Of a stretch of 64,000 nucleotides of DNA, positions 1-64,000 are shown one piece after another (the first letter of the stretch is position 1; each line of letters begins with the position of its first letter). A program made the translations under genes and the position numbers. The notes under the pieces are model-generated. The model was not told the DNA's origin, did not search any database, and saw only the letters and a program-made list of their open reading frames with translations. Source of the stretch: Meiothermus sp. (GTDB taxonomy: Bacteria > Deinococcota > Deinococci > Deinococcales > Thermaceae); NCBI RefSeq assembly GCF_026004075.1, contig NZ_BPIK01000001.1, positions 1,528,041 to 1,592,040 on the forward strand. The letters run 5' to 3'.

Positions 1-702
1 ATAGCGCGGGTCGAGGCTGGGGCGGAAGACCAGCTCTTTGTGGGCCACCACCGCCCCCGCGGTGCGGGCCAGCTCGGCCAGCTCGGCCAGATCTACCTCG
101 GCCTGCACCCCCTCGCCCTGGTCTACCCCCACCAGCACCGCCCGCTCCCCCGAGCCATCGCGCAGGTCAAGGCCGCGGGCCTGGCGTGAAAGCTCCTCTT
201 CCAGCGCTGCCACCGAGGCCGCCAGATCCCACTCGAGGTACTCGTGATAGGGCTTGGAGGGGAAAATTTGCCAGTCTTCTTCATCGGCCTTGGGCGGCGA
301 GAGCTGGGCCAGGTGCAGCCGGCCGGGGTGGCCCTGCTCGACCTCGAGGGCCGCCATGGCATCCAGGCGGTGCAGGAAGAGCACGGAGAGATCCGGGCGT
401 GAAAGCCCCCCCGAGCCCAGGTGGGTGTGCAGGATGCGATACCCGGAGAGCCGGGTCTCCACCAGGGCCCTCTCAGGCACTGGCAGCTCTTTGGCATCCC
501 CCACCGCCACCCGCATCACCCGTCCGCCCCGATCCAGGAGCAGGCTGATGGGCTTACCCAGCTCGCCCGACAAAGTCGCCAGGGTTCGGGCCAGCTCGGC
601 GGTGAGCAGGCGGTTGGCCCCCACGCGGCGGTTGTACAGGTTGGCAAGGCGCTTCTTCTCGCTGGGTTTCAGACCATTGGTGCGACCGAAGATTTTCTCC
701 AC
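1..702 (-). CDS. hflX: GTPase HflX, N-terminal part (runs off left edge)
   Basis: The reverse strand is open from a GTG at 702 to the window edge (234 codons). The translation opens EKIFGRTNGLKPSEKKRL and continues with the HflX N-terminal domain, ending in the stretch rich in ELAELARTAGA that precedes the GTPase core. HflX is a ribosome-associated GTPase that splits stalled or hibernating ribosomes after stress. The Walker motifs lie outside the window, so the family call rests on the N-terminal domain only. The frame is open upstream of 702 for several codons, so a start further upstream (for example a TTG) cannot be excluded. Confidence 0.85.
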   Translation of the reverse strand, partial: MEKIFGRTNGLKPSEKKRLANLYNRRVGANRLLTAELARTLATLSGELGKPISLLLDRGGRVMRVAVGDAKELPVPERALVETRLSGYRILHTHLGSGGLSRPDLSVLFLHRLDAMAALEVEQGHPGRLHLAQLSPPKADEEDWQIFPSKPYHEYLEWDLAASVAALEEELSRQARGLDLRDGSGERAVLVGVDQGEGVQAEVDLAELAELARTAGAVVAHKELVFRPSLDPRY

Positions 703-794
703 TAATTCATCACCTAAGCCGAGCAAAAAGACAAACCCGCTCCTTCCACCTTTCAGGCTTCTGGGAGCGCGGTTCGTAGTCTCAACTTGCTAAG

Positions 795-803
795 AGTATA
801 GCA
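795..803 (-). promoter_or_regulatory. extended -10 promoter for hflX
   Basis: On the reverse strand TGC-TATACT (795-803) is a good extended -10 box about 90 bases before the hflX start. No convincing -35 is visible 17 bases further upstream, as is usual for extended -10 promoters. Confidence 0.4.
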
Positions 804-858
804 CCTGTTTTGTCAGGGAAAGATGATAAAGGTCACAGCAGCAGGGCCGCCTGGGCTT

Positions 859-887
859 TTGTTTATCATTCGTCTTCCTGATAGGCT
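859..887 (+). promoter_or_regulatory. promoter giving a leaderless transcript (HAD gene)
   Basis: TTGTTT (859-864), a 17-base spacer and TAGGCT (882-887) sit so that transcription would start at or next to the GTG at 894. There is no ribosome binding site before that GTG. The same geometry recurs at several other genes in the window. Confidence 0.45.
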
Positions 888-893
888 GGCGCT

Positions 894-1475
894 GTGGGAA
901 GACCCAGGGCTGTGTTCTTCGATTTAGACGATACCGTACTGGCCCCGCGGGCTTCCAACCCCTGGGCCACCTTCAAGCAAGACCACCGGCTTCCAACCCA
1001 TCTGCTCATCCTGGACGGCATCGCTCTGCGCCCACCCCACGAGCAGGCCAAGCTGCACCAGCGGCTGCTGGCCTACGAACAGGCCCTGGCTGCCAGTTCA
1101 AAGGTGCGTGAAGGTATGCCGGAGTTGCTCGAGGCGCTGGCCGCTTTGGGGCTGCCCACCGCCCTGCTCACCAACAACCACCGGGCCGCCACCCAGATGG
1201 CCCTGCAAAAACACGGCCTGGCTTTTGCCCTGGTGCTCACCCGCGAGGAGGCCCCGCCCAAGCCCAGCCCGGCCCTCTTAGAGCGGGCCCTGGAGCATTT
1301 TGGCTTGCAACCCCACGAAGCCCTGTACATCGGGGACTCGGAGGGCGACTGGCAGGCAGCACAGGCCATCGGTCTGCCGGTGTGGTTTCTGGCCACGCCG
1401 CACAACTCGACCTTGCAGCCCCGTTTCGAGTATCCTTTAGAGTTGTTGCAGTCGCTCCTGCAACAGGAGGGGTAA
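894..1475 (+). CDS. HAD-superfamily hydrolase (phosphoglycolate-phosphatase-like)
   Basis: 193 aa. HAD motif I FFDLDDTV (D10 nucleophile, D12) is at the N-terminus, motif II TNN near residue 87, the motif III lysine in PPKPSP and motif IV GDSEGD near 144. The region between motifs I and II is a helical C1-type cap. Family members dephosphorylate small phosphometabolites; the substrate cannot be read from sequence. The start is a GTG without Shine-Dalgarno that matches a leaderless promoter. The stop overlaps the ribosome binding site of the next gene, so the two are probably co-transcribed. Confidence 0.85.
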   Translation: MGRPRAVFFDLDDTVLAPRASNPWATFKQDHRLPTHLLILDGIALRPPHEQAKLHQRLLAYEQALAASSKVREGMPELLEALAALGLPTALLTNNHRAATQMALQKHGLAFALVLTREEAPPKPSPALLERALEHFGLQPHEALYIGDSEGDWQAAQAIGLPVWFLATPHNSTLQPRFEYPLELLQSLLQQEG

Positions 1476-1480
1476 AGGAT

Positions 1481-2011
1481 ATGCGCGGGTGGTGGGCCTT
1501 GGTGTTTCTGGCGGTGGGGCTGGCCTTTTTCAGCCCCAAAGCCTCGTCCAGTCCGCTGCAAAAAGCCGACTGGATTGTGGTGCTGGGAGCTGCCCAGTAC
1601 AACGGTGAGCCTTCGGTTATCTTCCGTAATCGGCTCGAGGCTGCCCTGCGCCTTTACCGGCAGGGCTACGCCCCCCGCATCGCCGTCACCGGGGGCCGCG
1701 CGCCCGGCGACCGCTACAGCGAAGGTGAGGTGGGCTGCTCGTATCTAAAAACCCGAGGGGTTCCACCCTCGGCCCTCTACTGCGAGCAACAAAGCCGGCG
1801 CACCATTGAGAACCTGACCAACATCGCCCCGGTAGTCGGCAAATCCCAGGTCATCATCGTTACTGACGAGCCGCATCTACCCCGCGCTCTCATCCTGGCC
1901 GAGCAGCTCGGCCTGCGGGCCAGCGGTTTCGCTGTGCATGGGAATTTCAAGGAATCCTACTGGCAGCGCGAAAGCTGGCTGGCCCTTCTGGCCCGGCTGG
2001 GGGTGCGCTAA
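1481..2011 (+). CDS. YdcF/ElyC-family (DUF218) protein
   Basis: 176 aa from the ATG at 1481, preceded by AGGAGG (1465-1470) inside the end of the HAD gene. An N-terminal hydrophobic segment (about residues 3-18) suggests a signal peptide or membrane anchor. The DUF218 core follows: IVVLGAAQYNGEPS, then NRLEAALRLYRQGYAPRIAVTGG, a glutamate-rich turn, and a late IVTDEPHLPRA motif. Relatives such as SanA, ElyC and YdcF are linked to envelope homeostasis, but their activity is poorly defined. The role here is inferred only by family. Confidence 0.8.
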   Translation: MRGWWALVFLAVGLAFFSPKASSSPLQKADWIVVLGAAQYNGEPSVIFRNRLEAALRLYRQGYAPRIAVTGGRAPGDRYSEGEVGCSYLKTRGVPPSALYCEQQSRRTIENLTNIAPVVGKSQVIIVTDEPHLPRALILAEQLGLRASGFAVHGNFKESYWQRESWLALLARLGVR

Positions 2012-2069
2012 GTACACGAGAAGCTTCGCCTTGCTGTTTGTACTTCCCGCAGAGGCCCCAGGATGGGAA
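2012..2069. repeat. dispersed intergenic repeat, copy A
   Basis: The intergenic sequence after the YdcF-like gene shares two blocks with 52862-52943: an 18-base 3' block (GCCCCAGGATGGGAA at its core) preceded by CTTCCCGC, and a 5' block around GTAC-GAAGCTTC. The second copy has about 25 extra bases between the blocks. Both copies lie directly after a stop codon. Confidence 0.5.
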
Positions 2070-2087
2070 GAATTGGTGGTGGGGCGC

Positions 2088-2582
2088 TCAGCGTTTGAAG
2101 CGATCCAGCGAGGCCAGGTAGCCCTCGAGCAGGGCGCGAAACTGGCCCACAAACAGGTCGCGCTCGCTGCGCACCTGTTCAATGTCGTTTTTGATCCGCT
2201 TCATCTGCTCGATGAGCTCCTGTAGCGCAGCCTGGCGCTCGGACTCGGTCTCCCGTTTGATGAGTTCGGCCTCTCGCTCGGCCTGGGCCTTAATTTCGCG
2301 GGCGATTCGCTCGGCGGCCACCACGGCCCGCTTCAGCTCGGCCTCGCCCTCTTTGGCCTTGGCTAGCTCGGCCTCGAGGTCGCGGATGTAGCTGCGCAAG
2401 CGCTCGTTTTCTTCGATGAGGGCGGTCTGGGCATCGGCCACCCGGCCCAGATACTCCCGCACCTCGGCCACCGAATAGCCGCGCAAGCCCTGGCGAAACT
2501 CCTGGTAGCGGATGTCCAAGGGGGTTAGGTCGCTGCGTTCGCTGCGCTCGATGCGAAACTCACCGGTCATGCGCTCTTCCAC
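2088..2582 (-). CDS. DivIVA-domain coiled-coil protein
   Basis: 164 aa. The N-terminal DivIVA signature is LTPLDIRYQEFRQGLRGY followed by SVAEVREYLGRV (residues about 19-48). The rest is a long coiled coil rich in E, K, R and A. DivIVA/GpsB-type proteins bind curved membrane at septa and poles and organise division or polar growth. GTG at 2582 was chosen because AGACTA (2589-2594, reading TAGTCT on this strand) lies exactly 6 bases before it, the leaderless geometry seen elsewhere; ATG at 2570 is the alternative. yggS lies upstream on the same strand, an arrangement common around division genes. Confidence 0.85.
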   Translation of the reverse strand: MEERMTGEFRIERSERSDLTPLDIRYQEFRQGLRGYSVAEVREYLGRVADAQTALIEENERLRSYIRDLEAELAKAKEGEAELKRAVVAAERIAREIKAQAEREAELIKRETESERQAALQELIEQMKRIKNDIEQVRSERDLFVGQFRALLEGYLASLDRFKR

Positions 2583-2705
2583 GGCTTTAGACTACTACAG
2601 CCCTTATTTGAATAGCGATAACTTTCCGCACTTGCAAACTCGCAGCACTAAGCGGCATTTGGTTTTTGGAGTCAGGTCACTCAGACTTACCAGCGGCACA
2701 CCAGA

Positions 2706-3350
2706 TCACGCCCCTGGCTCAAAAATAGCCCGCCCCACCCGCACCAGCGTGGCCCCCTCCTCCACCGCCACCTCGAGGTCGCCCGACATCCCCATGCTGC
2801 GCTCGGTTAGCCCATAGCGGTCGGCCAGGCGGGAGAGCTGGGCAAATATGGGCCGCACCGTCTCGGGGTTGTCGGTGTAGGGGGCCACGGTCATCAGGCC
2901 CTCCACCCGCAGCCCTTCCAGGGCCTGGATCTGGGCCATGGCCTGGGGCAGTTCTTCTTCCAGAAAACCGTGCTTCTGGGGTTCGCGCCCCAGGTTGAGT
3001 TCCAGAAGCACCCGCTGCACCTTGCCCTGCTCGAGCGCCTTGCGGGCCACCGCCTCGGCCAGGCGCAGCGAGTCTATGGAGTGGATTAGCTCGAAGCGCA
3101 CCGCAAACTTGGCCTTGTTGCGCTGCAAGGGCCCGATAAAGTGCCACTCGGCCGAAAGCGCCTCCATCTTGGGCAGGGCCTCCTGAATGCGCGACTCCCC
3201 CAGAGGGAAGCGACCGTAGCGCAGCACCTGTTCCTGAATCTCGGCTACCGAGTGTTCCTTGGTAACCGCCACCAGCCGGACACCCTTCGGATCGCGACTC
3301 GCACGGCTACAGGCTTTTTCTATGCGCTGCAAAACGTCAGGAAGACTCAT
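2706..3350 (-). CDS. YggS-family PLP-binding protein (PLP homeostasis)
   Basis: 214 aa, the typical length for the family. The PLP lysine is K31 in VRLVAVTKEHS; further signatures are GESRIQEALPK, WHFIGPLQRNK, HSIDSL and the C-terminal phosphate-binding SMGMSGDLEVAVEEGATLVR. These single-domain alanine-racemase-like proteins bind pyridoxal 5'-phosphate and keep B6 vitamers and amino-acid pools balanced, without known catalysis. It precedes the DivIVA-like gene on the same strand with a 123-base gap that holds that gene's own promoter. Confidence 0.92.
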   Translation of the reverse strand: MSLPDVLQRIEKACSRASRDPKGVRLVAVTKEHSVAEIQEQVLRYGRFPLGESRIQEALPKMEALSAEWHFIGPLQRNKAKFAVRFELIHSIDSLRLAEAVARKALEQGKVQRVLLELNLGREPQKHGFLEEELPQAMAQIQALEGLRVEGLMTVAPYTDNPETVRPIFAQLSRLADRYGLTERSMGMSGDLEVAVEEGATLVRVGRAIFEPGA

Positions 3351-3454
3351 AGCTCAGGCTGGCAGTGCAGTTATGAAATTTTTCTCTTGAGAAACCTTAC
3401 TTCCATTGCCTCGCTCAGAACAGGATTGCCCCCTGCAAATGAGCTGGGAGGCAG

Positions 3455-4276
3455 CTACAAGGCCGCCAGAATCCCTCTGACAAACCTGCGGAACAGCGCC
3501 CCACTCCGGGCCGCGGTAGCCAGCACCTCCTGCTCGGTGGCGTGGTGGTCACGCTCAGGCACGGCCATATCGGTAATGGTGGAAAGGCCCAGCACCCGGG
3601 CCCCCAGGTGGCGCAGGGCAATCACCTCGGGCACGGTGGACATCCCAATGGCATCGGCCCCCAGGGTGCGCAGCAGTTTAAGCTCGGCCCGGCTGGCAAA
3701 CTGCGGCCCCGGCCACCAGGCATACACGCCCTCGCGCAGGTGGAAGTCCTGGGCTCGAGCCACCTTATGGGCCAGCGCCCGAAGATCCGGGTCGTAGGCG
3801 TCAAAGGTTACAGGGAAGCGCGGCCCCAGGCGCTCGTCGTTGGGGCCGGTAAGGGGCGAGAGGGGTGCGTAGTTGATGTAGTCGTTGTGCAGCATCAGTT
3901 CCCCCGCGTGCCAGTTGGGGTTGAGCCCCCCGGCCGCCGAGGTGATGAAAAAGGTTTTTGCCCCCAGAAAAAAACCCACCCGCACGGGAAACGCGACCTG
4001 CGCTGCGGTGTAGCCCTCATAGCAGTGCACCCGGCCCTTGTAGGCCAGTACGTTTTTGCCCTCGAGCCGCCCCAGAATAAGCTTCCCCTCGTGCCCCGGT
4101 GCGGTGGACTGGGGGAAGTTGGGCAGTGCCGCATACGGAAAGCTCGCCACCGTCTCGATCTCGTCGCCCAGCGGGCCCAGCCCCGAACCCAACACAATGC
4201 CCACCTCGGGTACAAAGTCGGTCTGGGCGCGAATGTGGTTTACGGTCTCTTGAATCTGGTCGTAGATCGAACTCAT
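3455..4276 (-). CDS. trimeric purine nucleoside phosphorylase, altered base-binding residues
   Basis: 273 aa. The PNP-I fold is clear: GIVLGSGLG phosphate loop, STAPGHEGKLILG, YKGRVHCYEGY, SAAGGLN and GMSTVPEVIALRHLG. It cleaves purine nucleosides with phosphate to give the base and ribose 1-phosphate. Aligned by eye to mammalian PNP, the glutamate of GPSFET (E201) is alanine here (GPQFAS) and the asparagine of SLITN (N243) is aspartate (STITD). Those residues set 6-oxo versus 6-amino purine preference, so adenosine may be the substrate. ATG at 4276 was preferred over an in-frame upstream ATG at 4306 because TAGATT lies 7 bases before it and no Shine-Dalgarno is present. Confidence 0.88.
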   Translation of the reverse strand: MSSIYDQIQETVNHIRAQTDFVPEVGIVLGSGLGPLGDEIETVASFPYAALPNFPQSTAPGHEGKLILGRLEGKNVLAYKGRVHCYEGYTAAQVAFPVRVGFFLGAKTFFITSAAGGLNPNWHAGELMLHNDYINYAPLSPLTGPNDERLGPRFPVTFDAYDPDLRALAHKVARAQDFHLREGVYAWWPGPQFASRAELKLLRTLGADAIGMSTVPEVIALRHLGARVLGLSTITDMAVPERDHHATEQEVLATAARSGALFRRFVRGILAAL

Positions 4277-4377
4277 AAACCCAAATCTACCGTAAACCAG
4301 GCGCACGGAGAAGTACGGCGCAATTACGATGCTTGTTACACACTTGATATAGGTTCACGGATGGCGGTCAAAACGCA

Positions 4378-4403
4378 AACCCGAGGATTAGCATCCTCGG
4401 GTT
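4378..4403 (-). terminator. hairpin terminator downstream of the tRNA-Met locus
   Basis: A perfect 11-base stem (AACCCGAGGAT and its complement, 4-base loop) lies just outside the left attachment repeat. Before integration it would have followed the tRNA-Met gene directly, so it probably ended the tRNA transcript. Confidence 0.55.
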
Positions 4404-4418
4404 AATTGCGTTCTGGTG

Positions 4419-4463
4419 TGGTGGCTATGGGCGGACTTGAACCGCCGACACCACGATTATGAG
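4419..4463. repeat. left attachment repeat (att, 45 bp)
   Basis: This is an exact copy of the last 45 bases of the tRNA-Met gene at 13461-13505, ending within the anticodon loop. The following bases diverge at once. It is a displaced tRNA 3' end, not a functional tRNA. Confidence 0.93.
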
Positions 4464-4563
4464 GTGACTTCATGCCAATACAAGGCCACACACTAACTCA
4501 CAAAAAAGCTGTCCTGAAAACGATTCTCCACACTTCCACATACAATAGAACACTTCCGGTTTT

Positions 4564-4625
4564 GGGTCATTTTTTGGGGTCACTGGATTTTATTGGGGTC
4601 AGGTTTGGGGTCAAAACTAGGGTCA
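4564..4625 (+). promoter_or_regulatory. five GGGTCA repeats, candidate integrase arm sites (left)
   Basis: GGGTCA occurs at 4564, GGGGTCA at 4576, 4595 and 4607, and GGGTCA again at 4620, in one orientation with 12-19 base spacing. The same word occurs three times at 13377-13413 just inside the other end. Short direct repeats at both ends of an integrase element are typical arm-type sites bound by the recombinase N-terminal domain. Confidence 0.55.
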
Positions 4626-4642
4626 AGACCGGGTTCGATGGG

Positions 4643-4691
4643 CGCTACATGTAGCGGTTCGCTTTGAATCATCTACAATATGTGGTATGAT
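4643..4691 (+). promoter_or_regulatory. palindromic operator and leaderless promoter
   Basis: A perfect 14-base palindrome CGCTACATGTAGCG (4643-4656) sits 7 bases upstream of TTGAAT (4664-4669), a 16-base spacer and TATGAT (4686-4691). The ATG at 4698 follows the -10 by 6 bases, giving a leaderless start. The palindrome is a likely repressor or activator site for the element's leftmost transcript. Confidence 0.5.
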
Positions 4692-4697
4692 GTCTGT

Positions 4698-5309
4698 ATG
4701 AGAGGCGGTAGAGCGTTTCAGCACTGGTGCAAAGTGCAGGATGCACGTTGCTCGGTGCGTGCCGCCTATGTACGTGCCGCCAGTGTGGATTTGATCTTTG
4801 AAAGGCAGATCCTGAAAAGGCAGTTAACTCAAGCGCTTTTCACGCTTGGGGGATTCGCCAAACTCCCCCTTCTCTGGCGCTGGCGTTTGCTGAGGACTTT
4901 GATTCTTTCGTGGTTGCTCCCCGCGAGCTACGTTATGCCTCTCCTAAAAGCCTCAGTGCGGGGTCTTCTAAGAACCGGCTACTTGGGCTATCTGCCCGTG
5001 ATGATTCGAACTACTAGAACTCTCTTGCTGGCGCTTTGGCCCTTTTATCCCCTCGGGTTTGCGGCAAGAAGGGCCATCTATGAGTGCATGCACGAGGATC
5101 TCGCGGAAAATCTCCATGAGAAACTGCGCGCTTTAGCCACCCGCGTGGCAACCCTGAGCTGGATAGTAATTGCATTTCTAGCCACCCGAATCCACAGCTT
5201 GGTGGTGGGCACCTCCCTGTACTACCGCTCGCGTGAGCGCTTTTTCTATCCCCCACCTGAACCGCTAGTCCTAATCCCAACAATCCAACCTAACGCACCC
5301 TCGGCCTAG
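4698..5309 (+). CDS. hypothetical protein, possibly membrane-associated
   Basis: 203 aa from the ATG at 4698, chosen because of the leaderless promoter just upstream; an in-frame ATG at 4680 lies inside that promoter. I do not recognise the family. It is basic with several hydrophobic stretches (around ILSWLLPASYVMPLL, LLLALWPFYPLGFAA and WIVIAFLATRIHSLVVG), so membrane association is possible. Codon use is less GC-biased than in the genes after the IS, and the length of open frame is the main support. It is the first gene inside the left end of the element. Confidence 0.4.
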   Translation: MRGGRAFQHWCKVQDARCSVRAAYVRAASVDLIFERQILKRQLTQALFTLGGFAKLPLLWRWRLLRTLILSWLLPASYVMPLLKASVRGLLRTGYLGYLPVMIRTTRTLLLALWPFYPLGFAARRAIYECMHEDLAENLHEKLRALATRVATLSWIVIAFLATRIHSLVVGTSLYYRSRERFFYPPPEPLVLIPTIQPNAPSA

Positions 5310-5311
5310 TG

Positions 5312-5385
5312 CTGTAGGCGACAGGCTTTGTCCTGTCACGGCTACAGACTCTAGGCCGGATTTTCCGGCCTCCGTAAACACGGAG
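5312..5385 (+). promoter_or_regulatory. three consecutive hairpins in the excisionase leader
   Basis: CTGTAG/CTACAG arms enclose GACAGG/CCTGTC (5312-5347). A 7-base GGCCGGA/TCCGGCC hairpin follows (5354-5370), then CTCCGT/ACGGAG (5370-5385). The last arm overlaps the GGAGG Shine-Dalgarno (5382-5386) of the excisionase-like gene, so it could mask translation. The first two could attenuate readthrough. Confidence 0.4.
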
Positions 5386-5446
5386 GTTTTCTAATGGAAA
5401 ACAACAAAAAACTTGCCTACTCCCGCAAGGAAGTGGCAGAGCTTCT

Positions 5447-6704
5447 GGTCGTGTCAAGATTTATGTGTAGCAGTCTGTGTAGAGGGGAAGTACCGCTCCT
5501 TCAGCATCTGTTCTAGCATCTCCTTTGCCTCGGCAAAGCCTCTGAGTGTACGCTCTGTCCATTTGCCCTCCTGCCTTTCGCTCTCCAGATACAGCACTTT
5601 GAACACCGCCTCCGTTGTAGGAAACTTGTGATCCCGTACCTTGGTACTGCGTCTTATCTCCCGGATAAACCGTTCCATCGGATTGGTGCTCCGAAGGTAG
5701 GGCCACAGCACCTTGGGATAGCCATAGAACCGCAGCAGCGCCGCGGAGTCCTCCCACCAACCGCTCACCAGCCGCGGGTACCTCGACCCCCAGGTTCGCC
5801 GCAGCCGCTCCAGGCCTTCCAGGGCTTCCTGTCGGCTTTCCGCCCGGTACACCCCGCGTAGATGCTCGGCCACCGCCCCCCGATCCCGTGCACGCACCTG
5901 TGCCAGGCTGGAGCGCACCATGTGCACCACGCAGCGCTGCCATTCGGCGCCGGGGTAGACCCTTTGGATGGCCGCCTCCATGCCGGGAAGGCCATCGGTC
6001 ACGAAGAGCAAGACCCGCCGTAGGCCCCTTTGCCACAAGCCCTTCAACACCTCCTCCCAGGCCAGAGCGCTCTCTGCGGGCAGGAGCCAGAAGCCCAGCA
6101 CCTGCCGCTCCCCGCTGGGGGTGATGCCCAGCGCCACATACACCGCCTCTTGCTGAACCCCCAGGTCGTCCCGCATGACCCTCAGAAACAGACCGTCCAG
6201 GTAGACCACGGCCAGTTCCTCCGGCAAAGGCCGCTGGCGGTACTGCTCCGCCGCCCGCAAGACCTGGTCGGTCAGGCTGCTAAGGGTCTCGTGGGTATAG
6301 CGGTGCCCCAGCAACAGGCTCAGCACCTCCGCCGCTTTGCGCTGCGTCACCCCGGCGGCATACAGGGCCACGGCCACCTCCCCCACGTCCACCAGGCGCC
6401 GGGCATAAGGTTCCAGGAAGCTGGGATAGTAGCACCCCTCGCGATCCCTGGGCATCTGGAGGTTCACTGAACCAAAGCGGGTCGAAAGCCGCCTGGGGTA
6501 GTAGCCGTTTTTGCGTCCTCCGTGTTCCCGCAAGAAGGCCTCCCGGTCGGCGTCCAGCAGAATCTGCAAGACCTCGGTGGCTGTTTCCCTTACCGCTTCG
6601 CGCAAAATCATCTGTAGGGTATCCTGATCCATGGGGTACCTCCTTGTTGATTGCGGTACCCCCTCTTTTTACACAAACCCCTACACATAATTCCTTACAC
6701 GACC
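5447..6704 (-). mobile_element. IS256-family insertion sequence (1258 bp)
   Basis: The 24-bp terminal inverted repeats begin GGTCGTGT at 5447 and, complementarily, end at 6704, with 21 of 24 positions matching. An 8-bp target duplication GAGCTTCT flanks it at 5439-5446 and 6705-6712. One transposase gene fills the element. The length, 8-bp duplication and transposase all fit the IS256 family. The intact termini, target duplication and full-length gene suggest a recent, possibly active insertion. Confidence 0.92.
5454..6632 (-). CDS. IS256-family (mutator-type) transposase
   Basis: 392 aa, full length for the family. The DDE residues are D146 (YLDGLFLRV), D213 (FVTDGLPGM) and E320 (STNPMERFIREIRR), with the family CVVHMVR motif between the second D and the E. 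It catalyses cut-and-copy transposition of its own element. The start ATG at 6632 lies about 70 bases inside the right inverted repeat. The gene is antisense to the excisionase gene it interrupts. Confidence 0.95.
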   Translation of the reverse strand: MDQDTLQMILREAVRETATEVLQILLDADREAFLREHGGRKNGYYPRRLSTRFGSVNLQMPRDREGCYYPSFLEPYARRLVDVGEVAVALYAAGVTQRKAAEVLSLLLGHRYTHETLSSLTDQVLRAAEQYRQRPLPEELAVVYLDGLFLRVMRDDLGVQQEAVYVALGITPSGERQVLGFWLLPAESALAWEEVLKGLWQRGLRRVLLFVTDGLPGMEAAIQRVYPGAEWQRCVVHMVRSSLAQVRARDRGAVAEHLRGVYRAESRQEALEGLERLRRTWGSRYPRLVSGWWEDSAALLRFYGYPKVLWPYLRSTNPMERFIREIRRSTKVRDHKFPTTEAVFKVLYLESERQEGKWTERTLRGFAEAKEMLEQMLKERYFPSTQTATHKS

Positions 6705-6879
6705 GAGCTTCTTGGTATACACCTCAACTCTGTTGACCGCTACATCAAACAAGGTGCGATCCCCGCACGTAAACTCGGCTCTCGCTGGCTGATCCCCGCT
6801 AGCGCTTTACGCGCCTGGCTCGAGGGTAAGGATGAACAGAACCCCGCCATGCAGGGCGGGGCTGAGTAGGAGGGTGGCT

Positions 6880-7335
6880 ATGCTTCCCGAAAACATTCTA
6901 CAAGACAAGCTGGCCTTCCTCTCGCACTTCCCCCACAACCAACGGAGCGCCGCCAACAACATCCTGCTCGAGGCTGTCCGCGCCGGCTGCAACGAGCCTA
7001 ACCAGGTGGTGGGCTACGCCCTCGAAACGGCGTGCCGCCGTTGCCACCTCGAGGCCGCGCAAACCCTGCGGTTGCTCTCTGAACTGGACTTCGAGGCCCT
7101 GTTAGCCGGGGCTCGCTGGGCCTTGTGGTGGGAGAGTCTGTCCCCCGAGGAGAAGCGCCGTTTTCGGGAGGGGCGGGCTGAGGAAGCCATAGAGCGCTGG
7201 ATGGAGCAAAACCCACCCACAGACAGGCAACTCGCCTATTTGAACCGCCTGGGCTACCGTGGCCCGACACCCGCTAATCGGCTCGAGGCCTCCCGGCTGA
7301 TTGACGAGCTTGTGAAGGGGGTGCGCCATGCCTAG
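6880..7335 (+). CDS. hypothetical element protein with TxxQLxYLxxLG motif
   Basis: 151 aa from ATG 6880, preceded by TAGGAGGG. The first part is helical, with two cysteine/histidine-containing segments (VRAGC, CRRCHLEA). The C-terminus has PTDRQLAYLNRLGY followed by EASRLIDELV, a short helical pair often found at the ends of phage and plasmid replication or recombination proteins. I cannot name a function. Its stop overlaps the primase start (ATG 7328), so the two are translationally coupled and probably act in replication together. Confidence 0.7.
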   Translation: MLPENILQDKLAFLSHFPHNQRSAANNILLEAVRAGCNEPNQVVGYALETACRRCHLEAAQTLRLLSELDFEALLAGARWALWWESLSPEEKRRFREGRAEEAIERWMEQNPPTDRQLAYLNRLGYRGPTPANRLEASRLIDELVKGVRHA

Positions 7336-8266
7336 CCCCCTACAAGCCGCTAGCATCCCTCCCACTTTGCGCCCGCTGAAGCAGTGGGTGCTCTGGCGCT
7401 ACAAGGTGCGGAATGGCAAGCGCACCAAGATCCCTTACCAGCCCTCCGGCGTGGAAGCCAAGAGCAACGACCCTGCCACATGGGTTGATTTTGAAAGCGC
7501 TGTGAAGGCCTTTGAGCGGGGCGGCTTCGATGGGGTGGGCTTCGTCTTCGCCAAGGATGGCGGCGTGGTGGGGGTTGATTTGGACTGGAAAGGCTGGGCC
7601 GGGGAGGGCGTGCCCCTCGAGGTTCAGACCATCGTAGATCGGCTGAACTCTTACACCGAGTGGAGCCCGAGCCGGAAGGGCTGCCACATCCTGCTAAGGG
7701 GCAAGCTGCCAGCCGGGATTGGCAAAAAAGAGCATCTAGCGCCCGGTGTACACCTCGAGGTGTACGACTCTGGGCGCTTCTTCACCGTGACCGGGGAGAG
7801 CTGGGACGGCTACCCCGCTGACCTCGAGGAGCGCCAAGCCGAACTCGAGGCCCTGTTAGCTGAACTCTTCCCCCCACGAGAGAGAAAGCGCCCGCTGCCC
7901 GAGCCCCCACCCCCACCACCGAGGGAGGTCAGGATAGGGGGCTCTCCCAGGAGGCTCACCGCGCTGCTAGGCGCTTACGCAGAGGCGGTGAGAACGGCTC
8001 AACAGGGTACCCGGCACAATACCTTGATTGGTTACGCCCGTGCCGCCGGTGGATTGGTGCCGCACGGATTAGACCCCCAGGAAGCGGAAGAGGCCCTGGT
8101 AGCCGCTGCCCTCGAGGCCGGACTACCCGAGGCCGAGGCCCGAGCAGCGGTGCGGTGGGGGCTCGAGGTGGGCCGCTCCCATCCCCTTTACCTGGAGGAC
8201 GCTCACGCTTACCAACCCTCTACCTACCGGGCCCGTGTCTACAAACGGCTGAGGAGGTGGGTATGA
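7328..8266 (+). CDS. primase-polymerase (AEP, NrS-1-type)
   Basis: 312 aa. The N-terminal half is an archaeo-eukaryotic primase-type domain: WVLWRYKVRNGKRTKIPYQP, GVGFVFAKDGGVVGVDLDW (catalytic D84 and D86), SYTEWSPSRKGCHILLRG (H120) and EVYDSGRFFTVTG (R150). A proline-rich linker (about 193-202) leads to a helical C-terminal domain with RHNTLIGYARAAGGLV, as in primase C-terminal domains. It would synthesise primers, and possibly extend DNA, at the element's origin. It overlaps the helicase gene by ATGA. Coding-strand richness in CTCGAG resembles the host. Confidence 0.85.
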   Translation: MPSPLQAASIPPTLRPLKQWVLWRYKVRNGKRTKIPYQPSGVEAKSNDPATWVDFESAVKAFERGGFDGVGFVFAKDGGVVGVDLDWKGWAGEGVPLEVQTIVDRLNSYTEWSPSRKGCHILLRGKLPAGIGKKEHLAPGVHLEVYDSGRFFTVTGESWDGYPADLEERQAELEALLAELFPPRERKRPLPEPPPPPPREVRIGGSPRRLTALLGAYAEAVRTAQQGTRHNTLIGYARAAGGLVPHGLDPQEAEEALVAAALEAGLPEAEARAAVRWGLEVGRSHPLYLEDAHAYQPSTYRARVYKRLRRWV

Positions 8267-9987
8267 CCTTCCCCGACCTGCTCAAGAAGGTGGAAGGGGC
8301 CCGAGCGGAGACCCTGCCCGCGCTGCTGCCCGAACTGTTCAAGGGCATGTACGAGGCCGCGCTGCTGGACACCGAGACGGAAGCCCTATTCCAGGCCGTC
8401 AAGAAGAAGACCGGGGTTAGTGTCGGTGCGTTGCGTAAAGACTGGGCCCGCTACCGCACCACGTGGGAGGAGAAGGCCCGGCAAGAGACCGCCCCTAGCC
8501 TCACCCCCGAGGCCTTTGAGGCCGCACAGGAGCTCTCGAAAGACCCCGCGCTACTCCACAAAGCGATTGAGACCATAGGGGGGTTAGGGGTAGTGGGAGA
8601 GCAGGAAAACCGGGGCCTGCTTTATCTGGCCCTGCTATCCGCTAAGTCTCAGACTCCTATCTCGGTGCTGGTCAAAGGCCGGAGTTCGTCGGGCAAGTCT
8701 TTTCTCGTCTCAAACGCGCTGAAGCTAATCCCCCCCAGGGGTTACTACGAGCTCTCATCCATGAGCAGCAAGGCCCTGGTGTACACCGACCTCGACTTTT
8801 CCCACCGCCACCTGGTGTTGTACGAGGAAGACGGCTTGCAGTCTGAGGACGTGCTCTACTTGATCCGCAGCCTGCTGTCAGAAGGGCAAATCCGCTATCT
8901 CACCGTGGAGAAAAACGGTAGTGGGAAACTCGTAGCCCGAGAAATAACCCGACCAGGCCCTACAGGACTCATCACAACGATGACCAAAGGGCTGACGAAA
9001 GAGGACAACGAGACCCGCACCTTCTCCCTCTACATGGACGACAGCAAAGAGCACACCCTTCGGGTGGTGGCCGCCCTAGCCGAGCGGGAAGCCCTGGGTA
9101 CCCGCTCCGAGGTAGACCTACGCCCCTGGCACGCGCTCTACGAGGCCCTGCCCCAAGCCGAGGTGATAGTGCCCTTTGCCCCCCACATCACCCGGCTGCT
9201 TGAGTCCAAAGACCTGCCTGAGGACTTGACCCGGCTCCGTAGGGATTTTGTACGCTACCTGACGCTGGTAAAAGTGATAACCCGGCTACACCACGCCCGG
9301 AGGGAGACCCAGGGGGATTGCCTAGTGGCTACCCTCGAGGACTACGCCCTGGCCTACCACCTGGCTGCTCGCCCGATGGCCCGGAGTGTGCACACCATCA
9401 GCCCCCAGGCCCTGGCGTTGGCTCGAGCCGTGGGCGAGGTGCACGCTCTGAAGGTGGAAAAGGCGCAAGAGAAAGGCGGTTCTGAGGAGTCGGTGGTGGT
9501 TTACGCCAAAGAACTGGCTAAGCACCTACGCTGGGCGAAACGGACGGTGCACAAGTGGCTAGACCAGGCCGAGGCGGCTGAGCTAATAGACATAAACAAG
9601 GACGGTAACCGGCTAGCCATCCGACCCCTGGAAGGGGCCCGCCTGGAAGAAGAATCCTTCCGGCTTCTTCCCGAGCCTGAAAAGCTGGCCCAGGAGTTAG
9701 GAGAGGGGGGTAGCTACATCCACCCCATCACCGGAAAAAGCTGCGTGCTCTATCCTTCCGAAACAGCGTGCACGTTTTCCCCAAAAACCCCAACAAATAA
9801 CGTCCAGAACGATGGAAACCATCGTGCACGCTATGTGCACGAACGTGCACGGGAGGAGGAGAAAAGCCCTCTGGAAGAGGAAAAAACCCGTGCACAAGGG
9901 GAAGCGCCTTCTTTATCGCAAAAAACCGAGGAGCGCGCACGCACCGTGCACCCCCCCCGTGCACGCTCGGGGTGGAGGGAGGTATAG
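8263..9987 (+). CDS. AAA+ replication helicase/ATPase
   Basis: 574 aa from ATG 8263 (ATGA overlap with the primase gene). Walker A is GRSSSGKS at 139-146. An acidic Walker B-like LVLYEED is at about 184-190, a sensor-like LITTMTKG follows and NETRTF offers a candidate arginine finger. The C-terminal third holds a winged-helix-like WAKRTVHKWLDQAEAAELI. This matches the helicase partner of phage and plasmid AEP primases. The last 75 or so residues are low-complexity and Arg/His-rich because the coding sequence runs through the GTGCAC repeat cluster. Confidence 0.8.
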   Translation: MTFPDLLKKVEGARAETLPALLPELFKGMYEAALLDTETEALFQAVKKKTGVSVGALRKDWARYRTTWEEKARQETAPSLTPEAFEAAQELSKDPALLHKAIETIGGLGVVGEQENRGLLYLALLSAKSQTPISVLVKGRSSSGKSFLVSNALKLIPPRGYYELSSMSSKALVYTDLDFSHRHLVLYEEDGLQSEDVLYLIRSLLSEGQIRYLTVEKNGSGKLVAREITRPGPTGLITTMTKGLTKEDNETRTFSLYMDDSKEHTLRVVAALAEREALGTRSEVDLRPWHALYEALPQAEVIVPFAPHITRLLESKDLPEDLTRLRRDFVRYLTLVKVITRLHHARRETQGDCLVATLEDYALAYHLAARPMARSVHTISPQALALARAVGEVHALKVEKAQEKGGSEESVVVYAKELAKHLRWAKRTVHKWLDQAEAAELIDINKDGNRLAIRPLEGARLEEESFRLLPEPEKLAQELGEGGSYIHPITGKSCVLYPSETACTFSPKTPTNNVQNDGNHRARYVHERAREEEKSPLEEEKTRAQGEAPSLSQKTEERARTVHPPRARSGWREV

Positions 9988-10173
9988 CGTGCCCACCCCC
10001 CGTACACAAAACACCGCGAATGCCGTCCTGGACGTAAAGAGGAATGTGCACGCTGTTTGCCCCGTCCTGGACGGTGTTTCTCCTGGGGGTGTGCACATCC
10101 GTGCACATGGCGTGCACGATGGTTTTTACTGTCCTGGACGGCATTACCACCCGATTTTGAGTGAATCGTGCAC
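9768..10173. repeat. iteron-like cluster, candidate replication origin of the element
   Basis: GTGCAC occurs 12 times in 406 bases (9768, 9824, 9835, 9845, 9890, 9946, 9959, 10046, 10091, 10101, 10112, 10168), mostly as CGTGCACG, with several 10-13 base spacings. GTCCTGGAC, itself near-palindromic, occurs at 10025, 10064 and 10131, with a variant GTCCAGAAC at 9802. A 30-base inverted pair (9801-9830 and 10111-10140) bounds most of the cluster. The cluster starts in the 3' end of the helicase gene and fills the noncoding gap 9988-10212. Position next to primase and helicase suggests an origin. Confidence 0.6.
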
Positions 10174-10212
10174 GCACTTTGGGGAAGAAAGAGGCACGCA
10201 AAGGAGGAGCCC

Positions 10213-10749
10213 ATGACCCGACTGGATCTCCTGGCCGCCCTGCGGGCCCTTGAGGCCCTGCCCCTGGCCCGGGAGGGGGGGAGGCTCCTCCTCCCCGAGG
10301 AGACCCCGGAAGAGGTTTTCCAGGCCATCCGCCCCCACAAGGCCCGCCTCCTCCGGGCCCTGGAGGACGGGGAGGAGGTGCCCGCCCGCGCCCTCCTGGA
10401 AGACCCCCGCCGCCGGGCCCTCCTCCTTTTGCCCGAAGAGGGGGAAGAGAAGGGTGTGAGCCTTACCCGCGACCCCGACCCCTCAGGCTGCCCTACCCAC
10501 TGGCAGAGGGTGCCCGAACTACCCCCTCGAGGCTCGAGGGTGGCTATGGTAGACGAGGCGGGGTTTGGGAGGCTATACCGCTTCAAGGTCAAAGGGGTGT
10601 GGTACTTGCTGAAGTTTCTACCCCCCTTTGACGGTAGGGTGTCCCTGACCGACCAGCAAGGAAAAGTACGGGTGCTGGCTTCCCTGGATGAGGCCGCTGC
10701 CTTCCTGGCCCTGGTGACAGAGGACGAGGAGGATGTGTTGGTGATATGA
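10213..10749 (+). CDS. hypothetical protein with TubC-like N-terminal domain
   Basis: 178 aa from ATG 10213, after a strong AAGGAGGAG. Residues 1-55 (LDLLAALRALEALPLAREGG then LLLPEETPEEVFQAIRPHKA) follow the pattern of the TubC-type N-terminal docking domain, a small helical/hairpin module common in mobile-element proteins. The C-terminal half, with a YRFKVKGVWYLLKFLPPFDG segment, is unfamiliar. The first 240 bases are extremely GC-rich with GGCC-rich codons and no CTCGAG, unlike the second half, suggesting a mosaic gene. The function is unknown. Confidence 0.65.
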   Translation: MTRLDLLAALRALEALPLAREGGRLLLPEETPEEVFQAIRPHKARLLRALEDGEEVPARALLEDPRRRALLLLPEEGEEKGVSLTRDPDPSGCPTHWQRVPELPPRGSRVAMVDEAGFGRLYRFKVKGVWYLLKFLPPFDGRVSLTDQQGKVRVLASLDEAAAFLALVTEDEEDVLVI

Positions 10750-11309
10750 GCCGCTACCCCCACCTACCCGCTGCCCTGCTGGGGCTGCTCGAGGCTGGCC
10801 CCTGGGAAGGAACCCCCACCGAGCTTTACATCGCCCTCGAGCCCTACCGGGTAGAGCCCTGGCCCGCTAACCCCGTGAGCCTGAGTCTGTGGCTCAAACA
10901 CCACGCTGAGGCGCACGGTATCCAGGTGGAAGCCCATCACACCGGCGAGCGCCGGGTGTTGTGTCTGGCACGGGTGGCTAACGGGTTGAAGGGTGCAAGC
11001 GAACCGGAACATAGCGGCACGATTCCGCCGCATACCGCCGCGTTTTGGAGCTTCCCCACCTGGGGGGCTTTACGTGAAGGCCTTCCGGAGGTGTTTGACT
11101 CCCACCCCTCTGAAATGACCTTTACCCTCGCTTACCGTTACCCGAACTGGCAAAGCGCGAGGGTGGTCAAGCGCTTCTTTCTCGAATCTGAAGCAGCGGA
11201 GGATTCCTTACGCTACCCCCAAGTGTGTGAGGTGCGTATCTACGCCGGTGAGGTGGATATAGCCACCGTGTGGCCTATGGAGAATAGGATTGAGTATGCC
11301 GAGCTTTGA
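10746..11309 (+). CDS. hypothetical protein with primase-associated winged-helix-like N-terminus
   Basis: 187 aa, ATGA overlap with the preceding gene. The N-terminal part (WEGTPTELYIALEPYRVEPWPANPVSL then LWLKHHAEAHGIQVEAHHTGERR) has the layout of the winged-helix module often found at the C-terminus of phage primases, here as a separate protein. The remaining 110 residues, including FTLAYRYPNWQSARVVKRFF, are unrecognised. Its position suggests an accessory replication role, which is inference. Confidence 0.6.
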   Translation: MSRYPHLPAALLGLLEAGPWEGTPTELYIALEPYRVEPWPANPVSLSLWLKHHAEAHGIQVEAHHTGERRVLCLARVANGLKGASEPEHSGTIPPHTAAFWSFPTWGALREGLPEVFDSHPSEMTFTLAYRYPNWQSARVVKRFFLESEAAEDSLRYPQVCEVRIYAGEVDIATVWPMENRIEYAEL

Positions 11310-11679
11310 CTACGAACGCGCCGCCACCATCCTGGCCGAGGCCGCATTCTCGGACGACCAGAGTGTGTGTCAGCGTCACGGAATCACGGATAGGACGCTG
11401 CGCCGCTATCGTGCGCGGCTGCTGTCCGACCCGCGTCTGTCCGCTTTCGTCCAGGAGCGGCAAGCGCGGCTTGCTGAGCAGTGGGCACACGAGCTGGCAC
11501 CCGCTATCGGTGCGGCTGTTCGGTTTCTCCGGCAAGCCGCACAAAGCGCTGACCCCACCAACCCCGCCGCAATCCGCGCTGTGGCCGAGGCCCTGAAAGC
11601 GTTGGCCGAGATAGACATGACCCGCGATATGCTTCGCTCTCGAGTTGGAGGTGACACGTGGGACTTTGGGAAAAACTAA
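11296..11679 (+). CDS. HTH protein resembling a phage terminase small subunit
   Basis: 127 aa from ATG 11296 (TTG at 11290 is possible). The N-terminal helix-turn-helix SVCQRHGITDRTLRRYRARL is followed by helical segments rich in A, R and E (LAEQWAHELAPAIGAAVRFL, then AIRAVAEALKALAEIDM), the layout of small-terminase or phage HTH proteins. No large terminase is present. If TerS is correct it would let the element redirect a helper phage's packaging, as in PICI satellites. A generic HTH regulator is the alternative. Confidence 0.5.
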   Translation: MPSFDYERAATILAEAAFSDDQSVCQRHGITDRTLRRYRARLLSDPRLSAFVQERQARLAEQWAHELAPAIGAAVRFLRQAAQSADPTNPAAIRAVAEALKALAEIDMTRDMLRSRVGGDTWDFGKN

Positions 11680-11921
11680 GGCGACTTGAACGGATACAAC
11701 AAACTGGTGAACGCAGCATCACGCTTCACCGTTCGTACGCGCTGAATAGCGAGCTACACCCGACCCCGGAGCAGCTACGGAAAGCCGAGGCGCTGTGCGA
11801 GCAGGCCCGCCGCGAACACCCACGCGCGGTGCTGATTGTTCGTTTTGGCCCCGAGGGGGAGGTCACAGTCACACCCGCAAGGTTGTTTTTGGGAAAAGAC
11901 GTGCGCCTAAGCGAGTTCTAA
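11658..11921 (+). CDS. small hypothetical element protein
   Basis: 87 aa from a GTG at 11658, supported by an excellent Shine-Dalgarno GGAGGTGA (11647-11654) and a 22-base overlap with the preceding gene. It is charged, with a predicted helix (PTPEQLRKAEALCEQARREH) and a short beta-like end (AVLIVRFGPEGEVTVTPARL). I do not recognise the family. It is the last gene of this transcript before a hairpin terminator. Confidence 0.6.
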   Translation: MGLWEKLRRLERIQQTGERSITLHRSYALNSELHPTPEQLRKAEALCEQARREHPRAVLIVRFGPEGEVTVTPARLFLGKDVRLSEF

Positions 11922-11925
11922 AACA

Positions 11926-11953
11926 CCCCCTCTTGACCCTCGGGAGGGGGTTA
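11926..11953 (+). terminator. terminator after the replication operon
   Basis: A CCCCCTC/GAGGGGG stem (11926-11932 with 11944-11950) and an 11-base loop are followed by TTATT, directly after the stop at 11921. Confidence 0.6.
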
Positions 11954-11964
11954 TTGCTCAAAAC

Positions 11965-12022
11965 AAAAGCGTACTTATACGTCTAAGTGCGCTTTTGACT
12001 ATCGCACCACCTGTTATACAAT
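11965..12022 (+). promoter_or_regulatory. inverted repeat and leaderless promoter of the integrase operon
   Basis: A 13-base inverted repeat with one mismatch (11965-11977 with 11984-11996) runs into TTGACT (11995-12000). A 16-base spacer and TACAAT (12017-12022) follow, and ATG 12029 lies 6 bases after the -10. The inverted repeat overlaps the -35 and could be an operator for the small protein encoded next. Confidence 0.55.
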
Positions 12023-12028
12023 GCCCTT

Positions 12029-12241
12029 ATGCCAAGAGGCCAACACCTGGATCGGGCTCGGCTACCCAAAGAAGAGCGCTTGCGGCTTCTCAACCGGGAG
12101 CCGCTTGAGCCGGATGAGGTATCGGTATCCATCCGAATACGCATCAGAAAAGACCAGTTACCCGCCGTGCTGGGGCTGAGCGCAAAAGAGCGCGGGGTGC
12201 TGCTGGCTAAGGGGGTGCAGGATGCCAAGACTGACGAATAA
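12029..12241 (+). CDS. small DNA-binding-like protein upstream of integrase
   Basis: 70 aa, leaderless start. The middle reads VSVSIRIRIRKDQLPAVLGL followed by SAKERGVLLAKGV: a basic beta strand and two helices, the general shape of ribbon-helix-helix or similar compact regulators, though the family is not certain. It overlaps the integrase start by 20 bases, so the two are coupled. A role as autoregulator of integrase expression is inferred from the inverted repeat in its own promoter. Confidence 0.55.
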   Translation: MPRGQHLDRARLPKEERLRLLNREPLEPDEVSVSIRIRIRKDQLPAVLGLSAKERGVLLAKGVQDAKTDE

Positions 12242-13376
12242 ACCACGTAGACGCAAAGATGGACGCTTCGAGGTGCGCCTGACCATCCAGGAAGGGGGTA
12301 AGTCGGTAAGGGTCTCCGTGTTTGGCAAGACTGCTGCTGAAGCTGAGCGCAAAGCCCGCGACCTGAAGACCAAGGCCGAGCGGGGCCTGTACACCCGCGA
12401 TAAGACCACCGTGGCGGGGTATGCCCTGGGTTGGCTTGAGCGCAAGCGCAAAGAGGTAAGACCCCGCACGGCTGAACTGTACCGGCTCGAGCTAGGCTAC
12501 GCCCTGCCCTCAATCCAAGACCCCGAGGCCAAAGACCCGCTGGGCTCCAAACCTTTACAGGACGTGAAGCCTGCCCACATCCGCGAGGTGTTGGGTGAAC
12601 TCGCAGAGCGCTATTCTATCCGCACCGTCAAGATGGTGCGGCAACGCCTGTGGCAGGTGTTCCGGGATGCTTTGGATATGGAGCTCGTCTTTCGTAACCC
12701 GGTGGAGCCGGTGCGGATCAAGACCCCTAGGGGTCAGAGCCAGAAGGCCGGTAGAGCCCTTGAGGTGCACGAGATAGCCGCCTTGCTGGCCGCACTGGAT
12801 AGCCACAAAGACCCCCGTACTGCTATGGCCCTTCGGCTGATGCTGGCCTGTGGGTTGCGTAGGGGTGAGGCGCTGGGGTTGCAGTGGCAGGACGTAGACC
12901 TCGAGGCCGGGGTGCTCACCATCCGCCGGGCCTGGACAGATGACGGTAAGGCCGGGGTGGTGACCCTACCCAAGACCGGGACTAGCCACCGCACCCTTCC
13001 CATCCCGCACAGCACCCTCGAGCGGTTGAAGCATTACTCCATCTGGTACGCCGGGCTGTTTGGCAACCCCAACCCCGAGGGCTGGCTGTTCCCAGGTAAC
13101 GACACCACCAAACCGCTCAACCCACACGCGCCGAACTGGGCCTTGAAGCGCATTACCGAGCGGCTGGGGATACCGCCGGTGCGGGTGCATGACCTGCGCC
13201 ATAGCTACGGTAGCCACATGCTGGCAAACGGTGCACCGCTGGAGCTTGTGGCTGAGCGCATGGGACACGCCAACCCCAACATTACGCTAGGGGTTTACCG
13301 GCATGTGTTGGAGCAAGAGCGCAAGGGCTGGGTATTCGACCCTGAAGACCTGCTGAAGCCCAGGGCCAAGGCATAG
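12222..13376 (+). CDS. tyrosine recombinase / element integrase
   Basis: 384 aa. An N-terminal arm-binding region (1-55, basic) leads to a SAM-like core-binding domain (TVAGYALGWLERKRKEVRP onward) and a C-terminal catalytic domain. Catalytic residues are R213 (ACGLRRGE), K251 (LPKTGTSHR), H323 and R326 (HDLRH), H349 (MGHANP) and nucleophile Y359 (GVYRHV). It catalyses recombination between the 45-bp att sites in tRNA-Met. It lies 85 bases from the intact tRNA end, the usual arrangement. Candidate arm sites follow its stop codon. Confidence 0.95.
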   Translation: MPRLTNKPRRRKDGRFEVRLTIQEGGKSVRVSVFGKTAAEAERKARDLKTKAERGLYTRDKTTVAGYALGWLERKRKEVRPRTAELYRLELGYALPSIQDPEAKDPLGSKPLQDVKPAHIREVLGELAERYSIRTVKMVRQRLWQVFRDALDMELVFRNPVEPVRIKTPRGQSQKAGRALEVHEIAALLAALDSHKDPRTAMALRLMLACGLRRGEALGLQWQDVDLEAGVLTIRRAWTDDGKAGVVTLPKTGTSHRTLPIPHSTLERLKHYSIWYAGLFGNPNPEGWLFPGNDTTKPLNPHAPNWALKRITERLGIPPVRVHDLRHSYGSHMLANGAPLELVAERMGHANPNITLGVYRHVLEQERKGWVFDPEDLLKPRAKA

Positions 13377-13413
13377 GGGGTCAAAAGTTTATTGGGGTCA
13401 AAGTGTGGGGTCA
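13377..13413 (+). promoter_or_regulatory. three GGGGTCA repeats, candidate integrase arm sites (right)
   Basis: GGGGTCA occurs at 13377, 13394 and 13407, immediately after the integrase stop and in the same orientation as the five copies near the left end. Confidence 0.55.
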
Positions 13414-13419
13414 AAGCTA

Positions 13420-13449
13420 AAACCGGGGTTCAGACGACCCCGGTTTTTT
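13420..13449 (+). terminator. integrase terminator
   Basis: The hairpin AAACCGGGGT/ACCCCGGTTT is followed by a T-run (13443-13449), a textbook intrinsic terminator between the integrase and the tRNA genes. Confidence 0.85.
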
Positions 13450-13460
13450 GCGTCCTGGAC

Positions 13461-13505
13461 TGGTGGCTATGGGCGGACTTGAACCGCCGACACCACGATT
13501 ATGAG
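13461..13505. repeat. right attachment repeat (att, 45 bp), inside tRNA-Met
   Basis: Exact match to 4419-4463. Integration replaced the tRNA 3' end with an identical element-borne copy, so the tRNA stays functional. Confidence 0.93.
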
Positions 13506-13537
13506 TCGTGTGCTCTAACCAGCTGAGCTACATAGCC
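13461..13537 (-). tRNA. tRNA-Met (CAT anticodon), integration target
   Basis: 77 nt with encoded CCA. Acceptor GGCTATG pairs with CATAGCC, the D-arm is GCTC/GAGC, the anticodon stem CACGA/TCGTG has loop CTCATAA, and the T-arm contains GGTTCAAGTCC. The acceptor sequence favours elongator tRNA-Met, but CAT anticodons also belong to tRNA-Ile2 (lysidine-modified), whose anticodon stem is similar; sequence alone does not fully separate them. Confidence 0.9.
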
Positions 13538-13538
13538 A

Positions 13539-13615
<77 letters not shown>

Positions 13616-13653
13616 TCGTTCGGATGGGGGGTCGTCCCCAAGCCGCAAACTCA

Positions 13654-13682
13654 ATCTTAGGCGGGAAATCCTCTACCGTCAA
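13654..13682 (-). promoter_or_regulatory. promoter of the tRNA-fMet/tRNA-Met pair
   Basis: On the reverse strand TTGACG (13677-13682), a 17-base spacer and TAAGAT (13654-13659) lie about 40 bases before tRNA-fMet. It is a strong sigma-70-type promoter placed just after the xdhC-like gene's stop. Confidence 0.75.
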
Positions 13683-13687
13683 GGCGC

Positions 13688-14776
13688 TCAGGTAAGCAAC
13701 GGCACTGTGGCCGCCTCGTGAATCCCAGCTTTCTTATCGTTCAAAAAACCACCCTGGAAGCCCCTTTGCAAGGCCACTATCTCGGCTATGGCTGCCACTG
13801 CGATCTCTTCCGGGCTTTCGGCGCCGATGTCCAGCCCGATGGGGTTGCGCAGGCGGGCCATTTGCTCCGGGCTGGGCACGAAGCCTTCGTTTTTGAGCGC
13901 ATCCAGGATTTTTTCCAGCCGGTTGCGCGGGCCCAGCATACCCACATACCGTGCCGGGGACTCGAGGGCAAAGCGCAGGGCCTGGCGGTCAATGTCGAGG
14001 TGGTGGTTCATGATAATCACGTGCTGGCGGGGGGTCAGGCTGATTTTCTGGGCGTATTCGTCGTGTGCGGCCTGAATGGTCTGGCAGCCCTCGAAACCCT
14101 GCAGCAACTCGGGGCGGGCATCCACCACCGTCACCTTGAAGCCCAGCACCAGGGCCTGGTTCGCCATGGGCTTGGCGTCGTGGCCGGCGCCAAACAAAAC
14201 CAGCTCGGGGATGGGGCTGCTCACGTCGAAGAACACCTCGGCCTCCTGCACGTAGCGGGTGGTGGGACGGGAGGTGCCCCCCTGCATCTGCCGGGCGATT
14301 CGAACTACCTGTTCGTGCAGTTCGGGAGGGGTAATCTGGCCCTCGAGCGCCCCGTTGGGCTTGAGCCAGACCCGCCCTTCCCCACCCTCAATCACCGTAG
14401 CCAGCACCGAAGGCTCCGAGTCCGTGGCCTCCTGCAGCCAGCGGTGGAGCATGCCCTGGGGCTCGACCGGCTCCACCCAGACCTCCACCGTGCCACCGCA
14501 GCCCGGCCACCAGGTTTTCTCTTCGTTGTAGTCGAAGATGGTACGTTCGGCACGGCCCCGGGCCAGGATCTGCATGGCAATTTCGATCATCTCTTGCTCC
14601 AGGCAGCCCCCGGAGATCATGCAGGCCGAGCCGCCGTCTTCCCGCACCAGCATTTTGGCCCCTTCACGACGGTAGGCCGAGCCAATCACCCGCACCACCG
14701 TAGCCAGCGCGGTCTGTTTACCCTCGGCCCAGGCGGCCTCGAGGGCCGCTAAAAGCATGGGAATCTCGTTGGCCAT
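13688..14776 (-). CDS. XdhC/CoxI-family molybdenum-hydroxylase accessory protein
   Basis: 362 aa. The N-terminal XdhC domain has ALATVVRVIGSAYRREGAKM and SGGCLEQE; the C-terminal Rossmann-type domain has LVLFGAGHDAKPMANQALVLGF, MNHHLDID, YVGMLGPRNR and GLDIGAESPEEIAVAAIAEI. XdhC proteins bind molybdenum cofactor, promote its sulfuration and insert it into xanthine-dehydrogenase-type enzymes. It lies divergent from the three hydroxylase subunits and shares their 447-base control region. AGAGGAA precedes ATG 14776. Confidence 0.9.
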   Translation of the reverse strand: MANEIPMLLAALEAAWAEGKQTALATVVRVIGSAYRREGAKMLVREDGGSACMISGGCLEQEMIEIAMQILARGRAERTIFDYNEEKTWWPGCGGTVEVWVEPVEPQGMLHRWLQEATDSEPSVLATVIEGGEGRVWLKPNGALEGQITPPELHEQVVRIARQMQGGTSRPTTRYVQEAEVFFDVSSPIPELVLFGAGHDAKPMANQALVLGFKVTVVDARPELLQGFEGCQTIQAAHDEYAQKISLTPRQHVIIMNHHLDIDRQALRFALESPARYVGMLGPRNRLEKILDALKNEGFVPSPEQMARLRNPIGLDIGAESPEEIAVAAIAEIVALQRGFQGGFLNDKKAGIHEAATVPLLT

Positions 14777-15223
14777 ACACTGTTCCTCTTTTTCTAAGTT
14801 ACACCCACAACAACCTCACAACTCTGTTGGCAGCACACATTTAACCGGTTTCCTGCTATATGCAAATCCAGCTACTTCTTGCCACTCTCATCTTTAGGGT
14901 TATATAGTTATGCCTAAAGATTTCAGTTACGGGTGTGCCTGCTCGATTGGTTTGGTGTACCTGGAATCGTTTTCAATAGCTCTGGCCTCGAGGTGCTGCA
15001 TTGCTTAGACTTCCTTTCACCCCTCGGTTTCACCCCAAAGCCTGGCGCTCAGGTGTGGGTAAAGGCGTGCAAAGGCCGGTTTTTATCTGGGCACCCAATC
15101 AGGGCAACCATACAGCCATCAACCGTCTACCTGGTTTACAAGGCGGCAACCAGGGCCCACCCCCCGTCTGATACTTCGGCGTTACGTTTCGAATCTACCC
15201 ATCCATACATCTAAGGAGGAGGC
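14777..15223. promoter_or_regulatory. divergent control region of the molybdenum hydroxylase locus
   Basis: There is no credible gene here. TTGCCA (14879-14884) with TATATA (14901-14906), or TATAGT two bases later, forms a rightward promoter. A perfect 8-base inverted repeat TCTTTAGG/CCTAAAGA (14891-14920, 14-base spacer) straddles that -10, as an operator would. A long leader of about 300 bases then leads to AAGGAGGAGG before 15224. I found no purine-riboswitch core in it. The reverse-strand promoter of the xdhC-like gene is not clear. Confidence 0.5.
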
Positions 15224-15724
15224 ATGGCAGAGAAAGTACACATCAAGATTGTGGTCAACGGCGTCGAACACCACAGCGAGGTCGAGCCGAGGCTTTTGCT
15301 GGTTCACTATCTACGGGAAACCCTGGGGCTCACCGGCACGCACGTGGGCTGCGATACCAGCCAGTGCGGGGCCTGCACGGTGCACCTCGACGGCCAGGCG
15401 GTAAAGTCGTGCACGCTCTTCGCCGTGCAGGCCGACGGCAGCAGCATTACCACCATTGAGGGCCTGGGCAGCGTGGACAAGCTCCACCCTGTGCAGGAGG
15501 GTTTCTGGGAAATGCACGGGCTACAGTGCGGCTTCTGCACCCCCGGCATGATTATGGCGGCAGCCGACTTGCTCAACAAAAACCCGCAGCCTACCGAGGA
15601 AGAAATCCGGCATGCCCTGGAGGGCAATCTGTGCCGCTGCACCGGCTACCACAACATCGTGCGAGCCGTACAGTATGCCGCCGACAAGATGGCCGGCAAG
15701 GTTGGAACGGCAGCGGACGACTAA
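15224..15724 (+). CDS. molybdenum hydroxylase [2Fe-2S] small subunit (CoxS/XdhC-type)
   Basis: 166 aa. The N-terminal plant-type ferredoxin cluster uses C43, C48, C51 and C63 ([16 protein letters not shown]). The C-terminal four-helix cluster uses C102, C105, C137 and C139 ([15 protein letters not shown]). It passes electrons from the molybdenum site to FAD. It is the first gene of the small-large-medium subunit operon, and the order differs from the classical medium-small-large. The Shine-Dalgarno is GGAGGAGG. Confidence 0.95.
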
Positions 15725-15770
15725 TCCCAAACGCGGGGCCAAAACCTTGAGCTAAACGAGGGAGAGCACA

Positions 15771-18137
15771 ATGGCAGAAAAACTATTTGGTAAGGCCATG
15801 AAACGGGTCGAAGACCCCCGCTTCATTACCGGTACCGGCAACTATACCGACGACATGACCCTGCCCGGCATGGTGCACGCGGCCATGGTACGTTCGCCGT
15901 ACGCCCACGCCCGCATCAAGAGGATTGACACCTCCAAAGCCCAGGCGCACCCTGGCGTGCTGGCAGTGATTACCGGGCAGGAGATGAAGGACGCAGGCAT
16001 CAATGGCATTCCCACCGGCTGGCTGCACCCCGGCATCAAAACCCCACCCCATTACGCCATCACCTTCGATAAGGCCCGGCACGTGGGCGACATCGTGGCC
16101 GCGGTCATTGCCGAGACCCGCCAGATCGCCGAGGACGCCGCACAGCTCGTGGAAGTAGACTACGAGCCCCTACCAGCGGTCTCGCTGGGCAGCGAGGCGC
16201 TCAAACCCGGCGCGCCCGCCGTCCACGACGACGTGTCCGATAACGTCTGCTTCACCTGGAGCATTGGTGACAAGGAAGCGGTAGACAAAGCCTTTGCCAG
16301 CGCCTACAAAACCGTCAAGCTCAAGTTGCGCAACAACCGCCTGGTGCCCAACGCCATGGAGCCGCGGGCCTCGCTGGCCCAGTACCTCAAGGCCAGCGAC
16401 GAGTACACCCTCTGGACCACCAGCCAGAACCCCCACATCCACCGCCTCCTGATCGCGGCTTTTATCATGGGCATCCCCGAGCACAAGCTACGGGTGATTG
16501 CCCCGGATGTGGGCGGGGGCTTTGGCAGCAAGATTTACCAGTACCCCGAAGAGATTATCGTGCTGTACGCGGCCAAAAAGCTGGGCCGCCCGGTCAAATG
16601 GACGGCCCGCCGCTCGGAGAGCTTCGTGACCGACTCCCACGGACGCGACCACGAGACCGTGGCCGAGATGGCGGTAGACCAGAACGGCAAAATTACCGCC
16701 GTGCGGGTGGACACCATCGCCAATATGGGGGCCTACCTGACCACCTTTGCCCCGGCGGTGCCCACCTACCTGTACGGCTGCTTGCTGGCTGGCACCTACA
16801 CCACCCCCCACATCTACTGCCACGTGACCGCGCCCTTCACCCACACCACGCCAGTGGACGCCTATCGGGGCGCTGGGAGGCCCGAGGCCACGTATCTGCT
16901 CGAGCGCCTGGTGGACGTGATGGCCCACGAGCTGGGCATGGATCCGGTGGAGTTCCGCCGCAAAAACCTGATTCCCCCCGATGCCTTCCCCTACCAGACC
17001 CCGGTGGCCCTGCAGTACGACTCCGGCAACTACGAGGCCAACCTGGACAAGGCCCTGGAGATGGTGGGTTACAAGCAACTCCGCCAGCAGCAAGCGGAGT
17101 GGCGTAAGCAGGGCCGGTACATGGGGATTGGCGTGGTGACCTACATCGAGGCCTGCGGGCTGGCCCCTTCGGCCCTGGTGGGTAGCCTGGGCGCCCAGGC
17201 CGGGCAGTGGGAAAGCGCGCTGGTGCGGGTGATGCCCACCGGCAAGGTGGAGGTCTTTACCGGCACCCACAGCCACGGTCAGGGCCACGAGACGGCCTTC
17301 GCCCAGGTGGTGGCCGACGAGTTGCAGATTCCGGTGGAGGACGTGGTGCTGGTACACGGCGACACTGGGCGGATGCCCTACGGCTGGGGCTCCTATGGCT
17401 CGCGTTCGGCGCCCACCGGCCTTTCGGCCATCGTGCTGGCGACCCGGAAGATCATTGACAAGTCCAAAAAGATTGCCGCCCATCTGCTGGAGGCCGCCCC
17501 CGAAGACATTGTTCACGAGGGCGGCAAGTTCATGGTCAAGGGGGTACCCGACAAGGCCAAGACCTTCTTCGAGATCGCCCTGCAAGCCCACTTGGCCCAC
17601 AACTACCCCGCCGACCTCGAGCCGGGCCTCGAGGCCACCCACTTCTACGACCCCAAAAACTTCGTCTACCCCTTCGGTACCCACGTCGCAGTGGTGGAGG
17701 TAGACCCCGAGACCGGCAAGATTAGGCTCCTGCGCTACCTCTCGGTGGACGACTGCGGCCCGGTGATCAACCCGCTCATCGCCGAGGGGCAGGTGCACGG
17801 CGGCATCGCCCAGGGCCTGGGGCAGGCCCTCCTGGAGGAAGCCGTCTACGACCCGGAAGGCCAGATTCTCTCGGGGAACTTCCTCGAGTACACCCTGCCC
17901 CGCGCCGACGACCTGGTGCAGATCGAGCACGACCATACCGTAACCCCCTGCCCGCACAACCCCTTGGGTGTCAAGGGCATTGGTGAGGCAGGCACCATCG
18001 CCTCCACCGCAGCGGTGGCCAATGCGGTGATGGATGCCCTGCGGCCCTTTGGCATCGTGCACCTCGATATGCCCTACACCCCAGAAAAGATCTGGCGGGC
18101 CATTCAGCATAGCCGCCCAGCCCAGGCTGCCGATTAG
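15771..18137 (+). CDS. molybdenum hydroxylase large subunit (molybdopterin-binding, CoxL/XdhA-type)
   Basis: 788 aa, usual length. Molybdopterin motifs are GGGFGSKIYQYPE, the active-site loop DAYRGAGRPEATYLLERLVD, and the catalytic base region GVKGIGEAGTIAS with its glutamate. The loop is AYRGAGR and not the AYRCSFR of genuine (form I) CO dehydrogenase, so it is a form-II/xanthine-dehydrogenase-like enzyme. Substrate is uncertain; the purine-catabolic genes at 50-57 kb and the XdhC protein favour a purine such as xanthine or hypoxanthine, which is inference. Confidence 0.9.
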   Translation: MAEKLFGKAMKRVEDPRFITGTGNYTDDMTLPGMVHAAMVRSPYAHARIKRIDTSKAQAHPGVLAVITGQEMKDAGINGIPTGWLHPGIKTPPHYAITFDKARHVGDIVAAVIAETRQIAEDAAQLVEVDYEPLPAVSLGSEALKPGAPAVHDDVSDNVCFTWSIGDKEAVDKAFASAYKTVKLKLRNNRLVPNAMEPRASLAQYLKASDEYTLWTTSQNPHIHRLLIAAFIMGIPEHKLRVIAPDVGGGFGSKIYQYPEEIIVLYAAKKLGRPVKWTARRSESFVTDSHGRDHETVAEMAVDQNGKITAVRVDTIANMGAYLTTFAPAVPTYLYGCLLAGTYTTPHIYCHVTAPFTHTTPVDAYRGAGRPEATYLLERLVDVMAHELGMDPVEFRRKNLIPPDAFPYQTPVALQYDSGNYEANLDKALEMVGYKQLRQQQAEWRKQGRYMGIGVVTYIEACGLAPSALVGSLGAQAGQWESALVRVMPTGKVEVFTGTHSHGQGHETAFAQVVADELQIPVEDVVLVHGDTGRMPYGWGSYGSRSAPTGLSAIVLATRKIIDKSKKIAAHLLEAAPEDIVHEGGKFMVKGVPDKAKTFFEIALQAHLAHNYPADLEPGLEATHFYDPKNFVYPFGTHVAVVEVDPETGKIRLLRYLSVDDCGPVINPLIAEGQVHGGIAQGLGQALLEEAVYDPEGQILSGNFLEYTLPRADDLVQIEHDHTVTPCPHNPLGVKGIGEAGTIASTAAVANAVMDALRPFGIVHLDMPYTPEKIWRAIQHSRPAQAAD

Positions 18138-18159
18138 CCTTAATCCTGCGGAGGACGAG

Positions 18160-19017
18160 ATGTACACAGCACCGTTCAGCTACAAGAAAGTAACCAACCT
18201 CTCCGAGGCGCTATCGCTGCTCCAACAAAATCCCGAAGCCAAGCTGCTGGCCGGTGGCCACAGCCTGATTCCAGCTATGAAGCTGCGCCTGGCTGCACCG
18301 CCCATGCTGATTGATATCTCTAAAGTGGCCGAGCTGCGGGGCATCCGCCGCGACGGCGACACCCTGGTGATCGGGGCCATGACCACCTACCGCGAGCTGG
18401 AAACCTCCGACCTGCTCAAGGAACTCTGCCCGATTATTCCCCAGGCAGTGAGCCTGATTGGCGACCCCATGGTGCGGGCCAAGGGCACCATCGGCGGTTC
18501 GCTGGCCCACGCCGACCCCGCCGCCGACCTACCCGCCACGATGCTGGCCTTGGATGCCAAAATCAAAATCCAGGGGGCCGGGGGAGCCAGGGTAGTGGAT
18601 ATTGACCACTTCTTCACCGGCATGTTCTCCACTGCCGTCGGGCCAGGGGAAATCCTGGCCGAAGTGCACATTCCCATCGGTGGCTCTGCCCACGCACCTG
18701 CCCCAGCTCGCCGAATGGCTTATGCCAAGTTCCCTCACCCGGCCAGCCGCTATGCGGTTGTGGGGGTGGCGGTGGTGATTGGACCCAGTGGCCTACGGGC
18801 TGCAGTAACGGGCGCGGGAGAGCATGCCATGCGGCTCACCAAGCTCGAGCAGGCCCTTTCCGGCCAGGCCCTCACCGCCGAAAACATCGCCGCGGCCTGC
18901 CAGGGGCTTCTACCCGCCGACAACCTCAACCACGACCTGGCCGCCTCAAAAGAGTACCGCGCGCACCTGGTGGACGTGATGGCCAAACGGGCCTTGATGC
19001 AGGCCGCCGGGCTGTAG
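18160..19017 (+). CDS. molybdenum hydroxylase FAD-binding medium subunit (CoxM/XdhB-type)
   Basis: 285 aa from ATG 18160, after GGAGG (18150-18154). The FAD pyrophosphate motif AGGHSLIPAMKLRLA and the second FAD motif TIGGSLAHADPAADLP are both present, followed by the C-terminal CO-dehydrogenase flavoprotein domain. It passes electrons from the FeS subunit to the final acceptor. It is followed by a terminator and then the CoxD/CoxE-type genes. Confidence 0.93.
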   Translation: MYTAPFSYKKVTNLSEALSLLQQNPEAKLLAGGHSLIPAMKLRLAAPPMLIDISKVAELRGIRRDGDTLVIGAMTTYRELETSDLLKELCPIIPQAVSLIGDPMVRAKGTIGGSLAHADPAADLPATMLALDAKIKIQGAGGARVVDIDHFFTGMFSTAVGPGEILAEVHIPIGGSAHAPAPARRMAYAKFPHPASRYAVVGVAVVIGPSGLRAAVTGAGEHAMRLTKLEQALSGQALTAENIAAACQGLLPADNLNHDLAASKEYRAHLVDVMAKRALMQAAGL

Positions 19018-19033
19018 TACCCAAACCAATTGT

Positions 19034-19065
19034 GAGGGGCTGAGGCAATTCGGCCCCTCGGTTTT
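19034..19065 (+). terminator. terminator after the hydroxylase operon
   Basis: GAGGGGC/GCCCCTC stem with a 12-base loop, followed by GGTTTT, 17 bases after the stop. Its short T-run means readthrough into the CoxD-type gene is likely. Confidence 0.6.
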
Positions 19066-19081
19066 GTGTGAAGATAAAAGC

Positions 19082-19981
19082 ATGTTTCCGACATCTGTAG
19101 AGGAGACCCAGAAAGCCCTCGAGGCCCACCGCTACATTGCCGATAAGGGGCTTTCGGTGGCGGTGTTTCTGGCCCTCAAGCTGGGCCGCCCCCTGCTCCT
19201 GGAAGGCGAGCCGGGAGTGGGCAAAACCGAGATTGTCAAGGTGCTCTCCGAGGTGCTCTCCACCCGCCTGATTCGTTTGCAGTGCTATGAAGGGCTGGAC
19301 ATCAGCAGCGCGGTGTATGAGTGGGACTACGCCCGTCAGATGATGCAGATACGGCTCCTGGAAGCCAGCGGCGAGCGCGACCAGGAAAAAGTGCGCCACG
19401 AGGTGTTCAGCCAGGAGTTCTTGCTCAAGCGCCCCTTGCTGCAAGCCCTGGAGAGCACCAACGGCAAAGCCCCGGTGCTGCTCATTGACGAGCTGGATCG
19501 GGCCGACGAGGAGTTTGAAGCCTTTTTGCTCGAGTTCCTTTCGGACTGGCAGATTACCGTGCCAGAGGTGGGCACCCTCAAAGCCCAGCAGCCGCCGGTG
19601 GTGGTGATTACCTCCAACCGCACCCGCGAGATTCACGATGCCCTGAAGCGCCGCTGCATGTACTACTGGATTGATTACCCCAGCTTCGAGAAAGAATACC
19701 GCATCGTGCAGGAAAAAGTGCCCGGCGTACCGGAAAAGCTGGCCCAGCAGGCGGTGGCTTTCGTGCAGGCCCTGCGCCAGCAAGACCTCTACAAAGCCCC
19801 CGGTGTGGCCGAGACCCTGGACTGGGCCTCCTCGCTGCTGGCTTTGGGCCAGACCGAGCTTTCTCTCGAGGTCGTGCAAGAAACCCTGGGCGTGCTGCTC
19901 AAGTATCAGGACGATGTGGTCAAGGCCAAACAGCAGGCCCACGACCTGCTGGCCCGGGCCCAGATGTCCAGTGCGCTATGA
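19082..19981 (+). CDS. MoxR-family AAA+ ATPase (CoxD-type maturation factor)
   Basis: 299 aa from ATG 19082. Walker A GEPGVGKT is at 42-49, Walker B LLIDELDRAD near 134, sensor 1 VVITSNRTREI and arginine finger DALKRRCMYYWIDYP. MoxR proteins work with VWA-domain partners as metal-site or cofactor chaperones; CoxD helps build the Cu-S-Mo or Mo-S site in CO dehydrogenase. Its stop overlaps the VWA gene start by ATGA, so the pair is coupled. Its placement after a Mo hydroxylase operon supports the maturation role. Confidence 0.92.
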   Translation: MFPTSVEETQKALEAHRYIADKGLSVAVFLALKLGRPLLLEGEPGVGKTEIVKVLSEVLSTRLIRLQCYEGLDISSAVYEWDYARQMMQIRLLEASGERDQEKVRHEVFSQEFLLKRPLLQALESTNGKAPVLLIDELDRADEEFEAFLLEFLSDWQITVPEVGTLKAQQPPVVVITSNRTREIHDALKRRCMYYWIDYPSFEKEYRIVQEKVPGVPEKLAQQAVAFVQALRQQDLYKAPGVAETLDWASSLLALGQTELSLEVVQETLGVLLKYQDDVVKAKQQAHDLLARAQMSSAL

Positions 19982-21150
19982 CGGTATCCACCAGCCAGCT
20001 ACTCAGCCACGTGGTGGCCTTTGCCCGGAGCCTGCGACACGAAGGCATCGTGGTTACACCGGGGCAGACCGCCACTTTTGCCAGGGCCCTGGGGGAGATT
20101 TCCATCTTCGACCCGGAGGCTTTTTTTTACGCGGCCCAGAGCACCCTTCTAACCCGGCAGGAAGACCGGGCCAGGTTTGCTGAAGCCTTTCGTAAATTCT
20201 GGCAACACCTGGGCTTAGAGCGTTTTCCGGCAGAGCTGCTCAACCAAACCCCACTCCCCCCCAAAAAAGACCCCAAGGCCCGGCCCGGCGAGGTGGGGCG
20301 CGAACCGCGTTCCTCCCAGCCAAGCAGCAACCAGCCCCAGCCGATGGTGGATCGGGCCCTGACCTTCTCCGAGACCGAGGTACTCAAGCAAAAACGCTTC
20401 GACCAGATGAGCGAGGCTGAGCTCGAGGCTGCCCGCAGGCTGCTGTACGGCCTGGTCTGGAACCCCCCCCAAAGGCGCACCCGCCGCCTCAAGGCCGGCG
20501 GCAAGGAACTGCTCGACCTGCGCAAAAGCTTCCGGCGCTCCCTCAAGCACCAGGGCGAGCTGGTGGTGCTAGAGCAGCGTTCCCGCAAATACAAACCGCG
20601 CCCCATCGTAGTTCTGGCCGATGTCTCGGGCTCCATGGAGCGCTACGCCCGGATGCTGCTGCACTTTTTACACGCCTTTTCACTGGTGCAAACCCGCCAG
20701 GGGGTGCGGCAGATTGAAAGCTTCACCTTTGGCACCCGCCTGACCCGCATCACCCGCCTCTTGAAGCACCGCAGCGTGGACACTGCTCTGGCCCAGGTGG
20801 GCCAGCAGGTCAAGGACTGGTCGGGCGGCACCCGCATTGGGGCCTGCCTGCACAGCTTCAACCAGAGCTGGGCCAAACGGGTCTTGGGGCGGGGCGCCAT
20901 CGTGCTGGTTATCTCCGACGGCTGGGATCAGGGCGAACCCGAACTGCTGGCCTTCGAGATGGAGCGCCTGCAGAAGTCCTGCCACCGCCTGATCTGGCTC
21001 AACCCACTCCTGGGCACCCCCGGCTACCAGCCCCTGACCCGCGGCCTGGTGGCCGCCATGCCCTTCATTGACGACTTTCTGCCGGTACACAACCTTAGTA
21101 GCCTCGAGATGCTGGCCCTGGCCTTGACCGGCCTCGAGCGACAGCGCTAG
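19978..21150 (+). CDS. VWA-domain protein (CoxE-type)
   Basis: 390 aa. The C-terminal von Willebrand factor A domain begins RPIVVLADVSGSMERYARM with the MIDAS DxSxS motif. It continues through TFGTRLTRITRLL, WSGGTRIGACLHSFN (MIDAS threonine) and LVISDGWDQGEP (MIDAS aspartate). The N-terminal 150 residues carry a proline- and glutamine-rich linker. CoxE proteins pair with the CoxD ATPase. It is immediately followed by a strong terminator. Confidence 0.93.
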   Translation: MTVSTSQLLSHVVAFARSLRHEGIVVTPGQTATFARALGEISIFDPEAFFYAAQSTLLTRQEDRARFAEAFRKFWQHLGLERFPAELLNQTPLPPKKDPKARPGEVGREPRSSQPSSNQPQPMVDRALTFSETEVLKQKRFDQMSEAELEAARRLLYGLVWNPPQRRTRRLKAGGKELLDLRKSFRRSLKHQGELVVLEQRSRKYKPRPIVVLADVSGSMERYARMLLHFLHAFSLVQTRQGVRQIESFTFGTRLTRITRLLKHRSVDTALAQVGQQVKDWSGGTRIGACLHSFNQSWAKRVLGRGAIVLVISDGWDQGEPELLAFEMERLQKSCHRLIWLNPLLGTPGYQPLTRGLVAAMPFIDDFLPVHNLSSLEMLALALTGLERQR

Positions 21151-21164
21151 GAGCATTCAATGCA

Positions 21165-21192
21165 AAACGCCTGTCTGTGCCGACAGGCGTTT
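21165..21192 (+). terminator. terminator after the CoxE-type gene
   Basis: A perfect 11-base stem (AAACGCCTGTC/GACAGGCGTTT) with a 6-base loop starts 15 bases after the stop. Confidence 0.75.
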
Positions 21193-21216
21193 GAAGGGAT
21201 GACCTAACAGCGCTTT

Positions 21217-21353
21217 ATACGCATTTCGGTAGTATCGTTCACTTTGACAAGCCTAAACGATACTACCGAAATGCTTTTCTACTCCCTTCGGTCGGCTTGA
21301 ATCCTCCACCTCTGACTGCGTCCAACGGTGAAGGATTCAAGCGGAAAGGGTAT
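21217..21353. repeat. 137-bp two-hairpin dispersed repeat, copy A
   Basis: It matches 58068-58204 at the same length with about 7-8 differences. It begins ATAC and ends GTAT. A 19-base perfect inverted repeat (21221-21239 with 21256-21274) is followed by a second inverted repeat built on TTGAATCC and GGATTCAA. It contains no gene. Its right end abuts the target site of the IS5-family copy. Confidence 0.85.
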
Positions 21354-21355
21354 TA

Positions 21356-22285
21356 GAGACTGTCTTAATAGCCTCCCTCATGCTATAGTCACGCATGGAA
21401 CTCAGACAAAGCCGCTACCCCAGCGATCTGACCGACCAGGAGTGGGCTATTCTGGCACCCCTGATGCCCCAGCCCTCCGCCGCCCCCCATCGCCCCCGGG
21501 AGAATCCCTGGCGGGAAATCCTGAACGGCATCTTCTACATCACCCGCGCCGGCTGCGCCTGGCGCATGATGCCCTATGACCTGCCCCACTGGAAAACCGT
21601 CTATCACTACTTCCGTTTGTGGCGCAAATCGGGTTTTCTGGAACAGATACATACCACCCTGCGCGAGAAAACCCGCCGTAAAGCAGGACGCCTGCCCGAA
21701 CCCAGCGCGGGGATTCTGGATAGCCAGAGCGTGAAGACCTCGGGAAAAGGGGGGTCAGGGGGTATGACGCGGGCAAGAAGGTAAAGGGGCGCAAACGGCA
21801 TCTGCTGGTGGATACACAAGGGCTGGTGTTGGGAGTCAAGGTGCTGCCCGCCCACCTCACGGATGCGGAGGGCGGGCGAGAGCTGCTGGAGGGGGCCAGG
21901 GGGCTGTCGAAGCGGTTGTCGCATCTGTTTGTGGATGGGGGGTACAAGCGCAGGTTTGAGGAATGGGTTCGGCGCACCTTGGGCTGGACGGTGGAGGTGG
22001 TGCGCAGGCCGGATGCCAACTTCCGGGGTATTTGGTGGCCTAAAGACCAGCCTCTTCCGGAGGACTTGGAGGAGGAAGTGCGGAAGAGGACGCGGGGGCA
22101 TCGGGGGTTTGTGGTGATTCCCCGCAGATGGGTGGTGGAGCGGACGTTTGCCTGGCTGAGCTTCAATCGGAGGCTGAACCGGGACTATGAGCTTCTACCT
22201 GAGAGCTCAGAGACCTTCATCCACACAGCGATGATCCGGCTTATGGTCAGAAGATTGGCCTCCTAGAAAGTATTAAGACAGTCTC
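21356..22285 (+). mobile_element. IS5-family insertion sequence, copy A (930 bp)
   Basis: Terminal inverted repeats start GAGACTGTCTTAATA and end with its complement. A TTA target duplication lies at 21353-21355 and 22286-22288. It is the same length as copy B at 35473-36402, which lies in the opposite orientation, with only a few differences visible in the encoded proteins. Confidence 0.93.
21395..22266 (+). CDS. IS5-family transposase, two frames joined by -1 frameshift
   Basis: The first frame (21395-21784, 129 aa) carries the N-terminal DUF4096-like region (YPSDLTDQEWAILAPLMP) and the first catalytic D in ILDSQSVKT. The second frame (its own ATG at 21808, to 22266) carries the VDGGYKRRF aspartate and the RRWVVERTFAWL glutamate region. 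A run of A then G (AAAAGGGGGG, about 21748-21757) permits a -1 slip that yields KGGVRGYDAGKKVKGRKRH, the standard joined sequence of this family. Both copies in the window have the same arrangement, so this is programmed frameshifting and not decay. Confidence 0.9.
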
Positions 22286-23497
<1,212 letters not shown>

Positions 23498-23544
23498 CGC
23501 TACGAACCTCCAGGCACTAACTTTTGGGTCTGATACCCGCAGAA

Positions 23545-23550
23545 AGTATA
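23545..23550 (-). promoter_or_regulatory. -10 box of the subtilase gene
   Basis: TATACT on the reverse strand, about 48 bases upstream of ATG 23497. No good -35 is visible. Confidence 0.4.
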
Positions 23551-23662
23551 CCCCGTGCGGTTTAAAAAGGAAGCCTAGATTAACAACCCTCAGAAAAAAA
23601 ACGCCTCGAGCGGGGTCGTGCGGTTCGCTGGCAAGCAAGCGGATTCTACCCCGTTTTCGACT

Positions 23663-23679
23663 ACCCGGGATTTCCGGGT
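23663..23679. terminator. short hairpin between subtilase and carboxylase genes
   Basis: ACCCGG/CCGGGT arms with a 5-base loop lie 18 bases beyond the carboxylase stop on the reverse strand. The T-run (TCTTTT) follows it only in the forward direction, so its orientation as a terminator is ambiguous. Confidence 0.3.
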
Positions 23680-23696
23680 TCTTTTCGCAAACTGCC

Positions 23697-25358
23697 CTAG
23701 ACTTGAAACACCCCGATTTGCATCGCCTCACGCACTGGGTTGAGGGCGCAGACCTCGAGGCTCCGGATCAGGCGCTCGCGGGTCTCGTGCGGGAAGATCA
23801 CCTCGTCCACCCAGAGCCGGGCCGCGGCATAGCGTGGGTCGAGGGTCTCCTCGTAGCGGGCCTTGATGCGCTCGTAGAGTTCGACCAGGTCTTCCTCGGT
23901 GGGTTTGCGTCCTTCGCGCTCGAGCTTGGCGAGTTCAATTTCCATCAGGGTCTTGGCCGCGGCGTTGCCGCTCATCACCGCGTACTTGGCCGAAGGCCAG
24001 GCGTAGATAAAGCGGGGGGCATAGGCCTTGCCGGCCATGGCGTAGTTGCCCGCGCCAAAGGAACCCCCGGTGATGAGGGTAATTTTGGGCACCACCGAGT
24101 TGGAGACCGCATTAACCAGCTTGGCCCCGCGCCGGATGATGCCCTGCTGCTCCGACTCCTTGCCCACCATAAAACCGGTTACGTCCATCAGGAACAGAAG
24201 AGGAATGAAGCGCTGGTTGACCTCGAGGATGAACCGGGCGGCCTTGTCGGCGGCTTCGGCGTAGATCACGCCCCCCACCTCGATCTTGCCGGGCTTTTTG
24301 ATCACGAGCCGCTGGTTAGCCACGATCCCCACCGGGAAGCCGCCCAGCCGGGCATACCCGCACACCAGGGTCTGGCCGTAGCCAGCTTTGTACTCGTGGA
24401 ACTCCGAACCGTCCACCAGCCGGGCGATCACCTCGTTCACGTCGTAGGGCTTGCTGCCGTCGGGCGATACCAGCCCGTACAGGTCTTCCGGCGGGTGAAA
24501 GGGCTCCACCTCGCTTTTGCGCTCCGCGGCCCAGAGGGCCAGGGTCGGCTGGGCATACATCGCGGCCAGGGCGCGTATGCGGGCAATGGCCGCTTCGTCG
24601 TCGGGTTCGTAGAAGTCCACCGTGCCCGAGACCTCGGCGTGCATGCGCGCGCCGCCCAGCGCCTCCGAGTCCACCTCCTGCCCGATGGCCGCCTTGACCA
24701 GGGCCGGCCCGGCCAGGTACAGCCCCGAGCCCTCGGTCATGATCAGCACGTCGGTCATGAGCGGCAGGTAGGCCCCCCCCGCCACGCAGTTGCCCATAAT
24801 GGCCGAAATTTGCGGGATGCCCAGCCCGCTCATCCGGGCATTGAGGTAAAAAATGCGGCCAAAGTCGTCCTGGTCGGGGAATACTTCGTCTTGCAAGGGC
24901 AGGAAAACCCCCGCCGAGTCCACCAGATACACCGTGGGCAGGTGGTTCTCGAGGGCGATAGTCTGCGCCCTTATCACCTTTTTAGCGGTGATGGGGAAAA
25001 AGGCCCCGGCTTTCACGGTGGCATCGTTGGCGATGATCATCCAGTCCCGACCGGCAATTTTGCCGATGGCGGTCACCACCCCGCCGCCCGGCGCACCCCC
25101 CCAGTCGGCGTACATCTGCCAGCCCGCATAGCCCAGGATTTCCTCGAGCTCGCTTCCCGGGTCAATCAGGCGCGCAATCCGCTCGCGGGCTGTGAGGCGC
25201 CCTTTGGCGTGCTGCCGCTCCGCCGCTTTGGGCCCTCCACCCTGACGCACCTGTTCCAGCGAGGTGCGAAAATCGGCAATTAGCCGCACCCAGGCATCTT
25301 TGTTTTGCTTGAAGAAGGATGATTCGCGCTCTTTAGGGCTGATGTGGCTTTGAATCAT
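23697..25358 (-). CDS. acyl-CoA carboxylase carboxyltransferase (beta) subunit
   Basis: 553 aa. The tandem crotonase-like carboxyltransferase fold is visible: KGRLTARERIARLIDPGS at the N-terminus, SAGVFLPLQDEVFPDQDDFGRIFYLNARMS, MGNCVAGGAYLPLMTD, and in the second half MDVTGFMVGKESE and TGGSFGAGNYAMAGKAY. The pattern is closest to methylcrotonyl/geranyl-CoA carboxylase beta subunits. It transfers CO2 from biotin to an acyl-CoA. The biotin-carrying alpha subunit is not adjacent. The start appears leaderless: TAGACT (25365-25370 on this strand) lies 6 bases before ATG 25358. Confidence 0.9.
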   Translation of the reverse strand: MIQSHISPKERESSFFKQNKDAWVRLIADFRTSLEQVRQGGGPKAAERQHAKGRLTARERIARLIDPGSELEEILGYAGWQMYADWGGAPGGGVVTAIGKIAGRDWMIIANDATVKAGAFFPITAKKVIRAQTIALENHLPTVYLVDSAGVFLPLQDEVFPDQDDFGRIFYLNARMSGLGIPQISAIMGNCVAGGAYLPLMTDVLIMTEGSGLYLAGPALVKAAIGQEVDSEALGGARMHAEVSGTVDFYEPDDEAAIARIRALAAMYAQPTLALWAAERKSEVEPFHPPEDLYGLVSPDGSKPYDVNEVIARLVDGSEFHEYKAGYGQTLVCGYARLGGFPVGIVANQRLVIKKPGKIEVGGVIYAEAADKAARFILEVNQRFIPLLFLMDVTGFMVGKESEQQGIIRRGAKLVNAVSNSVVPKITLITGGSFGAGNYAMAGKAYAPRFIYAWPSAKYAVMSGNAAAKTLMEIELAKLEREGRKPTEEDLVELYERIKARYEETLDPRYAAARLWVDEVIFPHETRERLIRSLEVCALNPVREAMQIGVFQV

Positions 25359-25465
25359 AACAGAAGTCTACCGTTTTTTTGTCGGTAGGTTGCAATTCCG
25401 TTATGTTTATATGGCCGGGGTCGAAAGAAAAATATAGCCTTGCGTACCGTATGATTGGGTCACCT

Positions 25466-26212
25466 ATGCGCAAGCGACTTGTAGCCGGCAACTGGAAAAT
25501 GCACAAAACCCCCTCCGAGGCCCGGATGTGGTTCCGCGACCTGATCGATAAACTGCCCCAAACCCAGGCCGAACCGGCCCTGCTGGTACCCTTTACCCAT
25601 CTGCCCTATGCTGCGGAAATCCTCGAGGGCCACGGTGTGTACTGGGGCGCGCAGGATGTCTCGGCCCATGTCGAAGGGGCCTACACCGGCGAGGTTTCGG
25701 CAAAAATGCTGGCCGACCTGGCCTGCCAATACACCATCGTGGGCCACTCCGAACGGCGCAGCTACCATGCCGAAACGGATGCGCTGGTATCCGAAAAAGC
25801 CAGGCGTCTATTGGAGCAGGGTATCACCCCCATCCTGTGCGTGGGCGAGCCGCTGGAAATCCGCGAGGCTGGAGGCCAGGTCGAGTACACCCTGCGGCAG
25901 CTCGAGGGCAGCCTGCAAGGGGTCAACCCGGCCTCGCCACAGAGCCTGGTGATTGCCTACGAGCCGGTCTGGGCCATTGGCACCGGCAAAACCGCCACCC
26001 CCGAGGATGCCGAGGCCATGCACCAGGCCATTCGTGGCTGGCTGGAAGGCCGCTACGGTTCGGACTTTTCCGAGCAGATGCGCATCCTTTACGGCGGCTC
26101 GGTCAAGCCCGAGAACGCCGCGGCCCTCTTCGGCCAGCCCAACATTGATGGGGGACTGGTCGGGGGGGCCAGCCTGAAGCTCGAGGACTACATAAAGCTG
26201 CTCACGGCCTAA
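25466..26212 (+). CDS. tpiA: triosephosphate isomerase
   Basis: 248 aa. Catalytic residues are K11 in AGNWKMHK, H94 in VGHSERRSY and E166 in [12 protein letters not shown]. The phosphate-binding [10 protein letters not shown] and GGASL loops are intact. It interconverts dihydroxyacetone phosphate and glyceraldehyde 3-phosphate. ATG 25466 gives the conserved [12 protein letters not shown] start. TATGAT (25450-25455) lies 10 bases upstream and no Shine-Dalgarno is seen, so the leader is very short. The usual gap/pgk neighbours are absent. Confidence 0.97.
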
Positions 26213-26222
26213 TGGAGGGCAT

Positions 26223-26543
26223 ATGCGCAGATGGATCTTGCCGGTTTGGTTTGTCGGCCTTGTAGGTCTGGCCCAGTCTACCGATGTGGTGCAGCGTATC
26301 TACCGCTGCGCCGGGGGTGTCCAGGTTCGGGCGGTTTATCAGAATAGCTTCGACCGGGTGGGGGTGGTGTTCAATGGTCAGACCTACGGCCCGCTGTTCC
26401 AGGTCGAGGCCGCCTCGGGGGTCAAGTACTCCGATGGACGGGCTTCCTGGTGGGTCAAAGGCTCAGGCGCCGCCGAGGAAGCCCTGCTGATGAGCGAGCG
26501 CACCGGGAAGGTTCTGGTCAGGGCTTGTAAGCCCATTCGATAA
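26223..26543 (+). CDS. MliC-like secreted protein (C-type lysozyme inhibitor fold)
   Basis: 106 aa, preceded by GGAGGG. A signal peptide of about 19 residues (ILPVWFVGLVGLAQS) is followed by an MliC-type domain. That domain has YRCAGGVQVRAVYQNS, VVFNGQTYGPLFQV and GVKYSDGRASWWVKG, and a second cysteine near the end (RACK) that would bond the first. MliC proteins inhibit host lysozyme in pathogens, but in free-living bacteria the domain is of unknown use. It follows tpiA by 10 bases. Confidence 0.75.
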   Translation: MRRWILPVWFVGLVGLAQSTDVVQRIYRCAGGVQVRAVYQNSFDRVGVVFNGQTYGPLFQVEAASGVKYSDGRASWWVKGSGAAEEALLMSERTGKVLVRACKPIR

Positions 26544-26614
26544 GACTTTGGTTCCAGACCAAGGACAGCCCTCCTGTAAGGGAAGGCAGTGATACGGTAG
26601 ACTTTTTTTCACCC

Positions 26615-27736
26615 ATGGCCCACCTTCACCCCCGCACCCAGCTTTCCAAGGAGAGCATCTTCGCCCAGATGAGCCGCCTGGCCGTGCAGCATGGGGCCAT
26701 CAACCTGGGGCAGGGCTTTCCCTCCAACCCCCCGCCCGATTTTCTCCTAGAGGCTGCCCGGCGGGCCATCGGCACCGTAGACCAGTACACCCCGCCCATC
26801 GGCCTGCCGCGCTTGCGCGAGGCCGTTGCCGAAGACCTGGGGGTTTCGCCCGAGGACGTGGTCATCACCGCAGGGGGCACCGAGGCCCTGCACGCGCTGG
26901 CCGAGTCGCTGTACGGCCCGGACGACGAGGTGGTGATGCTCGAGCCCTACTTCGACGTCTACATCCCCCAGGCCCGCATCGCCGGGGCCGAGCCGGTGAT
27001 GGTTCCCATGCGGCTTACCGAGCGCTGGGAGGTAGATTTACCGGCGCTCGAGCGGGCCATTTCGGTACGCACCCAGGCCCTTCTGCTCACCAACCCCTAC
27101 AACCCCACCGGCTCGGTCTTTTCCCGTGCCGAGGCCGAACAGATTGTGGCCCTGGCCCGCAAACACGACCTCTGGATTATCAGCGACGAGGTCTACGACG
27201 AGCTTTACTTCGGGGAGCCTCCCATCCGCCTGCGCGAACTCGCGCCCGAACGGGTTTTCACAGTGGGCTCGGCCGGTAAGCGCCTCGAGGCCACCGGCTG
27301 GCGCATCGGCTGGATTGTCACGCCGCCCGGCCTGGCCCCGCAGATCGCGGGTATGCGCCAGTGGAGCAGCTTCTGCTCGGCCGCCCCCCTCCAGGCCGCG
27401 GTGGCCGAAGCCCTGCCCATCGCCCGCAAAGAGGGCTTTTACCAGGCGCTGCGCGAGAGCTACGGCCGGCGCAAGGACTTGCTCGAGCAGGGCCTGAGGT
27501 CGCTGGGGCTCAAAACCTTCTCCCCTGCCGGTACCTACTTCCTCACCGCGCTCTTGCCGGGGCTCGAGGCCCTGAACCTGGTGCGCGAGGCCAAAGTTGC
27601 GGCCATTCCAGGTTCAGCCTTCTACATCCAAAACCCTGCCCCCGAGGGCCTGTACCGCTTTGCCTTCTGCAAAACCTGCGAGGAGATCGAAACCGCTCTA
27701 TCCCGCCTGGAGGCCTACCTCAAGCAGGCAGCCTGA
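26615..27736 (+). CDS. class I/II PLP-dependent aminotransferase
   Basis: 373 aa. Fold-type I motifs: INLGQGFPSNPPPDFLLEAA, the TAGGTEALHALAESL loop, LLLTNPYNPTGSVFS (N and Y of the active site), ISDEVYDELYFG (D and Y), and the PLP lysine in VGSAGKRLEATGWRIGW with the substrate-carboxylate arginine near the C-terminus (YRFAFCK). It groups with YbdL/kynurenine-glutamine-type transaminases that act on methionine, glutamine or aromatic amino acids. The exact substrate is not readable. TAGACT at 26598 is a likely -10. Confidence 0.88.
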   Translation: MAHLHPRTQLSKESIFAQMSRLAVQHGAINLGQGFPSNPPPDFLLEAARRAIGTVDQYTPPIGLPRLREAVAEDLGVSPEDVVITAGGTEALHALAESLYGPDDEVVMLEPYFDVYIPQARIAGAEPVMVPMRLTERWEVDLPALERAISVRTQALLLTNPYNPTGSVFSRAEAEQIVALARKHDLWIISDEVYDELYFGEPPIRLRELAPERVFTVGSAGKRLEATGWRIGWIVTPPGLAPQIAGMRQWSSFCSAAPLQAAVAEALPIARKEGFYQALRESYGRRKDLLEQGLRSLGLKTFSPAGTYFLTALLPGLEALNLVREAKVAAIPGSAFYIQNPAPEGLYRFAFCKTCEEIETALSRLEAYLKQAA

Positions 27737-27767
27737 GGTATTCACAAACCCATCCCCGACCATCGGC

Positions 27768-27773
27768 TAAACT
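27768..27773 (+). promoter_or_regulatory. -10 box of the E1 dehydrogenase operon
   Basis: TAAACT lies 7 bases before GTG 27781 and 1 base before ATG 27775. The spacing supports a leaderless start at the GTG. Confidence 0.4.
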
Positions 27774-27780
27774 GATGGGC

Positions 27781-28815
27781 GTGGAAACAGTTCAGTATCT
27801 GGACGATACCGGTCAACCCCTACGGGATCTGCCCCTGAGTCATTCGGAGTTGCTGCAGGGCTACCGGGCTTTGCGCCGCGCCCGGCACTTTGACGAGCGG
27901 GCTTTGGTCTTGCAGCGGCAGGGCCGGCTGGGGGTTTACCCGCCTTTCCGCGGCCAGGAAGCGGCCCAGGTGGGGGTGGCCCTCTGCCTGCGCCCCGATT
28001 ACGACTGGCTGCTGCCCAGCTACCGCGAGAGTGCGGCCGCCCTCACCTTTGGCATGCCCATCAGTAAACTCATCCTGAGCTGGCGGGCCGACCCGGCTGG
28101 CTGGGGCGCACCGCCCAACGTCAACATGGTGCAGTTTTACATCCCCATCGCTACCCAGATTCCCCAGGCCGCAGGGGTGGCCCACGCCCAGCGCCTGTTG
28201 GGTAAAGAGGCTGTTGCGGCTGTTTTTATCGGGGATGGCGGCACCTCCGAGGGCGACTTTCACGAGGGGCTCAACTTCGCTGCGGTCTTCAACGCCCCCT
28301 TGCTGGTAGTGGTGCAGAACAACGGCTGGGCCATCAGCGTGCCCACCCGCAAGCAGATGAAGGTGCAGCGCATCGCCGAAAGAGCCCACGGCTACGGGAT
28401 ACCTGGGGTCACGGTGGACGGCAACGACCTGGTCGCGGTCTGGAGCGTAGCCAGAGAAGCCGTGAACCGTGCCCGGGCCGGCGGCGGCCCCACCCTGATT
28501 GAGGCCCTGACCTACCGGGTAGCCCCGCACACCTCCTCCGACGACCCCAGCCGCTACCGCACCGAGGAGGAAACCGAGCGCTGGCTCAAGCGCGACCCCA
28601 TTCTGCGCATGAAAAACTGCCTCCTGCACCTGGGGTTGTGGAGCGAAGACCAGGAAGCGGCGCTAAGCGAGGCGCTCGAGGCCGAGTTTTTAGCCGCCGT
28701 GGAGGAGGCCGATCAGGCCCCGGAACCCAAACCGTGGGAAATCGTGGAACAGGTTTACCAGGAGATGCAGCCCGACCAGCAAGCGGCCTGGAAGTATCTG
28801 CGGGGGGAAGCATGA
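27781..28815 (+). CDS. 2-oxoacid (pyruvate-type) dehydrogenase E1 alpha subunit
   Basis: 344 aa from GTG 27781; ATG 27775 two codons upstream is the alternative. The thiamine diphosphate motif is [19 protein letters not shown] ending in [10 protein letters not shown], and the phosphorylation-loop-like [16 protein letters not shown] is present. With the next gene it forms the alpha2beta2 E1 that decarboxylates a 2-oxoacid and acetylates or acylates the lipoyl group of E2. Pyruvate and branched-chain oxoacids are both possible; no E2 or E3 gene is adjacent. It overlaps the beta gene by ATGA. Confidence 0.88.
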
Positions 28816-29810
28816 TTGCCGAACGTGGTACTCGAGTCCTGAACAACGTGCAGGCCATCAACGAGGCCCTGGATCTGGCTCTGGGCAGGGATGAACGGGT
28901 GGTGCTCTTTGGCGAGGATGTGGGCACCATGGGCGGGGTATTCCGGGCTTCGGACGGGCTCGCACAAAAGTACGGCGAAAAGCGGGTCTTCGATACGCCC
29001 CTGGCCGAGAGCGGGATTGTGGGCTTCGGGATTGGGCTGGCCATGGCCGGGCTGCGCCCGGTGGCCGAGATACAGTTTGCCGGGTTTTTATACCCCGCCC
29101 TCGACCAGATTCTTTCGCACCTGGGCCGGATGCGCCACCGCACCCGGGGCCGCTTTACCGTCCCCATGGTCATCCGCGCCCCTTACGGCGGCGGGGTCAA
29201 AACCCCCGAGCAGCACGCCGACAGCCCCGAGGCCATCCTGGCCCACGTACCGGGGGTCAAGGTGGTGATTCCCTCCTCGCCCGAGCGGGCCAAGGGACTG
29301 CTGCTGGCGGCCATCGAAGACCCCGACCCGGTGTTTTTCCTGGAGGCCATCAAGCTCTACCGGGGTGTAAAGGCCGAGGTACCGGAGGGCTACTACACCC
29401 TGCCCCTGGGCCAAGCCCGTGTGGTGCGGGAGGGCAACGCGGCCAGCCTGCTCTGCTACGGCGGCATGGTGGAGGTCTGCCTCAAGGCCGCCGAGGTGGC
29501 CGCGCGGGAGGGGGTGGAGCTGGAGGTGGTGGATCTCGAGACCCTGATACCCCTGGACACCCCAACCATCGTGGCCTCGGTGCAGAAAACCGGGCGGGCG
29601 GTGGTGGTTTACGAGGCCATGCGCACCGGGGGTTTTGGCGCGGAAATTGCCGCCCGCATTGCCGAGGAGGCCCTGGATTACCTACAAGCCCCCATCCTGC
29701 GGGTGGCCGGTTGGGACGCCCCCTACCCCCCTTTTAGCGCGGTGGAACACTTCTACCGCCCGGATGCCAGACGGGTTTTGGAGGCGGTGCGCCAGGTTCT
29801 AGTACACTGA
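28812..29810 (+). CDS. 2-oxoacid (pyruvate-type) dehydrogenase E1 beta subunit
   Basis: 332 aa. Beta-subunit signatures: [82 protein letters not shown] and the C-terminal transketolase domain with [15 protein letters not shown] and [20 protein letters not shown]. It completes the E1 enzyme with the upstream gene. The operon ends here without E2, which must be encoded elsewhere. Confidence 0.9.
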
Positions 29811-29818
29811 CCTCGAGC

Positions 29819-29853
29819 TGGGGTGGACGCTCAAATGAGGTTCGTCCACCCCA
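29819..29853. terminator. inverted repeat after the E1 operon
   Basis: Perfect 10-base arms (TGGGGTGGAC/GTCCACCCCA) and a 15-base loop start 8 bases after the stop. No T-run follows, so it may be a weak or factor-aided terminator, possibly serving the convergent Uma2 gene as well. Confidence 0.45.
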
Positions 29854-29922
29854 ACCTAGCAGGTGCTTGCTTTTGCAGGAGCAAGGCCCTTTTCGGTCGG
29901 TGGTGGGCTATTCGAGCTGGAA

Positions 29923-30471
29923 TTATTCCAGGCGAGAGTAAATATCCTCGAGGGCAATCTCCAGGTTTACGCAGGGCAGCTTGAGCGGGCCGCTTTCGAT
30001 GCGCTCGTAGAACCAGCCCCCCTCGGCCCGCCGGAACACCTCGGCCCGCATGGTGTCTTGCTCGAGCAAAATGTACGTTTGCAGGCTGGGTAGGGTCTGG
30101 TAGTTGAGCCACTTTTCGCCCCGGTCTGTTTCGGCTGTGCGCTCGGAAAGCACCTCAACAACCAGGCAAGGTTTTTTGACCACGCGCAGATCCTCTTCAG
30201 GTTGGCAATAGACCATGACATCGGGGTAGTACAGGGCATTTCCGGCCTGAACGATGGTATCGGCAATTGCCACCAAACAGCTTGTTTGTTGAGCCTGGTT
30301 CTCAATTAGGCTACCCAACCGAACCGCTATGCGATTATGGCGGCGAGTCCCACCGGCCATCAGAAAAATCTGGCCCTGGACGTACTCGTGCCGCTCAGAG
30401 GAGGTGGCCTCAAAGGCGAGAAACTCCTCTACCGACACCTCGGTTTTGACAGGGGGTTTCGACCTGGGCAT
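29923..30471 (-). CDS. Uma2-family (DUF820) PD-(D/E)XK nuclease-like protein
   Basis: 182 aa. The family pattern is complete: VEEFLAFEATSSERHEYVQGQIFLMAGGTRRHNRIA at the N-terminus, then YYPDVMVYC (catalytic D) and KPCLVVEVLS (E of the ExK-like motif), then DRGEKWLNYQTLPSLQTYILLEQ. Uma2 proteins are restriction-endonuclease-fold proteins, often multicopy in cyanobacteria and thermophiles, with no firm role. It lies alone, convergent with the E1 operon. TATCCT on this strand lies 7 bases before ATG 30471, again fitting a leaderless start. Confidence 0.88.
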   Translation of the reverse strand: MPRSKPPVKTEVSVEEFLAFEATSSERHEYVQGQIFLMAGGTRRHNRIAVRLGSLIENQAQQTSCLVAIADTIVQAGNALYYPDVMVYCQPEEDLRVVKKPCLVVEVLSERTAETDRGEKWLNYQTLPSLQTYILLEQDTMRAEVFRRAEGGWFYERIESGPLKLPCVNLEIALEDIYSRLE

Positions 30472-30493
30472 CCCCTACAGGATAGCAAAATCC

Positions 30494-30522
30494 TTGATGG
30501 GAAAGGGCCGCTGTGTTACCTT
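30494..30522 (+). promoter_or_regulatory. promoter of the glyS T-box leader
   Basis: TTGATG (30494-30499), 17-base spacer and TACCTT (30517-30522), with transcription expected near 30529, where stem I of the leader begins. Confidence 0.55.
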
Positions 30523-30529
30523 GTAGCTT

Positions 30530-30732
30530 GCGTTGAACCGCAGGAGTAACCCGGCGTTCCGCTACAGCGAGCCTGGGAGGGTGTGAGCCGGGCAGCCAAG
30601 AACCGGGTGAAGGGCGGCGGGGCAAACCTCAACGCAGCTCAAAGGGCCTCGAGCGACCTCGAGGAACTGGGGTGGAACCGCGGAAGAACCAACTTTCGTC
30701 CCCAGGCATGCGTGCCGGGGGTTTCTTTTTTT
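30530..30732 (+). promoter_or_regulatory. T-box riboswitch (tRNA-Gly-sensing) controlling glyS
   Basis: The leader opens with a stem I base of GCGTTGA (30530-30536) pairing with TCAACGC (30629-30635). The T-box sequence AACTGGGGTGGAACCGCGG lies at 30665-30683 and contains the conserved GGTGGAACCGCG. The terminator is a CCCC-A-GGCA hairpin (30700-30721) followed by a long T-run (30722-30732). Uncharged tRNA-Gly should pair with the T-box bulge and form the antiterminator, raising glyS expression. I could not fix the specifier codon with certainty. Confidence 0.85.
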
Positions 30733-30813
30733 CCGGCACAGGCTGGCGACGGGTAGCCGGTAGCTCGAGTGCATTCAACCGCTAACCCTGAATCAGCCAA
30801 AAAGGAGAAATCT

Positions 30814-32339
<1,526 letters not shown>

Positions 32340-32340
<1 letters not shown>

Positions 32341-32603
32341 TGCGCCTGGCCATCTGCACCGGCTGCCACGCCCGGGAGGGCGAAAAGCACTTTGCGCGCT
32401 GGCTCGAGCTGCTCCAATCCCACCTGGGGATAGGCTACTTTGGCGGGGAGGGCCAGGGGATTGAGGTGGAGTTTGTATCGTGTCTGTCGCATTGTGAACA
32501 AGGCTTCGCGGTCTCGGTAGAGGACGAGGTGCTGGTGCTGGAGAATGCAGAAGATTTTGCGGTTCTTTTACAGCGTCTAAAGCGGGTGGCCTCGGTTGGA
32601 TAG
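32340..32603 (+). CDS. DUF1636-like small metal-binding protein
   Basis: 87 aa, start ATG overlapping the glyS stop. Cysteines C6 and C9 at the N-terminus (CTGCHAREGEKH) and C48 and C52 (VSCLSHCEQGFAVSVEDEV) match the thioredoxin-fold ferredoxin-like DUF1636 pattern, in which four cysteines bind a metal or FeS cluster. The function is unknown. Translational coupling to glyS is probably a matter of expression and not of pathway. Confidence 0.65.
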
Positions 32604-32697
32604 CTGGCTGTGTGTGCTTGGAACCCAGGGGATGCATTTGTCACTGGCCCTGCATCACCAAGCCTCTATGATGAAACTGATTTAGCAAGGAGGTATC

Positions 32698-35085
32698 GTG
32701 AAAAAGTTTCTCTTACTCCTCGCAGTGACCGCTCTGGTGCTGGCGGGCTGCGGCTCGCCGGCGCAGCCCAACCTAACCCTAACGCCGGACCAGACCACCC
32801 TGAGCGTTGCCCAGGGCAACTCGGTGCAGGTAAGCTTGACCCTAGCACCCCAAAACGGCCTTACCGGTACGGTCAACCTGGCCTTGCAGAGCCCACCCCC
32901 TGGCGTCACGCTCTCGCCGAACTCGGTAGTCTTGAGTGGCACGGCTCCGCAAAACGTGCCCCTTACCATTGCGACCACCAGCGACACCCCCATCCAGGAT
33001 CACTCCCTGACCCTCCAGGCCCGCCAGGGCAGCCTACAAAAGACCACGGCCCTCACCCTCAAGGTGACAGGGTTCACGCTCTCGCTCGACCCCACCAGCG
33101 CAACGGTGAACCCCGGCCAGTCGGCCTCCACCACCCTCACCATCACCCCCCAGAACGGCTTTAGCGGCACGGTGAACCTGAGCCTGCAAAGCCCGCCCGA
33201 GGGGGTTTCGCTCAGCCAGAGCAGCGTGAATGTGACAGGGAGTGGAGCCCAGAACTTCTCCCTCGAAATCCAGACCACCAGCGCGACCCCGGTGCAGACC
33301 CACAACCTCACGCTACAGGCCAGCCAGGGGGACTTTAGCGCTTCGGCCAGCTTTGAACTCAATGTTACGGCTGTACCCCAGCCCAACTTTGAGATTGCCC
33401 TGAACCCCACAGCCCAAACAGTGGTGCAGAGCAACTCCGTTACCGCCACCCTCACCATCACCCCCCAGAACGGCTTTAGCGGCACAGTGGACCTGAGCCT
33501 GCAAAACCCCCCTGAAGGCGTTACGGTCTCACCCGCCAGTATCAGCGTGAGCGGTTCAGCCGCGCAAGACTTCACCGTCACCTTTAACACCTCCGCTAGC
33601 ACCCCCACCGGCCCCAGCTCCCTTACGCTGGTTGCCGCCCAGGGCAGCCTGAGCAAAACCGTCAGCTTTGAACTAACCGTAACCTCGTTCAACATTGCCC
33701 TGACCCGCTCGAGCACCCTGCGGGCCCAGGGCCAGAGCTTCTCGGACTTCGACCTCACCCTCACGCCGGTAGCCGGGTTTAGCGGTTCGGTGATCCTGAG
33801 CCTGCAATCGCCCCCCAGTGGTATCAGCCTCAGCCCGGCCAGCCTGAGCGCCTCCGGCCCTGTTACGCTTTCAGTAGACCGCACGGTTCCAGAAGGTGTG
33901 TACAACCTCACCGTGCAGGCCAGCAGCGGCAACCTGACCCGCACCGCCCCCCTTACCCTGCGGGTGCTGCGGGCCAACACCCTGGCTGCGGGGGGCTACT
34001 TTAGCGCGGCCATCAAACCCAACGGCCAGGTCTGGTCGTGGGGCAACAACACCTACGGGCAGCTAGGCCGGGTAACCACCGGCACCAGCGATAGCAACCC
34101 TGACTGGGCCTCTCCCAGCAACGACGTGGTCTCGATATCCCTGGGCGAGTACCACGCCATTGCCCTCACCAACGATGGCCGGGTGGTAACGGTGGGAGGG
34201 GACAATTACGGGCAGTTGGGGGATGGGCCGGGGGACTCGAGCGGTACCAATGCCGCACCCAACCTGCGTGACAACATCCTGCCCGCAGGGGTCAAGGCGG
34301 TGGCTGTTCAGGCGGGCCGCTACCACTCCCTGGCTTTGACCTCCGAGGGCACCGTCTACGCCTGGGGGCGCAACGATGTGGGCCAGCTCGGTCTTGGCAC
34401 AACCACTGCCTCACAGGAATCGCCCGCGCTTATTCCTGGCTTTAGCGACGTAATCGCCCTGGCCGCCGGCGACGACCATACCCTGGCCCTCAAAGCCGAT
34501 GGTAGCGTCTGGGCCTGGGGCGATAATCCCAACGGCGAGCTGGGAACTGGAGACAACACGCCCTACAGCGTACCAACCGCTGTACCAAACCTAACGGGCG
34601 TAAAGGCCATCGCCGCCGGGGGCAACCACTCGGTCGCGCTGCTGGCCGACGGAACGGTGCGTACCTGGGGCTATAACAACCACGGTCAGCTTGGCAATGG
34701 CAGCAACACGAATAGCAACGCACCAGTTTCGGTCACGGGCCTTACGGACGTGGTGGGCGTTGCGGCGGGCTACGAGTTCACCCTCGCCGTTCTGAGCAAT
34801 GGTTCAGTCAAGGCCTGGGGGCATGACGACAGCTTCCAGCTCGGTAACGGCGCTACTGCGGGTGACCAGACAACCCCGGTAGATGTCCTGGGCATACCCA
34901 CAGGCCAGAACGTGCGGGGTCTGGCGGCAGGTATCTTCCATGCCCTGGCCTTGCTAGACAATGGCTCGGTGGTGGCCTGGGGCAGAAACGTGGAAGGTCA
35001 GTTGGGTGACGGCACCAACAACTCCTCCGAGGAAGCCACGTCGGTGTCCATTACCGGCGTGCAGGTGCCCCCCGTCGCGCCTTAG
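32698..35085 (+). CDS. large lipoprotein with four Ig-like and several RCC1 repeats
   Basis: 795 aa from GTG 32698 after AAGGAGG. A lipoprotein signal with lipobox LAGC (C18) begins the protein. Residues about 25-425 are four beta-sandwich repeats, each with a TPQNGFSGTVNLSLQSPP-type strand pair. Residues about 425-795 are RCC1 beta-propeller repeats marked by recurrent GxxHSLALxxDGTVxAWGxN and GQLG motifs. It should be exported and anchored at the outer surface with a seven-bladed propeller displayed. RCC1 propellers are protein-protein interaction platforms; the partner is unknown. DNA repeats within the gene are internal domain duplications. Confidence 0.85.
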   Translation: MKKFLLLLAVTALVLAGCGSPAQPNLTLTPDQTTLSVAQGNSVQVSLTLAPQNGLTGTVNLALQSPPPGVTLSPNSVVLSGTAPQNVPLTIATTSDTPIQDHSLTLQARQGSLQKTTALTLKVTGFTLSLDPTSATVNPGQSASTTLTITPQNGFSGTVNLSLQSPPEGVSLSQSSVNVTGSGAQNFSLEIQTTSATPVQTHNLTLQASQGDFSASASFELNVTAVPQPNFEIALNPTAQTVVQSNSVTATLTITPQNGFSGTVDLSLQNPPEGVTVSPASISVSGSAAQDFTVTFNTSASTPTGPSSLTLVAAQGSLSKTVSFELTVTSFNIALTRSSTLRAQGQSFSDFDLTLTPVAGFSGSVILSLQSPPSGISLSPASLSASGPVTLSVDRTVPEGVYNLTVQASSGNLTRTAPLTLRVLRANTLAAGGYFSAAIKPNGQVWSWGNNTYGQLGRVTTGTSDSNPDWASPSNDVVSISLGEYHAIALTNDGRVVTVGGDNYGQLGDGPGDSSGTNAAPNLRDNILPAGVKAVAVQAGRYHSLALTSEGTVYAWGRNDVGQLGLGTTTASQESPALIPGFSDVIALAAGDDHTLALKADGSVWAWGDNPNGELGTGDNTPYSVPTAVPNLTGVKAIAAGGNHSVALLADGTVRTWGYNNHGQLGNGSNTNSNAPVSVTGLTDVVGVAAGYEFTLAVLSNGSVKAWGHDDSFQLGNGATAGDQTTPVDVLGIPTGQNVRGLAAGIFHALALLDNGSVVAWGRNVEGQLGDGTNNSSEEATSVSITGVQVPPVAP

Positions 35086-35100
35086 CCTTCAAGGCAAGCG

Positions 35101-35130
35101 AACCTGCCTGGTGCGCCCAGGCAGGTTTTT
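35101..35130 (+). terminator. terminator of the RCC1 lipoprotein gene
   Basis: A strong AACCTGCCTGG/CCAGGCAGGTT-type hairpin with short loop is followed by five T, 16 bases after the stop. Confidence 0.85.
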
Positions 35131-35284
35131 GTGGATCTTGGGATAAAGCGTTTACCACGAATACCCAGTGCAGTGCTTTTTGCTGTGCTGGGTAAATTAA
35201 CGTCAGCTCGAAGTTATCCAACAAGCTGAAAAAGCTAAGCCGAATGTTGAAAACCCGTCAATCAGCCGGGCGGTATCGTAAAGT

Positions 35285-35406
35285 CCACCCCTACCGCGTA
35301 GGGGTGGGTAGGGCGGGGTTTGTTCCGCACCAGTCCACGCAATCACAAGATTGCATGAACGACCTCGGAACCCACCCCTCCAACCTCCCTTACAGCGTAG
35401 GGGAGG
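35285..35406. repeat. palindromic intergenic repeats
   Basis: Between the RCC1 gene and IS5 copy B (35131-35472) no gene is supported. A perfect CCACCCCTAC/GTAGGGGTGG hairpin (35285-35307) and a similar CCTCCC/GGGAGG hairpin (about 35384-35406) form a pair of related palindromes. Another imperfect hairpin lies near 35167-35196. Confidence 0.45.
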
Positions 35407-35472
35407 CTTTAGCGTGAGTCTGCCGTGCCACACAGGTTTATTCTGCTTTTCTATCTCCCAACTGACGTTTTA

Positions 35473-36402
35473 GAGACTGTCTTAATACTTTCTAGGAGGC
35501 CAATCTTCTGACCATAAGCCGAATCATCGCTGTGTGGATGAAGGTTTCTGAGCTCTCGGGTAGAAGCTCATAGTCCCGGTTCAGCCTCCGATTGAAGCTC
35601 AGCCAGGCAAACGTCCGCTCCACCACCCACCTCCGGGGAATCACCACAAACCCCCGATGCCCCCGCGTCCTCTTCCGCACTTCCTCCTCCAAGTCCTCCG
35701 GAAGAGGCTGGTCTTTAGGCCACCAAATACCCCGGAAGTTGGCATCCGGCCTGCGCACCACCTCCACCGTCCAGCCCAAGGTGCGCCGAACCCATTCCTC
35801 AAACCTGCGCTTGTACCCCCCATCCACAAACAGATGCGACAACCGCTTCGACAGCCCCCTGGCCCCCTCCAGCACCTCTCGCCCCCCCTCCGCATCCGTG
35901 AGGTGGGCGGGCAGCACCTTGACTCCCAACACCAGCCCTTGTGTATCCACCAGCAGATGCCGTTTGCGCCCCTTTACCTTCTTGCCCGCGTCATACCCCC
36001 TGACCCCCCTTTTCCCGAGGTCTTCACGCTCTGGCTATCCAGAATCCCCGCGCTGGGTTCGGGCAGGCGTCCTGCTTTACGGCGGGTTTGCTCGCGCAGG
36101 GTGGTGTGTATCTGTTCCAGAAAACCCGATTTGCGCCACAAACGGAAGTAGTGATAGACGGTTTTCCAGTGGGGCAGGTCATAAGGCATCATGCGCCAGG
36201 CGCAGCCGGCGCGGGTGATGTAGAAGATGCCGTTCAGGATTTCCCGCCAGGGATTCTCCCGGGGGCGATGGGGGGCGGCGGAGGGCTGGGGCATCAGGGG
36301 TGCCAGAATAGCCCACTCCTGGTCGGTCAGATCGCTGGGGTAGCGGCTTTGTCTGAGTTCCATGCGTGACTATAGCATGAGGGAGGGTATTAAGACAGTC
36401 TC
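35473..36402 (-). mobile_element. IS5-family insertion sequence, copy B (930 bp)
   Basis: Same termini, length and TTA target duplication (35470-35472, 36403-36405) as copy A, in the opposite orientation 13.2 kb away. Protein-level differences seen between copies are few (for example REK/REQ and RELL/REVL). Confidence 0.93.
35492..36363 (-). CDS. IS5-family transposase, two frames joined by -1 frameshift (copy B)
   Basis: The first frame runs 36363 to 35974 and the second 35950 to 35492, with the same A/G slippery run between them as in copy A. Domain content is as in copy A: YPSDLTDQEWAILAPL, ILDSQSVKT, VDGGYKRRF and RRWVVERTFAWL. Preservation of both frames in two copies argues that the frameshift product is the working transposase. 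Confidence 0.9.
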
Positions 36403-36496
36403 TTATATCCCCATGGTTTATGTCTTGAAGCCAGGTAGCTTTCTCCCAAATTGGCGTTCGGAGGGCGTTTCAAGCTGTGTGTTTCGTAGCAGGCGC

Positions 36497-37864
36497 CTAT
36501 ATAGGCTGAGCCGCCGTAGCGATGTGGGCCAGCACCCGCCCGGCCACTTCCTGCCCCATCCGAATCACCTCGGGGAGCCCCACCCCCTGGTAGGCCGCGC
36601 CGGCCAGGAATAAGCCTGGAAGCTCTTGGGCTCTGAGGGCCTGGGATACGCGTTCCCGGTGGCCCACCGTGTAGCGGGGCAGGCCCTCCGGCCAGTGGAA
36701 CACCCAGGTGTGCAGAGGTTCGGGCACCTGGCCCCACAGGCGGGCCAGGTCGCGCAGAGCAAGCTGGGCCAGCTCTTCTTTGCTGGCTTCCAGGCCAGAA
36801 AAATAAGCACGCACCAGGCCGTAGCCCTCGGGGGCACGGCCTGGCCACTTTTGGTCGGCCCAGGTGAAACCGCGCACGCTGAAACCGCGGTGTGCGGCCA
36901 TGAGCATGCCGTGGCCCACCCGGGACGGCAGCTTCTCTTTGGCGAAGGCGAAGGTTACGGTAGAGGAGGGGCCGTAGGGGATCTGCTGCAAGGCCAAGGC
37001 AGCCTCAGGGTGAAGGGGCTCGAGCAGGCGTCCGGTAACGGGGGCCGGGGTCGCCAGCACCAGCGCGTCAGCCTGGAGGCTTCCCTGGGTGGTGTGGATG
37101 CGCCAGCTACCGGAGCGCTCCAGAGCGGTCACCGCGGTTTGGAGCCTGACCTCTACCCTACCTAGGCGGGCCTGTATAGCCTCGACCAGCCTACCCAGGC
37201 CGCCCTCGAGCGAGGCGAAGAGCTGCCCCTTTTCGCGGCTGCCCCGCACTTTGCGCTGCTGAATGGCCCCCCGGATCAGGCTGCCGTGCTGCTGCTCGAG
37301 GGCCTTGAGCTGGGGGAAGGCCGCCAGGGTGGAAAGCTCGTAGGGGTCGCCGCCGTAGATGCCACCCGAAAGCGGGGCCACCAGCCGCTCCCAGACCTGC
37401 CGGCCCAGCCTGCGCTCGATAAAGGCGCCGAAGGGTTCGTCGTCCGGCGTTCCCCTGGGCAGGAGCAGCTCGAGGGCCGCTCGAGCCTTACCCAAAGGGC
37501 TCAGGAGCGGGCTTTGGGCCAGCGCCTTCAGATCGCCGGGTATAACCATTTGCAACCCGGCGGGGATGGGCAGGGCCTCGCGCCCGTCGTGAATCAGGGC
37601 CGAGGGGTGGGCGGGCTTTGTGCCCACAATCTGGTTTTCCAGGCCGAGCTGGTGCATCAGCTCCAGGGCCCAGGGCTTGTAGCGCACCACCGCATCGGGG
37701 CCGCCCTCCAGCACGAAGCCCTGCTCGGCGACGGTGGTTATTTTGCCGCCCAGGCGGGCATCGGCCTCGAGCAGGGTGATGTGCAGATGCGGTGCGGCCC
37801 GGTGCAGGTAATAGGCCGTCGAAAGCCCCGCCGCCCCACCCCCCACCACCACCACGCTAGCCAT
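36497..37864 (-). CDS. hemG: coproporphyrinogen/protoporphyrinogen III oxidase (HemG/HemY type)
   Basis: 455 aa from ATG 37864. The FAD dinucleotide motif VVVVGGGAAGLSTAYYL is at the N-terminus, with LLEADARLGGKITT and LEGGPDAVV next. The C-terminal FAD motif is FLAGAAYQGVGLPEVIRMGQEVA. Because HemQ is present, the enzyme probably oxidises coproporphyrinogen III (CgoX role) with O2. The start overlaps the ferrochelatase stop by 8 bases. It is the last gene of the heme operon. Confidence 0.92.
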   Translation of the reverse strand: MASVVVVGGGAAGLSTAYYLHRAAPHLHITLLEADARLGGKITTVAEQGFVLEGGPDAVVRYKPWALELMHQLGLENQIVGTKPAHPSALIHDGREALPIPAGLQMVIPGDLKALAQSPLLSPLGKARAALELLLPRGTPDDEPFGAFIERRLGRQVWERLVAPLSGGIYGGDPYELSTLAAFPQLKALEQQHGSLIRGAIQQRKVRGSREKGQLFASLEGGLGRLVEAIQARLGRVEVRLQTAVTALERSGSWRIHTTQGSLQADALVLATPAPVTGRLLEPLHPEAALALQQIPYGPSSTVTFAFAKEKLPSRVGHGMLMAAHRGFSVRGFTWADQKWPGRAPEGYGLVRAYFSGLEASKEELAQLALRDLARLWGQVPEPLHTWVFHWPEGLPRYTVGHRERVSQALRAQELPGLFLAGAAYQGVGLPEVIRMGQEVAGRVLAHIATAAQPI

Positions 37865-38843
37865 GCTGTCCTGCCGTTTCCGCTTCGGGCAGCTCAAAAG
37901 CATTCCACTCCCGCACCACCAGGTCGCGCAGCACCTCGATGTAGTCGGGGTCGGCGTTCAGGCTGCGGGTGCGCAGCAGGCGCAGGCCCAGCCGGGCCGC
38001 GGTGTTCTGGGCCTCATAGTCGAGGTCGTAGAAGACCTCGAGGTGATCGGAGGGGAAGCCCACCGCCGTCACCACCACCTCCTGGTAGCCCTGGGCGGCG
38101 GCTTCCTCGAGCCGCTCGTTCACATCGGGCCCAATCCAGGGCTCCGGGGTGCGGCCCGCCGACTGCCAGGCGGTGTCCCAGTGCGCCAGACCCAGCTTTT
38201 GCGCCACCCGCTCGGCGGTGGTGCGCACCTGGGCCTGATAAACGCCATCCTGAGCCGATTTTTCGGGTATGGAGTGGGCCGTGAAAAGGAAAAGGGCCCG
38301 TCCTGGCTCGCGCAGCCGCCAGACCTGCTCGAGCACCCGCTGGGCCAGGGCCTGAATGTAGCCCGGATGGTCGGGGTAGGCCTCCACCAGCCGGAAGCGG
38401 AAAGGATGGCCCAGTTCGGCCAGGGCTTGTTCCACCTTCTCGCGGTACTCGGCGATGCTACGGAAGGAAAAGTGTGGCGCCGCCACAATGCCCACCGCCT
38501 GCTTGACCCCATCCTGGGCCATGGCCTGCACCGCCTCGGCGATGAAGGGGTGCCAGTGCTTGGTGCCCAGGTAGACCCGCGCGGGGGCCTGCACCCGGGG
38601 GCCAGGGGAACTCTGAAAAGGCTGTGGGTAGAGGGGCAGGGTAGCGTTCAGGGCGGCCTCGAGCCGCACCGCCTGGGCGTAGGTGATCTCGCTCAGGGGG
38701 CTGCGCCCAATCAGATGGTAGCGCTCGGCCAGCTCGGCCAGCAGCTCCGGGCTGGGGGGCCGCCCGCGTCGGATGTCGGTGTAGTAGGGCTCAATTTCTT
38801 CCTGCCGGTAAGGGGTGCCGTAGGCCATTAAGAGTACGTTCAT
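37857..38843 (-). CDS. hemH: ferrochelatase (probably coproporphyrin ferrochelatase)
   Basis: 328 aa from ATG 38843 after GGGAGAA; an in-frame ATG at 38867 is less likely. Signatures: LLMAYGTPYRQEEIEPYYTDIRRGRPPSPELLAELAERY, the iron-ligand histidine region VGIVAAPHFSFRSIAEYRE, and the C-terminal glutamate in VGFPSDHLEVFYDLDYEA. It inserts Fe2+ into coproporphyrin III in HemQ-containing bacteria. It lies between hemQ and hemG. Confidence 0.92.
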   Translation of the reverse strand: MNVLLMAYGTPYRQEEIEPYYTDIRRGRPPSPELLAELAERYHLIGRSPLSEITYAQAVRLEAALNATLPLYPQPFQSSPGPRVQAPARVYLGTKHWHPFIAEAVQAMAQDGVKQAVGIVAAPHFSFRSIAEYREKVEQALAELGHPFRFRLVEAYPDHPGYIQALAQRVLEQVWRLREPGRALFLFTAHSIPEKSAQDGVYQAQVRTTAERVAQKLGLAHWDTAWQSAGRTPEPWIGPDVNERLEEAAAQGYQEVVVTAVGFPSDHLEVFYDLDYEAQNTAARLGLRLLRTRSLNADPDYIEVLRDLVVREWNAFELPEAETAGQHG

Positions 38844-38866
38844 GGGTTCTCCCAGCATTTGGGCCA

Positions 38867-39649
38867 TCAGGCCAGATCCTCCAGCACCTCGCGGATGTCC
38901 TTTTTAATGCAGGTAAACATGGGGGTATCGCGGAGGGTGTAGAGGCTGGCCTCGGTAAAGCGCAGGCGCTGCACCAGATCGACGAACTCCTGGGGGTAGT
39001 TGGAGTCGAAGGCCACCACAAACTCCTGGTCGTCGATGCCGTAGGAGTAGGAGGTGTTCAGGGTTACGCCGGTAAAGGGGGCCGAAACGTAGATGTGTTC
39101 ATCCATCATGCCCTGGCGGGCCTGGGGCGAGAGCTTGTACCAGGGCCGGGTCTTGACGAATGGATACACAAACAGGTACTGGCCCTGCCCCGGCAGGAGG
39201 TGCACCCCCTCGCCTTCGGGGTTGAAGCGATCCACGTAGATGGAGCGCTTTTGCATGGAGAGGAACGAGTAAGGCTGGCTCAGATACCCGGCCAAGGCGG
39301 TGCGGTTGAGGTCGCGCTGCATGGCCTGGAAATCGGGCACGTTAAAGCTGATACGCCAGAGCATGAAGTCCACGTCGGCCCGGGTGCCCACCAGGCTGTA
39401 GGTGCGCAGGATAAAGCCCTCGCCCCGCTGGGCCCAGCGCTCGCATACCTCGGCAAACTCGGCCTTGGCTGCCTCCACGAACTCGGGGCTCTGCCTTCTG
39501 AACTCGGGGTCGAGCTTGAAGAAGGCATAGTTCATGAACTGCCGTTTGGTCTGGTCGGGGGCTTTGCGGCTTACCAGGCCCGCAGGATCCAGATCCACCA
39601 TACGCCGGGTTTCCTTCTCTTTGTACTCACGGGTTTCTTTCTCGTTCAT
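38867..39649 (-). CDS. hemQ: coproheme decarboxylase HemQ (ChdC)
   Basis: 260 aa. The chlorite-dismutase-like fold has the catalytic tyrosine Y162 in YLFVYPFVKTRPWY and axial histidine H185 in ARQGMMDEHIYVSAPF. It oxidatively decarboxylates coproheme III to heme b with H2O2. Its presence assigns the locus to the coproporphyrin-dependent pathway. It overlaps hemE by ATGA and sits 23 bases from hemH. Confidence 0.95.
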   Translation of the reverse strand: MNEKETREYKEKETRRMVDLDPAGLVSRKAPDQTKRQFMNYAFFKLDPEFRRQSPEFVEAAKAEFAEVCERWAQRGEGFILRTYSLVGTRADVDFMLWRISFNVPDFQAMQRDLNRTALAGYLSQPYSFLSMQKRSIYVDRFNPEGEGVHLLPGQGQYLFVYPFVKTRPWYKLSPQARQGMMDEHIYVSAPFTGVTLNTSYSYGIDDQEFVVAFDSNYPQEFVDLVQRLRFTEASLYTLRDTPMFTCIKKDIREVLEDLA

Positions 39650-40704
39650 GCAGGTTCCTCGCTGTGTCGGTTGAACTGATGCACCACCTCGACCAAGTGG
39701 GCCACGTGTTCGGGGGGTGTAGTGCGAATCACCCCGTGGCCCAGGTTGAAGATATGGGGGCCACCCAGACCAGCCCTGAGCACTTTGTGGGCTTCCTGGG
39801 TAATGGCCTCGAGCGGGGCCAGCAAGACCGCCGGGTCGAGGTTGCCTTGCAGGGTGTGGGCCGGGAAGAAGGGGCGCACCTGGGCCAGGCTCAGGCGCCA
39901 GTCCACGCTCACCGCCTCGCAGGGCAGCAGGGCCAGCAAGGGGTAGAGGTGCGAGGCCCCCACCGCCAGGTAGATGCGCGGCACGCCCAGGCCAGCCAGG
40001 GCCGACAGGACGCGCTGGTTGTAGGGCAGGCCAAAGGTGCGGTAGGTATCCGGGTCGTGCAGACCGACCCAGGAGTCGAAAAGCTGAATGGCCTCGGCCC
40101 CGGCCTCGATCTGCATCCGCAGGTAGCGGATGGTTAGCTCGGTGAGCTTTTGTAAGAGTTGGTGGGCCAGGTGGGGCTCCTGGCGAAGAAAGGCCCGGAA
40201 TTCTTCGTAGTCCTTGGAGCCGCTCCCCTGCACCAGGTAGGTAGCCAGGGTCAGGGGGGCCCCGGCAAAGCCGATGAGGGCCACGGGCTTACCGGCCAGC
40301 TCGCGCCGCACCAGCCGGATGGCCTCGGCCACGTAAGGGGCGATCTCCTGGGCTTCGGGCAGGCGCAGGGCCTCGAGCTGGGCCTGGGTGCGCAGCGGCT
40401 CGGCCACCACCGGCCCCGGGTTGAAGTCGATCTGCACCCCCATGGCCGGCAAGGGGGTCATGATGTCGCTGAAGAGGATGGCCGCGTCCAGCGGAAAGCG
40501 GCGCAGGGGCTGTAGGGTGATCTCGGCGGCCAGCTCGGGGGTTCTTACCATCTCCCAGAAGCTGGCCCGGGCCTTGATGGCGCGGTACTCGGGCAGGTAG
40601 CGCCCGGCCTGCCGCATCAGCCAGAGGGGGGCTCTGGGGGTATCTTCCCCCCAGGCCGCCCGCAGGAAGAGGGCGCTTTGGGTCTGGGTATTCGGGGCAT
40701 TCAT
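39646..40704 (-). CDS. hemE: uroporphyrinogen decarboxylase
   Basis: 352 aa. Signatures: LWLMRQAGRYLPEYRAIK, the catalytic-aspartate region FPLDAAILFSDIMTPL, FAGAPLTLATYLVQGSGSKDY, and GHGVIRTTPPEHV at the C-terminus. It removes four acetate carboxyls from uroporphyrinogen III to give coproporphyrinogen III. It overlaps the response-regulator gene by ATGA upstream and hemQ downstream, so it is translationally coupled on both sides. Confidence 0.97.
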   Translation of the reverse strand: MNAPNTQTQSALFLRAAWGEDTPRAPLWLMRQAGRYLPEYRAIKARASFWEMVRTPELAAEITLQPLRRFPLDAAILFSDIMTPLPAMGVQIDFNPGPVVAEPLRTQAQLEALRLPEAQEIAPYVAEAIRLVRRELAGKPVALIGFAGAPLTLATYLVQGSGSKDYEEFRAFLRQEPHLAHQLLQKLTELTIRYLRMQIEAGAEAIQLFDSWVGLHDPDTYRTFGLPYNQRVLSALAGLGVPRIYLAVGASHLYPLLALLPCEAVSVDWRLSLAQVRPFFPAHTLQGNLDPAVLLAPLEAITQEAHKVLRAGLGGPHIFNLGHGVIRTTPPEHVAHLVEVVHQFNRHSEEPA

Positions 40705-41420
40705 GCTTGCTCCTTGGTGGCTTCGGACTTGAGTTCGGGCCAGGGGGTGAAGCGGTAGCCCACCCCCCAGACCGTGTGAAAGTGCACCGGGTGGGCCGGG
40801 TCGGGCTCGAACAGGCGGCGCAGGCGCACCACGAAGTTGTCAATGGTGCGGCTGCTGGGAAACACCTCCTGCCCCCAGACCCGGTCGAGAATCTCGTCGC
40901 GGCTCACCACCTCGCCGGCCCGCTCAATTAGCAGGCGCAGAATGGCCATCTCGCGTTCGCCCAGGGCCTCTTTGCGGCCATCCTGGAGGTAGGCCGTCCA
41001 GGCGCGAAAGTCCACGCGATGACCGGCAAACTCGTACACCACCCTTGGGGTCTCGGCCCGGCGGCGCAGGAGATTCTTAACCCGCAACAGAAACTCGGGC
41101 AGGTGGAAGGGCTTGCCCAGATAGTCGTCGCCTCCCACCCTGAGCCCCTCGACCCGCTCCTCGGGGGCCCCTCTGGCCGATAAGAACAGCACCGGGGTGG
41201 TCTGGCCCTGGGCCCGCATTTTCTGGCAGACCTGCAGGCCGTCCAGGCCCGGTAGCATCACGTCGAGCACCACCAGGTCGGGCTGCCAGGCTGCCCAACG
41301 CTCGAGGGCTGTGCGACCATCCGGGGCAATTTCCACCGCATAGCCCTCGCCCTCGAGGTTATCGGCCAGGGCCTGGGCCAGGGCGGGTTCATCTTCAACC
41401 AGCAGCACCTTGGGCTTCAC
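40701..41420 (-). CDS. OmpR-family response regulator within the heme operon
   Basis: 239 aa from GTG 41420 after GGAGG. The receiver domain has acidic ED at 9-10, phospho-acceptor D53 (LVVLDVMLPGLDG), LSARG and K in GGDDYLGKPF. The C-terminal winged helix has LGEREMAILRLLIERAGEVVSRDEIL and SSRTIDNFVVRLRRLF, typical of OmpR/PhoB. It pairs with the kinase encoded just upstream (ATGA overlap). Its location between hemB and hemE suggests control of heme synthesis or heme stress. A TGTCAC direct repeat with 11-base spacing at the hemA promoter is a candidate site. Confidence 0.93.
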   Translation of the reverse strand: MKPKVLLVEDEPALAQALADNLEGEGYAVEIAPDGRTALERWAAWQPDLVVLDVMLPGLDGLQVCQKMRAQGQTTPVLFLSARGAPEERVEGLRVGGDDYLGKPFHLPEFLLRVKNLLRRRAETPRVVYEFAGHRVDFRAWTAYLQDGRKEALGEREMAILRLLIERAGEVVSRDEILDRVWGQEVFPSSRTIDNFVVRLRRLFEPDPAHPVHFHTVWGVGYRFTPWPELKSEATKEQA

Positions 41421-42556
41421 GCAGGCCTCCTTTCGCCCACCACCCCCAGGGCCTCCACCAGGGGGAAGCTGAGCACAAAGCGGCTGCCCTGGGGCAGGGC
41501 CTCGGCCCAGACCCGGCCCCCCATCAGCTCGGTGATGCTCTTGACCAGATAAAGTCCCAGACCCAGCCCGCGGGTGCGGCGGGTCTGCTCATCGCCCACG
41601 CGGTAGAAGGGCTCGAAAATTTGTTGCAGCTGGCCTTTCGATAAGCCTACCCCCCGGTCTTCGACCTCCAACAACGCCTGCCCCCCTCTGCTATGAAGGC
41701 GCACCCAGATAGGTTTTTCCGGCTGTGGGCTATACTTGACCGCGTTATCCAGCAGGTTGGAGAGTACCAGGCTAAAGGCCTCGGGGTCGAGTTCGACCGG
41801 CAGCGGGGTGGGCGAGGGCTCGAGGTGCAGGGTTGCTCCACGGGCCGCCAGGGTTTGTTGTTGGCGGGCCAGACAACGGCTTACGGCCTGGTTCAGATCG
41901 TGGCGTTCAGGCTTTATCTGGCCCATGCCCTGGGCCAGCCTCGAGGTGGCCAGCAGCCGCTCGGTAAGGTCTTCCATGCGGTCAATCTCGTGGGACATGT
42001 GCTTGAGGTAGTCGAGCTGCTTTTCGCGGGGGAGTTCGCGTAGCTCCAGGGTCTGGGCCAGCAGGCGAAGGGTGCTGATGGGGGTGCGAAACTCGTGCGA
42101 GGCGGCCATCAGAAAGTTCTGCTGGCGGCGCTTGAACTCCTGCTCACTGCGCAGGCTGCGCCCGATGATGTAAAGCCCCAGGAGCATCACCAGCAAGAAA
42201 ACCGGCCCCTCGTAGGCAAACATGCGCAGGTGGCGCATCTGCTCGGTGCGGTAGGCCTGCAGCCGCTCGGGGTTGACATACACCCGCTCGCCCTCGACCT
42301 CGAGGTGCGGGAAAGCCTTTTGCAGCTCGAGCCTCAGCGCCTCGCGCTTTTCGGGGGCAGTGGCCGCCCAGAGCTGCTGTACCAGCGCGGCCTCCTGCAG
42401 CCAGGCGGTCTCGGCGTACTCGATGTTTTCCTGGATGGTGTTGCGCTGGAAGACGATCCACCAGGCCACCTGGGCCAGCAAGAACACCACCACCAGACCA
42501 AAGGCCAGCCAGACCCGGCCTCGTGCAGAAAACAGTTTGTTCAAGCCGTGGCGCAA
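41417..42556 (-). CDS. sensor histidine kinase within the heme operon
   Basis: 379 aa from a TTG at 42556 supported by GAGGAGG. TM1 spans about 15-37, a small extracytoplasmic sensor of about 78 residues follows, and TM2 spans about 116-132. The HisKA box is MAASHEFRTPISTLRLL (H154). ATPase motifs are LSNLLDNAVKYS (N box), DRGVGL (G1), FEPFYR (F) and GLGLGLYLVKSI (G2). It phosphorylates the adjacent response regulator. The sensed signal is unknown; the operon suggests heme, iron or a porphyrin intermediate. Confidence 0.92.
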   Translation of the reverse strand: MRHGLNKLFSARGRVWLAFGLVVVFLLAQVAWWIVFQRNTIQENIEYAETAWLQEAALVQQLWAATAPEKREALRLELQKAFPHLEVEGERVYVNPERLQAYRTEQMRHLRMFAYEGPVFLLVMLLGLYIIGRSLRSEQEFKRRQQNFLMAASHEFRTPISTLRLLAQTLELRELPREKQLDYLKHMSHEIDRMEDLTERLLATSRLAQGMGQIKPERHDLNQAVSRCLARQQQTLAARGATLHLEPSPTPLPVELDPEAFSLVLSNLLDNAVKYSPQPEKPIWVRLHSRGGQALLEVEDRGVGLSKGQLQQIFEPFYRVGDEQTRRTRGLGLGLYLVKSITELMGGRVWAEALPQGSRFVLSFPLVEALGVVGERRPA

Positions 42557-42566
42557 GCCTGCCTCC

Positions 42567-43589
42567 TCAAATCCAGCCCTGGGCCAGGGCCTCCTGGGCG
42601 TGGTAGCTGATGATCAGGTCGGCCCCGGCCCGCTTGATGGCCACCAGGGTCTCGCGCACCGCCCGGGCCTCGTCCAGCGCGCCGGCCCGAGCCGCCGCCT
42701 TGAGCATGGCGTACTCGCCGCTCACGTTGTAAGCCACCAGCGGCAGTTGGGTTTGCGGGCGCAGGCGGGCCAGAATGTCGAGGTAGGCCAGCGCGGGCTT
42801 GACCATGAGCATATCGGCCCCTTCAGCCTCGTCGAGGGCGGCTTCGCGCAGGGCCTCGCGGGCGTTGCGGATGTCCATCTGGTAGCTGGCCCGGTTGCCG
42901 AAGCTGGGGGCACTCTTGGCCGCATCGCGGAAAGGGCCGTAAAAAGCGCTGGCGTACTTGACGGCATACGAAAGGATGCCCACCCCGGTATGGCCGGCCT
43001 GATCCAGGGCACGGCGCAGGTAGCCCACCCGCCCGTCCATCATGTCGGAGGGGGCCACAAAATCGGCGCCGGCCTCGGCATGGGCCAGGGCCATGGCGGC
43101 CAGTTGCGGCAGCGAGCGGTCGTTGTCAATCCACACCCCTCGAGGAGTCTCTTTCAGTACCCCGCAGTGGCCGTGGGTGGTGTGGGCGCACAGGCAGACG
43201 TCGGTGTAGATGACCACGTCCTCGCCAAAGGCCTTGCGGGCTTCCCGGATGGCGGTAGGCACCGGGCCTTTTGCGTCGGCGGCGCTGTTGCCGTGGGGGT
43301 CTTTCCAGGTATCGGGCAGCACGCCAAAGAGCAGCAGGCTGCGCAGGCCCAGCTTCAAGGCCCGTTCGGCCTCGAGCAGGAATTGATCCACGCTGTAACG
43401 CCGGATTCCGGGCAGGGCCTCGATGGGTTCGGCCAGTCCCTGCCCTGGCATCACAAAAAACGGCACCAGAAAGTCGGTGGGGCGCAGGTGGGTTTCGGCT
43501 ACGCTCTCGCGCAAGGGCGCACTGGAGCGCAGTCTGCGGGGTCGCCGGGCAAGTTCGGGCAGAATCTCGGTGCTTTTTAGGTCGAGCAT
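42567..43589 (-). CDS. hemB: delta-aminolevulinic acid dehydratase (porphobilinogen synthase)
   Basis: 340 aa. The zinc-binding cysteines are in DVCLCAHTTHGHCG, the first Schiff-base lysine in LSYAVKYASAFYGPFRDA and the second in GADMLMVKPALAYLDI. It condenses two aminolevulinates to porphobilinogen. The start overlaps the hemD stop by 13 bases, and the kinase gene starts 10 bases after its stop, so hemB is within the same transcript. Confidence 0.96.
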   Translation of the reverse strand: MLDLKSTEILPELARRPRRLRSSAPLRESVAETHLRPTDFLVPFFVMPGQGLAEPIEALPGIRRYSVDQFLLEAERALKLGLRSLLLFGVLPDTWKDPHGNSAADAKGPVPTAIREARKAFGEDVVIYTDVCLCAHTTHGHCGVLKETPRGVWIDNDRSLPQLAAMALAHAEAGADFVAPSDMMDGRVGYLRRALDQAGHTGVGILSYAVKYASAFYGPFRDAAKSAPSFGNRASYQMDIRNAREALREAALDEAEGADMLMVKPALAYLDILARLRPQTQLPLVAYNVSGEYAMLKAAARAGALDEARAVRETLVAIKRAGADLIISYHAQEALAQGWI

Positions 43590-44257
43590 GTCTCACCTCG
43601 AAGGTGCTGGATGGTTTCCACAACGGCCTCCACGCTGGGCCTGGGTACCAGGGTGTACGAGAAGCCCCGCTCGGCCAGGGCTGCTGCTGTGGTGGGGCCC
43701 AGGGCCAGCAGATGGGCGCTGCGCCCTACCCTTTCCGGCAAGCCTTCTACCCCCGACGGGCTGGCCAGTAGCACCAGCTCCGGAACCGGCAGATCGGAGG
43801 GCCAGGGCGCGGGCAGGGTCTGGTAGACCACCACACTCCGCACCGTGTAGCCCGCTTCTCGCAGCCGCTGGGCCAGCACCGGGCGCGCGCGGTCGCCCTG
43901 CGGCAGCCCCACAAAACCAAAAGGCCGCTGGGCCAGGAAGGCTTCGGCCAGGCTCTCGGCGGTCTCTTCGGGTGCTACCAGATCTACCCTACTGCCGGCC
44001 TCTTCCAGGGCCTGCTGGGTGGCCCGGCCCACCGCGCCCAGGCAGCGGCCCCTTAGGTCGGTACCCAGCTCGAGCACGGCCCGCACCGCGGCCACGCTGC
44101 TAAACAGCCACCAGCGGCAGTCGGATAGGGGTCTCAGGTCGGCGGGTAGGGTTTGGGTCTGGATGAGCGGATGGCGCAGCACCTCGAGGCCCATCGCCTC
44201 CAGGCGCTCCTGCAAGCCCATCAAACGCCCCTCGGACTGGGTTAAGACGATGCGCAT
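43577..44257 (-). CDS. hemD: uroporphyrinogen-III synthase
   Basis: 226 aa from ATG 44257, preceded by GGAGG. The protein is poorly conserved in general, as usual for HemD, but has the two-domain pattern: MRIVLTQSEGRLMGLQERLEAMGLEV at the start, LFSSVAAVRAVLE, GAVGRATQQALEEAG, and VLLASPSGVEGLPE with ALGPTTAAALAERGF near the end. It closes and inverts ring D of hydroxymethylbilane. It lies between hemC and hemB with overlaps on both sides, which strengthens the call. Confidence 0.93.
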   Translation of the reverse strand: MRIVLTQSEGRLMGLQERLEAMGLEVLRHPLIQTQTLPADLRPLSDCRWWLFSSVAAVRAVLELGTDLRGRCLGAVGRATQQALEEAGSRVDLVAPEETAESLAEAFLAQRPFGFVGLPQGDRARPVLAQRLREAGYTVRSVVVYQTLPAPWPSDLPVPELVLLASPSGVEGLPERVGRSAHLLALGPTTAAALAERGFSYTLVPRPSVEAVVETIQHLRGETCST

Positions 44258-45144
44258 ACCACCTCCGGATGCTCTGCACAAATTTGGCGATACACGGCCT
44301 CGGCCACCGCCTCGGGGGTTTCGGCCAGCGCCTGGTAGCGCCTTCCCCCATACCAGGCCAGCAGCCTGAGGCCCTGCGGGGTTTCCTGGGCCCAGGCCCC
44401 CAGGGCCAGCTGACAGCCCCCGGCCAGTTTCTGCATGAGCCCCCGCTCGGCCCCCACCGTGCGGCGGGCCTGGGGGTCGTCCAGGGGTTGTAGCAGGGCT
44501 TTGAGCGGGTGGTCGTCCTGGCGGCACTCCAGGGCCAGCGCGCCCTGGGCTGGAGCCGGCACCAGCACGGTTGTGGGCAGCACCTGGGTGTAGAACTCGC
44601 TCAAGTCCAGCTCGAGCCGCTTCAAGCCGGCATAGGCCAGCAGAATAGCGTCGTACTCACCGCGCCGGAGCTTATCCACACGGGTCGGTACATTCCCACG
44701 CAGTTCCTTCAGGCTCAGGTCGGGCCTGAGCTGCCTGAGCTGGGCCTGACGCCGCACCGCGCTGGTGCCCACCTGGCCGCCCAGGCGCACGGGAAGGCCG
44801 GGTGCAGCTTCGTCCAGGGCTTCCGGGCGAACCAGCAAAATCTCGCGGGGGTCTTCTCTTTTGGGCACGGCGGCAATTTCCAAACCTGCTGGCCGGGCGC
44901 TGGGCAGGTCTTTGTACGAATGCACCGCCAGGTCGGCCTCCCTGTTCAGCACTGCGTCTTGCACGGCTTTGGTGAAAAAGCCCTGGCCTTGCATCTGGGC
45001 AAAGGGCAGGCCCTCCCGGTCGCCCTGGGTTTCCACCACCACCAGCTCCACCTGAGCCCCCTGCTGCTCGAGCTGATCCTTCACCCAGCCCGCCTGCCAC
45101 AGCGCCAGGCGGCTGCCGCGGGTAGCGATGCGCACCCTATCCAC
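44242..45144 (-). CDS. hemC: hydroxymethylbilane synthase (porphobilinogen deaminase)
   Basis: 300 aa from GTG 45144 after GGAGGTG. Signatures: VRIATRGSRLALWQAGWV, the catalytic aspartate in DLAVHSYKDLPS, RRQAQLRQLRPDL, and the dipyrromethane-cofactor cysteine C244 in LAGGCQLALGAWA. It polymerises four porphobilinogens. It overlaps hemA by 8 bases and hemD by 16 bases. Confidence 0.96.
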   Translation of the reverse strand: MDRVRIATRGSRLALWQAGWVKDQLEQQGAQVELVVVETQGDREGLPFAQMQGQGFFTKAVQDAVLNREADLAVHSYKDLPSARPAGLEIAAVPKREDPREILLVRPEALDEAAPGLPVRLGGQVGTSAVRRQAQLRQLRPDLSLKELRGNVPTRVDKLRRGEYDAILLAYAGLKRLELDLSEFYTQVLPTTVLVPAPAQGALALECRQDDHPLKALLQPLDDPQARRTVGAERGLMQKLAGGCQLALGAWAQETPQGLRLLAWYGGRRYQALAETPEAVAEAVYRQICAEHPEVVCASS

Positions 45145-46306
45145 GCCCCACCTCCAGCAGGCCGGCCTCTTGCAGGAAGTACTCGGCGGCCTCGGGGCCA
45201 TGCCGCCGGGCCAGGCCGCGCAGGCCCTTCACCGGGAAATGCGCGAAGCGGTGGGCCAGCCGCTCGATGAGTTCGGGTTCCACCCGCTCACCCACCAGCT
45301 CGGCCAGAGTACGGCGGTAGGCCTCGCGCATCTGGGTGATGGCCGGCGCGATGGCCCGCTCGGCCCACTCGACCAGGGCCTGCTCCAACTCCTGGGCCAC
45401 GATTAGCTCGGCCCTGGCCAGCTCGGCCCGCAAGCGGGCGCGGCGTTCTTCCCCCAGGCGTTCCAGCAGGTTCAGGTCGAAGAGCACCACCCCTCTGGCC
45501 GCCTCGGGAACGATGTTTCTGGGCATCCCCAGGTCTACTGCCACCTTGAGCTGGGGTTGGCCCTGAAAAAAAGTTTGGTCGAACAAACCCTCCACCGGCG
45601 TGGCCGCTACCAGGGCCTCGAGGGGCGGGGGGTTCTTCAGGAAATCGGAGAGCGACATAGCCCGAGCACCCAGCGCTTCGGCCAGGGCCAGGGCTTTCTC
45701 GGGGGTGCGGTTCACCAGCAAAAGCTCGATGCCGGGCAGGGCCGCCAGGCTGCGGGCTGCCAGGCTGCCCATCTCGCCGGTACCCACCACCGCCACCCGC
45801 GATGGGCGGGGCAGGAGAGCTTCCAGGGCCGGCCGGGCCAGGCTAAACAGTGAGGTCTGGGCCGGGGCCAGCTCCACCTCCCGGCGAACCCGCTTGGCAA
45901 TCTTGAGCGCGCTCTGAAAGGCAAAGCTGGTCAGGGGCCCCACGCTACCGGCTTTTTGCGCTGCATCGAAGGCCAGGCGCACCTGCCGCATAATCTGGTC
46001 CTCGCCGGGGTTCACCGAGTCGAGCGAGGCCGCCACCCGGGCCAGGTGCTCCAGGGCAGCCTCGCCCTGGTAGGCGTAGCCCCGTGGAAGCTGGGGTGGA
46101 ACCAAGGTTGCTCGAGCCTGCTCGAGCGCCACCCCTTCCTTCAGGGCCAGCACCACCTCGCTGCGGTTGCAGGTGAGGAGGGGCACCCACTCCGCGGCCA
46201 GCGCGGCCACCTCTGGAGTATGGTTTTGCCACCAGATACTCCACTGGGTCAGGGCTTCGACCCCGCCCCTCCGCTGTGAAACCCCAATCAGGGCCAACCG
46301 CTCCAT
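45137..46306 (-). CDS. hemA: glutamyl-tRNA reductase
   Basis: 389 aa. The catalytic cysteine is C46 in PLLTCNRSEVV; SVNPGEDQIMRQV, the NADPH-binding VAVVGTGEMGSLAARSL, VAVDLGMPRNI and a C-terminal dimerisation helix follow. It reduces Glu-tRNA to glutamate-1-semialdehyde, the committed step of the C5 pathway and the usual control point. It is the first gene of the leftward heme operon, divergent from hemL, which performs the next reaction. Confidence 0.96.
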   Translation of the reverse strand: MERLALIGVSQRRGGVEALTQWSIWWQNHTPEVAALAAEWVPLLTCNRSEVVLALKEGVALEQARATLVPPQLPRGYAYQGEAALEHLARVAASLDSVNPGEDQIMRQVRLAFDAAQKAGSVGPLTSFAFQSALKIAKRVRREVELAPAQTSLFSLARPALEALLPRPSRVAVVGTGEMGSLAARSLAALPGIELLLVNRTPEKALALAEALGARAMSLSDFLKNPPPLEALVAATPVEGLFDQTFFQGQPQLKVAVDLGMPRNIVPEAARGVVLFDLNLLERLGEERRARLRAELARAELIVAQELEQALVEWAERAIAPAITQMREAYRRTLAELVGERVEPELIERLAHRFAHFPVKGLRGLARRHGPEAAEYFLQEAGLLEVGRG

Positions 46307-46315
46307 ACGAAACTG

Positions 46316-46360
46316 ATTATCAATAGCAAAACGCTTAGAAAAGTGTCACAAAACTGTCAC
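46316..46360 (-). promoter_or_regulatory. hemA promoter with TGTCAC direct repeats
   Basis: On the reverse strand GATAAT (46316-46321) lies 9 bases before ATG 46306, with a poor -35. Just upstream, TGTCAC occurs at 46344-46349 and 46355-46360, starts 11 bases apart. Direct repeats one helical turn apart beside a weak -35 are typical of sites for OmpR-type activators. Whether the operon's own regulator binds here is inference. Confidence 0.45.
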
Positions 46361-46440
46361 CTACCTCTTCGGCCTTTGGCAAATTTCCTGTCCCCAACGG
46401 ACTCGAGACATCCTCATGGGATGTGCCGGGTAACACCGGG

Positions 46441-46469
46441 TTGTCCATAGGGCCAAAGGGTGCTAAGTT
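46441..46469 (+). promoter_or_regulatory. leaderless promoter of hemL
   Basis: TTGTCC (46441-46446), a 17-base spacer and TAAGTT (46464-46469), with ATG 46476 6 bases after the -10. Confidence 0.65.
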
Positions 46470-46475
46470 CTGCAC

Positions 46476-47798
46476 ATGCGCCACTCGATCACGCGGTCGG
46501 AGGAGTTATTCAAAGAAGCCCAGCAAGTGATACCCGGTGGGGTGAACTCGCCGGTGCGAGCCTTCAAGGCCGTGGGCGGCACGCCGCGCTTCATCGCGCG
46601 GGCCCAGGGGGCCTACCTCTGGGATGCCGATGGCAACCAGCTTTTGGATTACATTGGCTCCTGGGGGCCCATGATTCTGGGGCACAACCACCCGGCGGTA
46701 ATTGCCGCCATCCAGCAGGCCCTGGCCGAAGGGCTGAGCTACGGGGCCCCCACCGAGCGGGAGATCCGGCTGGCCCAGCGGGTGCGGGAGGCCTACCCCA
46801 GCGCCGACCTGGTGCGTTTTGTGAGCAGCGGCACCGAGGCCACCATGAGCGCCCTGCGGCTGGCCCGGGGCTACACCGGGCGCGACCTGATCGTGAAGTT
46901 CCGGGGCAACTACCACGGCCATGCCGACAGCCTCCTGGTGCAGGCCGGCTCGGGCCTCCTTACCGGGGGCGGGGGCAGCGCCCGCAGCGCCCCCTCGAGC
47001 GCCGGGGTGCCCCAGGCCTTCGCCGAGCTGACCCTGGTGGCCGATTACAACGATCCCCAGGCCCTCGAAGACCTCTTCCAGCGCTACGGTGAGCAGATCG
47101 CCGCGGTGATCTTCGAACCGGTGGTGGGCAACGCGGGGGTGCTCATCCCCACGCCCGCGTTCCTCGAGGCCCTGCACCGACTGACCCGCCAGTACGGGGC
47201 CCTGCTGATCGCCGACGAGGTGATGACCGGCTTCCGCCTGGCCAAGGGGGGCGCGGTGGAGCTTCTGGGCCTGCAACCCGACCTGATCTGCTGGGGCAAG
47301 ATTCTGGGGGGCGGGCTGCCGGTGGGGGCCTACGGGGGCCGGGCCGAAATCATGCAGCAGGTGGCGCCGCTGGGCCCGGTCTACCAGGCCGGCACCCTGA
47401 GCGGAAACCCCCTCTCCATGGCCGCCGGGCTGGCTACCCTGGAGACCCTTTTCCAGGACCCGCCCTATGCCCGGCTCGAGGCCTACGGCGCGGCGCTCGA
47501 GAAGGGCCTGCAAACCCTGTTTGCCGAGGCCGGGCTGCCGGTCGCCATCAACCGCGTAGGCTCCATGATTACGGTTTTCTTCCGCGAGGGGCCTGTACAA
47601 ACCTACACCGCGGCCGTGGCCTCCGACACCGAGCGCTTCAAGGCCTTCTTCCACGGCCTGTTGCAGCGGGGCGTCTACTGGCCCCCCAGCCAGTTCGAGG
47701 CCGCCTTCTTCTCACTGGCGCATGGCCCGCAGGAGCTGGACAAAACCCTCGAGGCCGTTGCCCAGGCACTCAAAGAACCCGCAGCCTTTGCGGGATGA
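46476..47798 (+). CDS. hemL: glutamate-1-semialdehyde 2,1-aminomutase
   Basis: 440 aa. Signatures: EAQQVIPGGVNSPVRAF, FVSSGTEATMSALRLARGYTGRDLIVKF, LIADEVMTGFRLA and the PLP lysine in DLICWGKILGGGLPVGAYGG. It isomerises glutamate-1-semialdehyde to 5-aminolevulinate. It is divergent from hemA across a 169-base control region, so both halves of the C5 pathway can be co-regulated. No Shine-Dalgarno precedes the start. Confidence 0.97.
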   Translation: MRHSITRSEELFKEAQQVIPGGVNSPVRAFKAVGGTPRFIARAQGAYLWDADGNQLLDYIGSWGPMILGHNHPAVIAAIQQALAEGLSYGAPTEREIRLAQRVREAYPSADLVRFVSSGTEATMSALRLARGYTGRDLIVKFRGNYHGHADSLLVQAGSGLLTGGGGSARSAPSSAGVPQAFAELTLVADYNDPQALEDLFQRYGEQIAAVIFEPVVGNAGVLIPTPAFLEALHRLTRQYGALLIADEVMTGFRLAKGGAVELLGLQPDLICWGKILGGGLPVGAYGGRAEIMQQVAPLGPVYQAGTLSGNPLSMAAGLATLETLFQDPPYARLEAYGAALEKGLQTLFAEAGLPVAINRVGSMITVFFREGPVQTYTAAVASDTERFKAFFHGLLQRGVYWPPSQFEAAFFSLAHGPQELDKTLEAVAQALKEPAAFAG

Positions 47799-47917
47799 AC
47801 CTGGGTGTGTTTATAAAAATACGAACACCCTGGGCATTTCCCATAAGCAATAAGCGGGAATACGGCCGCTCCTGTTCAAAACGTTCATCCGACCCTGGCA
47901 GCTATTGAGAGCTACCG

Positions 47918-47970
47918 TTGACACTGCGCCAGGCATCTACCTATACTCGGCCCAGGTGTATAAAAACACC
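47918..47970 (+). promoter_or_regulatory. promoter and inverted repeat of the ABC-importer operon
   Basis: TTGACA (47918-47923), 18-base spacer and TATACT (47942-47947). GGTGT-ATAAAA-ACACC (47955-47970) follows at the expected start of the mRNA, directly before GGGGAGG, so it could be an operator or a hairpin that controls access to the Shine-Dalgarno. Confidence 0.6.
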
Positions 47971-47984
47971 GGGGAGGTTTGTTT

Positions 47985-49004
47985 ATGTGGACTCGAGGTC
48001 TGCTTTTTGCCCTGTTATTCCTGACCGGCCTGGGCCTGTCTCAGTCGCGCACCAACGTGCGTTTTACCCTGGACTTTGCTTTTCAGGGGCCCACCGCGCC
48101 CTTTTTGCTGGCCCAGGACAAGGGCTACTACACCGCCGAAGGGCTGAACGTGAGCATTGACCGGGGTTTTGGCTCTGCCGATGCCATCAGCAAAATTGCC
48201 GCCGGCAACTACGACATGGGCTTTGCAGACTTCAATTCCCTGATCGAGTTCAACACCCGAAACCCCAACAACCAGCTCCTGGCGGTGTTCATGGTCTACA
48301 ACACCACCCCCGCCGCGGTGTTTGCCATCAAGGGCAAAGGCATTGCCCGCCCCACCGACCTGGCGGGCAAAACCCTGGCCGCCCCCGCAGGCGACGCGGG
48401 CCGCCGGCTCTTCCCGGTGTTTGCCGAGGCGGTGGGCCTGGACGCTTCTAAAGTCAACTTCATCAACGTGGACGTGCCGCTGCGCGAGCCCACCCTGGCC
48501 CGCGGTCAGGCCGACGGCATCACCGGTTTTTACTTCACCTCCTTCCTCAACCTCAAAAACGTGGGGGTCAAGCCCGAGGATCTGGTCATCTTCAAGTACG
48601 GCGACTACACCCAGAACCTCTACGGCAACGCGGTGGTGGTGCGGCGCGACTTCGCCCAGGCCAACCCCCAGGCGGTGGCGGCCTTTTTGCGGGCTCTGGT
48701 CAAGGGCTTCAAGGATGTGATCGCCAACCCCGATGAGGGCGTGGCGGCGGTCAAGCGGCGGGACGGGCTCATCAACGAGGCCCTCGAGCGCGAGCGGCTG
48801 CTGCTGGCCCTCAACACCCACGTCCTCACCGCCGACAGCCGGGCCTTTGGGCTGGGCTCGGTGCGGCGGGAGCGGGTGGAGCGCAACATCCGCGCGGTTG
48901 CCAAAGCCTTCGACCTCAACACCACGTTGCGGGTGGAGCAGGTCTGGAGTGAGCGCTTCCTGCCCCCCATCGCCGAGCGGCGGGTGACCGGCCCGGCGCG
49001 ATGA
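47985..49004 (+). CDS. ABC importer substrate-binding protein (NMT1/SsuA/TauA-like)
   Basis: 339 aa from ATG 47985 after GGGGAGG. A Sec signal peptide (residues 1-19) precedes a type II periplasmic-binding fold: VRFTLDFAFQGPTAPFLLAQDKGYYTAEGLNVSIDRGFGSADAISKIAAGNYDMGFAD in short segments, with KGIARPTDLAGKTLAAPAGD next. This clan binds sulfonates, nitrate, thiamine precursors, riboflavin or pyrimidine-like ligands. Because the operon is followed by urate and allantoin genes, a purine or ureide ligand is a reasonable guess. Confidence 0.85.
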   Translation: MWTRGLLFALLFLTGLGLSQSRTNVRFTLDFAFQGPTAPFLLAQDKGYYTAEGLNVSIDRGFGSADAISKIAAGNYDMGFADFNSLIEFNTRNPNNQLLAVFMVYNTTPAAVFAIKGKGIARPTDLAGKTLAAPAGDAGRRLFPVFAEAVGLDASKVNFINVDVPLREPTLARGQADGITGFYFTSFLNLKNVGVKPEDLVIFKYGDYTQNLYGNAVVVRRDFAQANPQAVAAFLRALVKGFKDVIANPDEGVAAVKRRDGLINEALERERLLLALNTHVLTADSRAFGLGSVRRERVERNIRAVAKAFDLNTTLRVEQVWSERFLPPIAERRVTGPAR

Positions 49005-49058
49005 GCCTTTTTGACCATCCAACCCGAGCAGGCTAAACTCTAAGCCAAGGAACAAACC

Positions 49059-49862
49059 ATGCCTTTCATCGAGCTTAGCAACGTAAGCCTGCGCTACGAC
49101 AACGGCTACCTGGCGGTGGAGGGGGTCAACCTCTCCATCGCTCAGGGCGAATTTGTGGCGTTGGTGGGGCCTTCGGGCTGCGGGAAGTCTACGCTCTTGC
49201 GGGTAATCTCGGGGCTGCGCCCCCCCAGCAGCGGCCAGGCCACCGTGCACGGTCAGGTGGTGCGGGGGCCTATCGCCGGCATTGGGATGGCCTTCCAGAA
49301 CCCCACCCTGATGCCCTGGCGCACCATCCTGCAAAACATTCTGTTGCCGCTCGAGGTCTCGGCCCAGCACAAGCAGCAGTACCGGCAGAACCCCAAGCCC
49401 TACATCGAGGCAGCCCGCGAGCTGATGGCTTCGGTGGGCCTCGCGGGTTTCGAGAACGCGCACGTCTGGGAGCTTTCGGGCGGGATGCAGCAGCGGGCCA
49501 GCCTGTGCCGGGCGCTCATCCATCAGCCCGAAATTCTGATGCTCGACGAGCCCTTCTCGGCGCTCGACGCCTTTAGCCGCGAGGATCTGTGGCAGGCCAT
49601 GCAGGTGCTCTACATGAGCCGCAAGCCCACGGTAATTCTGGTTACCCACGACCTGCGCGAGGCGGTGTACCTCTCCGACACCATCTACACCATGAGCACC
49701 CGCCCCGGCAAAATCGCCTATGCCCGCCGGGTGGAGTTTCCCCGTCCCAGGGCCCTCGAGCTCACCTACGAGGACGAGTTTACCCACATCGTCAAGGAAT
49801 TGCGCGAGCAGATCGGAGGCCTGCGCACCCAGATCAGCGGCCTGAAGGGGGTGGGCGCGTGA
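49059..49862 (+). CDS. ABC importer ATP-binding protein (SsuB/TauB-like)
   Basis: 267 aa. Walker A GPSGCGKST, Q-loop GMAFQNPTLMPWRT, signature LSGGMQQRASLCRAL, Walker B EILMLDEPFSALDAF and H-loop VTHDLREAVYLSD are all present. The MPWRT after the Q-loop is typical of nitrate/sulfonate/taurine importers. It follows the binding protein by 54 bases and overlaps the permease start by GTGA. Confidence 0.93.
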   Translation: MPFIELSNVSLRYDNGYLAVEGVNLSIAQGEFVALVGPSGCGKSTLLRVISGLRPPSSGQATVHGQVVRGPIAGIGMAFQNPTLMPWRTILQNILLPLEVSAQHKQQYRQNPKPYIEAARELMASVGLAGFENAHVWELSGGMQQRASLCRALIHQPEILMLDEPFSALDAFSREDLWQAMQVLYMSRKPTVILVTHDLREAVYLSDTIYTMSTRPGKIAYARRVEFPRPRALELTYEDEFTHIVKELREQIGGLRTQISGLKGVGA

Positions 49863-50623
49863 AGCCCCGCACCCGCGATACCCTGATTGCCGCCGGGGCG
49901 AGCGTGGGCTTGTTTGTGCTGTGGGAGCTCTCGGTGCGGCTCTTCAAGATTCCGCCCTTTGTGCTACCGGCCCCCTCGCAGGCCATCGCGTCGCTGCTTC
50001 CGGTCTGGGGGGTGGTGGTGGGCCACGCCTGGCAGACCCTCTGGACGACCCTGGCCGGTTTTGGGATTGCGGTGGTGGCCGGGGTGCTGCTGGGGGCAGC
50101 GGTGGGCACCTCCAAGCCCCTGAACCTGGCGTTGTATCCCATCCTGGTGGGCTTTAACAGCGTGCCCAAGGCGGCTCTGGTGCCGGTGCTGGTGCTGTGG
50201 TTTGGCATCGGCACGGTGCCAGCCATCCTGACCGCTTTTCTAATCTCGTTCTTCCCCATCGTGGTGAACGTGGCCACCGGGCTGGCCTCGGTGCCGCCGG
50301 AGCTGCGGGAGGTGCTGCGGGTGCTGGGCTCGAGCCGCCTCGAGGCCTTTACCAGGGTCTCCATTCCCTTCTCCATGCCCTACTTCTTCGCTTCGCTCAA
50401 GGTGGCCATCACCCTGGCCTTCGTGGGCGCGGTCATCTCCGAGATCGCCGCCTCGCAAAAGGGCATCGGCTACCTGATGACCTCGGCCAGCTCGCAGTTC
50501 AACGTGCCGCTGGTCTTCGGCGGGCTCTTGCTCATCGCAATCATGGGCATTGCCCTCTATGCGGTATTTGCCATTTTGGAGCGCCGCCTGGTGGGCTGGG
50601 CCTACCGCAGCCAGAACGCCTGA
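49859..50623 (+). CDS. ABC importer permease (SsuC/TauC-like)
   Basis: 254 aa from GTG 49859 overlapping the ATPase stop. It has about six transmembrane helices. The EAA-type coupling loop is in ELREVLRVLGSSRLEAFTRVSIPFSMPYFFASLKVAI, and VPKAALVPVLVLWFGIG is typical of this permease subfamily. It completes the importer. The OHCU decarboxylase gene starts 2 bases after its stop, linking the importer to purine degradation. Confidence 0.93.
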   Translation: MKPRTRDTLIAAGASVGLFVLWELSVRLFKIPPFVLPAPSQAIASLLPVWGVVVGHAWQTLWTTLAGFGIAVVAGVLLGAAVGTSKPLNLALYPILVGFNSVPKAALVPVLVLWFGIGTVPAILTAFLISFFPIVVNVATGLASVPPELREVLRVLGSSRLEAFTRVSIPFSMPYFFASLKVAITLAFVGAVISEIAASQKGIGYLMTSASSQFNVPLVFGGLLLIAIMGIALYAVFAILERRLVGWAYRSQNA

Positions 50624-50625
50624 AT

Positions 50626-51123
50626 ATGAACCTTGAAGCAGTAAATCTTCTCTCCAAAGAAGCCTTTGTCGAACGGGTGGGCTGGGTCTTCGAGCACTCG
50701 CCCTGGATCGCCGAGCAGGCCTGGGCGCAGCGGCCCTGGGCCAGCCTCGAGGCCCTGCAGCAAAGCCTGGTGCAGGTGGTGCAGCAGGCCCCCAAGGAGG
50801 CCCAGCTCGCCCTCCTGCGGGCCCACCCCGACCTGGGCAGCCGCGCCCGCATGGCCCCCGCCTCGGTAGCAGAGCAAAAGGGGGCTGGCCTGGATGCCCT
50901 CTCCCCCGCCGAGTACGAGCGCATTCAGGCCCTGAACCGGGCCTACACCGGGAAATTCGGCTTCCCCTTCATCCTGGCGGTGCGAGGCAAAACCAAGGCC
51001 GACATCTTCCAGGCCATGGAGCAAAGGCTCCACAATTCCCCGGAGGTGGAGTTCCAGACGGCCCTGGAGGAAGTCTTCAAAATTGCCCGTTTCCGCCTGG
51101 CCGACCTGCTGCAAAGAGAATAA
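50626..51123 (+). CDS. uraD: OHCU decarboxylase (uric acid degradation)
   Basis: 165 aa from ATG 50626. Signatures: FVERVGWVFEHSPWIAEQAW, the catalytic histidine in LLRAHPDLGSRARM, and NRAYTGKFGFPFILAVRGKTKADI. It decarboxylates 2-oxo-4-hydroxy-4-carboxy-5-ureidoimidazoline to S-allantoin. It is joined to the ABC-importer operon without a gap and lies before puuD and uraH, the two preceding steps. Confidence 0.95.
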   Translation: MNLEAVNLLSKEAFVERVGWVFEHSPWIAEQAWAQRPWASLEALQQSLVQVVQQAPKEAQLALLRAHPDLGSRARMAPASVAEQKGAGLDALSPAEYERIQALNRAYTGKFGFPFILAVRGKTKADIFQAMEQRLHNSPEVEFQTALEEVFKIARFRLADLLQRE

Positions 51124-51131
51124 TCTTGCGT

Positions 51132-51162
51132 TTGACAACCCTCCGGCCGTCTCGCCTAGAAT
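51132..51162 (+). promoter_or_regulatory. probable promoter upstream of puuD
   Basis: TTGACA (51132-51137) and TAGAAT (51157-51162), with a long 19-base spacer, lie 16 bases before ATG 51179. Confidence 0.4.
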
Positions 51163-51178
51163 CAGTCTGGACTACACC

Positions 51179-52495
51179 ATGAACCCCCTGAACCAAGACC
51201 GACTGCGAATCGTCAAGTGGCCCTGGGTGCTGGCCCTCCTGGCCCTCTTCGCTGTGGCGGTGGCCCTCACCCTGGCGAACGGCTGGCAGGCCCACGCCCG
51301 GGAGTGGCTCAACCTGGTGGTGCGCTGGCTGCACATCATCTACGGCATCGCCTGGATTGGGGCCAGCTTCTACTTCATCTTTCTGGAGAACGCCCTCGAG
51401 CGCCCGGGTGTACGGGCCGAACTCTCCGGCAACATCTGGGCCATCCACGGCGGCGGCATCTACTACCTGGAGAAGTACAAAACCGCCCCCAGGGAGCTGC
51501 CCCGATACCTGCACTGGTTCAAGTGGGACGCCTACCTCACCTGGGTTACGGGCTTCTTGCTGCTCATCATCGTCTACTACGCCGACCCCCGTACCATCCT
51601 GCTGGCCCCCGGCAGCACCCTGCCGGGCTGGGCGGCCATCGCGATTGCCATCGGAAGCCTGGTAGCGGCCTGGCTCATTTACGTGGGGCTTTCCAGCACC
51701 CAACTGCTCTACCGCCCAGCTCTGTTTTTGCTGGTGGGCGGGGTGCTGGTCGCGCTGGCGGCCTATCTGCTGGGTCAGGTCTTTAGCGGGCGCGGCACTT
51801 TTATGCACATCGGGGCCATGCTGGGCACCATCATGGCCGCCAACGTGTTTTTTGTGATCATCCCCTCACAGAAAAAGCTGGTGCGGGCCGCGCAGCAGGG
51901 CGAGGCCCTCGACCCCAACTTCGTGGCCTGGGTGCAGCTTCGCTCCCGCCACAACAACTACCTCACCCTGCCGGTGCTCTTCACCATGATCGCCCACCAC
52001 TTCCCCATGACCTATAACAACGGGGCAAACTGGCTCATCCTGATCCTGCTCTTTGTGGCCGGGGTGGCGGTGCGGCACTTCATCAACGTGACCGAGAAAG
52101 AGCACCACAAAACCCTGATTGAAGGCGGGGCCATGCCCTACCTGCTGGTGCTGGCGGCGGCTTTGCTCCTGGGGGCTTTCTACCTGACCGCCCCGCGCCA
52201 GAGCCTCGAGGCCCAGGGCCAGCCACCTGTGGCCTTTGCCGAGGTGCAGGCCATCATCGCGGCGCACTGCCAGATGTGCCACGCGGCCCGCCCCACCCAG
52301 CCGGGCTTTGCCTCGGCGCCGGGCGGGGTGATGCTCGAGACCCCCGAGCAGATTGTGGGGTATGCCCAGAAAATCAAGCAGGTTACGGTAGACACCCAGT
52401 ACATGCCCCTGCTGGTGCCGGGGGTTCCGCCCATGACCCCCGAGCAACGGGCCAGGCTGGGGGCCTGGGTGGCCCAGGGCGCGCCGAGGCCGTAG
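51179..52495 (+). CDS. puuD: membrane urate oxidase PuuD with C-terminal cytochrome c domain
   Basis: 438 aa. An N-terminal DUF989 membrane domain of about eight helices contains WLHIIYGIAWIGASFYFIFLENAL, GNIWAIHGGGIYYLEKYK, WFKWDAYLTW, FMHIGAMLGTIMAANVFFVIIPSQKK and SRHNNYLTLPVLFTMIAHHFP. The C-terminal cytochrome c domain has CQMCH (C364, C367, H368) and the methionine ligand in YMPLLVPGVPPMT. PuuD hydroxylates urate to 5-hydroxyisourate and passes electrons to the respiratory chain, unlike soluble uricase, which makes H2O2. It is followed by HIU hydrolase. Confidence 0.95.
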   Translation: MNPLNQDRLRIVKWPWVLALLALFAVAVALTLANGWQAHAREWLNLVVRWLHIIYGIAWIGASFYFIFLENALERPGVRAELSGNIWAIHGGGIYYLEKYKTAPRELPRYLHWFKWDAYLTWVTGFLLLIIVYYADPRTILLAPGSTLPGWAAIAIAIGSLVAAWLIYVGLSSTQLLYRPALFLLVGGVLVALAAYLLGQVFSGRGTFMHIGAMLGTIMAANVFFVIIPSQKKLVRAAQQGEALDPNFVAWVQLRSRHNNYLTLPVLFTMIAHHFPMTYNNGANWLILILLFVAGVAVRHFINVTEKEHHKTLIEGGAMPYLLVLAAALLLGAFYLTAPRQSLEAQGQPPVAFAEVQAIIAAHCQMCHAARPTQPGFASAPGGVMLETPEQIVGYAQKIKQVTVDTQYMPLLVPGVPPMTPEQRARLGAWVAQGAPRP

Positions 52496-52504
52496 GATTA
52501 AGAC

Positions 52505-52861
52505 ATGGCACGCCTCTCGACCCATGTGCTGGACACCGCCCACGGCCGCCCCGCGGCGGGGCTCGACCTCGAGCTCTACCGCATCGGCCCCGCGGGCGAG
52601 CGCACCTTGGTGACCACGGCCCGCACCAACGCCGATGGCCGCACCGATACCCCCTTGCTCTCGGGCGAGACCATCCCGGTGGGCCTGTACGAGCTGGTCT
52701 TCCACGTGGCCGCCTACTTCAAGGCCCAGGGCGTCCCCCTGCCCGACCCCCCCTTTCTGGACAAGGTGCCCATCCGCTTCGGCATCGCCGAGGCTCGAGG
52801 GCACTACCACGTACCGCTCCTCATCGCGCCCTATGGCTACAGCACCTACCGGGGTAGCTGA
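52505..52861 (+). CDS. uraH: 5-hydroxyisourate hydrolase (transthyretin-related)
   Basis: 118 aa. Family marks: [23 protein letters not shown] at the N-terminus, catalytic residues in the HVLDTA and RIG regions, FPEI-like [30 protein letters not shown] with the defining C-terminal YRGS. It hydrolyses 5-hydroxyisourate to OHCU. It lies directly after puuD, with uraD upstream, so the three-step urate-to-allantoin route is contiguous. Confidence 0.97.
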
Positions 52862-52943
52862 GTACCCCACGGGAAGCTTCATCCCTTGCCCCGTCCGCAG
52901 CAAACCACGTTTTACGCTTCCCGCGGGAGCCCCAGGATGGGAA
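52862..52943. repeat. dispersed intergenic repeat, copy B
   Basis: It shares its 5' block (GTAC, GAAGCTTC) and its 3' block (CTTCCCGC then GCCCCAGGATGGGAA) with copy A at 2012-2069, plus about 25 inserted bases. It begins at the uraH stop codon. Confidence 0.5.
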
Positions 52944-53003
52944 AATCGGGGATACAGGGATCCAGAGCCCTACGAACAAGAACGCATCCCAACTGACCCG
53001 AAC

Positions 53004-54251
53004 ATGAATCTTTCCGATACCGACTTCTCCCAACTGGCCCAGGAAGCCCTCGAGCGCTGCCTGGCCCTGGGCCGCCTGTCCGAAGAAGCAGGCCGCCTGA
53101 CCCGCACCTTCCTCTCCCCCCCCATGCGGGAGGTGCACCGGCTGCTTGCCGCCTGGATGCAGGAGCTGGGCATGGCGGTGCGGGTGGACGCGGTGGGGAA
53201 CCTGATCGGGCGCTACCCCGGCCAGACCCCCGACGCCCCGGCCCTGCTGATGGGCTCCCACGTGGACACCGTGCGCGATGCGGGCCGGTACGACGGCCTT
53301 CTGGGGGTAACGCTGGCGCTGGCGGTGGTGAAAGCCCTGGAGGGCCGCAGGCTGCCCTTTGCCATCGAGGTGATTGCCTTCTCGGAAGAGGAGGGGGTGC
53401 GGTTTGGGGTACCCTTCCTGGGGAGCAAGGCCATCGTCGGGCGGTTCGAGCCGGAGCTGCTAAAGCTGCAAGATGCCGAGGGACAGACGGTCGAGGCGGC
53501 CATCCGGGCCTTTGGCTTGGAGCCCGCCCAGATTCCCCAGGCCGCCTATAACCCCGCCCAGGTCAGGGGGTTTCTGGAGTTTCACATCGAGCAGGGGCCG
53601 GTACTGGAGGCCCTGGGGTATCCGCTGGGCCTGGTGGAAGGCATCGTGGGGCAGAGCCGGCTCGAGGTGGCCTTCCGCGGCAAGGCCGGGCACGCCGGCA
53701 CCGCGCCCATGCACCTGCGCAAGGACGCCCTGGCCGGGGCCGCCGAGTGGATTACCCTGGTCGAGCGCGAGGCCCGCGAGGAGCCGGGCCTGGTGGCTAC
53801 GGTGGGCATGATCACCGCATTGCCTGGGGCGGCCAACGTAATTCCGGGGGAGGTGCAGATGAGCCTGGATGTGCGCCACCTCGAGGACGAGATCCGCAGC
53901 CTGGCGGTCGCCAACCTGATCACCCGGGCCCAGCAGGTGGCCCAGCGCCGGGGCCTCGAGCTCGGCTACCGCACCCTGTACGAGCAGCCCGCGGTGCCCT
54001 GCGACCCCGGCCTGAACGCGCTGCTGGCCGAGGCCCTGGAGGCCCAGGGCTACCCGGTGCACCGGATGGTCTCGGGGGCCGGGCACGACGCCATGATTAT
54101 GGCGGCCCTGTGCCCCGCCACCATGCTGTTCCTGCGCAGCCCCGGCGGCCTCTCGCACCACCCGGAGGAGTCGGTCTGGCCGCAGGACGTGGAAGCCGCC
54201 CTGCGGGTGGGCCTGGACTTTTTGCACAGGCTGGCAGCCGAAGTTCTGTAG
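53004..54251 (+). CDS. allC: allantoate amidohydrolase (M20 family)
   Basis: 415 aa from ATG 53004. Metal-binding and catalytic motifs: LLMGSHVDTVRDAGRYDGLLGV, FSEEEGVRFGVPFLGSKA, EFHIEQGPVLE and GLSHHPEESV, plus the dimer-interface AFRGKAGHAGTAPM. The pattern is that of AllC and N-carbamoyl-amino-acid hydrolases; the operon makes allantoate the likely substrate, releasing ureidoglycine, CO2 and NH3. No clear Shine-Dalgarno precedes the start. AllB follows after 9 bases. Confidence 0.88.
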   Translation: MNLSDTDFSQLAQEALERCLALGRLSEEAGRLTRTFLSPPMREVHRLLAAWMQELGMAVRVDAVGNLIGRYPGQTPDAPALLMGSHVDTVRDAGRYDGLLGVTLALAVVKALEGRRLPFAIEVIAFSEEEGVRFGVPFLGSKAIVGRFEPELLKLQDAEGQTVEAAIRAFGLEPAQIPQAAYNPAQVRGFLEFHIEQGPVLEALGYPLGLVEGIVGQSRLEVAFRGKAGHAGTAPMHLRKDALAGAAEWITLVEREAREEPGLVATVGMITALPGAANVIPGEVQMSLDVRHLEDEIRSLAVANLITRAQQVAQRRGLELGYRTLYEQPAVPCDPGLNALLAEALEAQGYPVHRMVSGAGHDAMIMAALCPATMLFLRSPGGLSHHPEESVWPQDVEAALRVGLDFLHRLAAEVL

Positions 54252-54260
54252 GGAGGGGTG

Positions 54261-55625
54261 ATGCTCGATCTAATCGTGCGCGGTGGAAAGCTGGTCACCC
54301 CCGAAGGGGTGCGGCAGGCCGACCTGGCGGTCGCAGATGGGCGGATTGCCCAGATAGCCCCGGAAATTGCCGAACCGGCCCGGCAGGAGCTTCGCGCAGA
54401 GGGCTTGCACGTCTTTCCGGGCCTGATTGACGTACACGTGCACTTCAACGAGCCGGGGCAGGCCCACTGGGAAGGCATCGCCACCGGCAGCGCGGCCCTG
54501 GCCGCCGGCGGCGGCACGGCGTTTTTCGATATGCCGCTCAACTCCCTGCCCTGCACCCTCGATGCCCCTTCCTTCGACCAGAAGCTGGCAGCCATGCGGG
54601 CCTCCTCCCACACCGATTTCGCCCTGTGGGGGGGCCTCACCCCAAACACCTTGCAGCATCTACCCGACCTAGCCGAGCGGGGTGTAATCGGGTTCAAGGC
54701 TTTTATGTCAAACTCGGGCCTACCCGAGTTTCCCGCTTGCGACGATGCTTCTTTATTCGTTGGGATGCGCCTGGCGGCCCAGTTGGGCCTACCGGTAGCC
54801 GTGCACGCCGAGTCAGACGCCATGACCGCCTACCTGGCCCAGCAAAAACGCCAGCAAGGCCAGACCACCTGGCGCGACTTTCTGGACTCAAGGCCGGTTT
54901 ACACCGAACTCGAGGCCATCCAGCGGGCCTTGTTGTTTGCCCAGGAAACCGGCTGTCGGCTGCACATCGTGCACATCAGCTCGGGGGCCGGGGTAGTGCT
55001 GGCCGCCGAGGCCAAAGCCAGAGGGGTGGACGTGAGCCTCGAGACCTGTCCCCACTACCTGGCCTTCACCGAGGAAGACCTCGAGCGCCTGGGGGCCGTC
55101 GGCAAGTGCGCCCCGCCCCTTCGCTCCAGCGACCAACAAACCCTGCTGTGGAGCCAGGTGTTGCAGGGGCAGATTGATATCATCGCTTCCGACCACTCCC
55201 CCAGCCCCCCCGAGATGAAGCAGGGCGACGACTTTTTTGCCCTGTGGGGCGGGATTGCTGGGGTGCAGTCCACCCTGGCTGTGCTTCTAACCGAAGGCTG
55301 GCAACGGCGCGGGCTGGCCCTGGAGCGGCTGGCCGCCCTGCTCTCGGCCAACCCGGCGCGGCGTTTTGGCCTCGTGGGCAAGGGCCGCCTGGCCGAAGGC
55401 TACGACGCCGACTTCACCCTGGTAGATCTGCAGCAGACCCACACCCTGGAGCCCCAGAACCTGCACTACCGGCATCCCATCTCGCCCTACCTGGGCCGTA
55501 CCTTCGTGGGGGCTGTGCGAGAGACCTGGCTACGGGGGCAGCGGGTGTATGCCTTGGGTAAGATAGAAAAGCCCAGCGAGGTTCGATTGCTCAAGGGGTC
55601 GATCCCCTTCAGGACAGAACCCTGA
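54261..55625 (+). CDS. allB: allantoinase
   Basis: 454 aa from ATG 54261 after GGAGGGG. Amidohydrolase metal ligands: IDVHVHFNEPGQAHWEGIATGS, the carbamylated-lysine region VIGFKAFMS, VHAESDAMTAY, LHIVHISSGAG and IASDHSPSPPEMKQGDDFFALWGGIAGVQSTL. That last stretch distinguishes allantoinase from dihydroorotase. It hydrolyses allantoin to allantoate. It lies between allC and allE. Confidence 0.95.
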   Translation: MLDLIVRGGKLVTPEGVRQADLAVADGRIAQIAPEIAEPARQELRAEGLHVFPGLIDVHVHFNEPGQAHWEGIATGSAALAAGGGTAFFDMPLNSLPCTLDAPSFDQKLAAMRASSHTDFALWGGLTPNTLQHLPDLAERGVIGFKAFMSNSGLPEFPACDDASLFVGMRLAAQLGLPVAVHAESDAMTAYLAQQKRQQGQTTWRDFLDSRPVYTELEAIQRALLFAQETGCRLHIVHISSGAGVVLAAEAKARGVDVSLETCPHYLAFTEEDLERLGAVGKCAPPLRSSDQQTLLWSQVLQGQIDIIASDHSPSPPEMKQGDDFFALWGGIAGVQSTLAVLLTEGWQRRGLALERLAALLSANPARRFGLVGKGRLAEGYDADFTLVDLQQTHTLEPQNLHYRHPISPYLGRTFVGAVRETWLRGQRVYALGKIEKPSEVRLLKGSIPFRTEP

Positions 55626-55650
55626 CGGGCCTGTTCACCTAGAGGAGTCT

Positions 55651-56400
55651 ATGAGTCTGACCGGTTTTACCCGTACCCGTGTAGCCCCCGACCACGCCCT
55701 CTTGACCCCCGATACCTTTGTGCGGGCCCCCCTGCCCGGCTGGAAAAACACGGCCTGCATAGTGCACATCTCCCCCGAGCTGGGGGCCCGCTTCAAGATG
55801 TACACGGTGGAGATGGAAGCCGGTGGCACCGGCGAGATGACCCTGCTGGATATCCAGCGGTTTGCCTATGTGCTGGAAGGTGCGGTGGCGCTCGAGGTGG
55901 GCGGCGCCCGGCATGCCCTGGGGGCCCACCACTACGCCTACCTGCCGGCCAACACCCCGCACCGGTTCGAGGCCGCCGCCCGCGCGCGGATGGTGGTATT
56001 CGACAAGCCCTACCAGGCCCTGGCCGGGGTAGAAGTGCCCTCCGTGGTGCTCGGGCACGAGCCCGATATCCCCAGCAGCCCGCTCCTGGGCGACGAGGCC
56101 CTGCAGGTGCGCCTGCTCTTGCCGGATAACCCCTCTTTTGATATGGCCGTCAACACCATGACCTTTGCCCCCGGCGCCCACCTGTCGCTGGTGGAAACCC
56201 ACGTGATGGAACACGGCCTGCTCTTCCTCGAGGGCGGGGGGGTGTACCGGCTGAGCGACCACTGGTACACCGTGCAGGCCGGCGACGTCATCTGGATGGC
56301 CTCCTACTGCCCACAGTGGTTCGGGGCGCTGGGCAAAACACCCAGCAAGTACCTGATTTACAAAGACGTCAACCGGCACTCGCTCGAGCTGCTCTCCTGA
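55651..56400 (+). CDS. allE: (S)-ureidoglycine aminohydrolase (bicupin)
   Basis: 249 aa after GAGGAG. Two cupin domains are seen; the C-terminal one carries the metal-binding ETHVMEHGLLFLEGGGVYRL and GDVIWMASYCPQWFGALG. N-terminal GFTRTRVAPDHALLTPD and YVLEGAVALEVGG are typical of YlbA/AllE. The enzyme converts S-ureidoglycine to S-ureidoglycolate with release of ammonia. It follows allB by 25 bases and precedes a hairpin. Confidence 0.93.
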   Translation: MSLTGFTRTRVAPDHALLTPDTFVRAPLPGWKNTACIVHISPELGARFKMYTVEMEAGGTGEMTLLDIQRFAYVLEGAVALEVGGARHALGAHHYAYLPANTPHRFEAAARARMVVFDKPYQALAGVEVPSVVLGHEPDIPSSPLLGDEALQVRLLLPDNPSFDMAVNTMTFAPGAHLSLVETHVMEHGLLFLEGGGVYRLSDHWYTVQAGDVIWMASYCPQWFGALGKTPSKYLIYKDVNRHSLELLS

Positions 56401-56403
56401 TAG

Positions 56404-56427
56404 CGCCCCTCACGCCGCATCGGGGCG
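56404..56427 (+). terminator. weak hairpin after allE
   Basis: CGCCCC/GGGGCG arms with a 12-base loop begin 4 bases after the stop; no T-run follows. TTGAGC near 56488 and CGGAG before ATG 56525 suggest a fresh promoter and ribosome site for the next gene. Confidence 0.35.
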
Positions 56428-56524
56428 GTGGAGGCTGGTTGGCTGGGTGCGGTAAACTTCTCGTGCTGGATTTTCTACAAGTCTGACTTGAGCATATCTT
56501 CCAAAATTTTTATCGGAGTAGCCC

Positions 56525-57817
56525 ATGATCGTACGACCCCTAATAGACCAAGAACGAATTATCCGTGAACTCGAGGCCCTGGCGGAGTTTTCCGATACCC
56601 CCAAGCCGGCCATTACCCGCATCCTGTTTACCAAGCCCGACCTGGAAGCGCGGGCCTACCTCAAGGGGCTGTGCGAGGAAGCGGGTCTCAGCCTACGGGA
56701 AGATGGGCTGGGCAACATCTTCGCCCGCTGGGAGGGCTCCGCGCCCGATCTGCCTGCGGTGGGTACCGGCTCCCACTTCGACGCCATCCCCTATGCCGGC
56801 ATGTACGACGGTACGGTGGGTGTGCTGGGAGGGCTGGAGGCCATCCGCTCCCTTCAGCGCAGCGGCTTCAAGCCCTACCGCTCCATCGAACTGCTCATAT
56901 TCACCGCCGAGGAGCCCACCCGTTTTGGCATTGGTTGCCTGGGGAGCCGGGCCCTGGCCGGGGTCTTGAGCCCCGATTCGCTGCGCGAGCTCAAAGACCC
57001 GGAGGGGCGTACCCTTGAGGAGGTGCGCTGGGAGGCTGGTTATATGGGCCGCCTGGAGGACGTGGCCCTCCCCGAGGGCTACTACTCGGCTTTTGTGGAG
57101 CTGCACATCGAGCAAGGACCGGTGCTCGAGCAAGAACGCGTCCCGCTGGGCATCGTGACGGCCATTGCAGCCCCGGCCTCCCTGCGGGTTAACCTGGAGG
57201 GGGTAGGAGGCCACGCCGGAACCGTTCTGATGCCCGATCGGCGCGATGCCCTGTGCGCCGCCGCCGAGATTATTCTGGGTGTGGAGGCCTTTGCTAAAAA
57301 CAGCGGCAGCATCAATACCGTGGCTACCACCGGCTTTTGCGAGGTTTATCCCAACGCAGTCAATAGCGTGCCCAGCCGGGTCAGGCTCGAGGTCGACATC
57401 CGCGATATCGAACAGTCCCGCCGGGATCAGGTGATTCGCAGTGTCATTCAGGGGGTCGAGCAGGTCTGCACCAGACGTGACATCAAGTACAGCGTAGAAA
57501 TTATCAACATAGACCCCCCCGCCAAGGCAGGCTCTGAGGTGTTAAAGGCCCTGGTGGCTTCGTGTGGCGAGGCCGGGGTAAAGTTCAAGTTTATGGTGAG
57601 CCGGGCTTACCACGATGCCTTGTTCATGGCCCGGATTACCCCCACCGCTATGCTGTTTATTCCATGCCGGCAAGGTGTGAGCCATCGCCCAGATGAGTAT
57701 GCCGCGCCCGAAGATATTGCCAGGGGCGTCCACGTACTGGCCCTCACCCTAGCCAAGCTCTCGCTAGCCGAGGACAAAGCCGTTCCAAAGGACGACCCCG
57801 TTTTACTCGATGAGTAA
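56525..57817 (+). CDS. M20 amidohydrolase, probably ureidoglycolate amidohydrolase
   Basis: 430 aa. M20 motifs: VGTGSHFDAIPYAGMYDGTVGV, FTAEEPTRFGIGCLGSRAL, ELHIEQGPVLEQE and the C-terminal SRAYHDALFMARITPTAMLFIPCRQGVSHRPDE, read here in segments. The last region, with AYHDALFMAR and IPC-x-x-G-x-SH-x-PDE, matches plant ureidoglycolate amidohydrolase better than AllC. That would release glyoxylate, CO2 and two NH3, completing the ureide pathway next to allE. A second allantoate amidohydrolase is the alternative. Confidence 0.8.
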   Translation: MIVRPLIDQERIIRELEALAEFSDTPKPAITRILFTKPDLEARAYLKGLCEEAGLSLREDGLGNIFARWEGSAPDLPAVGTGSHFDAIPYAGMYDGTVGVLGGLEAIRSLQRSGFKPYRSIELLIFTAEEPTRFGIGCLGSRALAGVLSPDSLRELKDPEGRTLEEVRWEAGYMGRLEDVALPEGYYSAFVELHIEQGPVLEQERVPLGIVTAIAAPASLRVNLEGVGGHAGTVLMPDRRDALCAAAEIILGVEAFAKNSGSINTVATTGFCEVYPNAVNSVPSRVRLEVDIRDIEQSRRDQVIRSVIQGVEQVCTRRDIKYSVEIINIDPPAKAGSEVLKALVASCGEAGVKFKFMVSRAYHDALFMARITPTAMLFIPCRQGVSHRPDEYAAPEDIARGVHVLALTLAKLSLAEDKAVPKDDPVLLDE

Positions 57818-58067
57818 GTTTTTTGGCAAAAGCTTGCAATAGCGGGTGCGTTGCCAGAAAAACCCCATAATACGAACCTGCTGAGAGGGTTCGCTGGGTT
57901 TCATGCCGGATTCAAGGAGAAGCTCATTCCAATAGACTAGCTTTTTGAACCCAAGTACATTCCCTTTGCTCGAGGTAGTTTGTCACAGTTCAGCAATATG
58001 CTGTTCAATTCTGGTTTCATCTAGGCGATCAGTACCCACGGCCGGCCATACAGAGTTTGGAGCCATA
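57818..58067. other. 250-base gap with no supported gene; possible gene remnant on the minus strand
   Basis: Reading leftward from an ATG at 58066 a 27-codon frame (MAPNSVWPAVGTDRL...) ends at a TGA, and the same frame then continues open for about 55 codons (with KLVYWNELLLESGMKPSEPS) up to the end of the upstream gene. One stop in an otherwise open frame, ending at the 137-bp repeat, might be a decayed gene tail. I do not recognise it, and it may be chance. Confidence 0.2.
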
Positions 58068-58204
58068 ATACGCATTTCGGCAGTATCGTTCACTTCGGCA
58101 AGCCTAAACGATACTACCGAAATGCTTTTCTACTCCCTTCGGTCGGTTTGAATCCTTCACCTCTGACTGCGTCCACCGGTGAAGGATTCAAGCGGAAACG
58201 GTAT
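58068..58204. repeat. 137-bp two-hairpin dispersed repeat, copy B
   Basis: Same length as 21217-21353 with about 7-8 base differences, the same two inverted repeats and the same ATAC/GTAT ends. In this copy the second hairpin is more nearly perfect (GAATCCTTCACC with GGTGAAGGATTC). It lies between the ureide genes and the rplT terminator. Confidence 0.85.
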
Positions 58205-58208
58205 AAAA

Positions 58209-58235
58209 CAACACCCACCGCAGGGGTGGGTGTTG
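58209..58235 (-). terminator. rplT terminator
   Basis: An 11-base perfect stem CAACACCCACC/GGTGGGTGTTG with a 5-base loop; read on the reverse strand it is followed by TTTTAT. It lies 18 bases after the rplT stop. Confidence 0.85.
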
Positions 58236-58253
58236 TGGATCGATAAAACCTAC

Positions 58254-58601
58254 CTAGGCCCTGGCTTTGCTGACCAGTTCAGCGAAAGCTTCGGGCTGGC
58301 GTACCGCAATATCGGCAAGAATCTTGCGGTCAAGCTCGATCCCAGCCTTTTTGAGGCCGTGCATAAACACGCTGTAGCTCAGACCATGCTGACGAGCAGC
58401 AGCGTTGATACGCACAATCCACAAGCGGCGCATATCGCCCTTGCGCTTGCGGCGGTCGTTGAAGGAGCGCATGGCTCCGCTAAACAGGGTTTCGCGGGCC
58501 TTACGAACACTCTTGGAGCGCAGGGCGTAAAAGCCCTTGGCACGCTTAAGGATGGCCTTGTGTTTACGACGACGAACTACACCGGTCTTGGCGCGTGGCA
58601 T
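58254..58601 (-). CDS. rplT: 50S ribosomal protein L20
   Basis: 115 aa. Diagnostic sequence: [20 protein letters not shown], then [20 protein letters not shown] and the C-terminal [21 protein letters not shown] with [21 protein letters not shown]. It is an early assembly protein of the large subunit and, in other bacteria, represses its own operon. It follows rpmI by 16 bases. Confidence 0.98.
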
Positions 58602-58617
58602 TCTGTATCACCTCTCC

Positions 58618-58818
58618 TTATACGTCGTAGGGCATCAGACGGTGGACACGGCGCTCTTCACCTTTCGAAAAGGTAAAGTCGCGCCCTTTCTGACGGCGGC
58701 TGCTGCCCGACTTGTGCCAGTTGAGGTGGCGCTTCCCCGGCTTTTTGCCTACCACTTTGCCTGTAGCCGTGATCTTGACACGGCTTTTGGCGCCCTTATG
58801 GGTCTTCATCTTGGCCAT
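58618..58818 (-). CDS. rpmI: 50S ribosomal protein L35
   Basis: 66 aa, preceded by TAGGAG. Diagnostic: MAKMKTHKGAKSRVKITATG, KRHLNWHKSGSSRRQKG and the C-terminal EERRVHRLMPY. It pairs with rplT in the usual order. infC, which normally precedes rpmI, is absent: a FAD oxidoreductase gene lies upstream instead, and rpmI has its own promoter. Confidence 0.97.
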   Translation of the reverse strand: MAKMKTHKGAKSRVKITATGKVVGKKPGKRHLNWHKSGSSRRQKGRDFTFSKGEERRVHRLMPYDV

Positions 58819-58881
58819 GGTCTACTCCTATGTGGCCGCTCGAGTGCCTCCTGGGAGGGCTTCAAACTCGGCAGCCTTGCA

Positions 58882-58910
58882 AGTATAGCATCCCCTGGGC
58901 TACCTGCCAA
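58882..58910 (-). promoter_or_regulatory. promoter of rpmI-rplT
   Basis: On the reverse strand TTGGCA (58905-58910), 17-base spacer and TATACT (58882-58887) preceded by TGC (extended -10). The roughly 60-base leader contains a GCCTCC/GGAGGGC-type hairpin. Confidence 0.75.
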
Positions 58911-58912
58911 CC

Positions 58913-60049
58913 CTAAACGATATTCTTTTCAACTGTATTTTTTGCGCCAGCAAATCGTTCGTAGCGCAGTGCGTCTATATTCAAACTGCAGGCCCGACCC
59001 TCCACCACTTCCTCGGCCATCAGACGGCCTACCATAGCAGCCTGTTGCACCCCATGGCCGGAAAAGCCACAGGCGTTAACCCAGCCCTCCACACCGGGCA
59101 TCCGGCCCAGGATGGGGTTGTGGTCGGGGGTCACCTCATAGTAGCCCCACCAACTGGCTTTGTGGTCGAGCTGGAACTGCTCGAGCCAGGGGAAGCGAGC
59201 CAGGCCCACCTCCAGGGTGGGCTCGAGCCAGCTCCAGTCCATACCCTCGCTAAAGCCCAGGTCATCTGGGTTGCTGCGGCCAAAGATTAACCGGTCGTGC
59301 TCGGGACGAAACCAGAAACCGCTGGACAGATCTATGGTCAGGGGGTGCCAGGCAGGATGGGGAATGGGCGCGGTGCAGAAAACCATCCGTCGGGCGGGAT
59401 GCACGGGAATTTCCAGCCCGGCCCTGCGCCCCACCTCGCCCGCCCAGGCCCCAGCAGCATTGAGAATGATACGGGTCTCGAGCAATCCTTGGGAGGTCTG
59501 CACCTTCCACCCGGCCTTGGTCGGTTCGGCTGAGCAAAACTCGGTCTCGGTAAGCACCACAGCACCCAACTCCCTTGCACGCCGGAGGTAAGCCATGCAA
59601 ATGCCATGGGGGTCTACAATGCCATCAGCAGGGCCATAAGTAGCCCCCAGGGTAGGTTCCAGGCCCGCGGCCAGCGGCATGAAGTCGAACCATTCCTGAG
59701 CAGCCTCGAGATCCCGCACCTCCACCGGCACTCCCAGGCTGCGCTGCAGCTCCACCCCCGCCAGGTGCTGTTCCCACTGGGAGTCCGGCACCAAAAACAA
59801 GTAGCCGATGGGCCGGTAGGCGGCTTCGGGCATCTGTTGGTACTCTTGAATGGAATACCAGGACAGAAGGATGTTGGTGGCTTCAGTAAACTGCACCCGC
59901 ACACCCGCCGCGCTCTTGCCGGTCGAACCCATGGCCGGCGCCGGAGCCTGCTCAAGCACAGCTATTCGCAGGCCGCGTTCGGCCAGGCGATAGGCACAGG
60001 CCGCACCGATAATGCCCGCCCCAGCAACTAAGATATCGTACTGCATCAT
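58913..60049 (-). CDS. FAD-dependent amino-acid/sarcosine-type oxidoreductase (DAO family)
   Basis: 378 aa. N-terminal FAD motif ILVAGAGIIGAACAYRLAERG, then LEQAPAPAMGSTGKSAAGVR (the glycine-serine loop of DAO flavoproteins), ILNAAGAWAGEVGRRAG, and the C-terminal YYEVTPDHNPILGRMPGVEGWVNACGFSGHGVQQAAMVGRLMAE read in segments. The family oxidises glycine, sarcosine, proline or related amines; SGHG near the end is typical of sarcosine-oxidase-beta/dimethylglycine-type members. The substrate is not defined. The leaderless promoter supports ATG 60049. It lies downstream of the ABC-transporter genes. Confidence 0.85.
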   Translation of the reverse strand: MMQYDILVAGAGIIGAACAYRLAERGLRIAVLEQAPAPAMGSTGKSAAGVRVQFTEATNILLSWYSIQEYQQMPEAAYRPIGYLFLVPDSQWEQHLAGVELQRSLGVPVEVRDLEAAQEWFDFMPLAAGLEPTLGATYGPADGIVDPHGICMAYLRRARELGAVVLTETEFCSAEPTKAGWKVQTSQGLLETRIILNAAGAWAGEVGRRAGLEIPVHPARRMVFCTAPIPHPAWHPLTIDLSSGFWFRPEHDRLIFGRSNPDDLGFSEGMDWSWLEPTLEVGLARFPWLEQFQLDHKASWWGYYEVTPDHNPILGRMPGVEGWVNACGFSGHGVQQAAMVGRLMAEEVVEGRACSLNIDALRYERFAGAKNTVEKNIV

Positions 60050-60056
60050 CGCGCCT

Positions 60057-60085
60057 ACTGTAGCGTATCAGGCAGTTCGGTACAA
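60057..60085 (-). promoter_or_regulatory. leaderless promoter of the FAD oxidoreductase
   Basis: On the reverse strand TTGTAC (60080-60085), 17-base spacer and TACAGT (60057-60062), with ATG 60049 7 bases after the -10. Confidence 0.65.
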
Positions 60086-60101
60086 AGTGGGGCGTTACAG
60101 C

Positions 60102-61169
60102 TCATGCCGGGAGCAAATAGGTTCCCTGCGGAGCAAACCATATCCGAACCTTCTCGCCACGGCCCGGCAGCTCGGGGGCGTCGCCTGCGACCACACCCTC
60201 GAGCCGACCCACAGCGGTGTCTACGCTGAACTCGGTAGAGGAACCCAGAAAGGACACCAGGTGCACGGTGCCCTCGAGGCCCTCCCCTTCCCTCGAGACC
60301 CGCAGGGCCTCCGGCCGCACCATCACCGTCACCCTGCCCGAGATGCCCTCCTGCTGGTGGGGCAGGCTGTAAGTTCCTACCTGGAGGAGTCCGCCGCTGT
60401 AGTACCCTTCAAAAAAGTTGGCCCGCCCGATAAAGTCGGCGGCAAAGCGGCTGATGGGCCTGGTGTAGAGGGTACGGGGGTCGCCCTGCTGCTCGATGAC
60501 CCCCTTGTTCATCAGCACCACTAGGTCGGAGATGGCCATGGCCTCTTCCTGGTCGTGGGTTACGTAGAGCGAGGTGATGCCGAGTTCTTGCTGTATGTCG
60601 CGGATTTCCTCGCGCACCCGCTTGCGCAGCTTGGCGTCGAGGTTGGAGAGCGGTTCATCGAAAAGCAGCACCCGTGGCTGCATAACCAGCGAGCGGGCCA
60701 GGGCTACCCGTTGCTGCTGCCCCCCCGATAGGGCCGCTACCGGGCGCTCCTCGAGGCCCGTCAGGCCTACCTGCCGTACCACCTCGGCCACCCGCTCGCG
60801 GATTTCCTCCCTGGGGCGACGGGTCACCTCGAGGCCATAGGCGATGTTCTGATAGACGTTCATATGGGGGAAGAGGGCGTAGCTCTGGAACATCATGGTG
60901 ATGTCGCGCAGATATGCCGGTAGCCGGGTGACGTCCTCCCCGCCAAAAAGAATGCGTCCCTCGGTGGGGCGCTCGAGCCCGGCTACCATGCGCAGGATGG
61001 TGGTTTTTCCACAACCCGAGGGGCCCAGTAGGGTGACGAGCTTCCCCGCCGGTAGCTCCAGGTCTACCTTTTCCACCGCGGTCACTTTGCCGAATTTCTT
61101 GACGATGCCCTCGAGCCTAACCGACACCGCCTGGTGCGCGCCCTTCAGATTGGCTACAGCTTGCTGCAT
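60102..61169 (-). CDS. ABC transporter ATP-binding protein (FbpC/PotA-type)
   Basis: 355 aa from ATG 61169. Walker A LLGPSGCGKTT, Q-loop MMFQSYALFPHMNV, signature LSGGQQQRVALARSL, Walker B VLLFDEPLSNLDAKLR and H-loop VTHDQEEAMAISD are present, followed by a TOBE domain (VTVMVRPEALRVS). MMFQSYALFPH and the TOBE domain place it with ferric-ion, polyamine or phosphonate importers. It is coupled to the permease gene upstream (7-base gap). Confidence 0.93.
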   Translation of the reverse strand: MQQAVANLKGAHQAVSVRLEGIVKKFGKVTAVEKVDLELPAGKLVTLLGPSGCGKTTILRMVAGLERPTEGRILFGGEDVTRLPAYLRDITMMFQSYALFPHMNVYQNIAYGLEVTRRPREEIRERVAEVVRQVGLTGLEERPVAALSGGQQQRVALARSLVMQPRVLLFDEPLSNLDAKLRKRVREEIRDIQQELGITSLYVTHDQEEAMAISDLVVLMNKGVIEQQGDPRTLYTRPISRFAADFIGRANFFEGYYSGGLLQVGTYSLPHQQEGISGRVTVMVRPEALRVSREGEGLEGTVHLVSFLGSSTEFSVDTAVGRLEGVVAGDAPELPGRGEKVRIWFAPQGTYLLPA

Positions 61170-61176
61170 ATTGACC

Positions 61177-63399
61177 TCACACCGCGGACTCCAGCGAGGC
61201 GCCGCGTCCCAGCCGCCTCGAGGCGGCAAACAGAATCAGGATGACCGTGAGCAAACCCAGAATCATTACCGTGGCCATGGCCGCGCCCCGGCCCAGGTCG
61301 CCCTGCTCGATCCAGCGCAACATCAGCACGGTGGCCAGTGCGTTTCCGGGGCTAATCAGGAAGATAATCTGGCTGATGGCGGTCATGCCCCGCACAAAGG
61401 CGAAAACCAGCCCGGCCAGAAGCTGGGGGATAAGCAAGGGCAGCAACACCCTGCGCAGGGTGGTGCTCGAGGGCGCTCTGAGCAGGGTGGAGGCTTCCTC
61501 CAGGCTTTTATCAATCTGGGAAAGGCCCGAGATAACCCCCCGCACCGCTGCTGGCATGTTACGAAAAACCAGCGCCAGCACGATGATGATGCCGGTGCCG
61601 GTAAGCAGCCAGGGGCCGGTGTTGAAGGCCAGGATGTAGGCTACACCCATCACGGTGCCGGGGGTGGCAAAGGAGAGCATCGAACCCACTTCTAATAGCC
61701 CCCGCCCCCAGAACTGCTGCCTCGAGACCAGATAGGCAATCAGGGAGCCTACCAGGGTGGCGATAATTGCGCTGATAAAGGCCAGTTGCGCAGTTTTGAA
61801 CAGTACCGGCAGGCCCAGGTTGGTCAGGTCAATGTAGTGCTTGAAGGTAAAGCTGTTGTTGATACCCCAAATTTGTACAAAGGAGCCAAAGAAAATTGAG
61901 AAGTACAACAGCACCACCGCCAGGCCCCACAAGGCCAGGATGCTTTGCAGGGTGCGCTCGAGCCAGACCGGCAAGGGCGAAAAGTTGCCCGCTCCGGGCT
62001 TGCCCGTAACCGTAACAAACGAAGTATTGCCCAGCCACACGCGCTGCAAGCCGAATATCACCAGTACCAGACACAATAGCACCGCGCCGTAGACCGCTGC
62101 CTCGTTGGGGTCGTAGCGTCCGGTCAGGGCCAGGAATACCTCGGTGGCCAGGAAGTTGCGGTCACCCCCCAGCAGCATAGGGTTGCCGAAGTCGGCCAGC
62201 GACTCGATGATGGTCAGCAAAAATGCCGCCGCCAGCCCAGGGCGCAGCAGGGGCCAAGTAATGCGGCGGAAGGTATCCCAGGGGTGGGCCCGCAGGGTGG
62301 CCGAAGCCTCCTCGAGGGCCGGGTTCAGGCCCTGCACCGAGCCGCGCAGAATCAGGAAGGCCACTGGGGTGAAAGCGAAAATTTGGGCAATGGCTACCCC
62401 GTTGATGCCAAACAAAAAACTGGTTTTGAGGCCCAGCAGGTCGCTGGTGATGATGCCGCTGCGCCCCAGCCAGTAGATGAGGGCAAACGCGAACACAAAC
62501 GGTGGGGTGATGAGGGGCAGCAGGCTGACCACCCCCAGGCTGCGGCGAACCCAGTCGGCCCTCGAGCGCTGCTCCAAGAGCGCGAACACCAGTCCCAGCG
62601 CAGTGGTAATGGGGGCCACGATGAGGGCTAGGTACAGGCTGGTAGGAAATGCCCCACCCCCAAAAATGCCCGCACCCACAATCCAACCCAGCACCAGACC
62701 CGCCACCAAACCGCTGAAGACTCGAGGCCAGCGCCAACCTCCACGGGCCGCCAGCCCCGCACCCAACAGCCCAGCGACCAGGGTAACCAGGCCCACCTGC
62801 AAGCGCTCCGACTGGGCAGTGTAGGGATTCTCGATGGTGATGAACAGCGGTGAGCTGAGCACGCTTTGAATCTTGCTGAGGGTAAAGACACCCTTAACCA
62901 CCACCGATTCGTGCAGCACGGTAAAAAGTGGATAGATAATGAACAGCAGCACAAACAGCGCAGACAGCAGGATACTGGTAGTGACAAAGGGGTCGTTTTG
63001 GATAATGCCTGACTCGCTCAGCCCAATGCCCACCACCGTCAGCAGGGCGACCAGCACCACCAGCGCGCCCAACCCCAGCGGCGCCGAGGTAGCCACCAGC
63101 CACCCCACACCTGCCAGAAAGCCCCCGGAACCTAGCACCACCAAGGCGTAGCCCCTATGCACCAGGGGAAGGCGGAGCAAGCTCAGGGCCGTAAGGCTGA
63201 GTGCAATGGCCAGCAGCACCGCTCCCAACACCGGGGCGGTGCTCATAGCCAGAAGGTTGGGGTTGAACTCGAGGAAACTTCGGTCGGTACGAACCCACGG
63301 CAGTAGCAAGAGGCCCAGCAGGCTTACCAGTCCGGCCATCCACGCAGAAGACCTTCCGCTGGCCATGCCCACAAGGCCGGTTTTTCCTATTACAGCCAT
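61177..63399 (-). CDS. two-domain ABC permease (FbpB/ferric type)
   Basis: 740 aa, larger than usual for FbpB because of an extra hydrophobic N-terminal region (about residues 1-130 with several helices). Two fused permease halves each carry an EAA loop: NPALEEASATLRAHPWDTFRRITWPLLRPGL and DKSLEEASTLLRAPSSTTLRRVLLPLLIPQL, read in segments. That is typical of Fe3+ importers. ATG 63399 follows AAAGGAG. It sits between the binding protein and the ATPase genes. Confidence 0.92.
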   Translation of the reverse strand: MAVIGKTGLVGMASGRSSAWMAGLVSLLGLLLLPWVRTDRSFLEFNPNLLAMSTAPVLGAVLLAIALSLTALSLLRLPLVHRGYALVVLGSGGFLAGVGWLVATSAPLGLGALVVLVALLTVVGIGLSESGIIQNDPFVTTSILLSALFVLLFIIYPLFTVLHESVVVKGVFTLSKIQSVLSSPLFITIENPYTAQSERLQVGLVTLVAGLLGAGLAARGGWRWPRVFSGLVAGLVLGWIVGAGIFGGGAFPTSLYLALIVAPITTALGLVFALLEQRSRADWVRRSLGVVSLLPLITPPFVFAFALIYWLGRSGIITSDLLGLKTSFLFGINGVAIAQIFAFTPVAFLILRGSVQGLNPALEEASATLRAHPWDTFRRITWPLLRPGLAAAFLLTIIESLADFGNPMLLGGDRNFLATEVFLALTGRYDPNEAAVYGAVLLCLVLVIFGLQRVWLGNTSFVTVTGKPGAGNFSPLPVWLERTLQSILALWGLAVVLLYFSIFFGSFVQIWGINNSFTFKHYIDLTNLGLPVLFKTAQLAFISAIIATLVGSLIAYLVSRQQFWGRGLLEVGSMLSFATPGTVMGVAYILAFNTGPWLLTGTGIIIVLALVFRNMPAAVRGVISGLSQIDKSLEEASTLLRAPSSTTLRRVLLPLLIPQLLAGLVFAFVRGMTAISQIIFLISPGNALATVLMLRWIEQGDLGRGAAMATVMILGLLTVILILFAASRRLGRGASLESAV

Positions 63400-63441
63400 T
63401 CAGGCTCCTTTGATAGCGTTGTAGTTATCGCCCGCATCACT

Positions 63442-63473
63442 TGAATGACTCCGCCGTTAGGCGGAGTCATTCA
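63442..63473 (-). terminator. strong hairpin between binding-protein and permease genes
   Basis: A perfect 14-base stem (TGAATGACTCCGCC with its complement) and 4-base loop. Without a T-run, it may act as an attenuator that keeps the binding protein in excess over the permease, as in many ABC operons. Confidence 0.6.
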
Positions 63474-63506
63474 GCAAATCAACCAATCATCACTTCCAGC
63501 ATGGGT

Positions 63507-64000
63507 TTAGCGGCGCGGCAACGGGAATACCTCTCTTGTCCAGCGGGCAATCAGCCGCTGGCGCAGATCGGGGTCGCCGTACTTCTTGGCGTCGTAGTTG
63601 ATGAGCTTGAAGTCTTTGGGGTTGGGAATGCCTTCGATTAGAGGGGTTTTGGTGTTGGAAGGCAACGAGAAAATGCCTGCCCGGAAGCCCACCTGCTGGC
63701 CCTCGGGAGAAGTAGCCCAGTCCATGAAGGCCTGGCCGTTGGCTTTGTTCTTAGCCCCGCGCACCAGGCTCAGGCCGCCGATTTCGTAGCCTGTACCCTC
63801 ACAGGGAGCCACAATCTCGATGGGGAAGCCTTGCTTCTTGAACTCCACCAGGTCGTGCATGAACTGAATCCCAATGCCAATCTCACCGCGCCCCAGCGCA
63901 ATGCGCGGGGCCACGCCCGAGCGGGTGTATTCGGCCACGTTGCGGTGATAGCTCTTCATCAGATCGAACGCTTCATCCTCGCCGAACAACTGCACCAAGG
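63507..64000 (-). CDS. ferric-type ABC substrate-binding protein, C-terminal part (runs off right edge)
   Basis: About 164 residues up to the window edge. Seen: a helical segment FDLMKSYHRNVAEYTRSG, GEIGIGIQFMHDLVEFKKQGFPIEIVAPCEG, GYEIGGLSLVRGAKNKANGQAFMDWATSPEGQQVGF in segments, and a basic C-terminus. The GAKN-x-x-A-x-x-F-x-DW pattern is typical of FbpA/FutA/AfuA iron-binding and related proteins. The N-terminus and signal peptide lie outside the window. Confidence 0.88.
   Translation of the reverse strand, partial: LVQLFGEDEAFDLMKSYHRNVAEYTRSGVAPRIALGRGEIGIGIQFMHDLVEFKKQGFPIEIVAPCEGTGYEIGGLSLVRGAKNKANGQAFMDWATSPEGQQVGFRAGIFSLPSNTKTPLIEGIPNPKDFKLINYDAKKYGDPDLRQRLIARWTREVFPLPRR

Follow-up and report, generated by a model that had tools for sequence, protein, structure and literature searches.

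The window, by which we mean the whole 64-kb stretch of Meiothermus DNA that was analyzed, carries a mobile element integrated in a tRNA-Met gene (13461–13537). Its boundaries and principal genes are as follows.

4419–13505, no strand: integrated mobile element, 9.1 kb, bounded by an exact 45-bp direct repeat of the tRNA-Met 3′ end (4419–4463 and 13461–13505)
7328–8266, plus strand: archaeo-eukaryotic primase-polymerase (PHROG DNA primase, 7.6e-47; PDB primases 7rr3, 6a9w and 7ola)
8263–9987, plus strand: P-loop replicative helicase, the proposed initiator (Walker motif GRSSSGKS; weak Pfam AAA_16 and HTH_23 matches)
10213–10749, plus strand: small protein A, outside the repeat arms described below in the window; its counterpart lies between the arms in a related element of another Meiothermus genome (L022)
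10746–11309, plus strand: small protein B, also outside the arms in the window; its counterpart lies between them in L022 and in Meiothermus hypogaeus (L020)
12222–13376, plus strand: tyrosine integrase at the right end of the element (Pfam Phage_integrase, 3.2e-30)

In tblastn, the helicase matches plasmid proteins, several of which are annotated as Toprim/CHC2 primases, and its nearest named relatives are found in M. hypogaeus and Thermus sp. The primase can be aligned with its M. hypogaeus counterpart over residues 196–312 only, a C-terminal stretch of 117 residues that is still 86% identical, and the catalytic domain before it (window 7328–7900) appears to have been swapped; judged by sequence, the window primase and its closest relatives differ in the type of their N-terminal catalytic domain. 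A Mutator-family (IS256-like) transposase gene also sits within the element (5454–6632, minus strand). Among the element proteins tested, we found no ParA/ParB, relaxase or terminase and no match to a Rep family, and scans of the element proteins against Pfam, NCBIfam and PHROGs returned no matches to phage-linked regulation or packaging genes, with several proteins receiving no assignment. A second copy of 6840–11882, 97.6% identical and with a frameshifted helicase, lies at the end of the same contig; we take this copy to run into the contig end because the start of contig C1 contains no homologue of the tested element proteins.

A dense cluster of short repeats begins within the final 220 bp of the helicase gene. 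Twelve GTGCAC sites fall within 9768–10173 (406 bp), where the shuffle mean of the window gives an expectation of about 0.125, and in 300 dinucleotide shuffles of the window the densest 406-bp stretch held 1.95 sites on average and four at most. The initial annotation had reported these twelve sites against an expectation of 0.1–0.2, with spacings of 10, 11 and 13 bases and with three boxes of a second motif and one variant interleaved; all of this agrees with our counts, which place exact copies of GTCCTGGAC at 10025, 10064 and 10131 and the variant GTCCAGAAC at 9802. Its placement of the cluster directly after the primase and helicase genes is right as to the 3′ position, but the left half of the cluster lies inside the helicase reading frame (8263–9987). 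What it overlooked is the long, imperfect palindromic symmetry of the whole block, with 225-nt arms that are 51.6% complementary and an axis at 9970.5 that gave the best score in a scan of all symmetry centers in the 64 kb (z = 7.0; runner-up 4.4). Ten of the twelve GTGCAC sites have a mate at the exact mirrored position (9768/10168, 9824/10112, 9835/10101, 9845/10091 and 9890/10046), a number reached in none of 20,000 trials in which twelve sites were placed at random, and the variant box at 9802 is the mirror mate of the box at 10131. None of the following features is assigned a strand.

9768–9940: left iteron arm, with the left members of the five mirrored pairs and a degenerate GCGCAC at 9935
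9802–9810: GTCCAGAAC box, mirroring 10131–10139, within a 50-bp AT-richer outer interval (44% GC)
9946–9964: two extra GTGCAC sites close to the axis, lacking a mirror mate and absent from relatives
10002–10173: right iteron arm, the mirror image, with the right members of the five pairs and a degenerate GTACAC at 10002
10025–10033: GTCCTGGAC box, inner, right arm; equivalent position in the Thermus elements L021 and L023
10064–10072: GTCCTGGAC box, middle, right arm; equivalent position in L020–L023
10131–10139: GTCCTGGAC box, right arm, within a 50-bp AT-richer outer interval (46% GC)

The DNA between the arms is GC-rich (65–75% at 9900–10019), and the outer 50-bp intervals are 37–46% GC in the Meiothermus copies against 62–63% for the genome.

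The helicase is present in six of the 111 genomes of the phylum, the window's own included, and both arms are kept in six further copies, with an internal spacing of about 56/11/10/45 and with gaps between the arms that range from 150 bp to 1.29 kb. L020 and L022 match the internal spacing of the window within one base, and their arms stand 1.06 and 1.29 kb apart, respectively, separated by genes whose window counterparts lie outside the arms. Three Thermus-group elements have a gap of 413–530 bp and sites that have changed together: two of them carry GCGCAC at all 12 positions, and the third has TTGCAC at 8 of 12, the other four being GTGCAC, two per arm at matching mirrored positions. Elements of the GTGCAC class hold that sequence at 10–11 of 12 positions. 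The Thermus-group sites are visibly directional, with the right arm the reverse of the left, and this comparison with relatives suggests that the underlying site is a directional NNGCACG and that the self-complementarity of GTGCAC is incidental. GTCCWGGAC-like boxes are also kept in position; the right arm has up to three and the left arm one, which has no match in L024. Identity between the two arms is 88–95% within the sites and 47–58% elsewhere, from which we conclude that the symmetry is old and has been maintained by selection on the sites. The left arm sits at the 3′ end of the helicase gene in every copy, the genes beyond the right arm vary between elements, and the integrases of L021, L023 and L024 adjoin tRNA-Val. 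The helicase frame is broken at differing points in four of the seven copies (L022, L023, L024 and L025, the second copy in the window's genome included), and the iteron arms in these copies are intact.

The element can also be asked which of its proteins might read the iterons. The window and L020 have a common iteron, helicases that are 91% identical and different primase catalytic domains, and L022 has the same iteron as the window together with an integrase that is 44–66% identical, its N-terminal part only about 44%. For protein A, the 6832–7335 protein and the two small proteins at 11290–11921, no counterpart was found in L020. Because the iteron, by these alignments, follows the helicase rather than the swapped primase domain or the integrase, and because those small proteins are missing from L020, the helicase, with the primase tail, is the candidate reader. 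Residues 405–455 or so of the helicase give weak HTH_23 matches and a helix-helix-strand-strand order in low-confidence models, and look like a C-terminal HTH with a predicted beta wing, similar to a winged helix. The AlphaFold2 models are poor (mean pLDDT 38 for the whole helicase from 4 alignment rows, 55 for the winged-helix region from 3), and so this assignment rests on the weak HTH matches and the predicted strands. The putative recognition helix reads RWAKRTVHKW, RWAKRTVQKW and RWATRTVHKW across the three iteron classes, and the H to Q and K to T changes that accompany the change of iteron are suggestive, with three classes to compare; overall, the divergence of the putative DNA-binding domain is not unusually fast. 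An earlier suggestion that the repeats have shaped the Arg/His-rich tail of the helicase is supported by the comparison with the Thermus homologue, whose tail is only 52% identical and yet whose sites are kept.

The same layout recurs with a second helicase family. The element beside the second copy encodes a Toprim primase and a DUF3987 helicase, unrelated to the first primase/helicase pair, and 3′ of this helicase lie seven GCTAA and, beyond them, seven TTAGC, all placed symmetrically about a single axis within 2 bp, along with boxes GTCCAGTAC and GTCCTGGAC that mirror each other exactly on the iteron axis. Relatives of the DUF3987 helicase with the same plan occur elsewhere in the same genome, in another Meiothermus genome and in three Thermus-group genomes, with iterons of GCGAA, GCTAA or GGCTAC, and the box axis coincides exactly with the iteron axis in all five DUF3987-family cases in which two boxes were found. 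The outer-to-inner iteron distance is 56 bp in the first family and 57–58 bp in the second; both families space the inner triple at 9–11 bp. We also tested whether the C-terminus of the DUF3987 helicase diverges along with the iteron, and its divergence did not track the iteron change. The presence of two motifs had been taken to point to two proteins, and the comparison strengthens this proposal, as the iteron varies by lineage while GTCCWGGAC is constant and also accompanies an unrelated initiator. It is possible, at somewhat less than even odds, that mobile elements of the Thermaceae share a standard two-armed origin frame (an outer iteron, then 56–58 bp that include a GTCCWGGAC box, then an inner triple at 9–11 bp, the axis and the mirror image), to which unrelated initiator helicases are fitted by rewriting of the iterons and in which a single host factor recognizes the box and also works at sites on the chromosome, among them the tRNA 3′ ends where the elements integrate.

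Taken together, these observations lead us to read the cluster as the putative replication origin of a tRNA-integrated mobile element, with a probability of roughly three in four. The cluster had been proposed as a candidate origin from the outset, and the proposal gains from its position 3′ of a helicase gene that follows a primase-polymerase, the conservation of the arrays with the helicase, the concerted rewriting of the sites and the published parallels in SaPI/PICI elements and SCCmec Cch2. It is for these reasons that we favor an origin over a pure operator, through which the helicase or another element protein would control transcription of the downstream operon and of the helicase gene itself. 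Dimeric regulators do favor palindromes of the GTCCWGGAC kind, and a small gene and the integrase are found downstream of the right arm in L020 and L022. However, the left arm, always inside the 3′ end of the helicase gene, is poorly located for an operator, twelve mirror-symmetric sites with 150 bp to 1.3 kb between the arms exceed what repression needs, the genes after the right arm differ between elements, and the iteron type tracks the helicase, which together make purely transcriptional control unlikely.

The host genome has 37 copies of the GTCCWGGAC box and 12 of the reversed control; 11 of the 37 are in these elements. Nine of the 37 directly follow the 3′ end of a tRNA, six at tRNA genes (Trp, Thr, two Lys and two Val) and three at tRNA-Met-type element ends, a placement that suggests a host factor or a feature of tRNA trailers. 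Directly 3′ of several tRNA CCA ends, GTCCAGGAC precedes an A-rich stretch and then a hairpin terminator (genome G000: L057:1001–1009, L066:1001–1009, L064, L070, L071 and L074; window 13452–13460), and the trailers of L057 and L066 share an identical 45 bp behind different tRNAs. Pairs of GTCCWGGAC boxes 36 bp apart, start to start, are also found in apparently intergenic DNA (L052:1501–1545, and L047:1501–1545 in genome G012), the L052 pair just upstream of a gene whose start resembles that of the DNA ligase LigA by eye. We considered the box as a general integrase site beside att and found this idea unsupported, as the exact box abuts att at tRNA-Met only and the other element tRNA ends carry degenerate forms.

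GTGCAC clusters were additionally found in viral contigs, where we found no homologues of the helicase. Three such contigs have the triple GTGCAC pattern with no primase or helicase recognized by eye beside the cluster, and we treated them as unrelated; in L035 and L036 the cluster is near terminase-like frames, and in L037 (494–644) it lies by an integrase gene, after a tRNA-like end, where it may represent integrase arm sites and an independent use of the hexamer. The exact match in G075 is a lone triple in its 3-kb locus. The L037 cluster, together with the box that abuts the att core at 13452–13460 and trails several tRNA genes, would fit a role of the repeats in integration and excision, as arm-type sites bound by the tyrosine integrase or as a recombination enhancer. 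We regard this as quite improbable, since the distance from the arrays is more than 2 kb to the integrase gene and 3.3 kb to att, the iteron persists in L022 despite its diverged integrase, and the iteron type changes with the helicase family although all of the elements have tyrosine integrases. It is very doubtful that the cluster is a former origin in decay, functionless when integrated: the helicase frameshifts and the degraded central portion of the window palindrome are consistent with decay, but the arms are only about 55% alike outside the sites, so that the arrangement is old, yet the sites are 88–95% alike, and the window's helicase frame is intact. Least probable of all is a partition (centromere), packaging or transfer site, for which clustered repeats are typical but against which the lack of ParA/ParB, relaxase or terminase among the tested proteins and an iteron that tracks the helicase both speak.

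For the replication-origin reading, the anatomy, symmetry, conservation, concerted rewriting and helicase linkage described above are direct observations, and from them we infer a scheme for binding, loading, melting and replication. The helicase, encoded upstream, would bind the directional NNGCACG iterons via its C-terminal winged helix, with one helicase complex per arm, as SaPI Rep and SCCmec Cch2 would suggest. Assembly in each arm would be seeded by three iterons at 10–11 bp, one helical turn, beside the 50-bp AT-richer interval. As these outer intervals are AT-richer than the genome in the Meiothermus copies, opening may start there, and the GTCCWGGAC box within would be read by a different, shared factor. 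Since the arms are opposed, two helicases would load in opposite directions, pointing apart, and could replicate the excised circle bidirectionally, the element's primase-polymerase being available, but not required, to make primers.

Several points speak against the origin reading. The central gap is GC-rich or filled with genes rather than forming an AT-rich melting region, the helicase models are poor, several relatives have frameshifted helicases, and the C-terminal divergence of the DUF3987 family does not track iteron change. Another comes from the related element ICETh2, in which Ppol is dispensable and replication after excision is low if present at all (PMC7693054). If the origin reading is correct, a similar origin layout now extends to integrated elements of a distant phylum, where it occurs in two unrelated helicase families and where entire genes can stand between the arms. 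The three natural iteron classes within one helicase family would likewise offer a ready-made experiment of nature on changes in the origin specificity of a self-loading helicase.

Several known systems resemble parts of this arrangement. In the satellite phage P4, two separated cis regions (ori and crr) are read by one primase-helicase, the alpha protein, in which primase, helicase and DNA binding are fused; the likeness is one of description. Classical iteron plasmids of the RepA/TrfA type use a non-helicase Rep and direct iterons, whereas here there is no Rep match and the arms are inverted. Plasmid pRN1 similarly has a cis element directly 3′ of its replication gene, but as a single 100-nt stem-loop (PMC4234260), in contrast to two arms 150 bp to 1.3 kb apart that are 47–58% complementary outside the sites.

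Among the SaPI/PICI elements, PICI origins lie 3′ of rep and have two iteron sets (PMC6092414), so that an origin immediately 3′ of the initiator helicase gene with two sets of short iterons is a common feature, as is a separate primase, which is non-essential in SaPI (PMC6092414, PMC7581432). A C-terminal helicase domain has been described as the reader in SaPI, and is predicted here. In SaPI/PICI, however, the iteron sets flank an AT-rich region, while here the center is GC-rich or holds whole genes and the AT-richer DNA is inside each arm; because this defining AT-rich center is missing, we set the putative origin in the window apart from the SaPI/PICI type, although it would work in a similar way. 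Further differences are that one arm is embedded in the helicase gene, that the gap is 150 bp to 1.3 kb, that a second box is interleaved, and that there is no sign of phage induction among the genes scanned here. In SCCmec, at a putative origin, the C-terminal domain of Cch2 binds short iterons just downstream of its own gene, as described likewise for SaPI Rep and as predicted here; the Cch2 iterons are three direct AAGTG repeats, and deleting the inverted repeats there left binding unaffected (PMC7581432).

By gene set and repeat, the window element is like ICETh2 of Thermus thermophilus HB27, which has Ppol, Hel and Int2 at tRNA-Val (PMC7693054). Both have a primase-polymerase followed by a helicase, a tyrosine integrase, a 45–50 bp repeat of a tRNA 3′ end and a host in the Thermaceae; the window element differs in its site, tRNA-Met, and in a primase catalytic domain unlike that of its relatives. 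In ICETh2, disruption of hel restricts how far UV induces the circular form (PMC7693054), and by analogy the ICETh2 results fit a helicase-centered initiator and warn that replication may be rare. The available text of that account describes no origin or iterons for ICETh2 and does not use the word "repeats". The ICETh2 group, whose replication has so far been puzzling, gains a concrete candidate origin.

Follow-up and report, generated by a model that had tools for sequence, protein, structure and literature searches.

P4 is a satellite phage of enterobacteria whose alpha gene is a primase-helicase gene, and PICI are elements of SaPI type whose traits are phage induction and packaging. In the P4 record (NC_001609) the annotation 'cis required region for replication' marks the crr, which is situated just past the 3' end of alpha; each 120-bp copy holds five type 1 repeats at offsets 0, 9, 52, 70 and 84. 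The origins of Gram-negative PICI lie 3' of rep, with their two iteron sets on either side of an AT-rich region, and the authors call this arrangement unlike that of any other known bacterial replicon (PMC6092414, in the portion of the text available). ICETh2-type elements are integrated at tRNA genes, measure about 8-12 kb and carry genes for a tyrosine integrase, Ppol and a helicase; UV raises the amount of the circular form of ICETh2 in a manner that depends on the helicase gene and not on ppol, and in the wild type the excised form replicated little (PMC7693054, in the available sections). The word 'iteron' is absent from the main text of that paper, and its available sections describe no origin for ICETh2. 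A mirrored array is undescribed in the literature that we searched on ICETh1/ICETh2, Meiothermus iterons and P4 crr, most subscription papers and the older P4/SaPI work lying outside that search, and literature on inverted iterons with looping yielded a plant virus only and no description of a mirrored array.

The window, a 64,000-nucleotide stretch of Meiothermus sp. DNA, contains an integrated element of ~9.1 kb bounded by an integrase, a tRNA-Met and a 64-bp direct repeat. The left attachment repeat (4400-4463) is identical at 59/64 positions to the right one (13442-13505), which overlaps the 3' end of the tRNA-Met (13461-13537), and the tyrosine integrase gene (12222-13376, + strand; Pfam Phage_integrase, E 3.2e-30) lies beside the tRNA; the far end of the element carries a repeat of the tRNA 3' end, as in the ICETh2-type arrangement. 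As in the ICETh2 type, a primase-polymerase gene is followed by a helicase gene: the primase-polymerase-like gene (7328-8266, + strand) matched PHROG primase families (best E 7.6e-47) and no Pfam family at 0.1, and the Rep gene (8242-9987, + strand) is called helicase-like from a weak AAA_16 match under the cut-off (E 0.0013) together with plasmid relatives. The start of Rep at 8242 is our choice, the open reading frame opening at 8155. Going by the available parts of the published descriptions (PMC7693054, PMC9751324), the plan of the window element is that of the ICETh2-type elements of Thermus. Two cargo genes (10213-10749 and 10746-11309, both + strand) lie downstream of Rep.

Over its middle part Rep is 26-32% identical to plasmid proteins of CHC2/TOPRIM primase type among the matches listed. 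Sequence searches with Rep gave no match in the PDB or in phage records, nor, with Rep alone, in viral contigs, where an alignment query found one 27% relative. AlphaFold2 models of Rep with 3 sequences (mean pLDDT 42.9) and of its C-terminal part with 6 sequences (pLDDT 45.0) were of too low a quality to reveal a DNA-binding domain. The element also contains an IS of Mutator/IS256 type (5447-6704) with imperfect inverted ends and a transposase gene on the minus strand (5454-6632), and a small HTH protein (11290-11679) whose make-up recalls a phage small terminase, for which Pfam and PHROG gave only weak transposase-type matches. The same genome carries at least five elements of this type, namely two copies of the window element, L040, L041 and L042, and parts of a further one (L006).

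Anatomy of the mirrored array

A first-pass annotation of the window had described two inverted 30-base modules bounding an iteron cluster, each joining one GTGCAC unit through a linker to one GTCCTGGAC-type unit. The pair was confirmed: the reverse complement of 9801-9830 (+ strand) matches 10111-10140 (- strand) at 25/30 positions, and each copy holds one GTGCAC, a CGATGG-type linker and one GTCC(A/T)G(G/A)AC unit. It forms part of a longer imperfect inverted repeat, whose left arm (9748-9896, + strand) lies within the 3' end of the Rep gene and whose right arm (10045-10193, - strand) lies 3' of the Rep stop codon; the best inverted 30-base slice, 9816-9845 against 10096-10125, matches at 27/30. 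The arms align in two segments, 9796-9896/10045-10145 with 71% identity and 9748-9786/10155-10193 with 74% identity, and both have their symmetry axis at 9970.5 (coordinate sum 19941). About this axis five GTGCAC iterons form exact mirror pairs, 9768-9773 with 10168-10173, 9824-9829 with 10112-10117, 9835-9840 with 10101-10106, 9845-9850 with 10091-10096 and 9890-9895 with 10046-10051, and two central GTGCAC at 9946 and 9959 (9946-9964) have no exact GTGCAC partner. The modules do not bound the cluster, since the mirrored pair at 9768/10168 lies outside them, and a natural unit of 30 bases is not supported; the natural units are iterons of ~8 bp, which in the window read CGTGCACG, and an 11-bp box.

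When 9701-10250 was shuffled 300 times with its dinucleotides preserved, the best inverted 30-mer scored 18.5 on average and 21 at most. When the GTGCAC and GTCC units were held fixed and the rest was shuffled, a score of 25 was reached in 7/300 and of 27 in 1/300, so much of the 30-base score is due to the sites themselves. Five exact mirrored GTGCAC pairs were obtained in 0 of 200,000 random placements, and the strong signal lies more in where the sites stand than in the 30-base match.

Joint change of the repeat word and recurrence of the layout

Searching 111 genomes of the class with Rep gave any match in 8 and a strong match in 6, the window's own genome included. Seven loci were compared: the window copy, a second copy elsewhere in the same genome (97% identity over the aligned part, Rep in two frames), M. 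hypogaeus, G038, and three taken as Thermus (G046, G064 and G052). Inverted arms, placed at the Rep 3' end and downstream of it, were present in 7/7 of these copies, with a distance between the arms of 148 nt in the window and of about 370-1290 nt in the five other species; the two cargo genes of the window lie outside its arms, and their homologues in G038 lie between them. GTGCAC is the hexamer of the Meiothermus copies, G046 and G064 have GCGCAC/GTGCGC, and G052 has TTGCAC/GTGCAA with some GTGCAC. Mirroring is exact for 5/5 pairs in the window and in G038 and for 4/5 in M. hypogaeus, the fifth being off by 1; summed from site positions, G046 and G064 have six mirrored pairs, 5 exact and the sixth off by 1, and G052 has 7/7 exact. 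The repeat word thus differs between copies (GTGCAC, GCGCAC, TTGCAC) and does so in both arms together, of which one alone lies in the gene, as a co-evolving binding protein would impose. The first-pass annotation had seen the modules as composite, oriented and facing each other, a view that would have suffered had relatives kept the hexamers and lost the pair; the opposite was observed, the pair being kept while the hexamer changes in both arms, and that view is supported.

Searches with three cargo proteins found 74 loci, of which 55 were screened; of the other 19, 17 lie within elements already among the 55, and L090 and L109 are the second copy in the window's own genome, included in the seven loci above. 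An inverted repeat at E<=1e-10 was present in 39/55 loci against 1/142 control chunks of 3.3 kb, and at E<=1e-12 in 34/55 against 0/142, the 34 including one repeat counted twice (L053, L099) and L061, whose repeat has no clear iteron word; in 16/55 loci no inverted repeat was found at 1e-8. The sole control chunk below 1e-10 holds an inverted repeat of the window (35279-35411) whose arms are of CCACCCCTAC/GTAGGGGTGG type (E about 1e-11). Counting k-mers in 36/55 loci, among which L107 gave none, and leaving out L069, L061 and L070, we mapped iterons in 32 loci with words hand-picked from the commonest k-mers. The words vary across these loci (e.g. AAATGTCA, CCGGGAACA, AGTGGGAACA, CACTGACG, CTGCTAAA, CTCCAAAAC, CATCAAAT), and at least three iteron pairs mirrored within 2 bp were found in 31/32; for 26 of the 31, none of 1000 null placements was as good. 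L058 has 0 mirrored pairs on the alignment axis because its alignment is gapped, its sites mirroring on an axis of their own, and in L056, L057 and L060 the mirroring is mainly in the outer sites.

The replication genes beside the arrays fall into several BLASTP groups, within which the words are the same or related, and Pfam matches in their representatives were Prim-Pol with sub-threshold AAA_16, DUF927, DUF3987 and AAA_25; the layout is found with several unrelated helicases. Box and AT counts were made on 22 compact arrays, for which L112 and L113 were also left out. Compact arrays lie wholly within the open frame of the replication gene in 13/22 cases and after its stop codon in 9/22, the array of L111 overlapping the end of the replication gene by a few bases. 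In a split variant, L041 (3741-5040), the arms lie in the 3' ends of a primase-like gene and of an AAA_25 helicase gene and so flank the helicase gene, and L112 (297-992), which exceeds the other arrays in size, is a palindrome of ~700 bp holding 25 ACCGACA-type sites.

A constant box among changing iterons

The GTCCTGGAC-type unit proved to be an 11-bp box, CGTCCAGGACG, that recurs with different iterons. In the window its left copy (CGTCCAGAACG, 9801-9811) mirrors the right one (TGTCCTGGACG, 10130-10140), and two extra exact copies (10024-10034 and 10063-10073) are not mirrored. An exact box was found in 10/22 compact arrays against 1/1487 control 300-mers, and a box with at most 1 mismatch in 21/22 against 34/1487. 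A mirrored box pair is present in 14/22 compact arrays at <=1 mismatch and in 19/22 at <=2, partly because the arms are inverted. At <=2 mismatches the box is found in 31/32 mapped loci, but also in 325/1320 control stretches, and the control word CCTGCAGGACG, one letter off a common box variant, reaches 18/22 at that tolerance; we therefore lean on the counts at <=1 mismatch only. The box of the left arm reads in frame as Val-Gln-Asp in the tails of several Reps (e.g. 9801-9811 in the window and near 7669 in L024).

The exact box occurs at 11 places in the window's own genome, 4 of them in the two copies of the window element. The host origin was rejected as the home of the box: the other 7 places have no inverted repeat at E<=1e-6, and none of them lies near dnaA (C2:455540). 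A DnaA box at <=1 mismatch was found in 0/22 compact arrays. In the 22 compact loci the AT content peaks at 0.54 at 100-120 bp from the axis and is 0.38 at the centre, the arms of the window lying outside this profile.

A candidate origin and its relation to P4, PICI and ICETh2

We consider that the mirrored array is probably a Rep-specific iteron origin of replication of a tRNA-integrated ICETh2-type element, a reading drawn from comparison of sequences. It is favoured because all seven Rep copies keep the pair, the words change jointly and 34/55 loci carry such repeats, because compact arrays lie in or directly after the replication gene with words that track the Rep family, and because the P4 crr and PICI origins sit 3' of a replication gene, crr sharing its repeat spacing with one of the Thermaceae families. 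The covariation of iterons with Rep argues for binding by the cognate Rep. The origin would be used after excision of the element: Rep, the helicase-like product of the gene directly upstream, would use a DNA-binding region at its C-terminus to bind the ~8-bp iterons and would assemble on the two facing arrays, so that one helicase may be loaded per arm and two forks may depart in opposite directions, with primers supplied by the neighbouring primase-polymerase or by the host. The constant palindrome CGTCCAGGACG, present in each arm, would be recognised by a factor that remains the same as Rep and iteron change.

Against an origin stand the lack of a DnaA box in 22/22 compact arrays, the 16 loci without a repeat at 1e-8, the position of the window's family outside the P4 layouts, and the little replication of wild-type ICETh2 together with the dispensability of Ppol, as given in the available sections of PMC7693054. 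The centre, which is not AT-rich in the compact loci, also counts against it, and would suit an array that serves as a Rep-binding control site, for autoregulation, copy control or pairing of two arrays, with strand opening elsewhere in the element. Arm spacing that ranges from 148 to about 1290 nt, as in sites acting by looping, and the location of half of the window array inside the Rep gene agree with such a role, but the P4 crr, which has the spacing of one of the Thermaceae families, is annotated as required for replication and PICI origins occupy the same place (PMC6092414, available portion), and we regard a control site as unlikely. Use of the array in a different transaction of the element, for instance transfer, packaging or partition, appears very improbable: the constant box does suggest a reader other than a Rep-specific domain, yet the iteron word tracks the adjoining replication gene, and no relaxase or partition family was matched among the element proteins scanned. 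We rejected chance clustering and, as scarcely credible, arms that are a recombination substrate or a leftover inverted duplication with no binding function, for although one arm encodes on the other strand a reading similar to the Rep end, and the right arm precedes the cargo genes in the window and follows their homologues in G038, the arms are only ~71% alike and yet keep their site positions, the word changes jointly in both, and elements with unrelated genes and words show this layout too.

Read as an origin, the array resembles those of PICI in its place at or after the 3' end of the rep gene and in its two iteron sets, and differs in that PICI have an AT-rich region between the sets whereas the compact Thermaceae arrays are less AT-rich at the centre. 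With P4 it shares short repeats just past the 3' end of a replication gene, and in one family, family C, whose representative matches DUF927, the likeness extends to spacing: the offsets and orientation pattern of P4 crr, up to a global flip, fit 12/12 arms within 2 bp, against a chance expectation of 0.003 of the 44 arms tested. The offsets of P4 ori fit 4/44 arms within 2 bp (L116 left, L111 right and both of L048). The window's family fits neither the crr nor the ori layout, the best tolerance for two Thermus members being 15-16 bp. The two crr copies of P4 are direct whereas the Thermaceae copies are inverted, the crr spacer has no CGTCCAGGACG box, and matching the words by their GAACA ends flips the polarity. 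BLASTP of P4 alpha against two of the Reps gave no convincing similarity, and the present data are compatible with either common ancestry or common geometry.

These comparisons allow a broader and tentative proposal, to which we give rather less than even credence, of a portable origin grammar in which P4 and Thermaceae elements might share a fixed grid of spacing and orientation that places five or six iterons and that unrelated helicases use with freely exchangeable words. In Thermaceae two such grids would stand head to head about a constant palindrome recognised by a second factor common to the elements, and specificity would be swapped by changing Rep and word jointly, grid and box being kept. 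From the head-to-head arrangement and the constant box one would expect two helicases to be loaded symmetrically and a co-factor to take part, and the many natural pairs of word and Rep make Rep-origin specificity testable. For ICETh2-type elements, the array points to the likely replication origin, where the available sections of PMC7693054 describe none, and the match of its spacing in one family with P4 suggests selection on geometry rather than on sequence.
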